From the NCBI GenBank assembly GCA_003598085.1, contig QZKU01000012.1:1-36118 (forward strand): 36,118 nucleotides of DNA, written 5' to 3'. Positions 1 through 36,118 of the stretch are shown here, piece after piece (within the stretch, counting starts at the first letter, position 1; each line of letters starts with the position of its first letter). The position numbers were made by a program, and so were the translations under genes. This DNA comes from Candidatus Abyssobacteria bacterium SURF_5. Its GTDB lineage: Bacteria > Abyssobacteria > SURF-5. The notes below the pieces were generated by a model that searched no databases, was not told where the DNA came from, and was given only the letters and a program-made list of their open reading frames with translations.

Positions 1-345
1 CAGGTGTCTTGCAAGCTGCCGCTCACGCACACCATCTCTCCGGCGGCCGCGCACTCTCCAACTCCGCAGGAGGTTGCGGTCGGCACATACGCATCGTCGG
101 CCACCCCGTTACAGTTCTGGTCGAGCCCGTCGCAGTCGTTATCCAGACCGGTCGGCGAGCCGGCCGCGCAGGTGTCTACAAGAGAACCGGCGGAACAAAT
201 CAATTGTCCGGTAGACATGCAGAGGCCCAAGCCGCAAGTTGTGGCAGTGGGCACGTACGCTTCATCTGGAGTTCCGTCGCAGTTGTCATCGGCGCCGTCG
301 CAGTTGGAGTCATCGGCAAGCGGATTAATCGCGTCACACGCGTCG
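1..345 (-). repeat. MopE-like 168-bp tandem repeats, array 1 (cut by window edge)
   Basis: The same 56-residue unit as in the array at 1400-1990, with a boundary at 168 and the next at the window edge. Positions 1-560 align with about 1630-2189 at a constant offset of 1629 bp (543 codons). The whole block, TSP3 repeats plus MopE repeats, is therefore an internal duplication. Confidence 0.8.
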
Positions 346-3300
346 CCGATGCCGTTGGCGTTACAGTCGGCCTGATCCGGATTGTAGGCATTCGGACAAT
401 TATCGCATGCGTCACCCAAAGCGTCGCCGTCAGCGTCAGTCTGATCAGGATTCGGAGTCGCGAGGCAATTATCGAGGTCGCCGCAGACCCCGTCGCCGTC
501 GACATCGTTCAATGGATCGGTGGGGCAGATGTCGCACGCATCGCCGAACCCGTCACTGTCAGCGTCGAGTTGGTCCGCGTTTGATTCCGTTGGACAATTA
601 TCGCAGGCGTCACCGAGGCCGTCGCCAACATAACCGCCTCCACCTGATACGTAATGGTGTTGAACCACTTCCGGCGCGAGTGGCCGGTCGTAGATCGCCA
701 CTTCGTCGATCAGGCCGATATACCCGAGGATCGGGCCGGTCTGATTTATCGCGCACCCAATTCCCATCGCGGATGAGTTGTCATCCCACCAGCCGGTCCA
801 TGGGTCGGAGGCCTGCGGCACGCCGTCGATATAGAACGCCATTCCGGAGCCTCCCCAAATACCGGCCAGATGGTGCCACTGACCGTCATCCACCCTGGAA
901 AGCGATGTCAGCGTTCTGGTGGCGCTACCCGCCGAGTTTCTGATCCAGAAGAAGATCTTGCCCGCTTCCGCTGGAACGTCATACCCGCCATATATTCCAA
1001 CGGCGAACGTTGAATTCAGTTGCTGCTTTCCAATAAGATATCCGTTTCGTACGGATGTGCTCGCGTAATTCGTGGTTGTCTTGAACCACAGCTCGATGGA
1101 ACCGGTCGAAACCTCATAGGTGGAGCTGTCAGGAACCTGCACCCTGTTGGTCCCACCCGCAAAGCTCAGGGCAGAGCCGCTCCCGGCGGGCGTATCCGTG
1201 GTCCAAACCGCGCCATACAGCGTGCCGTCATTCATGCCGATCGAGTCGTCGGCGGTCGTGCCGCTGCCTTCTTCGAAAGTCCAATAGGAAGCCATGCCCT
1301 CCAGACTATCGATGTCCGCCTGATCCGGGTTCGCGACACCAGGACAGTTGTCGTAGCAATCGGCTATTCCGTCAGCATCGGTATCAAATCCGTTATCAAC
1401 TTGTCCGTCGCAATCGTTGTCCAAGCCGTCGCAGATTTCGGCGGTCGGCGAGCCGGCTATGCACGTATCTTGCAATATGCCGGCTACGCAGACCATTTCG
1501 CCGGTGGCCGCACATTCGCCTATGCCGCATGAGGTGGTGGTTGGGACATAGGCGTCATCCGCTACGCCATCGCAGTCCTGATCCAGTCCGTCGCAATCGT
1601 CATCCAGTCCGGTCGGCAAGCCGGCCACGCAGGTGTCCTGCAGCGAGCCTCCGACGCAGATCATCTCGCCAGCGGCCGCACATTCTCCAACTCCACATGA
1701 GGTCGGCGTCGGTATGTACGCGTCGTCAGCAATGCCGTTGCAGTTCTGGTCTGACCCATCGCAGTCGTCATCGAGACCAGTGGGCGAGCCGGCCACGCAG
1801 GTATCCTGCAGTGAGCCGTTTAAGCAGGCCATTTCGCCTGCAGCCGCGCATTCTCCAACTCCGCACGAGGTCGGCGTCGGTGTATACGCATCGTCCGGCA
1901 TTCCATTGCAGTTGTCATCGATTCCGTCGCAGTTGGAATCGTCCGCGAGCGGATTAATCGCGTCACACGCGTCGCCGAGGCCATTGGAGTTACAGTCGGC
2001 CTGGTCGGGATTGTAGGCTCCCGGGCAATTGTCGCAGACGTCGCCCCGACCGTCGGAATCGGAGTCAAGCTGGTTTGGGTTATTGACATCCGGGCAATTG
2101 TCGGCGTCGCCGCACAAGCCGTCGTGGTCGACGTCATTCAGCGGGTCGTTCGGACAGATATCGCACTCATCCCCCAGCCCATCGTCGTCCAGATCGGCCT
2201 GGGTGGGATTGATAGCATCGATGCAGTTGTCGCACGCATCGCCGGCGCCGTCTCCCATGAGGAACCTTACGACGCGATTTCTGCCGGAATCAGCAAGATA
2301 GACGTAATCATCGGGGTCAAGCGCTATGCCCTGCGGGTTAGAGAATGTTATCCCCGAACCGCTGTTCCATTTGGTAACGAATGCGCCATCCCGGGTAAAC
2401 ATCTGGATACGACCATTGGTGGTGTCCGCCACATACACGAAGCCGGCGGAGTCAACATCGACGTCATGTGGGTTGCGAAATTGACCGTCATTAGTCCCGT
2501 AGGAACCCCACTCTCTAATGAACGTGCCGCCGGTGGTCAGCTTCTGGATGCGATTATTGGCGGTGTCGGCTACATAGACAAAGCCGGCGCTCACTGCTAT
2601 TCCACTTGGGTAATTAAACTGGCCCGGTCCGGTTCCGGGGCCGCCCCAAGTGTCCAAAAGGTTTCCAAGGGTATCAAACTTCAGTATCTGATACCGAGTC
2701 GAGACATAGACATGATCGCTCTTGTGATCAAAGGCGATGCCGTCGCTGTCCGGATCAACCGGCCACGCCGCCTCAACAGTGTCGGTCTTGGTCAGTTTTA
2801 CAACCCGGTTATTGAAGGTATCGGTGACGTAGATGAATCCGTCGTCGCCGACGGCTACGTCGGTCGGATTATTGAAATATCCGTCGCCGGTGAACGTCTG
2901 CAAGAGGGAACCCGTCTTGGAATAGCGTCTTACCACATCATCGGCCGGGGTGGCCACGTAGACGTAGTCACCTATATCGATCCCGGCAGGGAAGGTAGTG
3001 CCGAACAGCGACACATAGACCGGCTCGGAGTCCAGTTGGTCGGGGTTCGAAACCGTCGCGCAATTATCGCAGGCGTCACCGACGGTATCGCTGTCCATGT
3101 CCGTCTGGTCCGCGTTGGCGGCGTCGGGACAGTTATCGCAGGTGTTTCCCACGCCGTCAGCGTCACTATCGACCTGGTCCGGATTCGGACGTGTCGGACA
3201 GTTGTCGCAGGCGTCGCCGACCGTATCCCCGTCGCCGTCCGCCTGGTCCGGATTGGAAACAGACACGCAGTTGTCACAGACGTCGCCCATTCCATCCAGG

Positions 3301-6300
3301 TCGCTATCGGCCTGGTCGATGTTGGGCACACCGGCGCAATTATCGCACGCATCGCCGAAATCGTCGCCATAGACTATGGTGAGTTTTGGCCGGAGCGAGA
3401 GAGTACCGTAGTTTGATGAACGGAACCAGGCATACTGGTTGTTTCCGTTATCCTCGTTCACCAGCTTGAATGAAACGAGGGAATCCGAGATGCCATAGGA
3501 GCCGGCGACAACGCTCGTCACATCGGCATACACCCACCGCGCGCCGCCGTCGTTGAGGATGGCAAGAGTCGCAACGTAACCGGTGGTATACCTGCCGGAA
3601 GGCGCCCCACCAGGCTGCAGAACGCTGCAATCGCTGCAGGGCGTCTCGTCATCCCAATGGTCATCCGACTCGGGCACGACATAGGCAGTGGTCGGCTGAG
3701 AATCATACGGCCCCGTGCCCCCGTCAAAATTGTACAGGGCAAGCGTGGCTTTCTTAATTGTCACCCCCTCCGGAAGCTGAGATATGTCGAACTTGACGAA
3801 AGACCAGTGCTCATAGTCTTCGTTATAGCCATTGTTGCGAGAAAGCAGAGCGTCATCGTTATACTTCGCGTCCGCATGGTCCTTACTGCACGTCGCCCCG
3901 CATCCCGCGGCGTAATAGCGGGCGTCATCGACCACCTCCGTTCCCGCATCCTGCAAGATGAGCGCAATTTCGCCATCGGTATTGAGCTGATCGGCGTTCG
4001 CGGTAGCCGGGCAGTTGTCGCAGATGTCTCCCACGCCGTCCGCGTCCGCGTCGGCCTGATCCGCGTTCACATCATACCGGCAGTTGTCGCACGCGTTGCC
4101 TACGGTGTCTCCATCGGTATCCGTTTGATCGGCATTCGGTACCGATGGGCAATTATCGCACGCGTCACCCACGGCGTCGGCGTCTGTATCCAGTTGATCC
4201 GCGTTCGCCTCTGCCGGGCAATTGTCGCAGGCGTCGCCGATACCATCGGCGTCAATATCCGACTGGTCCGTATTGAAAACAGTCACGCAGTTATCAGTTG
4301 CGTTACCGATCCCGTCGCCGTCGTCGTCCAGTGAACAATAGGGATGGCCGGTGCAGTCGGCGGTGTCCTGGCAGTCCACGAGCCCATCGCCGTCATTGTC
4401 GACGCCGTCGTAACAGAGTTCCATTGCGCCGGTGCAGACCGGATAGGTCGCGCAATCAGGATCATCGCAGTCCACCAGTCCGTCACCGTCATTGTCGTGC
4501 AGATCGCCGCAGTAGGTTTCAGAGGGTTCGCTGCAGATGGGCTCACTCAGACAGCCCGGATCGTCGCAGTCGATCAAGCCGTTACCGTTATCATCAATAA
4601 GGTTCCAGCAGTCGCTCTCCTCGCACACGTCGCCGACACCGTCGGCGTCGCTATCAAGCTGGTCGGGATTGCTCACCTGCGGGCAATTGTCGCAAAGGTC
4701 GCCCAGCCCGTCGAAATCGGCGTCCGCCTGATCGGGGTTCGGCGTGGCCGGGCAGTTGTCCACGTCGCCGCACACAGTGTCGGCGTCCGCGTCATTCAGC
4801 GCATCGTTCGGGCAGATATCGCATGCGTCGCCCATGCCGTCGGCGTCGGAATCGGTCTGATTGCCGGCGCAGGCGCCGCTGGCGTCCGATGAGCAGGCTT
4901 CATCAACAAATATCTCGATCCAGGAGTCCTGTCCGCCCATATCCCAGCGATACCCGAAAGCTTCGATCTGGAAGTAATAGCCGCCGGCATTGCGAGCGGG
5001 CGGCCACGCGACGGTGCGGCGGCACCATGTCCTGCCGTCCTGCCCGGTCATTGTCTCATCGCAGGCCATCGTGAGAGAAGGATACGCGCCCGATGGACAA
5101 TCACCGCTGACAATGTCGCAGTACTCATGAACGACCTCGACGCTGTCGCAACCCATCGCGTCGCACATGTGCACCGTAACGATTTCATGGAAGCGATTGT
5201 CCCATGGCGTATTGTCGGCGTTCATCCAGAAGGTGACGTATTGCGGCTGTTCGGCGAGCACCTCGAATGTCGCGATCGAGTTCTGGCACGTGGCGTAATC
5301 GCTTGTGCAATAACCGCCGTTGTCGCCGTATGCATACAGCCGAATCGAAGAAGGACCGGTGAGATAGCGGGTATAATCCGGCTCGCCGACCGATTGCGTG
5401 TTTGGCTGGCCCGCCGCGCAGTCGTAGCAGTCATTCCAGCCGCCGGTCTGCGTGCTCGAATGATAGAAGTCAGTGAACACGCCGTTCGGTGTGTTCGGGC
5501 AGTTGTCGCAGGCGTCGCCGACGCCATCACCGTCGACATCTGATTGATTCGCATTGGGTGTGGCGGCGCAGTTGTCGCAGATATCGCCGACCATATCAAG
5601 GTCGGTGTCCGTCTGATCGGCGCCGGAAACGTATGGACAGTTGTCTGAGACGTCGATAATGCCGTCGCCGTCGGTATCTATCGCGGCGCCCACGCATTCA
5701 ACATCGGTCGTGTAGCCGCGGCAAACGCTCCAGCAGGAGCCTGCGTCGGGCTGATAGCAGGCGATCGGATCGCACTGCCCGGTAAGCATGAATTCGTTCT
5801 CGCAGTTCCGGGGCATGCACATCCACATCGTGTCGTTCCAGATGCACTCATCGGGATATGAATAACAGTTCGCGCTGTCGAGCGACCCGCAATCGATTGC
5901 CCACGTGCAGTAATCTCCCTGCCACGCGCACTCGGGATCGGCCTGGCATTCACTTTGCATCCGATAATCATAACAGCCCGTCTCATAGCATTCGCCGGAT
6001 TCGGCGCCTGTGAACGAGCAGTTTGCATGGTCCATGCACTCGTAATAGTCGCTTCCCAGAGCATAGCAATCGAAGGTGTTGCACATTCCGCCGTTCCACT
6101 CGCAGCGGCTGTCCTGCTCGCAGCTTGCCTGATCGTAGTATGCCGTGCAATTGAACGGCTCGCAGTTGTTGCTTCCCCAATTCCAGTCGCACGCCGCGTC
6201 TACTTCGCAGAGATATTCGGTCGCGTACTGCCAGCAATCGGTCGCGCGACATCCATAGTTCCAGCCGCAGTCCGGCGGGATGGTCTCGCAGGCGTCGCCG

Positions 6301-9300
6301 CAGGCGGGGTTCGCGGCGTAAGGAGGCGCCGGACAACTGGCGTTGGTGTCGAGTTGGTCCGGGTTCGGCTCGAACCAGCAGTTGTCGCATACGTCGCCAA
6401 CATCGTCCATATCGGCGTCAGCCTGATTGGAATTGGCATGATTCGGACAATTGTCGACACTGTCGCTGATGCCGTCGCCGTCGGCGTCGGTGACCAGCGT
6501 TTCACAGACATTGTTATTACAATAGTTCGAGCAGCACTCTTCGTTGGTGGAGCACGTCATGCCGTCGGCGAGGCAGGTTGCTCCGGTACATTCCGCTTCG
6601 GTGGTATGGCCGTAACAGACGCTGTTACAGGCGCCCGGCTCAACCAGTTCGCATTCAGGAGACGGACAGACGCCGGTGATGTCGTATTCGGATTGGCAGC
6701 CTCCCTCGCTACAGTACATTGCCGTCGTGTTCCAGATGCAATTCGTATCTGAATCACATTCGAATTGAGAGGCATGGGAATAGCATGGGACCGAGGGATT
6801 GCACCAGCGGCCATCCCATACGCAACCGAGGGGACTGGCAAGGCAGTCGGCTTCATTATAGTTGAGCACGCACTGAGGAACGTTGCAGAAGCCGTCTTCC
6901 CTGGATTCGAACTCGCACAGCGCGTGCGCTTGGCACGCCGCCTGATCGTGTTCGTACCCGTAGCAGTTGACGGTCTCGCACATTTCGTTTCGCCACTGGC
7001 AGTTTGCGCCGGGCGCGCTTTCGCAACTGAATTGGTCGGTGTGCTCCCAGCACCGGTATTCGTAACACTCGCCCATCATGGAATCCCACGAGCAGCCGGG
7101 ATCATTCTCGCACCCGATCTGGTCGCCGTAGTACATCCCGAAGCAATCTTTCTGCCGGCAACCCCAGTACCAGTCGCAGTCGGAGGCCGGCGCGCCCTCA
7201 CAGGCGTCGCCGCACGCGGGGTCGGAACTGTATGGTGGGGCTGGACAGTTCGAGTTAGAATCGGCCTGAGAGGGATTGGGTGTTGTCCGGCAGTTGTCGC
7301 AGGCGTCGCCGACGCCATCGCCGTCCCCGTCCACCTGCGTCGGGTTCGCGACATCCGGACAGTTGTCGGTCGCGTTCGTCGCGCCATCGCCGTCCGAATC
7401 GAGCGCGCAGTAAGGATGGCCGGCGCAATCAGGGTAATCGTCGCAATCAATAAAGCTGTCGCTGTCGTTATCCACTCCGTCGTAGCAAAGCTCCATCGAA
7501 CCTGCGCACACAGGGTATGAATAGCAGTCGGGATCGCCACAGTCCGTCAGGCCATCGCGGTCGTTGTCGTTCATATCGCCGCAGGATATTTCAGGAGATT
7601 CACTGCAGAGGGGGCCGATCCAGCAATCGGAGTCGCCGCAGTCGACCTGCCCGTCGCCATCATCATCCACCAGATTCGAGCAATCGGTTTCGGCGGAAGG
7701 GGCGCCGCCTGTGCAGGCGCTTTCCGTACCGTACGTCGAGCAGACACTGACGCAATTCATGCCGTCCCACGAGCATTCGGGATGGGAATTGCATTCCGCT
7801 TCGTACATGAACGTCGGACAGGTAAACGTCCACGTGCAAACCATGCCGTCCCACGAACAGAGCGAATTCGCGCTGCATTGTTCCTGAGTCGGGTAATCCT
7901 CGCACGGCTTCTCCCAGCACGACCCTTCGGCGCTCGGCCTGAATGCGCAGTTCGCGTGCTGCGAACAGGCTATCTGGTCGGTTCCCAAGCCCTCGCACGG
8001 AAACGGGCCGCAGTAGGAGCCGTACCACTGGCACCTGCTATCGGAATCGCACGACATCTGGTCGTAATACATCGAGCAGGCGTCCTGATTCATGCACATC
8101 ATATACATGTAGTCCCAATAGCACATGGAATTACTGTTGCAACTCATCTCGTCGTAGAAAGACGAACAGTTGATCTGCTCGCACCCGTAACGCCATTCGC
8201 AGGGATTGGCGCCTGCGCCTCCCTCGCACGCGTCGCCGCAGAGCGGATCGGAAGAATAGGGCGGGGGAGGACAGTTCGAGTTCGAATCCAACTGGTCCAC
8301 GTTGGCGACATACCAGCAGTTATCACAGTCATTTCCAACGCAATCGGCATCGGCGTCGGCCTGATCGGGATTCCCGTAAGACATGCAGCTATCGCACAGA
8401 TCACCGATTCCGTCGGTGTCCGTATCCTCCTGCGCAGGATTGGAAACTTCGGGACAATTATCCGATGCATCCGGTACCCCGTCGCCGTCGCCATCCACGG
8501 CACCACCCATCTGAACCAGTTCGACATCATCGATCAGAATATGGACCGGGTCCGGCTCTCCGCAGGAGCCCGCATATGCGAGCTGGAATATGAGTTCCAT
8601 ATATCGCCCTACGAACGGGGTCAGATCGAATTCATGACGCTGCCAATCCCATGAGCCGCCCTCTGCGGAAAACACTGTGGTATCGTTGACAACGCCGCCG
8701 TTTGTGTAATCCCTCAGGAGCACCTGGAATGTGAAGGGAGCACCATAGATTGACTTTGTCCAAAAAGCCAATTTGTCGATGTTGGAGGGAACGATAAACC
8801 GCTGTCTGATCCGCGCATCATTGCAGGTAATGGGCAGATAGAGCTCGGCCGCGTAAGTGCCTGAATGGGGAGGACCTGAAAGCTGCGCATACCCGGCTCC
8901 GCTTTCGTATGACGACCATTGCTCCAGCGTTCCCGTCTCGAAGTCGCCATTGTGGATTCTGGGTGCAATCTCGTTGCAACTCTTAACGGAAACTTCATCT
9001 ATGTAGAGGTCCCGGCTGAAAAACTCGGAGCACGTGCCGAAATTCGAAAATTCAATAGTAATCTCAACATCATGACCGGTCAGATAATCGATATACCATT
9101 TCTTCTGCACCCAGCCTTCAGACTGAACAATGTAAAAATCCTGGTGCAGATACACAACATCTTCCACAAAATCGCCCCAGCCGGAGAAATCGACCAGGTT
9201 GCTGTAGTCCTTCAGAGACACCGTTATCGCAACAGAACTCGTATCACTCTGCTCTTTTCGCATCCAGAACGAAAACTCCGCATTATCGGGAATAATCAGA

Positions 9301-9563
9301 CGCTGCCTCAGGGTCACGCTTTCGCAATACTTGTCGAAGTGCAGTCGCGCGGCATAGCTCCCGCCTTTGACAATGCCGGAGTCGACGCTCGCGCTTGCAT
9401 TCGCCGAAGCGTCGACACTCCACCCCGTCAAATCACCGCTTTCGAACCCTCCGTTCACGGTAAATTCGTCCGCCTGACCAGTCGCCGGAAAAAGCGCCAG
9501 ACCGGCCAAAACTGCCAGCACCAACAAAGCCCCGCTCATCCGCACAGAATGTGCCCTCTTCAT
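1..9563 (-). CDS. Giant secreted multidomain protein with TSP3-like and MopE-like repeats (partial, 3' end outside window)
   Basis: One frame stays open from an ATG at 9563 to the left edge, about 3187 codons with no stop seen. I checked that the recurrent 'GDACDNC' motif keeps the same phase near 640, 2230, 4230, 6290 and 8230. A Shine-Dalgarno AAAGGAC lies just upstream of the ATG. The N-terminus is basic (MKRAH) then hydrophobic (LLVLAVLAGLAL), a signal peptide ending near TGQA-DE. Approximate domain order by residue: two beta-sandwich-like domains (32-352); acidic DxDxDGxGDxCDNCP repeats throughout; three Cys/Trp-rich modules (448-1290); a Cys-poor beta domain (1359-1568); DNRLRE-like (1867-2063); NHL-like propeller (2185-2438); MopE-like repeats (2524-2720); LamG-like (2743-2974); MopE-like repeats again to the edge. 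The repeats suggest a calcium-loaded, disulphide-rich cell-surface or extracellular protein. The function is unknown and the C-terminal anchor is not visible. Confidence 0.9.
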   Translation of the reverse strand, partial: MKRAHSVRMSGALLVLAVLAGLALFPATGQADEFTVNGGFESGDLTGWSVDASANASASVDSGIVKGGSYAARLHFDKYCESVTLRQRLIIPDNAEFSFWMRKEQSDTSSVAITVSLKDYSNLVDFSGWGDFVEDVVYLHQDFYIVQSEGWVQKKWYIDYLTGHDVEITIEFSNFGTCSEFFSRDLYIDEVSVKSCNEIAPRIHNGDFETGTLEQWSSYESGAGYAQLSGPPHSGTYAAELYLPITCNDARIRQRFIVPSNIDKLAFWTKSIYGAPFTFQVLLRDYTNGGVVNDTTVFSAEGGSWDWQRHEFDLTPFVGRYMELIFQLAYAGSCGEPDPVHILIDDVELVQMGGAVDGDGDGVPDASDNCPEVSNPAQEDTDTDGIGDLCDSCMSYGNPDQADADADCVGNDCDNCWYVANVDQLDSNSNCPPPPYSSDPLCGDACEGGAGANPCEWRYGCEQINCSSFYDEMSCNSNSMCYWDYMYMMCMNQDACSMYYDQMSCDSDSRCQWYGSYCGPFPCEGLGTDQIACSQHANCAFRPSAEGSCWEKPCEDYPTQEQCSANSLCSWDGMVCTWTFTCPTFMYEAECNSHPECSWDGMNCVSVCSTYGTESACTGGAPSAETDCSNLVDDDGDGQVDCGDSDCWIGPLCSESPEISCGDMNDNDRDGLTDCGDPDCYSYPVCAGSMELCYDGVDNDSDSFIDCDDYPDCAGHPYCALDSDGDGATNATDNCPDVANPTQVDGDGDGVGDACDNCRTTPNPSQADSNSNCPAPPYSSDPACGDACEGAPASDCDWYWGCRQKDCFGMYYGDQIGCENDPGCSWDSMMGECYEYRCWEHTDQFSCESAPGANCQWRNEMCETVNCYGYEHDQAACQAHALCEFESREDGFCNVPQCVLNYNEADCLASPLGCVWDGRWCNPSVPCYSHASQFECDSDTNCIWNTTAMYCSEGGCQSEYDITGVCPSPECELVEPGACNSVCYGHTTEAECTGATCLADGMTCSTNEECCSNYCNNNVCETLVTDADGDGISDSVDNCPNHANSNQADADMDDVGDVCDNCWFEPNPDQLDTNASCPAPPYAANPACGDACETIPPDCGWNYGCRATDCWQYATEYLCEVDAACDWNWGSNNCEPFNCTAYYDQASCEQDSRCEWNGGMCNTFDCYALGSDYYECMDHANCSFTGAESGECYETGCYDYRMQSECQADPECAWQGDYCTWAIDCGSLDSANCYSYPDECIWNDTMWMCMPRNCENEFMLTGQCDPIACYQPDAGSCWSVCRGYTTDVECVGAAIDTDGDGIIDVSDNCPYVSGADQTDTDLDMVGDICDNCAATPNANQSDVDGDGVGDACDNCPNTPNGVFTDFYHSSTQTGGWNDCYDCAAGQPNTQSVGEPDYTRYLTGPSSIRLYAYGDNGGYCTSDYATCQNSIATFEVLAEQPQYVTFWMNADNTPWDNRFHEIVTVHMCDAMGCDSVEVVHEYCDIVSGDCPSGAYPSLTMACDETMTGQDGRTWCRRTVAWPPARNAGGYYFQIEAFGYRWDMGGQDSWIEIFVDEACSSDASGACAGNQTDSDADGMGDACDICPNDALNDADADTVCGDVDNCPATPNPDQADADFDGLGDLCDNCPQVSNPDQLDSDADGVGDVCEESDCWNLIDDNGNGLIDCDDPGCLSEPICSEPSETYCGDLHDNDGDGLVDCDDPDCATYPVCTGAMELCYDGVDNDGDGLVDCQDTADCTGHPYCSLDDDGDGIGNATDNCVTVFNTDQSDIDADGIGDACDNCPAEANADQLDTDADAVGDACDNCPSVPNADQTDTDGDTVGNACDNCRYDVNADQADADADGVGDICDNCPATANADQLNTDGEIALILQDAGTEVVDDARYYAAGCGATCSKDHADAKYNDDALLSRNNGYNEDYEHWSFVKFDISQLPEGVTIKKATLALYNFDGGTGPYDSQPTTAYVVPESDDHWDDETPCSDCSVLQPGGAPSGRYTTGYVATLAILNDGGARWVYADVTSVVAGSYGISDSLVSFKLVNEDNGNNQYAWFRSSNYGTLSLRPKLTIVYGDDFGDACDNCAGVPNIDQADSDLDGMGDVCDNCVSVSNPDQADGDGDTVGDACDNCPTRPNPDQVDSDADGVGNTCDNCPDAANADQTDMDSDTVGDACDNCATVSNPDQLDSEPVYVSLFGTTFPAGIDIGDYVYVATPADDVVRRYSKTGSLLQTFTGDGYFNNPTDVAVGDDGFIYVTDTFNNRVVKLTKTDTVEAAWPVDPDSDGIAFDHKSDHVYVSTRYQILKFDTLGNLLDTWGGPGTGPGQFNYPSGIAVSAGFVYVADTANNRIQKLTTGGTFIREWGSYGTNDGQFRNPHDVDVDSAGFVYVADTTNGRIQMFTRDGAFVTKWNSGSGITFSNPQGIALDPDDYVYLADSGRNRVVRFLMGDGAGDACDNCIDAINPTQADLDDDGLGDECDICPNDPLNDVDHDGLCGDADNCPDVNNPNQLDSDSDGRGDVCDNCPGAYNPDQADCNSNGLGDACDAINPLADDSNCDGIDDNCNGMPDDAYTPTPTSCGVGECAAAGEMACLNGSLQDTCVAGSPTGLDDDCDGSDQNCNGIADDAYIPTPTSCGVGECAAAGEMICVGGSLQDTCVAGLPTGLDDDCDGLDQDCDGVADDAYVPTTTSCGIGECAATGEMVCVAGILQDTCIAGSPTAEICDGLDNDCDGQVDNGFDTDADGIADCYDNCPGVANPDQADIDSLEGMASYWTFEEGSGTTADDSIGMNDGTLYGAVWTTDTPAGSGSALSFAGGTNRVQVPDSSTYEVSTGSIELWFKTTTNYASTSVRNGYLIGKQQLNSTFAVGIYGGYDVPAEAGKIFFWIRNSAGSATRTLTSLSRVDDGQWHHLAGIWGGSGMAFYIDGVPQASDPWTGWWDDNSSAMGIGCAINQTGPILGYIGLIDEVAIYDRPLAPEVVQHHYVSGGGGYVGDGLGDACDNCPTESNADQLDADSDGFGDACDICPTDPLNDVDGDGVCGDLDNCLATPNPDQTDADGDALGDACDNCPNAYNPDQADCNANGIGDACDAINPLADDSNCDGADDNCDGTPDEAYVPTATTCGLGLCMSTGQLICSAGSLVDTCAAGSPTGLDNDCDGLDQNCNGVADDAYVPTATSCGVGECAAAGEMVCVSGSLQDT
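640..1335 (-). other. LamG-like (concanavalin-fold) domain within giant protein
   Basis: The domain starts with ASYWTFEEGSGTTADDSIGM and contains NDGTLYGAVW, STYEVSTGSIELWFKT, WHHLAGIWGGSGMAFYIDG and GYIGLIDEVAIYDRPLAPEV. This is the standard order of motifs for LamG-like jelly-roll domains (Laminin_G_3 type). It lies between MopE array 2 and the last visible TSP3-like block. Confidence 0.85.
1400..1990 (-). repeat. MopE-like 168-bp tandem repeats, array 2
   Basis: Tandem units of 168 bp (56 residues) begin at 1461, 1629 and 1797. Each encodes CDG(x)DxxCxGxxDDAY, then PTxTSCGxGECAAxGEMxC, then LQDTCxAGxPT. The CDGxDNDCDGxxD core matches the putative metal-binding motif described for MopE-type surface proteins. 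The closing segment CDGLDNDCDGQVDNGF is a textbook match. Confidence 0.8.
2250..3010 (-). other. NHL-repeat beta-propeller within giant protein
   Basis: At least five blades are visible with the NHL pattern 'P-x-gI/dV-A-v-d-x-x-G-x-v-Y-V-a-D-t-x-N-n-R-I-q-k'. Examples are NPTDVAVGDDGFIYVTDTFN, YPSGIAVSAGFVYVADTANN and NPHDVDVDSAGFVYVADTTN. The propeller sits between two TSP3-like blocks and may serve as a binding platform. Confidence 0.85.
3378..3965 (-). other. DNRLRE-like (CBM96-type) domain within giant protein
   Basis: About 195 residues free of the DxDxDG motif interrupt the repeats. Diagnostic stretches are LQDAGTEVVDDARYY near the start, then WSFVKFDISQLPEGVTIKKA, LALYNF, and a closing NYGTLSLRPKLTIVYGDD. 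The core 'FKFDLSxLPxGaxIxxAxLxLY' with a 'RPxLxVxY' ending is the hallmark of DNRLRE-type domains of secreted bacterial proteins. Confidence 0.7.
5690..6290 (-). repeat. Cys/Trp-rich module 3 of giant protein
   Basis: This is the third copy, introduced by PPYAANPACGDACETIP and starting near CGWNYGCRATDC. It closes with a CxSVCRGYTTDVEC segment that matches the end of module 2 (NSVCYGHTTEAEC). The three modules sit about 1.0 kb and 0.9 kb apart, separated by TSP3-like repeats. Confidence 0.6.
6510..7195 (-). repeat. Cys/Trp-rich module 2 of giant protein
   Basis: This is the second copy of the module, introduced by PPYSSDPACGDACEGAP and starting near CDWYWGCRQKDC. It contains several CxxxxxxQxxCxxxxxCxW units. 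It ends with a cluster reading CCSNYCNNNVCET, after which TSP3-like repeats resume. Confidence 0.6.
7690..8225 (-). repeat. Cys/Trp-rich module 1 of giant protein
   Basis: This module holds about 180 residues of short repeated units with the pattern C-x(3-8)-Q/E-x-x-C-x(4-6)-C-x-W-x(3-6)-C, for example YDEMSCNSNSMCYWDYM. It is preceded by a PPYSSDPLCGDACEGG linker. It resembles the cysteine-rich PSI-like repeats found in some secreted proteins. The same module recurs twice further along the protein, each time after a PPYxxxPxCGDACE linker. Confidence 0.6.
8510..9470 (-). other. Two N-terminal beta-sandwich (carbohydrate-binding-like) domains of the giant protein
   Basis: The mature N-terminus has two consecutive domains of similar pattern. 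Each begins with an NGxFExGxLxxW motif (FTVNGGFESGDLTGW at about residue 36, HNGDFETGTLEQW at about residue 207) and each ends in an IDxVxL/V strand. The central part of both reads like a jelly roll (RQRxIVPxN, then FW). This start and end pattern is common in CBM-like domains of secreted bacterial proteins. The assignment is by pattern only and no ligand can be inferred. Confidence 0.55.
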
Positions 9564-9611
9564 TGAAGGTGTCCTTTCAGAAAAAGCTGTATGGAGTCCA
9601 AAAAAGGAAAA

Positions 9612-9634
9612 GGCGCGGTTTGAAATGCCGCGCC
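9612..9634. repeat. GC-rich 7-bp hairpin close to the giant gene start
   Basis: GGCGCGG at 9612-9618 pairs with CCGCGCC at 9628-9634 across a 9-nt loop. On the minus strand it is followed by an A/T-rich run (CTTTTCCTTTTT) before the ribosome-binding site. It therefore resembles a leader terminator or attenuator about 50 nt ahead of the start codon. Confidence 0.5.
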
Positions 9635-9771
9635 ACAAGTTCCGAAATTATTTAACAGCCTGCTGCTGAAGAACCTTGATATTGGCCGACGGGCGAAAGA
9701 TAATCGGAAGGAGAAGAAAGATCCCGCCCCTTGCCGGAATCCGCCCTTCGCTGATAAAATACGATAAGCTG

Positions 9772-9795
9772 CCAGAGGACACCTGTCCCTTCTGG
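9772..9795. repeat. Inverted repeat containing GGACA-CC-TGTCC
   Basis: An outer CCAGA/TCTGG stem encloses an inner GGACA/TGTCC stem with a 2-nt loop and a 2-nt bulge. It resembles REP-type palindromes built on GGGACA/TGTCCC and may be a relic of such an element or part of a structured leader. Confidence 0.5.
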
Positions 9796-9808
9796 ATAAG
9801 CGCGGGCC

Positions 9809-9840
9809 GCCGACTCCATTCTTTGCCGGGATGAGTCGGC
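9809..9840. repeat. Inverted repeat, 8-bp stem, in leader of giant gene
   Basis: GCCGACTC at 9809-9816 pairs perfectly with GAGTCGGC at 9833-9840 across a 16-nt loop. On the minus strand it would form a hairpin in the untranslated leader. No known riboswitch consensus was recognised. Confidence 0.55.
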
Positions 9841-9997
9841 TGCCCTTCCTATTCTTCAGGTCAATTAATCATGCGATCATTTTAAATGAAACTGATTCGC
9901 CCTTCCCTTTTATCTCGCCCTTCAAGACAGGGAAACGACGAGACGTGTAACCGGTTGAGGATTAGGATATTATGGCAGGGAAAACGGAAAGTCCCAT

Positions 9998-10013
9998 TGC
10001 CACGCCCGTGCCA
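9998..10013 (-). promoter_or_regulatory. Sigma-54-like promoter candidate for the giant gene
   Basis: The minus strand reads TGGCACGGGCGTGGCA. The -24 box TGGCACG is exact and the invariant GG and GC are separated by the required 10 bp. The -12 box is TGGCA instead of TTGCA, one mismatch. A start near 9988 would give a leader of about 425 nt. It is inferred from the motif only. Confidence 0.45.
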
Positions 10014-10114
10014 GGCGCGGTAATCTTAGCATGCGATTCTCTGGAAGTCAATAGTCTCGGAGGAAAAAATGAGACTAAGGAAAGGCCAAGATCAAATCTA
10101 TAAACTTCGGGGTA

Positions 10115-10142
10115 CTCTCAAAAGAGAGCATCTCAAGAGATG
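10115..10142 (-). terminator. Two tandem perfect hairpins after rrf2 (possible terminator)
   Basis: CTCTC-AAAA-GAGAG (10115-10128) and CATCTC-AA-GAGATG (10129-10142) lie directly next to each other, about 45 bp beyond the stop of the Rrf2 gene. Neither is followed by a clear U-tract. Intrinsic termination is therefore uncertain, and a protein-binding site or RNA stability element is possible. Confidence 0.35.
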
Positions 10143-10188
10143 ACGGTCTCGATTACCCGTCGCTCTTCTTGATAGGCGAAAATTGTCG

Positions 10189-10620
10189 TCAGGCGTCCGT
10201 CCGATGCTCTAAACTTTGCGAATATCTTAGAGCATCGGCCAGGGTGTATTTTCCGAGAACGGAACTGAGAGAATCTTTCCCTTCTTTCAGGAACTTGTGA
10301 AACGGACAGGTGTCGCTCTTCTTGCAGCTTTCGGGCGCGATGACACACTTGCCCATGTTGATCGGCCCTTCGATCGCCTCAATCGCTTCGAGTACCGTTA
10401 TCTCGTTCGACGGCCGCGCAAGTGAAAACCCTCCGCTGCTGCCCCTCACCGAATTCACAATGCCCGCCTTCGCCAAATGCTGGAATATTTTTGAAAAAAA
10501 ATACTCTGGCATTTCTTCGGCTTCCGCTATTTCGGCCGCCACCACGAGTCGCCCCAACGGCTGTCCCGCAAGGTACAACAGCCCTCGCAACCCGTAATCC
10601 GCTCCGCTGGTTAGTTGCAT
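10189..10620 (-). CDS. Rrf2/IscR-family transcriptional regulator
   Basis: The 143-residue product starts MQLTSGADYGLRGLLYLA, the typical Rrf2 N-terminus. A longer reading from 10695 adds residues with no family resemblance. The ATG at 10620 is preceded by purine-rich GAGGGGTGG and GGGGAGGA. The winged helix spans about residues 10-65, with YFFSKIFQHLAKAGIV as recognition helix and the wing VRGSSGGFSLARP. Cysteines 92, 99 and 105 (KCVIAPESCKKSDTCPF) match the spacing of iron-sulphur ligands in IscR/NsrR-type members. It probably senses Fe-S status, oxygen or NO. No isc/suf genes lie beside it, so its targets are unknown. The final residues after the Cys region are of usual length. Confidence 0.88.
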   Translation of the reverse strand: MQLTSGADYGLRGLLYLAGQPLGRLVVAAEIAEAEEMPEYFFSKIFQHLAKAGIVNSVRGSSGGFSLARPSNEITVLEAIEAIEGPINMGKCVIAPESCKKSDTCPFHKFLKEGKDSLSSVLGKYTLADALRYSQSLEHRTDA

Positions 10621-10684
10621 TCCTCCCCTCGCCACCCCTCTTCTCTCTCCACAAGATTTAAGGTGAATAAATATCCAGTCGGTT

Positions 10685-10714
10685 ATTCTTACCACAATAT
10701 CCTGAAAATGTCAA
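10685..10714 (-). promoter_or_regulatory. Sigma-70-type promoter candidate for the Rrf2 gene
   Basis: The minus strand carries a perfect TTGACA (10709-10714), then 18 bp, then AAGAAT (10685-10690), about 65 bp ahead of the rrf2 start codon. The -10 box matches 4 of 6 consensus bases. The downstream ACCGACT stretch could be a regulator half-site, but no clear dyad was seen. Confidence 0.45.
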
Positions 10715-10896
10715 TAAAATCCTGCTGCTGATCAACGAGAGAAGCCGGATTTTCTTTCCGCATTCGGAAAAAATTTCTCGGTCGAACCGGAATAGTTTTC
10801 CAGCTTCCCCGATTCGACATGACTATCTGAATCGCGTGAGCAGGCCATTTGCGTATCAATATCAAGAAAATAAGCCGCAGCTTTACTCCCTTGCCT

Positions 10897-10913
10897 TTGG
10901 CACATGCCTTGCT
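10897..10913 (+). promoter_or_regulatory. Sigma-54 (RpoN) promoter of the flagellar operon
   Basis: TTGGCACATGCCTTGCT matches the consensus TGGCAC-N5-TTGCW, with exactly 10 bp between the invariant GG and GC. Transcription would begin near 10924, about 48 nt ahead of the flgF start at 10972. Sigma-54 control of rod/ring/hook genes is standard in many proteobacteria and needs an activator such as FlrC/FleR, which is not in this window. Confidence 0.8.
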
Positions 10914-10971
10914 CAAAAAAAACCAAATTCAACTGAAAAGTGGCGACCCGAAAGGAGAAACCTCTACAACC

Positions 10972-11727
10972 GTGCTTCGCGGCATCTACACAGCGGCATC
11001 GGGAATGATCGCGCAAGGCCGGAGGGTGGATGTCATCTCCAACAACCTCGCCAACGTCGGCACTACCGGATTCAAACGCAGCCAGCCGGCCATTCGCGGT
11101 TTCCATCAAATATTTTCCCGCGAGATCATGCGCTATCCCCCCGCGCGCGGCATAGATAATGTTGACGGCGGAGGGGCTGCGGTTAACGCCACAATAGAGG
11201 ATTTCTCACAAGGTCCGACAATTGAAAGCGGGAACCCTCTTGACCTCGCGCTCGAAGGCCCGGGCTTCTTCGTCGTTCGGACGCCTTTGGGTGATCGCTA
11301 CAGCCGGGCCGGAAATTTCTCTCTGAATTCTCTGGGACACCTGGTCACGCGCGAAGGCTATCCCGTGCTCGGGCGCGAGGGACCCATCATAATTCACGGA
11401 GAAACCGTTCGAATCTCGGCTAATGGGGATGTACTCGTAAACGATGTCCCCGCCGAGACCATCCTGGTAGTCGATTTCCCGAAGCCGTATCCTCTTACCC
11501 CGTACGGCGACTCACTATTCGGCGCAACCGAGGCCGGCGCAACCGCTTCTTTTGTCGTGCCGGACCCGCGCGTCCGGGTGGGCGCGCTCGAGGGTTCCAA
11601 TGTGAATCCCATTGCCGAACTGGTCTCTCTTATGAGTGCGGCCCGAAGCTATGAGAGCAGCCAGAGGGCGGTGCAGGCGCTTGATGAATCTCTTGATGCG
11701 GCCGTTAACCGCATAGCGCGCGTATAG
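10972..11727 (+). CDS. flgF: Flagellar proximal rod protein FlgF (FlgF/FlgG family)
   Basis: The 251-residue product begins with a GTG codon and reads MLRGIYTAASGM. AAAGGAG lies 14 nt upstream. An in-frame ATG at 10849 lies before the sigma-54 promoter and would add a non-homologous tail, so the GTG was chosen. The N-terminal rod motif VISNNLANVGTTGFKRS and the C-terminal axial motif NVNPIAELVSLMSAARSYES are both present. The middle includes PLDLALEGPGFFVVRTPLGDRY. This is a rod subunit exported by the flagellar type III system and assembled in the periplasm. It is the first gene of the operon and shares its whole architecture with the next gene, flgG; order and sequence favour FlgF here. Confidence 0.9.
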   Translation: MLRGIYTAASGMIAQGRRVDVISNNLANVGTTGFKRSQPAIRGFHQIFSREIMRYPPARGIDNVDGGGAAVNATIEDFSQGPTIESGNPLDLALEGPGFFVVRTPLGDRYSRAGNFSLNSLGHLVTREGYPVLGREGPIIIHGETVRISANGDVLVNDVPAETILVVDFPKPYPLTPYGDSLFGATEAGATASFVVPDPRVRVGALEGSNVNPIAELVSLMSAARSYESSQRAVQALDESLDAAVNRIARV

Positions 11728-11749
11728 TACAAAAAACACGGAGGACACG

Positions 11750-12535
11750 ATGCAGCGATCCTTATTCACCGGCGCCACTGGCATGAAAGGGCAGCAGACG
11801 AGCCTGGACGTGCTGGCGAATAATCTCGCAAACGTCAACACAACGGCTTTCAAGCGGAGCCGCGTCGATTTCCAGGATCTGCTCTACCAGACGATTCGTG
11901 CACCGGGCGCAGTCTCTTCTCAGGGATTCGAGATACCTTCCGGCATTCAGCTTGGAAACGGCGTCGGCGTATCCTCGATAACGAAAATCTTCCAGCAGGG
12001 ATCGTTCATCGCCTCATCCAATTCACTCGATGTCGCTATCGAGGGCGACGGCTTCTTCGAGATCACGCTACCTGACGGCTCGATCGCCTACACCCGCGAC
12101 GGCTCGTTCAAAATGAATCGCGACGGCGTCATGGTCACGTCCGACGGGTATCCGCTCGAGCCGGAAATCTCGATTCCCGACGACGCCATCGCGATCACCA
12201 TCGGCAGCGACGGCACGGTCTCGGCGACCCTGTCCGACAGCAGCATCGACGAGCTCGGACAAATCGAACTCGCTCGCTTTATCAATCCTGCCGGCTTGCT
12301 GAGCCACGGCAGGAATCTGTATCTGGAAACCGAAGCATCCGGCGACCCGATCCTGAGCGTTCCCGGTGAGGAAGGCGCCGGCACTCTGCGGCAGGGATTC
12401 CTCGAAGGATCGAATGTTTCCGTCGTCGACGAGATTGTCCAGATGATCATCACCCAGCGCGCCTTCGAAGTCAATTCGTCAGTCATACGCACATCCGACG
12501 AAATGCTGCAAACCGCCAATAATATGAGGACCTGA
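11750..12535 (+). CDS. flgG: Flagellar distal rod protein FlgG
   Basis: The 261-residue product is the usual length for FlgG. It starts MQRSLFTGATGMKGQQ after a GGAGGA ribosome-binding site. Motifs in order are VLANNLANVNTTAFKRSRVD (N-terminal axial helix), the FlgG-type IQLGNGVGVSSITKIFQQG, SLDVAIEGDGFFEI, and the C-terminal SNVSVVDEIVQMIITQRAFE. It builds the distal rod crossing the peptidoglycan and outer membrane rings. Its stop codon overlaps the flgA start by one base, indicating translational coupling. Confidence 0.96.
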   Translation: MQRSLFTGATGMKGQQTSLDVLANNLANVNTTAFKRSRVDFQDLLYQTIRAPGAVSSQGFEIPSGIQLGNGVGVSSITKIFQQGSFIASSNSLDVAIEGDGFFEITLPDGSIAYTRDGSFKMNRDGVMVTSDGYPLEPEISIPDDAIAITIGSDGTVSATLSDSSIDELGQIELARFINPAGLLSHGRNLYLETEASGDPILSVPGEEGAGTLRQGFLEGSNVSVVDEIVQMIITQRAFEVNSSVIRTSDEMLQTANNMRT

Positions 12536-13512
12536 TGGTGAACAAACAAGTCGCGCGGCCCTTGCTCTTCTGCCTGATCTTGCTGCTAATGCTGCTGCCT
12601 GTTTCCCAGGTTAATGCGGTTCAAATTGAGATAAAAAAAGAAGCGAGTATCAGAGGAGATATTGTGCGCTTGCACGATCTGGCGGCCATCAGCAATCCGT
12701 TTTCCGAAACAGAGCTGAAAAAGCTCGAATCAACCATCATCTGCGCCGCGCCTCCTCCGGCTGAAACTCAGATTGTCCATATTTCCGACATTGCCTCCGC
12801 ACTCTATAGAGCGGGAATCCCCTTGACGGATATCGAGATGTCCGGGGCGCGGGAGACCCTTGTGAAGCGGGATTTCGAGCTGCTGGCGCCCGAGCAATTC
12901 CTGGAGGCTTTTCGCGCACATGTCGAGCATAAAACCGGCTGGGATCGCGGCAGCTTCTCTATTCAGGCACCCAAAAACTTGAGTTCCCTCGTTGTTCCTG
13001 TCGGGGTGCGCGAACTTGTCGTCGTCACGGCGCCAAACGAGTCGTTTTCCGGCAGCGTAAGCGCCGAATTCGACATCCTCATCAATGGAGAATTGTTTCG
13101 AAAAGTGGTTCACCGCTTTGTTGTCGAACAGTATGTGAAGGCTCTTGTGACGACCGCAAAGCTGCGACGGGGAGAGCCTGCCGAACAGGGGAACTACAAA
13201 ATGAGCGATATCGAACGATCGCGCCTATCCGGCCGGCCCGTCACCGATATCAAACAACTTGAAGGAAAAACTGCGCTGCGCGCTATTAATCCGGAAACTC
13301 CGCTATGCATGGAGTTCTTTACAGAACCACCTGTTTTCACGCGGGGCGAAACGGCATCCTTGGTCTGGGGCGGAAACGGCTTCAACATCGTTACCAAGGG
13401 CCGCGTGCTTGACGCCGGTCGCGTTAACGACATAATCCGCGTTCGGCTGCCGTCGAAGAAAGTGGTAAGAGCTCGGGTGACCGATTCCGGCGTCTTGGAA
13501 GTGGCGTATTAA
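12535..13512 (+). CDS. flgA: Flagellar P-ring assembly chaperone FlgA
   Basis: The 325-residue product has a signal peptide (LLFCLILLLMLLPVSQVNA, cleavage about residue 28). The N-terminal half is a FlgA N-domain. The SAF-like domain begins near VKALVTTAKLRRGEPAEQGN, followed by the conserved TDIKQLEGKTALRAI and the C-terminal VVRARVTDSGVLEV. FlgA is a periplasmic chaperone for FlgI polymerisation into the P-ring. It is longer than the enterobacterial protein (about 220 residues) and similar to the longer forms of other phyla. It is coupled to flgG by the TGATG overlap and followed by flgH and flgI, its client. Confidence 0.92.
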   Translation: MVNKQVARPLLFCLILLLMLLPVSQVNAVQIEIKKEASIRGDIVRLHDLAAISNPFSETELKKLESTIICAAPPPAETQIVHISDIASALYRAGIPLTDIEMSGARETLVKRDFELLAPEQFLEAFRAHVEHKTGWDRGSFSIQAPKNLSSLVVPVGVRELVVVTAPNESFSGSVSAEFDILINGELFRKVVHRFVVEQYVKALVTTAKLRRGEPAEQGNYKMSDIERSRLSGRPVTDIKQLEGKTALRAINPETPLCMEFFTEPPVFTRGETASLVWGGNGFNIVTKGRVLDAGRVNDIIRVRLPSKKVVRARVTDSGVLEVAY

Positions 13513-13538
13513 GACGCCCTGACACAGGAGAAAACCAG

Positions 13539-14348
13539 ATGAGTTTCATTTCACGCCGCAGAAGATATCCCATACTACTCACTTTTGAAATCTTGAATTC
13601 ATGTCGTCTTTTTTTGCAGATGTCACAGCTTAAGGCTGATTACCTTAAAGGATTGCAGAACCGGTTATTTAGTACCTCGTCAATCCAAAATCCAAAATCC
13701 AAAATCCAAAACCCCTTGCGGCTCCGCCGCGCTGTGTTCCTGCCGCTCTTCCTTCTGTTTTGTTTCTCATCTCCCGCTCGCGCCGATTCTATCTGGAGAG
13801 CGCCCGGCGCGGAAACGCATTCGTTCTATTCCACTTCCAGGAGCGAATACAGGATCGGCGACATCATCACCATCCTCATCGTGGAAGCGGTTGACGCCAG
13901 AAACAGCACGCTCACCGATACCGAGAAAGAGACGGAACTGGACTTCGGCATCGACGGATTCAGCGATATCCTTGGGTTCACCGAGCTCTTTGGGCAGCCT
14001 TTTTCGGCCGATCCGCGGTTCGGGGTTGATGCCTCCAATGAATTCGAGAGCGGCGGCTCGTCTGTAAGGGCCTCAGCACTCAGGGGAACTATTTCAGGAC
14101 AAGTGGTCGAAATTCTGCCAAACGGAAATCTGCGGGTGGAAGCGAGTCAGAACATGGTGATAAACGATGAGAAAAACTGGATTATCGTCGTTGGAACGGT
14201 CAGACCCCAGGACATCTCACCGCAGAACACAGTGTTCTCCACACAAATTGCAAATGCTGAAATCCAGTGCAAGGGCTACGGCCCGCTGAGCACCGTCCAA
14301 AAGCGCGGCGTGATCACGGAGGCCCTCGAATTCATATGGCCATTCTAA
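13539..14348 (+). CDS. flgH: Flagellar L-ring protein FlgH with an unusual N-terminal extension
   Basis: The 269-residue reading starts at an ATG with a good ACAGGAG site. FlgH features begin only after about residue 60: a hydrophobic signal VFLPLFLLFCFSSPARA, then DSIWRAPGA, the FlgH motif YRIGDIITILIVEAVDARNS, GQVVEILPNGNLRVEASQNM, and RPQDISPQNTV. It forms the outer-membrane L-ring. Residues 1-58 come from an AT-rich stretch carrying four ATCCAAA heptamers (13683-13710), which looks like inserted repeat DNA. In-frame TTG (13716) or GTG (13734) codons could be alternative starts but lack clear ribosome-binding sites. The expected lipobox cysteine is not evident; an Ala-x-Ala type cleavage (ARA-D) is seen instead. 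Confidence 0.9.
   Translation: MSFISRRRRYPILLTFEILNSCRLFLQMSQLKADYLKGLQNRLFSTSSIQNPKSKIQNPLRLRRAVFLPLFLLFCFSSPARADSIWRAPGAETHSFYSTSRSEYRIGDIITILIVEAVDARNSTLTDTEKETELDFGIDGFSDILGFTELFGQPFSADPRFGVDASNEFESGGSSVRASALRGTISGQVVEILPNGNLRVEASQNMVINDEKNWIIVVGTVRPQDISPQNTVFSTQIANAEIQCKGYGPLSTVQKRGVITEALEFIWPF
13683..13710. repeat. Heptanucleotide tandem repeat (ATCCAAA)x4
   Basis: Four perfect head-to-tail copies of ATCCAAA lie inside the 5' part of flgH. They sit at the end of a lower-GC stretch of about 165 bp that interrupts the region before the signal peptide. Short heptamer arrays of this kind are known as dispersed repeats in some bacterial genomes. Confidence 0.85.
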
Positions 14349-15439
14349 AAAAAATCATGGACAAAGCCCGATTTCGAACACGCGCAAATCCTGTCTCCCG
14401 GAATCTCCAAAAATGGAGCTTGTCGCTATTCCTGGCCTTAGCGGTCGCGGCGCCGGCGCTCGCGCAGCAGATCGCGCGGGTGAAGGACGTTGCCTATGTC
14501 CGCGGAGTGCGCAGCAACCAACTCGTCGGGTACGGACTCGTGGCCGGTTTGAATGGAACCGGTGACGGACGCCGCGTCCCCTTCACCCGGCAAATGCTGG
14601 CAAACATGGTGAATCAGTTCGGTGTCACGTTCGATTCCGTTCAGTTGCGCGCGGAGAACGTGGCCGCAGTCATGGTCACGGCCGAACTTCCCCCCTACGC
14701 AAAGGAAGGCGCGAAATTAGACGCCACCGTCTCTGCAATCGGCGACGCCGAAAGCCTGCAAGGCGGCACCCTGCTGCTGACGGCTCTGCGAGCAGGAAAT
14801 AATGAGGTTTACGCGGTGGCGCAGGGCCCTGTCTCGGTGGGAACGCCAAGTACGGGCCGCAGAATGCGGGGAGCACATCTCACAACAGGACTGGCGGTTC
14901 AGGGCGCTATCGTCGAAAAGGAGGTCCCTTCCACAATTGTCGGCGAAACCGACACGCTTACCATTTGCCTTCGCCGCGCTGATTTCACCACCGCAATGCG
15001 GACGGCGGATGCGATCAACCTTCATTTTCATCAAAAAGTAGCCGAAGCCGTTGACGGAGGTTCAATCGCGGTAAAGATACCCCAGAGTTACACCGGCGAC
15101 ACCATCGGTTTTATCAGTGAAATGGAGCTGGCGCCAGTCGAGCCCGATACCCTCGCCAAAGTCGTTATCAACGAACGCACCGGCACCATAGTAGTCGGAA
15201 AGGACGCCGTCATCACGCCCGTGGCTGTCTCGCATGGAGATATCCGAATATTTGTCGGCGGGCGGGACGAGGCCGCCGCTCTCCCCGATGAACTGCATGT
15301 CCTGGAGCTTTATGGCGCAAAAGTGGGGGAGGTCGCAAGCGCATTGAATGCCATCGGCGTTCGACCTGAGGATCTTGTCGCGATTTTCGAGGCGATCGAT
15401 CGCGCCGGCGCCCTTCAGGCAACCCTGGAATTTATGTAA
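14336..15439 (+). CDS. flgI: Flagellar P-ring protein FlgI
   Basis: The 367-residue product has the normal length. The ATG at 14336 overlaps the end of flgH by 13 bases; an upstream in-frame ATG at 14267 lies deep in flgH and was rejected. The signal peptide spans about residues 28-46 (LSLFLALAVAAPALAQQ). Conserved motifs follow: IARVKDVAYVRGVRSNQLVG, GYGLVAGLNGTGDG, FGVTFDSVQLRAENVAAVMV, GDAESLQGGTLLLTAL, NERTGTIVVGKDAVITPVAV and the C-terminal GVRPEDLVAIFEAIDRAGAL. It polymerises as the P-ring around the rod in the periplasm, with help from FlgA two genes upstream. Confidence 0.97.
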   Translation: MAILKKIMDKARFRTRANPVSRNLQKWSLSLFLALAVAAPALAQQIARVKDVAYVRGVRSNQLVGYGLVAGLNGTGDGRRVPFTRQMLANMVNQFGVTFDSVQLRAENVAAVMVTAELPPYAKEGAKLDATVSAIGDAESLQGGTLLLTALRAGNNEVYAVAQGPVSVGTPSTGRRMRGAHLTTGLAVQGAIVEKEVPSTIVGETDTLTICLRRADFTTAMRTADAINLHFHQKVAEAVDGGSIAVKIPQSYTGDTIGFISEMELAPVEPDTLAKVVINERTGTIVVGKDAVITPVAVSHGDIRIFVGGRDEAAALPDELHVLELYGAKVGEVASALNAIGVRPEDLVAIFEAIDRAGALQATLEFM

Positions 15440-15660
15440 CAGAATGCGAGCACTATTGAAGTGTCCAACGGCTGCAATCTAAGCAATGGGGACTGTCCCT
15501 CTGTCCCGGGGCGAAGAGGATCGGCTCTATTTTTGGATTTCACAGCGACGGCGATTATGCAAAATAAATTCGCGCCTGATCGCTGAGCGCAGCGAAGTCC
15601 CGCGCCTCGCGGGATAGAATGGTGTTTGTCCCCAAAGCAAGCAAAAACTAAAAGGCCCGC
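15440..15660. other. Intergenic region with REP-like palindromes between flgI and flgJ
   Basis: No gene is seen in these 221 bp. They hold a GGGGACTGTCCC-type palindrome followed by CTGTCCC (about 15487-15508) and a perfect CCCGCG-CCT-CGCGGG hairpin near 15598-15612. GGGGAC/GTCCCC motifs of this sort are typical of dispersed REP elements. This is the only sizeable gap inside the flagellar operon. Confidence 0.6.
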
Positions 15661-16014
15661 ATGAATCAGCTTGATATCGTTCAAAGTTCGGAACGACATT
15701 TCGGTGTTGGACAAACTCAGCAAAAACTCCAGCAGCTCAGTTCTCCCACCGCGGACTCCAATCCGGAGAAAGTGCGGGCAGCCGCCCGCGAGATGGCGAC
15801 CTATTTCCTCCATATGTTGATCCGCGAAATGCGGAAATCGATCCCAAAAAATTCAGTCCTCTACGGCGGAAAAACAGAAGAGCTGTTTCAGGATTTTCTG
15901 GATGAGGAACTTGCCACAGGGATGGTGCGCTCAAGTCAGCTCGGATTGGCCGACTCGATTTACCAAAGTCTGCAAACCTTGCTAAAGCAAACGCCGCAGG
16001 ATGCCGATATCTAA
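15661..16014 (+). CDS. flgJ: FlgJ-type rod-binding protein (rod-capping domain only)
   Basis: This 117-residue protein matches only the N-terminal rod-binding domain of FlgJ. Key motifs are KVRAAAREMATYFLHMLIRE MRKS-like helix, SVLYGGKTEELFQDFLDEEL and GLADSIYQSL. The C-terminal muramidase domain of enterobacterial FlgJ (about 310 residues) is absent, as in many non-enteric bacteria where a separate enzyme opens the peptidoglycan. No such hydrolase is in the window. An AAAAGG ribosome-binding site precedes the ATG. The last codons overlap a sigma-28-like promoter for the next gene. Confidence 0.88.
   Translation: MNQLDIVQSSERHFGVGQTQQKLQQLSSPTADSNPEKVRAAAREMATYFLHMLIREMRKSIPKNSVLYGGKTEELFQDFLDEELATGMVRSSQLGLADSIYQSLQTLLKQTPQDADI
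15983..16010 (+). promoter_or_regulatory. Sigma-28 (FliA)-like promoter candidate ahead of flgN
   Basis: TAAA at 15983-15986 and GCCGATAT at 16003-16010 are separated by 16 bp, near the FliA spacing of about 15. The element overlaps the 3' end of flgJ, so the match could be coincidental. If real, it would drive flgN-flgK-flgL-fliW-csrA as late genes. Confidence 0.4.
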
Positions 16015-16031
16015 GAAAGAGGATAAAGCTT

Positions 16032-16532
16032 ATGGAACAAATCGCTGAGCGTCTTGCCGCAATTCTCGAAACACAAATTGAGAATTACCATACGTTGAAG
16101 CGCCTGGCGCTGGATAAGCGTAAAGCTTTGTCGGCAAACGACTTAAAAGCTTTGCCCTTGATCACCGTCGATATCCAGGATATCGCCGCCGCCAATTATC
16201 GGCTGGAAGAGGAACGTAAATCTGTCGCAGAGCAGCTCGCGCGCGAATTGGGTTTCTCAAAGGCGAATGTCACGCTCGGGCAAATCGCGGAGCGCCTGAC
16301 GGGGCCCCTCAGCGAGCGTCTCCACTCACTGCGCTCTAAAGCAATCGCGGCTATTCACGATACGCAGAGACAGAATAGGATAAACGTCGAATTGCTGAAA
16401 TACTGCTCGAATTTGATGGACTCGGTTCTGAAAAACCTGGTTGAGCCCGAATCGAATCGCGACGTCTACGGGCGCACCGGAGTGAAAAAATCGGCCGCAA
16501 CGGCGGCCGCACTTTTCGATCATCACATCTGA
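16032..16532 (+). CDS. flgN: FlgN-type flagellar export chaperone
   Basis: The 166-residue, mostly helical, acidic-basic protein begins MEQIAERLAAILETQIENYH, typical of the FlgN family. The central helices LALDKRKALSANDLKALPLI and IAAANYRLEEERKSVAEQLA follow. A long C-terminal helix with RINVELLKYCSNLMDSVLKN precedes a disordered tail. FlgN binds FlgK and FlgL in the cytoplasm before export, and it sits immediately before flgK, its client. An AGAGGA site precedes the start. FlgN is poorly conserved, so the call leans partly on position. The anti-sigma factor gene flgM, often found beside flgN, is absent here. Confidence 0.85.
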   Translation: MEQIAERLAAILETQIENYHTLKRLALDKRKALSANDLKALPLITVDIQDIAAANYRLEEERKSVAEQLARELGFSKANVTLGQIAERLTGPLSERLHSLRSKAIAAIHDTQRQNRINVELLKYCSNLMDSVLKNLVEPESNRDVYGRTGVKKSAATAAALFDHHI

Positions 16533-16553
16533 TCCGGCCACGGGAGGACGATC

Positions 16554-18296
16554 ATGACCCTCTTTTCTATGCTTTCGCTGGGAGGAAGCGCTCTCCAGAC
16601 ACAGCAGATTCTGATGGATGTGGCCGGACAAAACGTCGCGAATGCCGCCACGCCCGGTTACTCGCGCCAGCGCGCCGAGCTCCTGCGATACCCCGAATAT
16701 CGGTACGGCAACGTTCTGCTGGGACACGGCGCATATGTCGGAACGATTTCACGGGTCCGTGAAAGCCTCATCGATGACCGGTTTCGCAAGGAGAATTCCG
16801 TGCTGGGCGAGTATGCCATCCGCATGGATTTTCTGATGCAGACCGAGGATATTCTGGGCGAGCCCTCCGATTCTGGAATTGCAAACGGGATATCCACTTT
16901 ATTCGACAACTTCCAGGAACTGTCCAACAATCCTGAGGACCCGGCCGTGCGAACCACGGTCAGCAGTTCCGCCGTCACCCTCGCTGATTCCATCCGCTCG
17001 ACACACGAGATGCTTGTCAACCAGAGCGTCTCCATGAGCGGCTTCATCAATAGCAGCGTCCAGGAAATCAACCGGCTCGCCCAGCAGATCAGCGAGCTCA
17101 ATCGCAGCATCAGCACCCTCGAGGCGGGGTCGGCACAGGCCAATTCCTCGCGCGATATGCGCGACCAGCTCCTGAACCAGCTATCCTCAATTGCATCGGT
17201 CGACATCCGCAACAACGCCAATGGCACCGTCAGCGTTTATCTGGATGGATACGGCATCGTCCAGGATTACAACTACAATCCCGTCGGGCTGCGCCTGAAT
17301 CCCGGCACGGCCTCTGCGGGAGATTATTACGAGATCATCGCCTTGAACGGCGGAAACCGCCCGCTCGAAATCAGGAGCGGCAGCCTCAAAGGTTACCTCG
17401 ACATGCGCGACGGCGAAGTGATGAATCAGATGATGTCCGACCTCGACACGCTCGCGCTCTCCCTTATTGAAGAAGTGAACCGAATCCACAGCCAGGGCGT
17501 CGGCCTCACGCGCTACACCTCGACCACCTCCGATTTCGCCGTCACCGATCCCGATGCGACGCTTGATTCCGCTGGCTTGCCCTTTACGCCGATCGACGGA
17601 TCGTTTTATCTCGCCGTCTATGATACCGACGGGCAACTGCTCGAGCAGCATGAGATCACCGTCGACGCCGATACCGATTCGTTGAACTCGATCGCGGCCC
17701 AAATCAACACTGCCTTTGCAGCCGACGGGCGACTCACCGCAACCGTTACGCCCGATAACCAGCTCGTTCTGGAAACGACGACGGCCGGCGACACGTTCAC
17801 GTTCGTCAGCGACGATACCCAGGCCGGCGACACGAGCGATTTCCTGCTCGCGATGGGCCTAAATACCTTTTTCACCTTCGATCCCGAGGCCGGCGCCGCC
17901 GCCTCGATCGCCGTCTCCGATAGAATCCTGGCCGATCCCAACCTTATCGCAGCCGCACGGTCCCCGAGTCCCGGCGACAACAGCAATGCGCTCGCTCTCG
18001 CCCAGCTACGGGATCAGCCGGTTATCGGTGCGGGAGCCTCCTTGACTATCGAAGGGTTTTTCCAGGAAACACTCGCTTACCTCGGCTCGGAAACGCGCCA
18101 GGCAATTGACAAGCACGATGTCGTTTTAGGAGTTGTGAGCGGTATCGCAAACCTGCGCGACTCGATCTCGGGCGTCTCTCTCGATGAGGAAGCCATAAAT
18201 ATCATGGTCGCCCAGCAGGCATATGAGGCGTCGGCCCAGTTTGTCGGCGCCGTCAACGACATGTTGCAGGTGCTGCTCACTGAGCTGAATGCCTGA
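16554..18296 (+). CDS. flgK: Flagellar hook-associated protein 1, FlgK
   Basis: The 580-residue product starts after GGGAGGA. The N-terminal D0/D1 region shows LSLGGSALQTQQILMDVAGQ and NVANAATPGYSRQRAEL, the signature of FlgK. A helical region (SGIANGISTLFDNFQELSNN, MRDQLLNQLSSIASVDIRNN) leads to a variable, Asp/Thr-rich middle (about 340-470). The C-terminus carries SGVSLDEEAINIMVAQQAYE followed by ASAQFVGAVNDMLQVLLTEL, the classical D0 helix. It forms the first hook-filament junction layer, exported by the flagellar type III apparatus with FlgN. Upstream spacing to flgN is 21 bp and flgL follows after 27 bp. Confidence 0.97.
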   Translation: MTLFSMLSLGGSALQTQQILMDVAGQNVANAATPGYSRQRAELLRYPEYRYGNVLLGHGAYVGTISRVRESLIDDRFRKENSVLGEYAIRMDFLMQTEDILGEPSDSGIANGISTLFDNFQELSNNPEDPAVRTTVSSSAVTLADSIRSTHEMLVNQSVSMSGFINSSVQEINRLAQQISELNRSISTLEAGSAQANSSRDMRDQLLNQLSSIASVDIRNNANGTVSVYLDGYGIVQDYNYNPVGLRLNPGTASAGDYYEIIALNGGNRPLEIRSGSLKGYLDMRDGEVMNQMMSDLDTLALSLIEEVNRIHSQGVGLTRYTSTTSDFAVTDPDATLDSAGLPFTPIDGSFYLAVYDTDGQLLEQHEITVDADTDSLNSIAAQINTAFAADGRLTATVTPDNQLVLETTTAGDTFTFVSDDTQAGDTSDFLLAMGLNTFFTFDPEAGAAASIAVSDRILADPNLIAAARSPSPGDNSNALALAQLRDQPVIGAGASLTIEGFFQETLAYLGSETRQAIDKHDVVLGVVSGIANLRDSISGVSLDEEAINIMVAQQAYEASAQFVGAVNDMLQVLLTELNA

Positions 18297-18323
18297 AAAA
18301 GCCATCGTGAAGGGTAACGAATA

Positions 18324-19892
18324 ATGGTCACGCGAATTTCGAATCCGGTTATCGTGAACACGGCTCTGCAAAACGTGCAGAACTCGCTCCGCCAACTCCA
18401 GCACACGCAGGAAACGCTCGCCACCGGGCTGGTGATCCGGCGCCCTTCGGACAATCCTCTCGGGACCGCCGTCGTCATGCGCTTAAGGGCGGAAATCAAC
18501 GAGATAGACAGGTTCATATCCAATATCGATTTTGTGGAATCGTTCGTGACGGCGACCGAGGGCTCGCTCGGTATCCTGAACGATATCCTGCTGGACCTGC
18601 GCGAGATAACCGTGACCGAGGCAAACGATACCAGCAATCCTGAGTCACGGGCGGCTGCCGCCGAGCAGGTAAACGCCCTCATCGAGCAACTGCTGCAGAC
18701 CGTGAATTCCGATTTCGGCGGCCGCTATCTGTTCGCCGGGCATGATACCAAGACCATTCCATTCACGCGTACCGATACCGGCTCGGCTTATCACGGCGAC
18801 AGCGGGCTGATGTACGTGGAAATCGGCCCGGGCAACGTGGTGCCGATCAATATCCCCGGCAATCAGGCCTTCGCGACCAGGATCGGGGAAGTCATCGGCG
18901 ATCCCGTGCTCGAGCCCGATTTAAGCGCGGGCCCCGTATATGATACTCCGCTGGCGTTGCTCAATGACGGCGCCGGGGTCCAAGCAGGCTCGATCGTGAT
19001 CACCGACGGCACAGGCGCTTCCGCCACAATCGACCTGAGCTCAGCCGTCACGATCGGCGATGTTATCAATGCCATAAATGCGGCGCCTGTCGATGTGACC
19101 GCGAGCATTAATGCTGACGGGAACGGCCTGTTTATCGACGATAACACGGTCGATCCAACTCTCCCTTTGATCATCGCCGAGGATCCGGCCGCGTCGCCGG
19201 CCACGACGACTGCGGCAGACCTGGGTATTCTTGGCAGTTCGGTCGGCTCGCTTATGGGATCAAACCTCGATCCGGTCGCTGAATTGGACACGCCCGTTTT
19301 CCTCCTCAACGAGGGCGCCGGCATCAACCTCGGCACGATCCGTATTACCAATGACACGCAAACGGCCTCCGTCGACCTGAGCTCCGCACTAACGGTCGGC
19401 GACGTCATCGACGCGATCAATAACGCCGGAGTCGATGTTCAGGCATCGCTCGATTCCACCGGTAACCGCCTGATCATAAACTCGCTCATCGGCGATACGC
19501 CCATCGTCATTGTCAGCGAACTCGGCGGCACTACGGCCGAAGACCTCGGCATCTTTGCGCCCGGACTTATCGAAGTCGCGGAAGCCGTGCGGCAAGCCTT
19601 GCTGAATAACGACCCAGAGCGACTAACCGAACTCATTGCAAACGTCGATGACGCAACTTCGCGGATTACCTCGGCTCGCGCTAAATCCGGACAGAATCTG
19701 GTGCAGACCGATTTTGCGCGATCGCGCCTTCTCGATCTGCAGCTTAACTTTCACGAGCTTCGCTCGAACACCGAGGAAGCGGACCTCACGGAATTTGCAA
19801 CAAAACTGGTGAATCAGGAGGTCATCTATCAGGCTGCCCTCTCTACCACTGTTCACGTGCTTCAGCCCACTCTGTTCAGTTTCCTCAGATAA
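18324..19892 (+). CDS. flgL: Flagellar hook-associated protein 3, FlgL, with two flagellin-IN modules
   Basis: The 522-residue protein is far longer than enterobacterial FlgL (about 317). The conserved N-terminus includes VTRISNPVIVNTALQNVQNS and LATGLVIRRPSDNPLGTAVV, and the C-terminus ends DLTEFATKLVNQEVIYQAAL with a final helix. The extra length lies at about residues 206-411. It consists of two similar modules starting TPLALLNDGAGVQ and TPVFLLNEGAGIN, each with a DLSSAxTxGDVIxAIN core, the flagellin IN motif. These modules likely form surface-exposed domains at the hook-filament junction. It belongs to the same transcript as flgK. Confidence 0.95.
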   Translation: MVTRISNPVIVNTALQNVQNSLRQLQHTQETLATGLVIRRPSDNPLGTAVVMRLRAEINEIDRFISNIDFVESFVTATEGSLGILNDILLDLREITVTEANDTSNPESRAAAAEQVNALIEQLLQTVNSDFGGRYLFAGHDTKTIPFTRTDTGSAYHGDSGLMYVEIGPGNVVPINIPGNQAFATRIGEVIGDPVLEPDLSAGPVYDTPLALLNDGAGVQAGSIVITDGTGASATIDLSSAVTIGDVINAINAAPVDVTASINADGNGLFIDDNTVDPTLPLIIAEDPAASPATTTAADLGILGSSVGSLMGSNLDPVAELDTPVFLLNEGAGINLGTIRITNDTQTASVDLSSALTVGDVIDAINNAGVDVQASLDSTGNRLIINSLIGDTPIVIVSELGGTTAEDLGIFAPGLIEVAEAVRQALLNNDPERLTELIANVDDATSRITSARAKSGQNLVQTDFARSRLLDLQLNFHELRSNTEEADLTEFATKLVNQEVIYQAALSTTVHVLQPTLFSFLR

Positions 19893-19935
19893 TGCAGCCG
19901 ACCCTGAGAGAGCAATGTTTTTTTGACATGAAGAG

Positions 19936-19954
19936 GGAAGGCGCTGAACCTTCC
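19936..19954 (+). repeat. Hairpin in the fliW leader
   Basis: GGAAGG at 19936-19941 pairs with CCTTCC at 19949-19954 across a 7-nt loop, about 30 bp ahead of fliW. Two further GGA trinucleotides lie between it and the start codon, one inside the Shine-Dalgarno GGGAGA. CsrA binds GGA motifs, so autoregulation is conceivable. Confidence 0.35.
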
Positions 19955-19983
19955 GCCAATATGGACAATGAAGTGGGAGAATT

Positions 19984-20451
19984 ATGAAGATATCAAGTAA
20001 AGCGTTGGGTGAGATCGAGGTGGCTGAACAGCAGTGCTTCGAGATGCCGGCAGGGATGATTGGATTTCCGCGGTTGCGGCGCTACGCCCTGGTGCCGTTT
20101 CCCGACAGCGACGTGCCCTTCTTCTGGTGGCAGTCGCTCGAGGACGCCTCTCTTTGTTTCGTCTTGATCGACCCGGGCCTCGTATTCTCCGATTACCAGG
20201 TGAGCGTGTCCGCGGAAGAGCTGGCGGAAATAGAGTTGAGCGAGCCGGCGAGCGCAACGGTATTGGCGGTCGTTACCATTCCGGAGAATCCCCGCGACAT
20301 GACGGTGAACCTGATGGGCCCCCTCGTGATAAATCGGGCCGCCGGCAAAGCCGCGCAACTCGTACTGACGGATTCCCGCTTCACCACAAAACACCGTATC
20401 CTGCCGGCGGAGGCCTCCGACCATGCTTGTGCTCACTCGCAAAGTGAATGA
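19984..20451 (+). CDS. fliW: Flagellar assembly factor FliW
   Basis: The 155-residue product has the FliW signature [20 protein letters not shown] near residues 24-43, then [20 protein letters not shown], and the C-terminal [20 protein letters not shown]. FliW binds CsrA and relieves its repression of flagellar mRNAs, and it also binds flagellin, linking filament subunit level to translation. It overlaps csrA by 29 bases, so the antagonist pair is made from one message. The start is preceded by GGGAGA. Flagellin itself is not in the window. Confidence 0.95.
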
Positions 20452-20659
20452 GAGCATCGTTATCGGGGATTCCATCGAGGTCTTCGTTGTCGCCATCGAA
20501 GGCGATCAGGTAAAACTCGGAATCAATGCCCCCCGCGAGATAACCATTCACCGGCGCGAGGTGTATGAGCAGATAAAACGCGCAAACGAAGAAGCCGTCC
20601 GCACTGCCCCGCTCGATATCGCAAAAGTCCGCCGCGTGCTGCCCCCGCTCAAGAAATAG
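20423..20659 (+). CDS. csrA: Carbon storage/translational regulator CsrA
   Basis: The 78-residue protein starts [20 protein letters not shown], the canonical CsrA beginning, and contains [20 protein letters not shown]. These segments carry the conserved RNA-contact residues (Leu4, Arg6 region and Arg44). The C-terminal tail of about 20 residues ([14 protein letters not shown]) is a little longer than in E. coli. CsrA dimers bind GGA motifs at ribosome-binding sites. Position right after fliW, with a 29-base overlap, indicates a CsrA-FliW partner-switch controlling flagellar gene translation. Confidence 0.97.
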
Positions 20660-20679
20660 GCGCATTCTCGGAACATCGA

Positions 20680-20708
20680 TTGTCTCGGATTCCCGATTCC
20701 TGTACAAT
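20680..20708 (+). promoter_or_regulatory. Sigma-70-type promoter for the potassium channel gene
   Basis: TTGTCT (20680-20685) and TACAAT (20703-20708) are separated by exactly 17 bp. An AGAGGAG ribosome-binding site and the ATG at 20741 follow. This marks a transcription unit separate from the flagellar operon. Confidence 0.65.
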
Positions 20709-20740
20709 ATCAAAAACGAATTTCATTAGAGGAGCGTTCT

Positions 20741-21766
20741 ATGGGCGGATATGGGGGCACGCGACTTCCACTGCTGCCCGAACACCGGCTGCTCATCACA
20801 TTAGGCGGGATTGTCGCCGTTTTGCTTACCGGTGTCGCCGGCTATATGCTGATTGAAGGTTGGTCCTTTCTTGATGCTTTATTCATGACAGTCACCACGG
20901 TTGCTACGGTCGGCTACAGGGAAGTGAGGCCGCTTTCTCTGCCCGGCAGATGGTTCACCATGGGGCTGATTATTGCCGGAGTCGGCTTTGTCTTTTACAG
21001 CCTGGGCATCGTCGTCGAGATGATGATCGAGGGCGGCCTGAGGGAAATCCTGGGGAGGCGTCGAGTGGAAAGGGAAATCAGAACCCTGAAAGACCATTAC
21101 ATTGTCTGCGGGTACGGCAGGATGGGGACCGTAGTTGCCGGCGAATTGCTGAAGCGAAAGTTGCCATTTATCGTTATCGATGCAGATGCGGCGGTTGTAC
21201 AGAGCGCGCTCGAACGCGGAATCCTTGCTATTCAGGGAAATGCCGGAGACGAAGAAACCCTGCGCCGGGCAAATATAGAGCAGGCCCGGGGACTGGTGGC
21301 CGTCGCCGCTTCCGATGCGGAAAATCTGTTTATCACGATTACGGCTAAAAGCCTCAATAGCAAACTCCTTATCACTTCTCGCGCAGAAACAAAAGGAACC
21401 GAGCAGAAGATGGTTCGGGTCGGCGCCGATAAGGTTGTCTCTCCGTACCTGATCGGTGCATACAGGCTTGTCAGCGCGCTCCTGCAGCCGGCTGTAGCGC
21501 GATTCATCGAACTCAGTTCGCTCGAGCGAGAGATGGACGTCCGCCTCGAGGAAATCGGCGTGAGCGAAAAGTCCAGCCTCGACGGAAAATTCCTGAAGGA
21601 TACCCCTATCCGCAGTCAACTCGGTATTATCATCATTGGGATCGAAAAGAAAGACGGCAAAATGATTTTCAACCCGCCGCCCGACCACATGATCAAAGGC
21701 GGTGACAAACTGATTACGATTGGAACTTCCGAGCAGACTGAGAGATTGATAAAGATGGCTACCTGA
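20741..21766 (+). CDS. Two-TM potassium channel with C-terminal RCK (TrkA N and C) domain
   Basis: The 341-residue protein has a first membrane helix (LLITLGGIVAVLLTGVAGYM), a pore loop, a second helix (FTMGLIIAGVGFVFYSLGIV), and a cytoplasmic RCK domain. The selectivity filter reads TVATVGYREV, residues 53-62, so GYRE replaces the usual GYGD. The RCK Rossmann motif is VCGYGRMGTVVAGELL with the acidic residue of IVIDAD. An RCK C-terminal subdomain follows (LKDTPIRSQLGIIIIGIEKK, ending GGDKLITIG). It would act in the inner membrane as a ligand-gated K+ channel of the MthK/Kch type. The altered filter is found in some bacterial homologues and makes strict K+ selectivity uncertain. Confidence 0.88.
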   Translation: MGGYGGTRLPLLPEHRLLITLGGIVAVLLTGVAGYMLIEGWSFLDALFMTVTTVATVGYREVRPLSLPGRWFTMGLIIAGVGFVFYSLGIVVEMMIEGGLREILGRRRVEREIRTLKDHYIVCGYGRMGTVVAGELLKRKLPFIVIDADAAVVQSALERGILAIQGNAGDEETLRRANIEQARGLVAVAASDAENLFITITAKSLNSKLLITSRAETKGTEQKMVRVGADKVVSPYLIGAYRLVSALLQPAVARFIELSSLEREMDVRLEEIGVSEKSSLDGKFLKDTPIRSQLGIIIIGIEKKDGKMIFNPPPDHMIKGGDKLITIGTSEQTERLIKMAT

Positions 21767-21870
21767 AATCCGGAACCAACACCCGTGTTCGAGTCATCCA
21801 AAATCAAGCTGTTCCTATCATTCTTCGAGATTCGAAAATTGGTCCCGTCAGCGCCTTGTAAGGCATAAAT

Positions 21871-23532
21871 ATGAATCCAGCCGCCGCCCCGACATTCTGG
21901 AATCCCCTGCTCGACATGGTTGTTCTGCTCGCCGCCGCCTTGTTCCTCGGACTCCTCTTCGAACGCTTCAAGCAGAGCGCTATCCTGGGCTATCTTGCCG
22001 CGGGCGCAGCGCTTGGGCCGGGGGGGCTTAACCTGATCAGCAGCCGCGAAATGGTCTCGGCGATGGCTGAATTGGGAGTGGCGCTGCTTCTGTTTACCAT
22101 CGGCCTCGAATTTTCCCTAAGTCGACTCAGGCGCCTCGGAGCAATCGCCGTGGGCGGCGGCAGTCTGCAAATAGCCCTCACTGCGGCAATCGTAGCAGCA
22201 GGCGGATGGGCATTCGGTCTGAGTCCTGCCGTAGCCATCGCCCTTGGCTTGATGGTCGCACCAAGCAGCACCGCGTGTGTCTTGCGGGTCTTGAGCGAGC
22301 GGGCCGAGATCGAAAGCATTCACGGACGCAATGCCCTCGGGATTCTTCTGCTTCAGGACATCGCCGTCGTTCCGCTGGTGCTGCTGATGACTATGCTGGG
22401 GGGAGAGGGCACGCCGCTTCAAGCGGTAACAGGATTGGGTCGTTCCATTCTGCTCGTCGTTCTCTTTGTCGGGGTCTTTTACCTCCTGAGCAATTACGTC
22501 CTGCCCAGACTCTTCGACATAACCATTGTCTCTAAGAACCGGGAGTTGCCGATTCTTCTGGCGGCAGTTACGGTCCTTGGGTCCACCTGGGCGGCGCATG
22601 CACTGCAACTCTCTCCGGCGCTTGGAGCCTTCATAGCGGGATTCCTTCTCGCCGGTACCCCCTTCGCCACACAAACTCGCGCCGATGTCGGCGCGCTGCG
22701 AACCCTGTTCGTGACCCTGTTTTTCGCCTCCATCGGAATGCTGGCCGACATGCACTTTGTTTTACGCCAATGGCCTTTGGTGGCGGTGGCAGTGACGCTG
22801 ATTGTTACAGGCAAGGCTCTCATCATTTGGCCGATTGCGCTCCTGTTCAGAAACAGCAACCGCTACGCAGTGGCGACGGCTTTGTCGCTGGCCCAGGTGG
22901 GGGAATTCTCCTTTCTCCTCGCGCAGGTGGCGCAAAATAGGGGAGTGCTCGACGAGAACTTCTTCCGGCTCTTCGTGACGGCGACGGTGGCAACCTTATT
23001 TTTGACCCCGTACATGGTTGCCTCAGCTCCGCGGGTGGGGGAATGGGTCGATCAAAGGATCAGGCGAAAAAAAGTGCGTGCACGGGAACCGATCGCTCCC
23101 GAGGGAGGCCTCTTCAACCACATCATTGTGATCGGTTACGGGCCGGCAGGCAGGCACGTCGTTGAGACGCTGCGCGCAACCGACTTCCATGTGCTGGTGA
23201 TCGAAATGAATCCGCGCACCGTGGCCGCAATGCGCCGCGATAAAATCGATGCCCATGTCGGCGACGCCTCGCAGGCCGAAGTCCTCGAACATGCACAGGT
23301 CTCTACGGCCCAGGCGGTGGTGGTTACCGTTCCAGATCATAGAATTGCATTACAGGTGATTCGACAAGCCCGCGCGCTCTCGCCCAAAGCTCTTGTCTTC
23401 GCACGGGCTCGGTATCATATCTTTGCGGGAGATTTGGTTTCCGCCGGCGCGCATGTCGTCGTCGATGAGGAGCAGGAAGTGGGAAACTCGCTCAGTCTCG
23501 AGGTGCTCAAGCAAACCCGGCAGGTGCGGTAA
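21871..23532 (+). CDS. Kef-type cation/proton antiporter (CPA2) with TrkA-N domain
   Basis: The 553-residue protein has about 12 membrane helices followed by a nucleotide-binding domain. CPA2 motifs include ILGYLAAGAALGPGGLNLIS, LGVALLLFTIGLEFSLSRLR, the LQDIAVVPLVLL helix with the conserved acidic residue, LSPALGAFIAGFLLAGTPFA and ATALSLAQVGEFSFLLAQVA. The C-terminal TrkA-N domain begins HIIVIGYGPAGRHVVETLRA with ARTVAAMRR-like binding strand (VLVIEMNPR). It likely exchanges K+ or Na+ for protons in the inner membrane. It is 100 bp downstream of the K+ channel on the same strand. The following gene is convergent, with only 16 bp between the stop codons. Confidence 0.93.
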   Translation: MNPAAAPTFWNPLLDMVVLLAAALFLGLLFERFKQSAILGYLAAGAALGPGGLNLISSREMVSAMAELGVALLLFTIGLEFSLSRLRRLGAIAVGGGSLQIALTAAIVAAGGWAFGLSPAVAIALGLMVAPSSTACVLRVLSERAEIESIHGRNALGILLLQDIAVVPLVLLMTMLGGEGTPLQAVTGLGRSILLVVLFVGVFYLLSNYVLPRLFDITIVSKNRELPILLAAVTVLGSTWAAHALQLSPALGAFIAGFLLAGTPFATQTRADVGALRTLFVTLFFASIGMLADMHFVLRQWPLVAVAVTLIVTGKALIIWPIALLFRNSNRYAVATALSLAQVGEFSFLLAQVAQNRGVLDENFFRLFVTATVATLFLTPYMVASAPRVGEWVDQRIRRKKVRAREPIAPEGGLFNHIIVIGYGPAGRHVVETLRATDFHVLVIEMNPRTVAAMRRDKIDAHVGDASQAEVLEHAQVSTAQAVVVTVPDHRIALQVIRQARALSPKALVFARARYHIFAGDLVSAGAHVVVDEEQEVGNSLSLEVLKQTRQVR

Positions 23533-23548
23533 CCTTCGCCTGGCGGAA

Positions 23549-24232
23549 TCAGTGCATCCCGCCGCCGGCCACGGCGCCCCATAGCGCAAGCGCGCCGACT
23601 ACCAAGAGCGCGCCCGCCCAGATCAGATCAAAATTCACCCAGCTTCGCCTGAGGAACATTAATCCGAGCCTCGTGTACACGATCCAGGCTATGAAGCCCA
23701 TCACAACCAGCATTGCGAGGGTATGCACGACGATTGCGAGCATCAACAACATGCCGGACGAGGCGCTTACATGATGCGTGCCGGAATGTGAGCCGTCGAG
23801 CAGGCCGACCAATATCGGCGCAATCATCAAGCCGGCTCCGTGCGCAAACGCCATCAGAAACGACCAGAGGAATAAATCATGAAGCTTGACGCGCATGCCC
23901 ACCCATTTCGGATGCCGGTAATAAGTGATGAGCTTGTACACTCCGAATCCAAGCAGCGTCACGGCCGTCAACAGCCGGAGCGACTGCAGCGATATCATGC
24001 TGCCGATGCCTGCGACTAGTACCGCGACCAGCGCAATCGAGGTCGCGTGACCGGCCGAGATCGGCACAAGCGAAACCCATATCGCGCGCCCGCTCTTCTG
24101 TTGAAGCCCGAGCGATAATGCGAAGAGCCACCCCATCCCGGGATTGAGACCGTGATAGACGCCGAAACCGACAAGCGCCAGCCAGCTTCCCAGAAGCTCA
24201 GGATGGAAAACAGAATGTGTCTGTGGATGCAT
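23549..24232 (-). CDS. Polytopic membrane protein of unknown function, linked to SBP56
   Basis: The 227-residue product from MHPQTHSVFHPEL has about six hydrophobic helices. A longer reading to 24310 lies within the SBP56 gene and is less likely. The start overlaps the end of the SBP56 gene by 35 bases, indicating co-translation. Histidine-containing motifs stand out: FGVYHGLNPGMGWLFALSLG, SAGHATSIALV, and MAFAHGAGLMIAPILVGLLD. Intramembrane His motifs of this type recall nickel/cobalt or RcnA/UreH-like transporters. Homologues are sometimes labelled ArcD without clear evidence. I cannot assign a substrate. Linkage to SBP56, a metal-dependent sulphur enzyme, suggests metal supply or thiol/sulphide transport as possibilities. 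Confidence 0.8.
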   Translation of the reverse strand: MHPQTHSVFHPELLGSWLALVGFGVYHGLNPGMGWLFALSLGLQQKSGRAIWVSLVPISAGHATSIALVAVLVAGIGSMISLQSLRLLTAVTLLGFGVYKLITYYRHPKWVGMRVKLHDLFLWSFLMAFAHGAGLMIAPILVGLLDGSHSGTHHVSASSGMLLMLAIVVHTLAMLVVMGFIAWIVYTRLGLMFLRRSWVNFDLIWAGALLVVGALALWGAVAGGGMH

Positions 24233-25589
24233 CTCCGCCTTGCAGGCGCACCTGATGCGCGCGCGTTTCGCCAAAATCAATAAAGAAATCCCGATCCAGC
24301 TCGATCCCACCTTCCGGCTTCACATCGACCTTGACCATCCAGCCCGAAAGCTTGTCGGGATAGAATTGATCGTCAACGACGCCGTACAACGAGTTGGTGA
24401 AATACACCCGCTTTCCGTCCCGGCTGATCTCAACCATCTGAGGAGCGCCAAGAAGCGGTCCGCTCTTTGGGTGCGACTGGCGCCGTACGATGCCGCCGAG
24501 CTGAACAGAGCCCGTCAGTTTCGGGTGGAACGGGTCGGAAACGTCATACTGGCGCAGCTCGCCCGTACCCCAGCACAAAACGTATAGGTAGCGATCATCC
24601 AGCGACAGGTCGATATCCGTCACCAGCGGCGGGACGGCCTTGAAATCCTTCAATGGCGGCGGGAGATCCTTCGGGTCCGCCGGCTCAGCCGGGATATCGA
24701 TCACCCGTTTCACCGCCCATCTGTCATTTTCCTGATGCCATACCCAAATGGAACTCGAAAGATCCTTCAAGCACAGGACAACACCCGCAAATCCATACTG
24801 TTTATCCGGCTCGTGCGCCGGGCGCAACTCAAAGACAAGCTGGTATTCTTTCCCCAGGTCCACCGTCTGTATGTTCTTTCGACGGCGCAGGTCCCAAAAA
24901 TGCAGATTATGGCCGTACCTGCTGCCAAGAAGGTCCTCCAGGATCAATCCATTCTCGAACTGGGACGGCCTGCCCCATTCGCTGGTGATCATGACGTCGT
25001 AGGCGATGTGCCACCAGAAATCATAGGCCAGCTTCTGCGCTCCCCGGTCCTTCTCCCATGCCCCCTGCACATTAAAATTGAAATGGTCCAGCGTAAAGAT
25101 TCCTCCCGGCCCCTCGCCTGTCTCGCCCGACCCCAGCGCGCTGACGTAAATCGCTTCCGGCCCGCAATGAATTGTGTGCGGTCGGCTGTATCCGGAATGT
25201 CTCTTGATTTCCTCAGGCTCGATCACTTTCGTAATATGAGGATGCGCGGGATCAGGCTTGGTATCAATCACGTAAATCCGCGAGCTTCGCAGACCCGGCA
25301 CGATCAGATATCTGCGCTCCAGGTGAGGATGCGGCGCGTACGGGCACAGCGCCGAACTGCAGCTATTCCAGCCGTAATGGTGGAGCTCATCTCCGACATG
25401 CGGCATCTCCAGTGTCGAAATGATTTGGCTGTATTTCGCCGAATCGGGGCCGACATCAACCACAGCAAGGGCGTCAGGACGGCCGTTCCCGTAGTTCAGC
25501 GTCGCGACATACGCCAGTTTCTCCGGCGGCGCCTCCATCGCCTTCCGTGGAGACGGATAAAAAGTGGGGTCCGGTCGCAATAACGGCAT
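24198..25589 (-). CDS. Selenium-binding protein SBP56 / methanethiol oxidase homologue
   Basis: The 463-residue protein has the normal SBP56 length. Key motifs: EKLAYVATLNYGNGRPDALA at the N-terminus; GDELHHYGWNSCSSALCPYA with H70, H71 and C77, matching the conserved selenium-binding cysteine of SELENBP1; SRPHTIHCGPEAIYVSALGS; YDVMITSEWGRPSQFENGL; GHNLHFWDLRRRKNIQTVDL; and LLGAPQMVEISRDGKRVYFT. Several conserved His residues fit copper binding in methanethiol oxidases, which turn methanethiol into formaldehyde, sulphide and peroxide. No signal peptide is seen, so this copy appears cytoplasmic. GGGAG precedes the ATG. Substrate is inferred from the family, not shown. Confidence 0.92.
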   Translation of the reverse strand: MPLLRPDPTFYPSPRKAMEAPPEKLAYVATLNYGNGRPDALAVVDVGPDSAKYSQIISTLEMPHVGDELHHYGWNSCSSALCPYAPHPHLERRYLIVPGLRSSRIYVIDTKPDPAHPHITKVIEPEEIKRHSGYSRPHTIHCGPEAIYVSALGSGETGEGPGGIFTLDHFNFNVQGAWEKDRGAQKLAYDFWWHIAYDVMITSEWGRPSQFENGLILEDLLGSRYGHNLHFWDLRRRKNIQTVDLGKEYQLVFELRPAHEPDKQYGFAGVVLCLKDLSSSIWVWHQENDRWAVKRVIDIPAEPADPKDLPPPLKDFKAVPPLVTDIDLSLDDRYLYVLCWGTGELRQYDVSDPFHPKLTGSVQLGGIVRRQSHPKSGPLLGAPQMVEISRDGKRVYFTNSLYGVVDDQFYPDKLSGWMVKVDVKPEGGIELDRDFFIDFGETRAHQVRLQGGDASTDTFCFPS

Positions 25590-25782
25590 CTCTCATCTCC
25601 CTTCTCAAGGCAGAACGCAAGTTCGACAAAAGAAATACATTCTTCGCTGCACACAAACAAATAATGACATTCAAAGAAAATACAGGCAAGCGGGAAAGCC
25701 GTGCATTTCTGATTTTCATTCTAGCGGACGCCAACGGAAGACATCAGAATCGATATGAACAGGTTTTCCGAAAAGGAGGGAA
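25590..25782. other. Divergent intergenic region, SBP56 / DUF2892-like gene
   Basis: These 193 bp separate divergent start codons and should hold both promoters. The sequence is AT-richer than its flanks, but I found no -35/-10 pair good enough to call and no strong hairpin. Confidence 0.5.
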
Positions 25783-26247
25783 ATGCAAATGTTGCCCAAG
25801 ACAACATCGCGAGTGCCCGAACATACATCCGATAAGATCAACGAGAAGATTCGCCGCGAGACCGAGCGCAATATCGTCTACTATGCGGGAGCCGGACCGG
25901 ACGTGCTCGAGAAACGCCTCGAGGAACTCGATCGCGAATGGGACATCGAGAGAATACTCGAAATGAATGCTTCAATGCTGGCGCTTCTTGGATTAACGCT
26001 GGGGGCGACCGTCAGCCGCAGATGGTTCATTCTTCCCGCGGTTGTTACCGGATTCCTGCTCCAGCACGCCCTCCAGGGCTGGTGCCCGCCAGTGCCCGTC
26101 CTCCGGCGCGCCGGCATCCGAACCGCCGCTGAAATCGATCACGAGCGCTACGCGCTCAAGGCGCTTCGCGGAGACTTCCAAAACCTGCCGCCGGTGGAAG
26201 AGGCTTCCCGAAAATCGGCGGAGATTTATGCGGCGGTCGAACGATGA
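25783..26247 (+). CDS. Small membrane protein, DUF2892-like
   Basis: The 154-residue protein begins after a strong AAGGAGGG site. Residues 1-60 are charged and helical (TSDKINEKIRRETERNIVYY, LEKRLEELDREWDIERILEM). Two hydrophobic segments follow, MLALLGLTLGATV and WFILPAVVTGFLLQHALQ, then GWCPPVPVLRRAGIRTAAEI, the Cys-Pro turn of DUF2892/YgaP-like membrane domains. The C-terminus (HERYALKALRGDFQNLPPVE) is cytoplasmic-looking. Homologues of this exact layout are common but uncharacterised; some DUF2892 domains are fused to rhodanese sulphur-transferases. It is divergent from the SBP56 gene and convergent with the next one. Confidence 0.8.
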   Translation: MQMLPKTTSRVPEHTSDKINEKIRRETERNIVYYAGAGPDVLEKRLEELDREWDIERILEMNASMLALLGLTLGATVSRRWFILPAVVTGFLLQHALQGWCPPVPVLRRAGIRTAAEIDHERYALKALRGDFQNLPPVEEASRKSAEIYAAVER

Positions 26248-26254
26248 GCGGAAT

Positions 26255-27346
26255 TCATCGCCCATAGTTCCTATTGAAATATCCCATGCCGACGGTATTG
26301 CGAAAATGCCAGTCAAACGCGCCGGGGAAAAGGATTTCGCAGATCATCCCAATCGCGGCGCTGCGGAACCACGTCGCAAAACAGTTGCTCAGTCCCTGCG
26401 GCTCGATGTAGCAGTTCCACCCGTCGAACCGACGATCCCCCTCCAGAACGTCCGCAAACCCTCCGTCAGCATTCTGAAAATCCAGCAGGGCCGCCAGCTT
26501 CTTCTCGAAGGCTGATTCGATATCCGCCCTCCGGTACCCGAATCTGTGCATGTTCGCCAGCACGTCCACAACGTCAATATCAACACAGGCCGAAGTGACG
26601 CCTTCTCCAGCAAAATCCACCAATCCGTCCACTATTTTCTCGAAATGACGAACCGGCCGGTTCAGATAATAATAGATGTGGAAGTTGTGCGAGGCGCCCG
26701 CCATTGCCACCAGCGGATGCACGGGAGGATTCGCGCTCGCGTCGAGCCAGTATCCCGTTTGCGGGTCCTGCGTCTCCTCGTGCCATTCGAACAGATGCTC
26801 TATCAGCGCATCCATCCTCGAATCGCCCGACTCCTTCAACACAAAATAAAAACTCGCCAGATTGACGATGTTGTTGCCCTCGTTCCACGGATCGGACATG
26901 TTTCGCTCGGCAAGCCACCGCTCCAATGCCCCAATCGAGCAATACGGCTCGACGAATGCAAGCGGGCGCCCCGGCTTTCCACCGATCGAGAGAACCGCCC
27001 CCATCGCATAGTTGGTTGTATGGAAGTCCACGTATTCCCATGTGGGATAATAAACGTCCTGTTTTCGCATCTGCGGCATTCGATAATTGCCCTGTTTCTG
27101 CTGGAAACCATTGATAAAACCGACAAGTTCGTCCCGTTTCGAATCCGCCAGACCCTCGTAATTCCCGAGCAGTTTCCGGCAGTGCGCCGCGTTGTATGTC
27201 GCCGGCAAGAGCATCGACGGAAACTCGCTTATGTCATGGTATGTGCTCGCCCGGTGCACGCCGAACGGCTGATCCTTTACCAGCATCAAATCCAGCCACT
27301 CGATGGCGCGCGCCCGCATCTCCGCGACCCTTGATTTCAGGTCCAT
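26255..27346 (-). CDS. Protein of unknown function with alpha-toroid (terpene cyclase/prenyltransferase-like) features
   Basis: I do not recognise a named family. The 363-residue soluble protein is helix-rich with no signal peptide. It contains repeated segments in which a helix is followed by an aromatic/Gly turn. LLDFQNADGGFADVLEGD is the clearest, resembling the QxxDGGF repeats of squalene cyclases and prenyltransferases. Others are ASFYFVLKESGDSRMDALIE and TQDPQTGYWLDASANPP. An alpha/alpha toroid fold is inferred. The family DxDD catalytic acid is not evident; DIDVVDVLANMHRFG is the only acidic candidate. It stands alone between a convergent DUF2892-like gene and the divergent kinase operon, so context does not reveal its job. 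Confidence 0.8.
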   Translation of the reverse strand: MDLKSRVAEMRARAIEWLDLMLVKDQPFGVHRASTYHDISEFPSMLLPATYNAAHCRKLLGNYEGLADSKRDELVGFINGFQQKQGNYRMPQMRKQDVYYPTWEYVDFHTTNYAMGAVLSIGGKPGRPLAFVEPYCSIGALERWLAERNMSDPWNEGNNIVNLASFYFVLKESGDSRMDALIEHLFEWHEETQDPQTGYWLDASANPPVHPLVAMAGASHNFHIYYYLNRPVRHFEKIVDGLVDFAGEGVTSACVDIDVVDVLANMHRFGYRRADIESAFEKKLAALLDFQNADGGFADVLEGDRRFDGWNCYIEPQGLSNCFATWFRSAAIGMICEILFPGAFDWHFRNTVGMGYFNRNYGR

Positions 27347-27407
27347 TCCTTCGATTCTCCCGGATTGACATCCGAAGTCGCAAACGGCTCAAATATTTGC
27401 GATTTTT

Positions 27408-27437
27408 TTGAAATCCATATGGGAAAGAGGATATAAT
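27408..27437 (+). promoter_or_regulatory. Sigma-70 promoter of the kinase-Trk operon
   Basis: TTGAAA (27408-27413) and a perfect TATAAT (27432-27437) are separated by 18 bp, about 60 bp ahead of the histidine kinase start. The surrounding DNA is AT-rich. The promoter would drive the packed operon to 33014. Confidence 0.7.
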
Positions 27438-27496
27438 GTTCGGTTAACCAGTATCTGGAAATTATATACATTTTTCTGCGAGAAGAAAAGGCGGAT

Positions 27497-29359
27497 ATGG
27501 ACCCGAGGAAGAGCCTGCGCGCAAAGGTGCTGCTGGGTTACCTGGTTTTGGTCACGGCCACAGCCATTCTCGGAGTATGGGCAGTCGCTAATTTTGTTAT
27601 CCTCGGCGGATCAATTAACCAGATTCTGCAAAGAAACTACCGCAGCGTCAAGGCCGCACAAATAATGTCCGGCGCTATTGAAAGGCAGGACAGCGCAGAA
27701 CTCATGTACCTGTTTGGACGTCATGAGGAGGCCGAGCAGCTGTTTCGAGCCTCGGAAACCGTCTTTCTGGAGGAATACGGCCGCGCAAAAGACAATGTGA
27801 CCGAGGAGGGAGAGGCGGAAATCATAGAGTCCATAGGAAATTTGTATCCCGAGTACCTCCTGCTTTTCGACCGGTTGAAACAGACCGAGAACGGAGGAGA
27901 ATTTTATCTTTCCGCGGTCAAGCCCGCATTCGACAAGGCAAAGGACGCAATCAACGACCTGCTTCAAGTTAATCAGGATGCGATGATACGGGCTGAAGAA
28001 GCGGCCGAAAGACGTTCGGAATTCGCCGTTTATTCCTCTCTCGGAATTTCGGCGCTGGTGGTAGCCTTTGGTATTGTGTTCGCCCTGAAATTATCGCAAG
28101 TCATCATCCGGCCCCTCGAAAAAGTTATTGCCGCCGCCAAAGAGATCGGCGAAGGGCGCCTCGACCTTTCGGTTGAGGCCGAATCACGAGATGAAACCGG
28201 ATTGCTCGCTCACGAGTTCAACGAAATGGCCACCCGCCTCAGGAATTATCACGCAATGAACCTCGAACGGCTGCTCGCAGAACAGAAGAAGGCCGATGTC
28301 ATCGTGAATACAATACGCGATTGCATCCTTGTCACTGATCAGCAGAACTGTCTCACGCTTCTGAATCCGGCCGCGGAGCAGTTGTTCAATACCACAAACG
28401 AGCGAGCGAGAGGAAAGCATTTCCTCGAAGTGATCCGGGATGAGGCCTTGTTCGAGTCGATAAGAAAGAGCTCTGAAACAGGGCTGCCTCCCTCGCCCGA
28501 GGAACTCGATGTCCCCTTTGTCTTCGGCAGCGGCGAATCGCAGCGAGTGTATCGCAAGAGCGTAAGCCCCATGAAAGCGGAGACGGGCAAGCTCATCGGC
28601 ACGGTCACCATCCTGCAGGATATCACTCATCTTTACCAGCTCGACAGAATGAAGAGCGATTTCATCTCCGCCGTCTCGCATGAGTTCAGGACTCCGTTAA
28701 CCTCGATCGCGATGGCGGCCGGTCTCTTGCTCGAGCAATCTGCGGGCGAAATAAATGAGAAGCAAAGAGAACTGCTCGAGGCCGCCCGCGAGGACGTGGA
28801 GCGATTGACGCGACTGGTTAACAACCTTCTGGATTTTTCCAGAATCGAATCGGGACGCTTGGAATTGACTCTTTCTCCCGTCGATCCGGCCCGCATTCTT
28901 GAACTCTCGACGCGACCGTTCAAGCTGCAAATGGAAGAAAAAGGCATCCAACTCGCGATCGGCGTGCAGGGGACGCCGGCGCTTGTGGAAGCCGATCCCA
29001 ACAAAATCGGCTGGGTCATCAGTAATCTCATCGGCAATGCCCTGCGCTACACCGACTCCGGCGGCCGCATTACGCTCGGCGCCGTCCAGAAAGGGGAGCG
29101 CGTACACTTTTCAGTCCAGGATACAGGTGTCGGTATCCCTGCCGAGTTCCAAGAGAAGATTTTCGAGAAGTTCTTCCAGGTGAAGGATCGCGGGGTGATG
29201 GAACATGGAGGCGCCGGTCTCGGTCTTGCTATCTCAAGGGAGATTATTCAAGCTCATAACGGAAGGATTTGGGTGGAAAGCGAACCGGGAAAAGGCAGCA
29301 AATTCATCTTCACTCTGCCGGTCTCAAAAACGATGGCCACTTCGAAAGCCGAACGATGA
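27497..29359 (+). CDS. Membrane sensor histidine kinase (HAMP-PAS-HisKA-HATPase)
   Basis: The 620-residue protein has TM1 at about 10-35 and a helical extracytoplasmic sensor of about 140 residues. TM2 lies near 175-198 (LGISALVVAFGIVFALKL), followed by HAMP (RPLEKVIAAAKEIGEGRLDL), PAS (about 264-380), and HisKA with phospho-acceptor H395 in ISAVSHEFRTPLTS. The ATPase N, G1 and G2 boxes are NLIGNALRYTD, DTGVGIP and GGAGLGLAIS. Layout resembles KinB/NtrY-type kinases. It would phosphorylate one or both downstream receiver proteins. The stop codon overlaps the next start, so the operon is translationally coupled. The sensor domain gives no clue to the signal, though co-transcription with Trk genes suggests osmotic or ionic stress. 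Confidence 0.95.
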   Translation: MDPRKSLRAKVLLGYLVLVTATAILGVWAVANFVILGGSINQILQRNYRSVKAAQIMSGAIERQDSAELMYLFGRHEEAEQLFRASETVFLEEYGRAKDNVTEEGEAEIIESIGNLYPEYLLLFDRLKQTENGGEFYLSAVKPAFDKAKDAINDLLQVNQDAMIRAEEAAERRSEFAVYSSLGISALVVAFGIVFALKLSQVIIRPLEKVIAAAKEIGEGRLDLSVEAESRDETGLLAHEFNEMATRLRNYHAMNLERLLAEQKKADVIVNTIRDCILVTDQQNCLTLLNPAAEQLFNTTNERARGKHFLEVIRDEALFESIRKSSETGLPPSPEELDVPFVFGSGESQRVYRKSVSPMKAETGKLIGTVTILQDITHLYQLDRMKSDFISAVSHEFRTPLTSIAMAAGLLLEQSAGEINEKQRELLEAAREDVERLTRLVNNLLDFSRIESGRLELTLSPVDPARILELSTRPFKLQMEEKGIQLAIGVQGTPALVEADPNKIGWVISNLIGNALRYTDSGGRITLGAVQKGERVHFSVQDTGVGIPAEFQEKIFEKFFQVKDRGVMEHGGAGLGLAISREIIQAHNGRIWVESEPGKGSKFIFTLPVSKTMATSKAER

Positions 29360-29754
29360 TGAGCGCAAGAATACTCGTTGTCGAAGACAACGCCCACATA
29401 ATTCTCGGGATTCGCATGGCTCTTGAGGCGCGGGGATTCGAGGTTCTGGTTGCGAAAGACGGCCTGGCTGCCATGGAGATGGCTTTTGATGTGAAGCCGG
29501 ACATCATTCTTCTTGACTTGATTATACCAAAATTGGATGGCTTTGCCGTCCTTGACGGACTGAGGAAAAATGCGGCGACACAGCAAATTCCCGTCGTTGT
29601 TATCAGCGCAAAGGCGGGCGAGGAAGATATCCGGAGGGCTCGCGAGCTTGGCGCACGCGACTACCTGGTGAAACCGTTCGATCCGCAAGAACTTGCCGCC
29701 GCTGTCGAGCGAACGCTCGCCGACACCGCCCCGATGAAGGAGAAGAAATCATGA
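29356..29754 (+). CDS. Single-domain response regulator (CheY-like receiver)
   Basis: The 132-residue protein is a bare receiver domain with no output domain. It starts MMSARILVVEDNAHIILGIR (acidic pocket E-D), has the phospho-acceptor D54 in IILLDLIIPKLDGF, a Ser in VVVISAKAG, and the Lys of DYLVKPFDP. The ATG at 29356 overlaps the kinase stop; an in-frame start at 29269 is inside the kinase gene and was rejected. It may relay phosphate or dock on a partner. It ends with an ATGA overlap into the next gene, so it is made together with the second receiver protein. Confidence 0.93.
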   Translation: MMSARILVVEDNAHIILGIRMALEARGFEVLVAKDGLAAMEMAFDVKPDIILLDLIIPKLDGFAVLDGLRKNAATQQIPVVVISAKAGEEDIRRARELGARDYLVKPFDPQELAAAVERTLADTAPMKEKKS

Positions 29755-30461
29755 AGAAAAACCCGATTCTCGTTGTGGATGATGAAAAAAATATCCGGAC
29801 GACTCTGAGACAGGCTCTTGAGAGCGCCGGATATCGTGTGGAAACGGCCGTCAGCGGCGAAGACGCTCTGGCCAAGTTGGCGGAATCGAGTTTCGACCTG
29901 TTGTTCCTCGACATAAAACTCCCCGGAATCGACGGGCTCGAAGTATTGCGCAGGTTGCGGGCCGAAGGCAAGCGCTTGCCCGTCATCATCATTACCGCCT
30001 ACGGCACCATCGAAAGCGCCGTCGATGCAATGAAAATGGGAGCCGTCGATTACCTGCGGAAACCGTTCGCTCCCGACCAGATTCGCGACATGGCGTCCAC
30101 CGTGCTGTCGCGCCCGGAACTGAAAGAACATGAGCTGGAAACATATGATCAACTCCTGGAATATTCGAAAATGTGGATCAACGAGCTCGATGTCGGAAAG
30201 GCCGCCGAATTTCTCCAAAAGGCCATCGGAGCCGATTCTTCCCGTCCCGAAGCCTTCAACCTGCTCGGCATCATCTTGGAATTGAAAGGAAACCTACTCG
30301 AGGCCCAAAAACGATATCGCGCCGCCATTGCGCTCGATCCCACATTCGAGCCGGCGCATCATAATCTTTCCCGCGTCACGGAACTGGATTATACCAGGAA
30401 AGGGATTGATTTCGGGCCGGAGCCGCACAAAGAAGATGATGGAAAGGAGAAAAAGTCCTGA
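29751..30461 (+). CDS. Response regulator with receiver and TPR-like C-terminal domain
   Basis: The 236-residue protein has a receiver (residues 1-120: PILVVDDEKNIRTTLRQALE, D54 in LLFLDIKLPGIDG, TAYGTIESA, DYLRKPFAPDQ) of the NtrC-like subtype. No AAA+ or DNA-binding domain follows; residues about 145-215 are a TPR pair (AAEFLQKAIGADSSRPEAFN, LLEAQKRYRAAIALDPTFEP). It probably acts by protein contact, not by binding DNA. It shares a 4-base ATGA overlap with the preceding receiver and its stop overlaps the next start by one base. Position suggests a link between kinase output and the potassium proteins downstream. Confidence 0.92.
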   Translation: MKKNPILVVDDEKNIRTTLRQALESAGYRVETAVSGEDALAKLAESSFDLLFLDIKLPGIDGLEVLRRLRAEGKRLPVIIITAYGTIESAVDAMKMGAVDYLRKPFAPDQIRDMASTVLSRPELKEHELETYDQLLEYSKMWINELDVGKAAEFLQKAIGADSSRPEAFNLLGIILELKGNLLEAQKRYRAAIALDPTFEPAHHNLSRVTELDYTRKGIDFGPEPHKEDDGKEKKS

Positions 30462-30868
30462 TGTACGCGCTGATAGTCGGCTGCGGCAGACTCGGCTCTC
30501 GTCTGGCAAATCAGCTCTCGCGCGCCGGACATAACGTGGTTGTCGTCGATCGTGTCAAGGAGGCCTTTAACCTGCTGAGCGCAGAGTTCAGCGGGTTTCA
30601 AGTGACCGGGGACGCTTCCGACCAGGAGGTTCTCAAAGAGGCGAAAATTCAAGAGGCCGACCTGCTCGCAGCCGTCACCGATGATGACAACGTCAATCTC
30701 CTGATCGCGCAATGCGCGCGAGAACTGTATCATGTCCCGAAGGTTCTCGCTCGTGTCGGCGATCCGCTAAAGGGCGCGATCTTTCAAGAGATGGGGCTTC
30801 ACATTCTGTGTCCTACCACAATCTCGGCGGATGCGTTCGGAGCGGAAATATTGAAACAGGGGGAATAA
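30461..30868 (+). CDS. TrkA-N (RCK) domain protein, N-domain only
   Basis: The 135-residue protein is one Rossmann RCK N-domain: MYALIVGCGRLGSRLANQLS (GxGxxG), VVVVDR with the acidic ribose-binding residue, and the GDASDQEVLKEAKIQEADLL motif. The RCK C-subdomain is missing, so it resembles half of a TrkA. The next gene encodes a longer RCK protein, and the two may form a mixed gating ring on the TrkH encoded downstream. The start overlaps the previous stop by one base. Confidence 0.92.
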   Translation: MYALIVGCGRLGSRLANQLSRAGHNVVVVDRVKEAFNLLSAEFSGFQVTGDASDQEVLKEAKIQEADLLAAVTDDDNVNLLIAQCARELYHVPKVLARVGDPLKGAIFQEMGLHILCPTTISADAFGAEILKQGE

Positions 30869-30878
30869 GGGAGGCACT

Positions 30879-31541
30879 GTGCGCGTCATTATCGTTGGGG
30901 GCGAAAAGCTGGTTTATTTTCTGGGAAGACTTCTTATCTCCGGCGGCAGCACCGTTGCCGTCATCAGTAAAAAGGCTGAAGAATGCCAGGAGATTGTCCG
31001 ACAATTGGAATCTCTGGTTATCTGCGGAGACGGAAGCGATCCCCGCAGGCTGGAGGAAGCCGAAGCAGGTCGCGCCGACGCCGTCGTTGCCGTTACCCCC
31101 TATGACGCCGACAATCTTGTCATCTGTCAGATCGCGAGCCGAAATTTCGGCGTCCCGCGCACGATCGCGCTGCTCAACGATCCAAACAATGAGCTTCTCT
31201 TCAAGCGCCTTGGAGTTAGCTCGGTCTTTAATCAGACGAAATTGATTTCCACCCTCATCCGTCAGCGATTATCGGTCGAAGATATCGTGAATCTGTTCCC
31301 GATTGCGGAAGAAAAAGTGAACGCCACGGAGATTCGAATCAATGACGGGCATCCCTGCGCGAACAAACAGCTCATGGACATCCCGCTTCCGCCGGGGGCC
31401 TTGCTGGCAGTGGTCATTCGGGGCGAGTCCGTTATCATTCCGCGCGGCGATACCCGCCTGCTGCCCGGCGACAGCGCAATCCTCATAACCACCCCGAAGG
31501 AACAGGGGCCCGCGCTGCGCATTTTAACTGGGGAAAAATAA
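30879..31541 (+). CDS. TrkA-type potassium uptake regulator, RCK N and C domains
   Basis: The 220-residue protein starts with GTG after AAGGGAGG. The N-domain has a degenerate nucleotide loop (VIIVGGEKLVYFLGRLL instead of GxGxxG) but keeps GDGSDPRRLEEAEAGRADAV and DNLVICQIASRNFG. A TrkA-C subdomain covers about residues 140-215 (GALLAVVIRGESVIIPRGDT, LLPGDSAILIT). It should sit on the cytoplasmic face of the TrkH channel encoded 6 bp downstream and gate K+ flux in response to nucleotides. The weak glycine loop suggests that in this pair the upstream N-domain protein may be the better nucleotide binder. Confidence 0.92.
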   Translation: MRVIIVGGEKLVYFLGRLLISGGSTVAVISKKAEECQEIVRQLESLVICGDGSDPRRLEEAEAGRADAVVAVTPYDADNLVICQIASRNFGVPRTIALLNDPNNELLFKRLGVSSVFNQTKLISTLIRQRLSVEDIVNLFPIAEEKVNATEIRINDGHPCANKQLMDIPLPPGALLAVVIRGESVIIPRGDTRLLPGDSAILITTPKEQGPALRILTGEK

Positions 31542-31547
31542 CGGAAA

Positions 31548-33014
31548 ATGCGCTATCGCGAGAATATCCGCTGGAAATATCTGGCCATCGTCCGGCACAT
31601 AGGTACTCTGCTCCTCGGCGTTGCGCTCTATCTTCTTCTTCCTCTGTTTGTCCTCATCTGGTATCCATCCGAATCGAATTTTCTGGCGCCGTTCTGTGTC
31701 GCTGCCGCGGGAGCGGGCGCGTGCGGACTCCTATTCAGGCTGATCGGCCGAAAGGCGGGCGATGTGACGCTCGGCCTGCCCGAGGGAGGCGTCATTGTTC
31801 TTGTCGGCTGGATTTTGGCCATGGTTTTTTCTGCAGTTCCCTTCTCGCTGTCTGGCCCACTGAGCTTTCTCCATGCATTATTCGAATCGGTGAGTGGATG
31901 GACTACGACCGGTCTCAGCGTTGTCGATGTCCGGGAGACTCCGCGCATCCTTCTTCTCTGGCGGTCCCTCATGCAGTTCGCCGGGGGCGCCGGCCTGGTA
32001 ATCATCATGCTTTCCGCCATCGTCGGACCGGCTGGCCGCAGTTTGTCGGTGGCGGAAGGCCGCTCTGAGCAGCTTCTACCGAACGTGAGGCATTCGGCCA
32101 AGCTCGTGGTCAGAATCTACCTGGGCTATGCGGCGGCGGGAATTCTGCTTTATCTCCTCGCGGGAATGCCGCTTTTTGACGCGATCAACCATTCATTTTG
32201 CTCTCTTTCAACCGGCGGTTTCTCCACTCGAACCGAAAGCATCGGTTACTACAACAGCGTCTCCATCGAACTCGTGACCATGCTCCTCATGCTTCTGGGA
32301 GCAACAAACTTCATCATGCATTACGCCCTTCTCAGAGGCGATTTGCGCTCCTTCTTCAGGAATGGAGAAATCCGGCTAACGGGGGCGGCCATTGCGCTGT
32401 TTGTTCCGGTTCTTCTGGGGCTTGCCCTTTTACCGCTCTATTCCGCCGGACGGGGCGTTCGCGTCGCCTTTTTCGAGGTCATCTCGGCTCTGACGACCAC
32501 CGGCTATACAAGCGTGTCCTATTCCGGATGGCCCGACTTCGGGATCATGTGCCTCATCGTTCTCATGCTGATCGGCGGGGGCATCTATTCCACAGCGGGC
32601 GGCCTCAAGCAGTACCGCATCTATCTCCTCTTCAAATCAATCATCTGGGAAATCAGCTCGAATCTCATGCCCGCCAGCGCCGTCCATGACCGGTATATTT
32701 GGAGAGGTGAAAACAAGTTTTATGTCGGCCCGGAACATATAAGGGAGGCCGGCAATTATCTGTTCCTGTATCTCTCCACGTACGCGGCGGGTGTCATCAT
32801 TTTCCTCGGATACGGATATTCTCTGAGGGAATCCCTCTTCGAGTTCGCTTCCGCTTTGGGAACGGTCGGCCTTTCAATTGGGCTTACCGGTCCCGCCATG
32901 CCTCCGGGAATACTATGGACGGAAATCGCGGGAATGTTCCTCGGGCGCCTCGAATTTTTCGTCGTTATCTACTCGATCATCAAAATCTTTCGCGACGCCG
33001 CTTCCGCTCAATAA
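31548..33014 (+). CDS. trkH: TrkH/KtrB-family potassium uptake channel subunit
   Basis: The 488-residue membrane protein has the four pore loops of the SKT family in order: ESVSGWTTTGLSVV, HSFCSLSTGGFSTR, EVISALTTTGYTSV and EFASALGTVGLSIG, each with the expected glycine. Charged loop residues such as GLKQYRIYLLFKS match the TrkH M3-pore region. The protein carries K+ into the cell, with its RCK partners encoded immediately upstream. It ends the kinase operon; the gap to the next gene is about 100 bp and has its own promoter. Confidence 0.95.
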   Translation: MRYRENIRWKYLAIVRHIGTLLLGVALYLLLPLFVLIWYPSESNFLAPFCVAAAGAGACGLLFRLIGRKAGDVTLGLPEGGVIVLVGWILAMVFSAVPFSLSGPLSFLHALFESVSGWTTTGLSVVDVRETPRILLLWRSLMQFAGGAGLVIIMLSAIVGPAGRSLSVAEGRSEQLLPNVRHSAKLVVRIYLGYAAAGILLYLLAGMPLFDAINHSFCSLSTGGFSTRTESIGYYNSVSIELVTMLLMLLGATNFIMHYALLRGDLRSFFRNGEIRLTGAAIALFVPVLLGLALLPLYSAGRGVRVAFFEVISALTTTGYTSVSYSGWPDFGIMCLIVLMLIGGGIYSTAGGLKQYRIYLLFKSIIWEISSNLMPASAVHDRYIWRGENKFYVGPEHIREAGNYLFLYLSTYAAGVIIFLGYGYSLRESLFEFASALGTVGLSIGLTGPAMPPGILWTEIAGMFLGRLEFFVVIYSIIKIFRDAASAQ

Positions 33015-33049
33015 GCTTCAGATTCCTCCGTAACCAAGCACAATGGGAA

Positions 33050-33079
33050 TTGACTTCCGCATTTTCTGCGGGGTATGAT
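33050..33079 (+). promoter_or_regulatory. Sigma-70-type promoter for the MBL-fold hydrolase gene
   Basis: TTGACT (33050-33055) and TATGAT (33074-33079) are separated by 18 bp. They lie about 40 bp ahead of the ATG at 33119. This supports a start downstream of the promoter instead of an extended reading from within trkH. Confidence 0.7.
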
Positions 33080-33118
33080 ACGCGCATCTATCCCACAAGT
33101 CTGAAACGGAGCACGAAG

Positions 33119-34405
33119 ATGCCGCCAAAAAGAAAGAAAACAGCCCCGGCACCACGAAACCCGCGTGTATCGCCTCCCAGACCGGAAAAAGACCAAGCCA
33201 TCCAGGTTATCAATTTCGGCGACGTTTACTTCGAGCATCCGCGCCCGGATGTGCATGTCGCCCGAATTCTGATTTCAAACGCCTCCTGGATCGATACGAC
33301 CGAAGGGGCGGTCGTCGTTGATACGCTGCTCCATCCCGCGCTTGGCCGCAAGATGCTCGAAGAGATCCGCAAAACCGCCGGACAAGTCAAATACATTGTC
33401 TATACGCACGGTCACCTCGATCATGTCGGCGGCGCATCTGCGTTTCTTGAAGATGCGCCCAAAGTCATCGCCCATCGGTATGTGACGGATCGATTTGAGA
33501 AATATCGCATCCTGTCGGAACATCGCGAGCGCATCGCGCAGATGCAATTCAATTTCGCGTTCCATGCCGATCGGGCCGCCTCATTCGTGAACCCGACGCA
33601 GGTCTATGACGAGACGCTGACCTTCAAGCTCGGCGATAAAACCTTCGAGCTCAATCATGCGCGCGCCGAAACCGACGACGCAACGTGGGTATTCGTCCCG
33701 GAAATCGAGACGGCATTTGTCGGCGACCTCATCATCGCCGGATTTCCCAATATCGGCAACCCGTTCAAGCCAACCCGCTTTGCGCTTCCCTGGGCGCGCG
33801 CACTCGAAGCGGTGCGCGTGAAGAATCCGAAGATGCTTGTCGCGCACGGCGGACATGCCGTTTATCAGGGAGACGATGTCAAGGAGTTGCTCGATGTCAC
33901 CATCGAGGCGATCCATTCCATCCATGATCAAGTGGTGGATTTCATAAACAAGGATGTGCCGCTGGACGAAATGATTCACATGGTGAATCTGCCGGAACAT
34001 CTGAAAGACCACAGGTACCTTCGCTTCCTGTACTCGCGGCCCGAGTTCGCCGTGCAGAATATCTACCGGTGGTATCACGGCTACTTCGATCACAATCCGG
34101 CGCATCTGCTGCCGCGGCCCGAGCGCGAAGTCAACAACGAAATCTTCAGGCTGATCGGCGACCGCGAGGCAATCCTAAAAAGAAGCAGGAGGCTGCTCGC
34201 TCGGGGGAAAGGCCAACTTGCCCTGCAGGTGCTCGATGTGCTGCTGAACCATGATCCAAATGACGTCGCGGCCCGAAAGCTGCACATCAAAATTCTCGGC
34301 ATTCTGTGCGAGCAGGACTATTGCCTCATGTCGCGCAACACATGGGTCTATTTCATGGAAAAGGATAAGAAATTGTTGAAGATTGAATCGAGGCATGTTG
34401 AATAG
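33119..34405 (+). CDS. Metallo-beta-lactamase-fold hydrolase with alkylsulfatase-like C-terminal region
   Basis: The 428-residue protein starts MPPKRKKTAPAP after CGGAG; the upstream in-frame extension runs into trkH and was rejected. The zinc-binding motif THGHLDHVGG gives H97, H99, D101 and H102. HARAETDDATWVFVPEIETA followed by GDLI supplies further ligands in the pattern seen in alkylsulfatases (SdsA1/BDS1). A helical part with YRWYHGYFDHNPAHLLPRPE resembles the alkylsulfatase dimerisation domain, and TPR-like helices (GKGQLALQVLDVLLNHDPND) follow. The sterol-carrier-like SCP2 domain of full alkylsulfatases is not present. No signal peptide is evident. Substrate is unknown; a sulphate ester or other ester is possible. 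Confidence 0.88.
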   Translation: MPPKRKKTAPAPRNPRVSPPRPEKDQAIQVINFGDVYFEHPRPDVHVARILISNASWIDTTEGAVVVDTLLHPALGRKMLEEIRKTAGQVKYIVYTHGHLDHVGGASAFLEDAPKVIAHRYVTDRFEKYRILSEHRERIAQMQFNFAFHADRAASFVNPTQVYDETLTFKLGDKTFELNHARAETDDATWVFVPEIETAFVGDLIIAGFPNIGNPFKPTRFALPWARALEAVRVKNPKMLVAHGGHAVYQGDDVKELLDVTIEAIHSIHDQVVDFINKDVPLDEMIHMVNLPEHLKDHRYLRFLYSRPEFAVQNIYRWYHGYFDHNPAHLLPRPEREVNNEIFRLIGDREAILKRSRRLLARGKGQLALQVLDVLLNHDPNDVAARKLHIKILGILCEQDYCLMSRNTWVYFMEKDKKLLKIESRHVE

Positions 34406-34413
34406 ATCGAACC

Positions 34414-34442
34414 TTGACTTTTCCATTCTGTAAGGATAAAAT
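34414..34442 (+). promoter_or_regulatory. Sigma-70-type promoter for the AT-rich gene pair
   Basis: TTGACT (34414-34419), 17 bp, then TAAAAT (34437-34442). It lies directly after the hydrolase stop codon and about 110 bp ahead of the next start. Base composition becomes AT-richer from here. Confidence 0.6.
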
Positions 34443-34553
34443 TTATTGCGTTGCTCTTGGGATACCAGTCGAATGCTACTCTAGAATTATTACCCTCATT
34501 GCTGGGCGATTTTGTCGCAGACTTGAGAGATATAAAAGCAAGAGGATCGAAAA

Positions 34554-35354
34554 ATGACGAACTCTGGTCTAGAGGACTTATTTTCAAATATGGAGCGTGA
34601 AGCTCACGCGGCGCTAAAAATCGCGGCAGCGGCTATCAGCGCCTTAAGGAAATTTCATTCTGCAGCTCAACTGGGGAATCTGAAGGATCTCAGAAAGAAT
34701 ATCGATTTTGCCGACCAAACTGTCATGCAACTTAAGGAACAGATCGAAAAGGCACGAGCGAGTTGGACATTAAATGATGAAGAATATTTGGCTGGTCACG
34801 CTGCCGCTCTAGAGTTTCTAAATGCTGCAGAAGAAGCAGGACTGAAGATGTTTGAACTAGATGAAAGGTTATATTGTCACCCATTCCTCATTCGGACACT
34901 CCCGGAAGAGGGAGCGGTGCTAATCGATAAGTCTTTGGAGAAAAGAATACGTCCATCCTTTTTGATCAAATATTTAAAGCAACTCCAAGAGAAACCGTCG
35001 AAGTTCAAGCCAGAAACATTCCTCGAGTGCTTATTTGAATGCTACGAAGTCTTGTCCGCAGCGAGAGGAAAAGGAACAACAAGAAATGGCACTGTCGTGA
35101 AGTTGAAGGAAATATATAGGCTTCTCACTTTGTTGCCTGGCCAAAACAAGAATTACTCTATCCAAGAGTTTGCCAGAGATATCTACTTGTTGGACAAGAG
35201 CCTTGTAAATAGAACAAAAAAGGGATTTAAGGTCCAATTTCCTGCGGATACAGGAACAAAAACTAAGAATCCGCTCTCGGTCATAACTGAAGATGGCATT
35301 GAGAAAATCTATTATGGAATATCATTCTCGTATCAACAGGAGACTGCCACATGA
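34554..35354 (+). CDS. Unknown protein, coiled-coil N-terminus, paired with a BrxD-like gene
   Basis: I do not recognise the family. The 266-residue protein starts after AGAGG with 8-nt spacing. The N-terminal 75 residues are helical (EREAHAALKIAAAAISALRK, DFADQTVMQLKEQIEKARAS), suggesting a coiled coil. A mixed middle has LDERLYCHPFLIRTLPEEGA. A C-terminal part ends GFKVQFPADTGTKTKNPLSV then ITEDGIEKIYYGISFSY, a short strand-rich tail. No membrane helix or signal peptide is seen. It overlaps the next gene by four bases (ATGA), so the two products are probably partners. Codon use and GC are unlike the rest of the window, suggesting acquisition by transfer. A role in phage defence is inferred only from the partner. 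Confidence 0.8.
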   Translation: MTNSGLEDLFSNMEREAHAALKIAAAAISALRKFHSAAQLGNLKDLRKNIDFADQTVMQLKEQIEKARASWTLNDEEYLAGHAAALEFLNAAEEAGLKMFELDERLYCHPFLIRTLPEEGAVLIDKSLEKRIRPSFLIKYLKQLQEKPSKFKPETFLECLFECYEVLSAARGKGTTRNGTVVKLKEIYRLLTLLPGQNKNYSIQEFARDIYLLDKSLVNRTKKGFKVQFPADTGTKTKNPLSVITEDGIEKIYYGISFSYQQETAT

Positions 35355-36043
35355 CTACTGATAGCGCATCTCAATGGCTCGAAATTCTTCGCAAAGAATA
35401 TTTGCAGGATTTCATCCGAGGCGGAGGATCTGCTGTCAAATTCATAATGCCTTCAAAAGAGATAGCCCCCGAAGATTTAATTGGACGATTGAAAATTGCA
35501 TCTGAGGAAGAAGGATTTCAATTTGCTTCGATAGATGCCGCTCATACAAAAATTCATATGATCGACAGATTATTCAATGATATTGCTCGCCAAGTTGATT
35601 GGGACGGGTTGGCTTCGAATTTTCTTGGTCGGCTCATTGTCAATAATGGGTGCAGGCTTCAGGAAAATTCAAAAAAGCTTAAATTAAATGAAATTGCTGC
35701 TTTAAATGGGCTGGAAGAGAAATTCCTTATCATTGACATCCGAAAATGGCTCGAAAAAGATATTTATCGCGATTATGGGATGAGCCAAGAATTCAGAATT
35801 GCTATGAGGAAGATGTGTCTGGCCCAACTGGAAGAAGACCAAGATCCTTCTTTCTTCAGAGATTTGGTAAAACAATGGCTGCAGGGTCAGATATCAAGGA
35901 TTTCGCTACTCAAAGAGGCCCTCATTTTCCAGAAGATTAACCGCTGCAATGCCAGACATATCTTGTTTTCTCTCGTCCATTGGCTGAGGAGGAATGAGCG
36001 TTCTGGGATGGTTCTAGTCTTAGACTCATTTTCGACAGTTTGA
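35351..36043 (+). CDS. BREX BrxD-like / DUF2791-type ATP-binding domain protein, apparently truncated
   Basis: The 230-residue reading starts at the ATGA overlap. WLEILRKEYLQDFIRGGGSA and VKFIMPSKE match the N-terminus of the 'BREX system ATP-binding domain' family. FASIDAAHTKIHMIDRLFND follows, then IARQVDWDGLASNFLGRLIV, EFRIAMRKMCLAQLEEDQDP, and SLLKEALIFQKINRCNARHI. It stops at TGA (36041-36043) right after a Walker B-like GMVLVLD. Known relatives run to about 400 residues or more, so about half is missing. Another frame stays open from about 36024 to the window end, compatible with a frameshift, but the peptide was not recognised. It may be a real truncation, a frameshift or an assembly error near the edge. 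Confidence 0.75.
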   Translation: MTTDSASQWLEILRKEYLQDFIRGGGSAVKFIMPSKEIAPEDLIGRLKIASEEEGFQFASIDAAHTKIHMIDRLFNDIARQVDWDGLASNFLGRLIVNNGCRLQENSKKLKLNEIAALNGLEEKFLIIDIRKWLEKDIYRDYGMSQEFRIAMRKMCLAQLEEDQDPSFFRDLVKQWLQGQISRISLLKEALIFQKINRCNARHILFSLVHWLRRNERSGMVLVLDSFSTV

Positions 36044-36118
36044 AAAATTAAGCTATTTTGTATCAAGAACTTACAGAGACAGAAAAAGCTCTAGGCACTA
36101 CATTTTCTCTGGCTCTCT
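36044..36118. other. Right-edge remnant after the BrxD-like stop
   Basis: Two plus-strand frames are open to the window end: one from about 36024 (HFRQFEKLSYFVSR) and one from 36052 (AILYQELTETEKALGT). Neither could be assigned. The sequence remains AT-rich. Confidence 0.4.

Follow-up and report, generated by a model that had tools for sequence, protein, structure and literature searches.

The window analyzed here, i.e., the whole stretch of DNA under study, corresponds to the entire contig C12 (36118 bp) of a 5.1-Mb draft genome (G000) from a poorly known bacterial lineage. At its left end, a single minus-strand frame is open for 3212 codons (ORF reading, window 3-9638) and runs off the contig, its stop lying beyond the contig edge. 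The likeliest start is the ATG at 9563, with a Shine-Dalgarno-like GAAAGGA upstream, leaving 3187 codons that begin with the signal peptide MKRAHSVRMSGALLVLAVLAGLALFPATGQA; the single open frame and signal peptide reported by the first-pass annotation were thus borne out. The product contains 237 Cys and 445 Asp in about 3200 residues. To the right of this giant gene begins a divergent flagellar cluster (FlgF/G, FlgA, FlgH, FlgI, FlgN, FlgK, and flagellin/FlgL-like), beyond which lie genes for signalling and Trk-type potassium transport; the synteny check revealed no TSP3 giant alongside the flagellar cluster of G001, a genome of the same taxonomic family. Two ORFs that belong to no Pfam family lie at the right end of the contig (window 34554-36043), in a stretch whose G+C content is clearly lower (44%).

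The giant is a TSP3-repeat protein of about 20 units (Table 1): Pfam TSP_3 (PF02412) matches it at 8e-42 (141 bits, 17 stretches), with many single matches above 25 bits and multiple matches exceeding the curated cut-off. Pfam NHL (4e-29), Laminin_G_3, the MopE-type motif, and NCBIfam acid_disulf_rpt (3e-28) were also detected, and CBM96 and NCBIfam DNRLRE recognize the same domain. Together with the repeat analysis, these searches recovered all the parts listed earlier, i.e., TSP3, MopE-like, DNRLRE, NHL, and LamG domains and three Cys/Trp modules; no catalytic domain was seen in the giant. The MtsC cell-cohesion model (NF047638) reaches 397.7 bits for a cut-off of 350, a score summed over 14 stretches within the TSP3 repeats of a protein whose C terminus lies outside the window.

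Table 1. Features of the giant gene, with the evidence for each
Feature	Position	Strand	Basis
Giant secreted mosaic protein	3..9563	-	3187 codons from ATG 9563; 3' end beyond contig
Signal peptide MKRAHSVRMSGALLVLAVLAGLALFPATGQA	9468..9563	-	Typical; read from sequence by eye
Two CBM_4_9-like beta-sandwich domains (res 58-222, 226-378)	8505..9467	-	Pfam CBM_4_9 1.1e-5 (at cut-off) and 1.5e-3
Cys/Trp module 1	7704..8198	-	Repeat pattern and profile
Acidic double-disulfide repeats	7407..7682	-	NCBIfam NF033662
Cys/Trp module 2	6510..7190	-	Repeat pattern and profile
Cys/Trp module 3	5685..6284	-	Repeat pattern and profile
Nested domain without known family (res 1387-1590)	4869..5480	-	Unit split at 9/10, CPNTPNG/../NQTDSDADGMGDACD; Pfam: TSP3 only
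Acidic double-disulfide repeats	4329..4619	-	NCBIfam NF033662, best stretch res 1704-1735
TSP3 unit hosting DNRLRE, left half CDNCPATANADQLNTD	3975..4022	-	TSP3 register
Nested DNRLRE/CBM96 domain	3369..3974	-	NF033679 1.2e-16, PF24517 1.5e-9
TSP3 unit hosting DNRLRE, right half GDDFGDA	3348..3368	-	TSP3 register
TSP3 unit hosting NHL, left half CDNCATVSNPDQLDSE	3024..3071	-	TSP3 register
Nested NHL six-bladed beta-propeller	2256..3023	-	Pfam NHL; AlphaFold2; Foldseek
TSP3 unit hosting NHL, right half GDGAGDA	2235..2255	-	TSP3 register
MopE-type Cys repeats, array 1	1428..1961	-	PF11617 1.4e-8
TSP3 unit hosting LamG, left half YDNCPGVANPDQADID	1308..1355	-	Half-unit search
Nested LamG (Laminin_G_3) domain	627..1307	-	PF13385 3.9e-20; same nesting in G001 L076/L093
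TSP3 unit hosting LamG, right half GDGLGDA	606..626	-	TSP3 register
MopE-type repeats, array 2, cut by contig end	3..329	-	Most similar to array opening contig C117

When the repeats are read in the TSP3 register, with units numbered 1 to 23 from CDNC, three domains of the window sit within single 23-residue units whose two halves are complementary, at the junctions CDNCPATANADQLNTD/DNRLRE/GDDFGDACDNC, CDNCATVSNPDQLDSE/NHL/GDGAGDACDNC, and YDNCPGVANPDQADID/LamG/GDGLGDACDNC. The split falls in the calcium loop, after the second Asp of DxDxDG (position 16) and before the third (position 18). The DNRLRE, NHL, and LamG domains, which the first-pass annotation had placed in line with the TSP3 repeats, are therefore each nested inside one unit, and linear domain listings, that one included, miss the discontinuous host repeat. 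A fourth nested domain (residues 1387 to 1590) splits its unit elsewhere, at position 9/10.

Insert edges were mapped in 57 TSP3 ORFs with a position-specific score built from 195 intact units, considering inserts of at least 60 residues between intact units. Right edges fell 28 times at 17/18, 22 times at 13/14, where ordinary arrays start, and 5 times elsewhere, while left edges peaked at 1-2, where arrays normally end, and at 13-17. A targeted search for complementary half-units retrieved 31 nested units. They come from six genomes, with 3 in that of the window, 7 and 2 in the same-family genomes G001 and G002, 11 in the Deltaproteobacteria MAG AB_03_Bin_195 (G291), 5 in Deltaproteobacteria RIFOXYA12_FULL_58_15 (G293), and 3 in the Lentisphaeria MAG SW_4_46 (G292). 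The G292 contig (L070) is probably misbinned, since most of it aligns with the G291 contig (L069) at 88-94% identity. Among the 31 nested units, position 14 is D, N, or E in all, position 16 is D or E in 30, and position 18 is D in all; these counts depend in part on the search for half-units, which does not apply to the edge histogram. Five unrelated insert types occupy the split: NHL, LamG, DNRLRE, a BNR-like propeller of about 450 aa, and a 110-130 aa domain without Pfam family. The latter (L069, L071, L102, and L105) has conserved Cys, matches no NCBIfam family either, and occurred here solely as a TSP3-nested insert. No nesting was found in the TSP3-rich genomes G059, G242, G044, and G043 (71, 48, 52, and 21 intact units, respectively), nor any edge at 16-18 in 17 genomes of the phylum of G293 (225 intact units, 29 insert gaps). 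Nesting is thus recurrent but restricted, and the existence of TSP3-rich proteins without it implies that a TSP3 stalk can do without it.

By similarity, the nested NHL copies group together, and so do the 110-130 aa inserts. Over most of the domain, identity among the nested NHLs of the window, L078, and L079 is 36-44%, compared with about 28-30% in full-length alignments between nested NHLs and those appended after complete TSP3 units, as found in L073 (G001) and L078 (G002). Moreover, the nested LamG of G001 (L076/L093) aligns to that of the window with 41% identity across both half-units. From these similarities, a nested cassette appears to travel with its socket, and different domain families appear to have reached the socket separately.

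Single-sequence AlphaFold2 prediction of the window TSP3[NHL]TSP3 segment gave a propeller for the insert, with blocks mostly at pLDDT 71-93, and the best Foldseek matches of this model were NHL propellers (E, 2e-21). In a 210-residue construct, the 110-130 aa insert was predicted to fold over residues 44-155, precisely the extent of the insert; Foldseek found no PDB match for it at E <= 0.001, the best being BfrC (8e-3). The TSP3 flanks were modelled with confidence below 50, so it is from the compact insert folds that we infer the closing of the split loop around the insert base.

To our knowledge, the TSP3 units described so far are uninterrupted. The giant shares with the TSP3 repeats (PF02412) of animal thrombospondins/COMP and of bacterial OmpA/TraB linkers the 23-residue units, the DxDxDG..GD.C motifs, and the Cys pairs, but it departs from them in that single units are split by whole domains of 100-450 aa. 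Its TSP3 units keep the calcium-ligand and Cys positions, and calcium binding is predicted. Giant extracellular proteins of uncultured bacteria were reportedly the subject of a 2023 preprint by West-Roberts (cited in PMC12057145). Those of PVC and other bacteria resemble the giant in their thousands of residues, secretion, carbohydrate-binding modules, and TSP3 repeats, but differ in domain set, and the passages concerned describe no nesting (PMC12057145). For bacterial TSP3, the OmpA structure is referred to as having an intra-repeat disulfide (Dai et al. 2017, cited in PMC12045341). The TSP3/cadherin enzymes of Saccharophagus are likewise secreted and modular with TSP3 calcium motifs, but they are glycanases (PMC2386152), whereas no such catalytic domain was seen in the giant. 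We rejected the MopE copper protein of Methylococcus, whose copper site consists of two His and a kynurenine (PMC3423442), as a counterpart: only the short PF11617 motif matches, and the arrays (residues 2560-2737 and 3104-3212) have no His. Full-text literature searches, covering few subscription journals, turned up no account of TSP3 units with domains nested in them. The nesting itself is evident from the sequences; what is new is its occurrence at one calcium-loop position, with several unrelated inserts and predicted ligand residues kept.

We propose that the giant is probably a Sec-secreted, calcium-loaded stalk on which TSP3 sockets clamp pendant binding domains sideways, likely for adhesion or polymer capture. 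Following export via Sec by means of its signal peptide, the tandem TSP3 units would form a stiff, calcium-loaded, disulfide-stapled wire, in which some units would serve as sockets holding a complete folded domain, inserted after the second Asp of DxDxDG and before the third. Because of this insertion point, both ends of the insert would enter and leave via one calcium site; calcium, once bound, would then clamp each pendant domain at its base and hold it sideways with the wire unbroken. The inserts, along with the CBM-like domains at the N terminus, the Cys/Trp modules, and the MopE-type arrays, could make up a long surface or matrix protein with several carbohydrate- or protein-binding heads, for which adhesion or polymer capture would be the likeliest use. 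The earlier reading as a calcium-stabilised surface filament or adhesin holds in that a secreted, calcium-stabilised, probably adhesive stalk is the best interpretation, but nothing was found to support a defined surface system. More generally, and at slightly less than even chances, some bacterial TSP3 units might be dedicated insertion sockets that accept unrelated folded domains at one exact position with a calcium-dependent clamp, in-register cassettes adding pendant heads to giant stalks. Should the clamp prove real, nature would offer a reusable way of grafting domains into a calcium repeat that stays intact. Protein design could draw on it, and it would help to explain how new functions are acquired by giant surface proteins of bacteria.

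An ordinary bead-on-string mosaic, whose domains would simply occupy regular linkers separating TSP3 half-motifs, without structural significance of the exact position, is in our opinion unlikely. Half-motifs do build TSP3 arrays, and the appended NHLs of L073 and L078 show that, within the same taxonomic family, other NHL domains follow a complete unit. However, ordinary array edges lie at 1-2 and 13-14 whereas nested edges lie at 16/17-18, inside the DxDxDG loop; the nested halves are complementary and keep their Asp ligands, and none of the 29 gaps of other TSP3-rich genomes has such an edge. An assembly chimera, with repeat-rich contigs misjoined inside TSP3 DNA, could be suspected from the repeat array that ends contig C12 and from the further contig ends in MopE arrays (C66 and C117), but it is highly improbable and was rejected, as in-frame nesting recurs at the same position in independent assemblies and the nested LamG is homologous across both junctions in G001.

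A more serious possibility, albeit one we would still bet against, is that repetitive TSP3 DNA is a recombination hotspot through which cassettes spread by homology without functional advantage. The single similarity groups of the nested NHLs and of the 110-130 aa inserts are what one would expect to see if cassettes, along with their half-unit flanks, were recombined into further arrays. Nevertheless, at least five unrelated domain types at the same site and the kept ligand residues suggest selection. Such spread can coexist with the socket explanation, as an account of origin and not of function.

The giant secreted mosaic as such is ordinary for its lineage: the family often has TSP3 ORFs of such size (in G001, 5026, 2806, and 2193 aa; in G002, 3810 aa), and the longest of each genome, L073 and L078, exceed that of the window. 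The comparison of domain order with homologues, as the first-pass annotation had suggested, found the same order neither in these two genomes nor in about 95 others (orthologue search). Its remark that it knows of no described protein with this exact order is uninformative, since domain order shuffles freely in such proteins; what sets the giant apart is the nesting. A conserved order with a C-terminal anchor was not supported either, the Cys/Trp modules being absent from G001 and G002 and an anchor from C117. Leftward extension of the contig was tried, and no exact overlap extending the giant gene was found among the G000 contigs. Two more contig ends lie inside MopE-type arrays, those of C117 (L037, L146) and C66 (L036); one is probably the rest of the giant and the other belongs to another giant with its start missing or on another contig. 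The array opening C117 is the most similar to the one closing C12 (repeat-unit DNA identity up to 0.82 versus 0.75 for C66), and C117 is the best candidate; it would lengthen the protein by 626 residues and closes with a TSP3-like tail that shows no anchor. The alternative is C66, which ends like the complete nested-LamG protein L076 of G001, so the C12-C117 join is a tentative one. Pfam detected no C-terminal anchor domain (sorting tail, OmpA, or other) on these two candidates for a C terminus that lies off contig C12, and no MYXO-CTERM tail was visible by eye on C117.

Identity to the first Cys/Trp module is 36-42% for the second and third, and the repeat pattern of the modules was reached in 0 of 2000 shuffles. 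None of the three has a significant Pfam match; scanning the genome collection with them gave TSP3 matches only, nested deltaproteobacterial proteins among them, and the viral scan gave nothing. A profile of the three modules retrieved long arrays of C-x(5-9)-C-x(4-6)-C-x-W-x(3-8)-C in 3 of 385 other genomes sampled (G121, G388, and G258). The Paramecium surface antigen (PF01508) has a similar Cys spacing, but membership of the window modules was rejected for want of a match over the curated cut-off. Among the arrays of the three genomes, only that of G258 matches this family (5.7e-15), the others having no significant Pfam match, and the per-match scores in genomes are below the family cut-off; the putative link to the Paramecium antigen is thus a lead only. 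The proteins concerned (L178 and L179 in G121, L180 and L181 in G388, and L183 in G258) are largely Cys/Trp repeat, with up to 61 copies in one frame, and the G258 array consists of near-identical 31-aa units.

Follow-up and report, generated by a model that had tools for sequence, protein, structure and literature searches.

The window, a stretch of 36,118 bp, is the entire contig C12, one of 145 in the draft assembly of Candidatus Abyssobacteria bacterium SURF_5. Its GC content falls from 56.4% over positions 1–34,405 to 41.7% over positions 34,406–36,024, placing the latter segment approximately six standard deviations below stretches of the same size in the window; the first-pass annotation had reported a shift in composition right after 34,405 and had considered the segment probably transferred, and these values confirm the former and are compatible with the latter. 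Two collinear genes on the forward strand were found here: gene 1 (34,554–35,354), encoding a protein of 266 aa, and the 5' part of gene 2 (35,351–36,024), a putative BrxD-like pseudo-ATPase gene that is cut after codon 225 by the left end of a multicopy insertion sequence (IS; 36,025–36,118, beginning CTCATTTTCGACAG...). The two genes overlap by an ATGA, as had been described, but the second open reading frame (35,351–36,043) is incomplete: its last codons and its stop (36,041–36,043) are IS sequence, making the stop a false one. Upstream of gene 1, a promoter-like match (TTGACT-17-TAAAAT, 34,414–34,442, forward strand) agrees with the consensus at 10 of 12 positions; the element previously called a clear promoter does exist, but such matches are no more frequent than in shuffled DNA (3 found versus 3.3 expected).

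The start of the IS was placed at 36,025 by comparison of contig ends, since the final 94–99 bases of C12 recur at ten of them (L002–L011), with the pentanucleotide TTAGA directly before it (36,020–36,024). Right ends of the same element occur on seven contigs (L111–L117), and this multicopy IS, which leaves 5-bp target duplications near TYWGA, interrupts the draft assembly. A search with PF10923 located the missing C-terminal part of gene 2 at the start of contig C111, where the other IS end (inverted repeat CTCATTTTGGACAC...) is followed by TTAGA and then by the remainder of the gene (C111, L016, positions 94–381, with the second copy of the target duplication at 94–98). Read as an empty site across C12 and C111, gene 2 comprises 319 codons in frame, the stop on C111 included. 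Given that the assembly is a draft and that contig C81 also carries an IS left end flanked by TTAGA, the two parts might belong to separate operons matched by chance at an IS end, and the duplication alone would be insufficient for the join. The pairing rests also on the unbroken frame and on full-length homology through the junction, which supplies exactly the missing C-terminal part; furthermore, TTAGA is found on C111 alone among the seven right ends, and the joined gene order is the one seen in relatives, which together render a chance match highly improbable. The insertion point coincides with the Walker B aspartate of gene 2, so that in this genome the gene encodes 225 native residues and a short IS-derived tail, and the insertion has probably inactivated the system.

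Beyond gene 2, C111 encodes gene 3, gene 4 and gene 5, followed directly by two metabolic genes, a BKACE gene and a zinc-binding dehydrogenase gene. The expectation that the window holds the start of an operon continuing past its right edge was therefore correct, as was the expectation of a helicase after BrxD-like genes, in the form of the helicase-nuclease fusion encoded by gene 5. On C111, GC content is 45.6% within the operon and 53.3% past its end, and the operon is flanked in the SURF_5 genome by ordinary genes. In a tree of gene 1, the window sequence was placed among rows from Thermodesulfobacteriota, Myxococcota, Bacillota and Nitrospirota; its own phylum was represented by only three genomes in our sample, the other two of which lacked gene 1. 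This placement, albeit on a long branch, fits horizontal transfer, and we consider the five-gene operon probably horizontally acquired. A search for the empty island site in the nearest genomes returned only the BKACE gene in common, without synteny.

Genes 2 and 3 can best be explained, on the basis of their motifs, as a dead and a live member of the same ATPase family. The second open reading frame of the window matched BrxD weakly (PADLOC, E = 6e−5); the window part of gene 2 scored 21 bits against the BrxD equivalog NF033438 (NCBIfam cut-off 350) and had no Pfam match when taken alone, while the part on C111 reached 27.9 bits with PF10923 (BrxC_BrxD ATPases), above its gathering cut-off of 22.2 bits. 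At the Walker A position, gene 2 carries the degenerate GGGSAVKF instead of GxxxxGK[S/T]. Across its relatives this motif is essentially GG[AS]x[VI][KR][FLV], with GK[ST] in none of 80 alignable members; the aspartate of Walker B is conserved in 80/81, followed mostly by I or L and not by glutamate, and an arginine three residues further on from that aspartate in 73/81. Gene 3 (416 aa) matches PF10923 at 81.3 bits and NF033438 at 67 bits, under the 350 cut-off, and carries the Walker A motif GRFGTGKS; in its relatives, both the Walker A motif GxGK[ST]H (79/79) and the Walker B pair DE (78/78) are complete. Profile comparison showed gene 2, gene 3 and SngB of the Shango system to be homologous. 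Gene 2 is thus best interpreted as a putative pseudo-ATPase of the BrxD/ORC-Cdc6 AAA+ family, and gene 3 as a candidate live BrxD-family ATPase. The BREX ATP-binding (DUF2791-like) signature noted earlier in the window corresponds to the weak BrxD match, but its Walker A is the degenerate one; likewise, BrxD-type genes are indeed present, but of the pair it is the degenerate copy that lies in the window, the live one being on C111.

Gene 1 had been described as unknown and containing a coiled coil. In agreement with this, it matched no family in the copies of Pfam, NCBIfam and PADLOC searched, and its AlphaFold2 model (pLDDT 90) has a long helical hairpin at residues 6–70 followed by a small beta region. 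Its C-terminal part runs helix-helix-helix-strand, which we read as winged-helix-like; a fold search of the PDB with this model gave nothing significant. Gene 4 (189 aa) was similarly without a family in the same profile collections. A model of its relative in L034 (pLDDT 86) matched endonuclease V (Foldseek E = 1.7e−6, TM approximately 0.58) and PIWI domains, from which an endonuclease V/PIWI fold is predicted for gene 4. The positions paired with the catalytic D, E and D of endonuclease V carry other residues in gene 4, in an alignment that remains below significance even though the residues pair as the fold predicts; the catalytic residues are apparently lost, with loss of activity likely rather than proven. 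Gene 5 (727 aa) contains SNF2, helicase C and Mrr_cat domains and scores 236 bits with ZorD and 228 bits with DpdE.

We then considered how widely these genes travel together. Gene 1 was present in 5 of 386 sampled genomes, that of SURF_5 included, and a profile scan of genome contigs yielded 99 gene-1 relatives, of which 80 loci, from many bacterial phyla, were kept. Taking gene 1 as the starting point, gene 2 came next in every one of the 79 loci that had space for it and gene 3 in 73 of 73, with a median junction of a 4-base overlap and with genes 2 and 3 fused in four loci. In the reverse direction, four genomes gave gene-3 profile scores of 440 bits or more, and they were precisely those with a strong gene 1; the next genome reached 165 bits. 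Whether homologues of the first protein always precede BrxD-like genes, a check proposed in the first-pass annotation, can thus be answered positively for the loci with room, in all of which the two keep company. Viral contigs scanned with the single proteins of genes 1 and 3 gave nothing, and neither did a profile scan; in tblastn searches, gene 1 had no relatives on plasmids or in phages, gene 2 had none on plasmids, and gene 3 returned one weak plasmid BrxD only.

The genes downstream of the triad (genes 1–3) vary. Where 2 kb or more lay past gene 3 (59 loci), gene 5 was found in 28 and gene 4 in 21, never gene 4 without gene 5; the Mrr domain was matched directly in twelve gene-5 proteins, that of SURF_5 included. 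Eleven other loci (L070, L078, L083, L086, L089, L091, L094, L095, L098, L099 and L103) encode a PbeA-like helicase directly 3' of gene 3; this subgroup consists mostly of Acidimicrobiia and related bins, and most members have an unknown gene of approximately 600 aa 5' of gene 1. Many actinobacterial triads had no helicase within reach. In L177 (3,981–9,365), an N6/N4 DNA methylase and an unknown protein of 164 aa come after an intermediate triad, an arrangement that may represent a restriction-modification variant, and L129 (5,893–8,214) encodes a gene-4-like protein and an SNF2 helicase without a triad, amid ordinary genes.

The neighbourhood of these loci includes known defence systems. In four actinobacterial loci, the triad stands divergently beside a complete SngA-SngB-SngC (L069, L071, L082 and L107, at about 4–10 kb on the minus strand), and two further contigs end inside SngA (L076 and L104); the head-to-head arrangement, identical each time in Actinomycetota, could reflect a joint system or a shared promoter region. 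A PLD helicase lies upstream in L042 and L044, the L042 protein exceeding the threshold of an NCBIfam anti-phage model, and a CRISPR array of 25 repeats (14,353–15,988) adjoins the operon in L029 (G234), where the protein at 17,341–18,999 appeared Cas9-like by eye only. Among 92 neighbours, PADLOC detected Septu, Wadjet, AbiE, Dpd and candidate defence families, while 92 control genes gave mostly generic matches, a comparison that is small and has controls unmatched by taxon.

These observations bear on whether the operon serves immunity at all. ORC/Cdc6-like ATPases and SNF2 motors also work in replication and repair, many triads stand alone amid ordinary genes, and the gene-4-like and SNF2 pair of L129 does so without a triad, all of which would suit a DNA-maintenance module in which a helicase loader and an SNF2 motor serve replication restart, repair or chromosome upkeep. 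Such a role is nonetheless unlikely in view of the patchy distribution, the AT-rich island composition, the Mrr restriction-nuclease domain of gene 5, the Shango, PLD helicase and CRISPR neighbours, and the loss of the operon through an IS. We favour instead, with a probability of roughly 0.7, a five-gene DNA defence operon of the helicase-loader type, interrupted by an IS and representing a variant of the BrxD-helicase kind; homology and genomic context suggest that its function is probably antiviral.

The operon was further compared with described systems. The first-pass annotation had raised the possibility of a BREX-type operon and proposed looking rightwards for helicase, methylase, PglZ or TerB genes. 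The helicase was found, but there was no methylase or TerB in the operon and no PglZ (PF08665) match in the SURF_5 genome (a draft of 98.5% completeness), and on the absence of PglZ we rejected BREX. PglX/BrxX methylase, BrxC, PglW and TerB were all absent among the operon genes, and BrxX/PglX methylase and BrxC were also absent directly downstream. The operon shares with the BrxD-BrxHI dyad of type 2 BREX (PMC12839542) an ORC/Cdc6-type BrxD ATPase adjoining a helicase; unlike that system, it lacks BrxC, PglX and PglW, sits in a genome without PglZ, and its gene 3 attains 67 of the 350 bits required for BrxD. Shango combines the ATPase SngB, the helicase SngC and the TerB-like SngA, and it restricts phages (PMC10250203). 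In both Shango and the SURF_5 operon, an ATPase of the BrxD family is encoded together with a superfamily 2 helicase, and the homology of genes 2 and 3 to SngB extends the likeness, as do SngC-like helicases elsewhere in the wider class described below. The SURF_5 operon differs in having two ATPases (one dead), an SNF2-Mrr helicase-nuclease and an EndoV-fold protein, and no TerB-like SngA; we rejected Shango because no operon gene matched SngA and gene 1 gave a probability of 0.8% against the SngA profile (hhalign).

Gene 5 is comparable to ZorD of Zorya in combining SNF2 with an Mrr-like nuclease, and similar to DpdE, but the other operon genes match no Zorya or Dpd model, and ZorA, ZorB and ZorC of type I Zorya were not found in the operon, leaving gene 5 alone to resemble ZorD. 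The relative of gene 4 shares its fold with endonuclease V and PIWI, whereas gene 4 itself differs from endonuclease V in the apparent replacement of D, E and D and in the lack of a significant sequence match. PbeABCD, considered for the PbeA-like helicase after some triads, was rejected because the sizes and type of its components differ (PbeB of 66 aa, an SMC-like PbeC and PbeD of 152 aa in the published description), and no Pbe model matched the operon. In the open-access literature, supplementary tables aside, we found no description of this gene set.

More distant genomes also encode tandem BrxD-like genes, and in most cases Walker A is intact in the first copy as well as in the second. 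They are preceded by a gene of about 280–350 aa and, in most of these genomes, followed by a DEAD-type helicase. In L178–L186, tandem BrxD-like ATPases occur together with a gene-1-like protein and BrxHI/SngC-like helicases; the helicase protein of L178 has an extra C-terminal P-loop helicase part (AAA_11/AAA_12), as does that of L181 by motif. Against BrxHI, two helicases from the distant loci scored 257 and 240 bits; against SngC, the same two scored 233 and 210 bits. By profile comparison, the upstream gene of these distant loci is a homologue of gene 1 (probability 97%, E = 2.5e−11, 169 columns), and the SURF_5 operon therefore appears to be a diverged branch of a wider architecture comprising a coiled-coil protein, tandem ATPases and a helicase. 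The operon fits this tandem-BrxD class, as we define it here, by its gene-1 homologue, followed by two PF10923-type ATPases and then by a helicase; in its branch, the first ATPase would have died and the helicase would have been exchanged, if the inferred direction of change is right.

The same data speak to whether the operon might be a derived Shango or type 2 BREX, its other components lost or scattered. The BrxD and SngB homology, the BrxHI/SngC-like helicases of the wider class and the four loci in which Shango adjoins the triad would be compatible with such an origin, which is nevertheless quite improbable: gene 1 is unrelated to SngA, the genome lacks PglZ, gene 3 scores 35 bits with SngB against 565 for true SngB, and gene 1 recurs with tandem ATPases far outside this branch, which argues for regarding the set as a separate module. 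At even odds, the helicase-loader operon may belong to a separate defence class, widespread and as yet unnamed, in which the coiled-coil/winged-helix protein of gene 1 and a pair of ORC/Cdc6-like ATPases of the BrxD family are combined with a helicase that can be exchanged (SNF2-Mrr, PbeA-like or BrxHI/SngC-like). In one branch of this class, the first ATPase would have become a permanent pseudo-enzyme, and the proteins would make up a heteromeric DNA-loading complex comparable to ORC.

ORC/Cdc6-type proteins act as loaders. In BREX, BrxD has been proposed as a loader acting with BrxHI (PMC12839542). By analogy with both, gene 1 and the ATPase pair would be ATP-dependent binders of foreign or abnormal DNA that load or license the SNF2 motor of gene 5, which would translocate while its Mrr domain cuts, with gene 4 as a putative non-catalytic nucleic-acid-binding subunit. 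The analogy with Shango would similarly have genes 1–3 sense or mark DNA and load a cutting SNF2-Mrr motor.

BrxD-type ATPases are known in BREX and Shango, where their role is described as uncharacterised. With an always-dead and an always-live BrxD copy, a constant partner and exchangeable helicases, these operons make the loader idea testable with few proteins, and models of gene 1 and gene 4 could expose systems that defence-finding software now reports only as stray BrxD or helicase matches.
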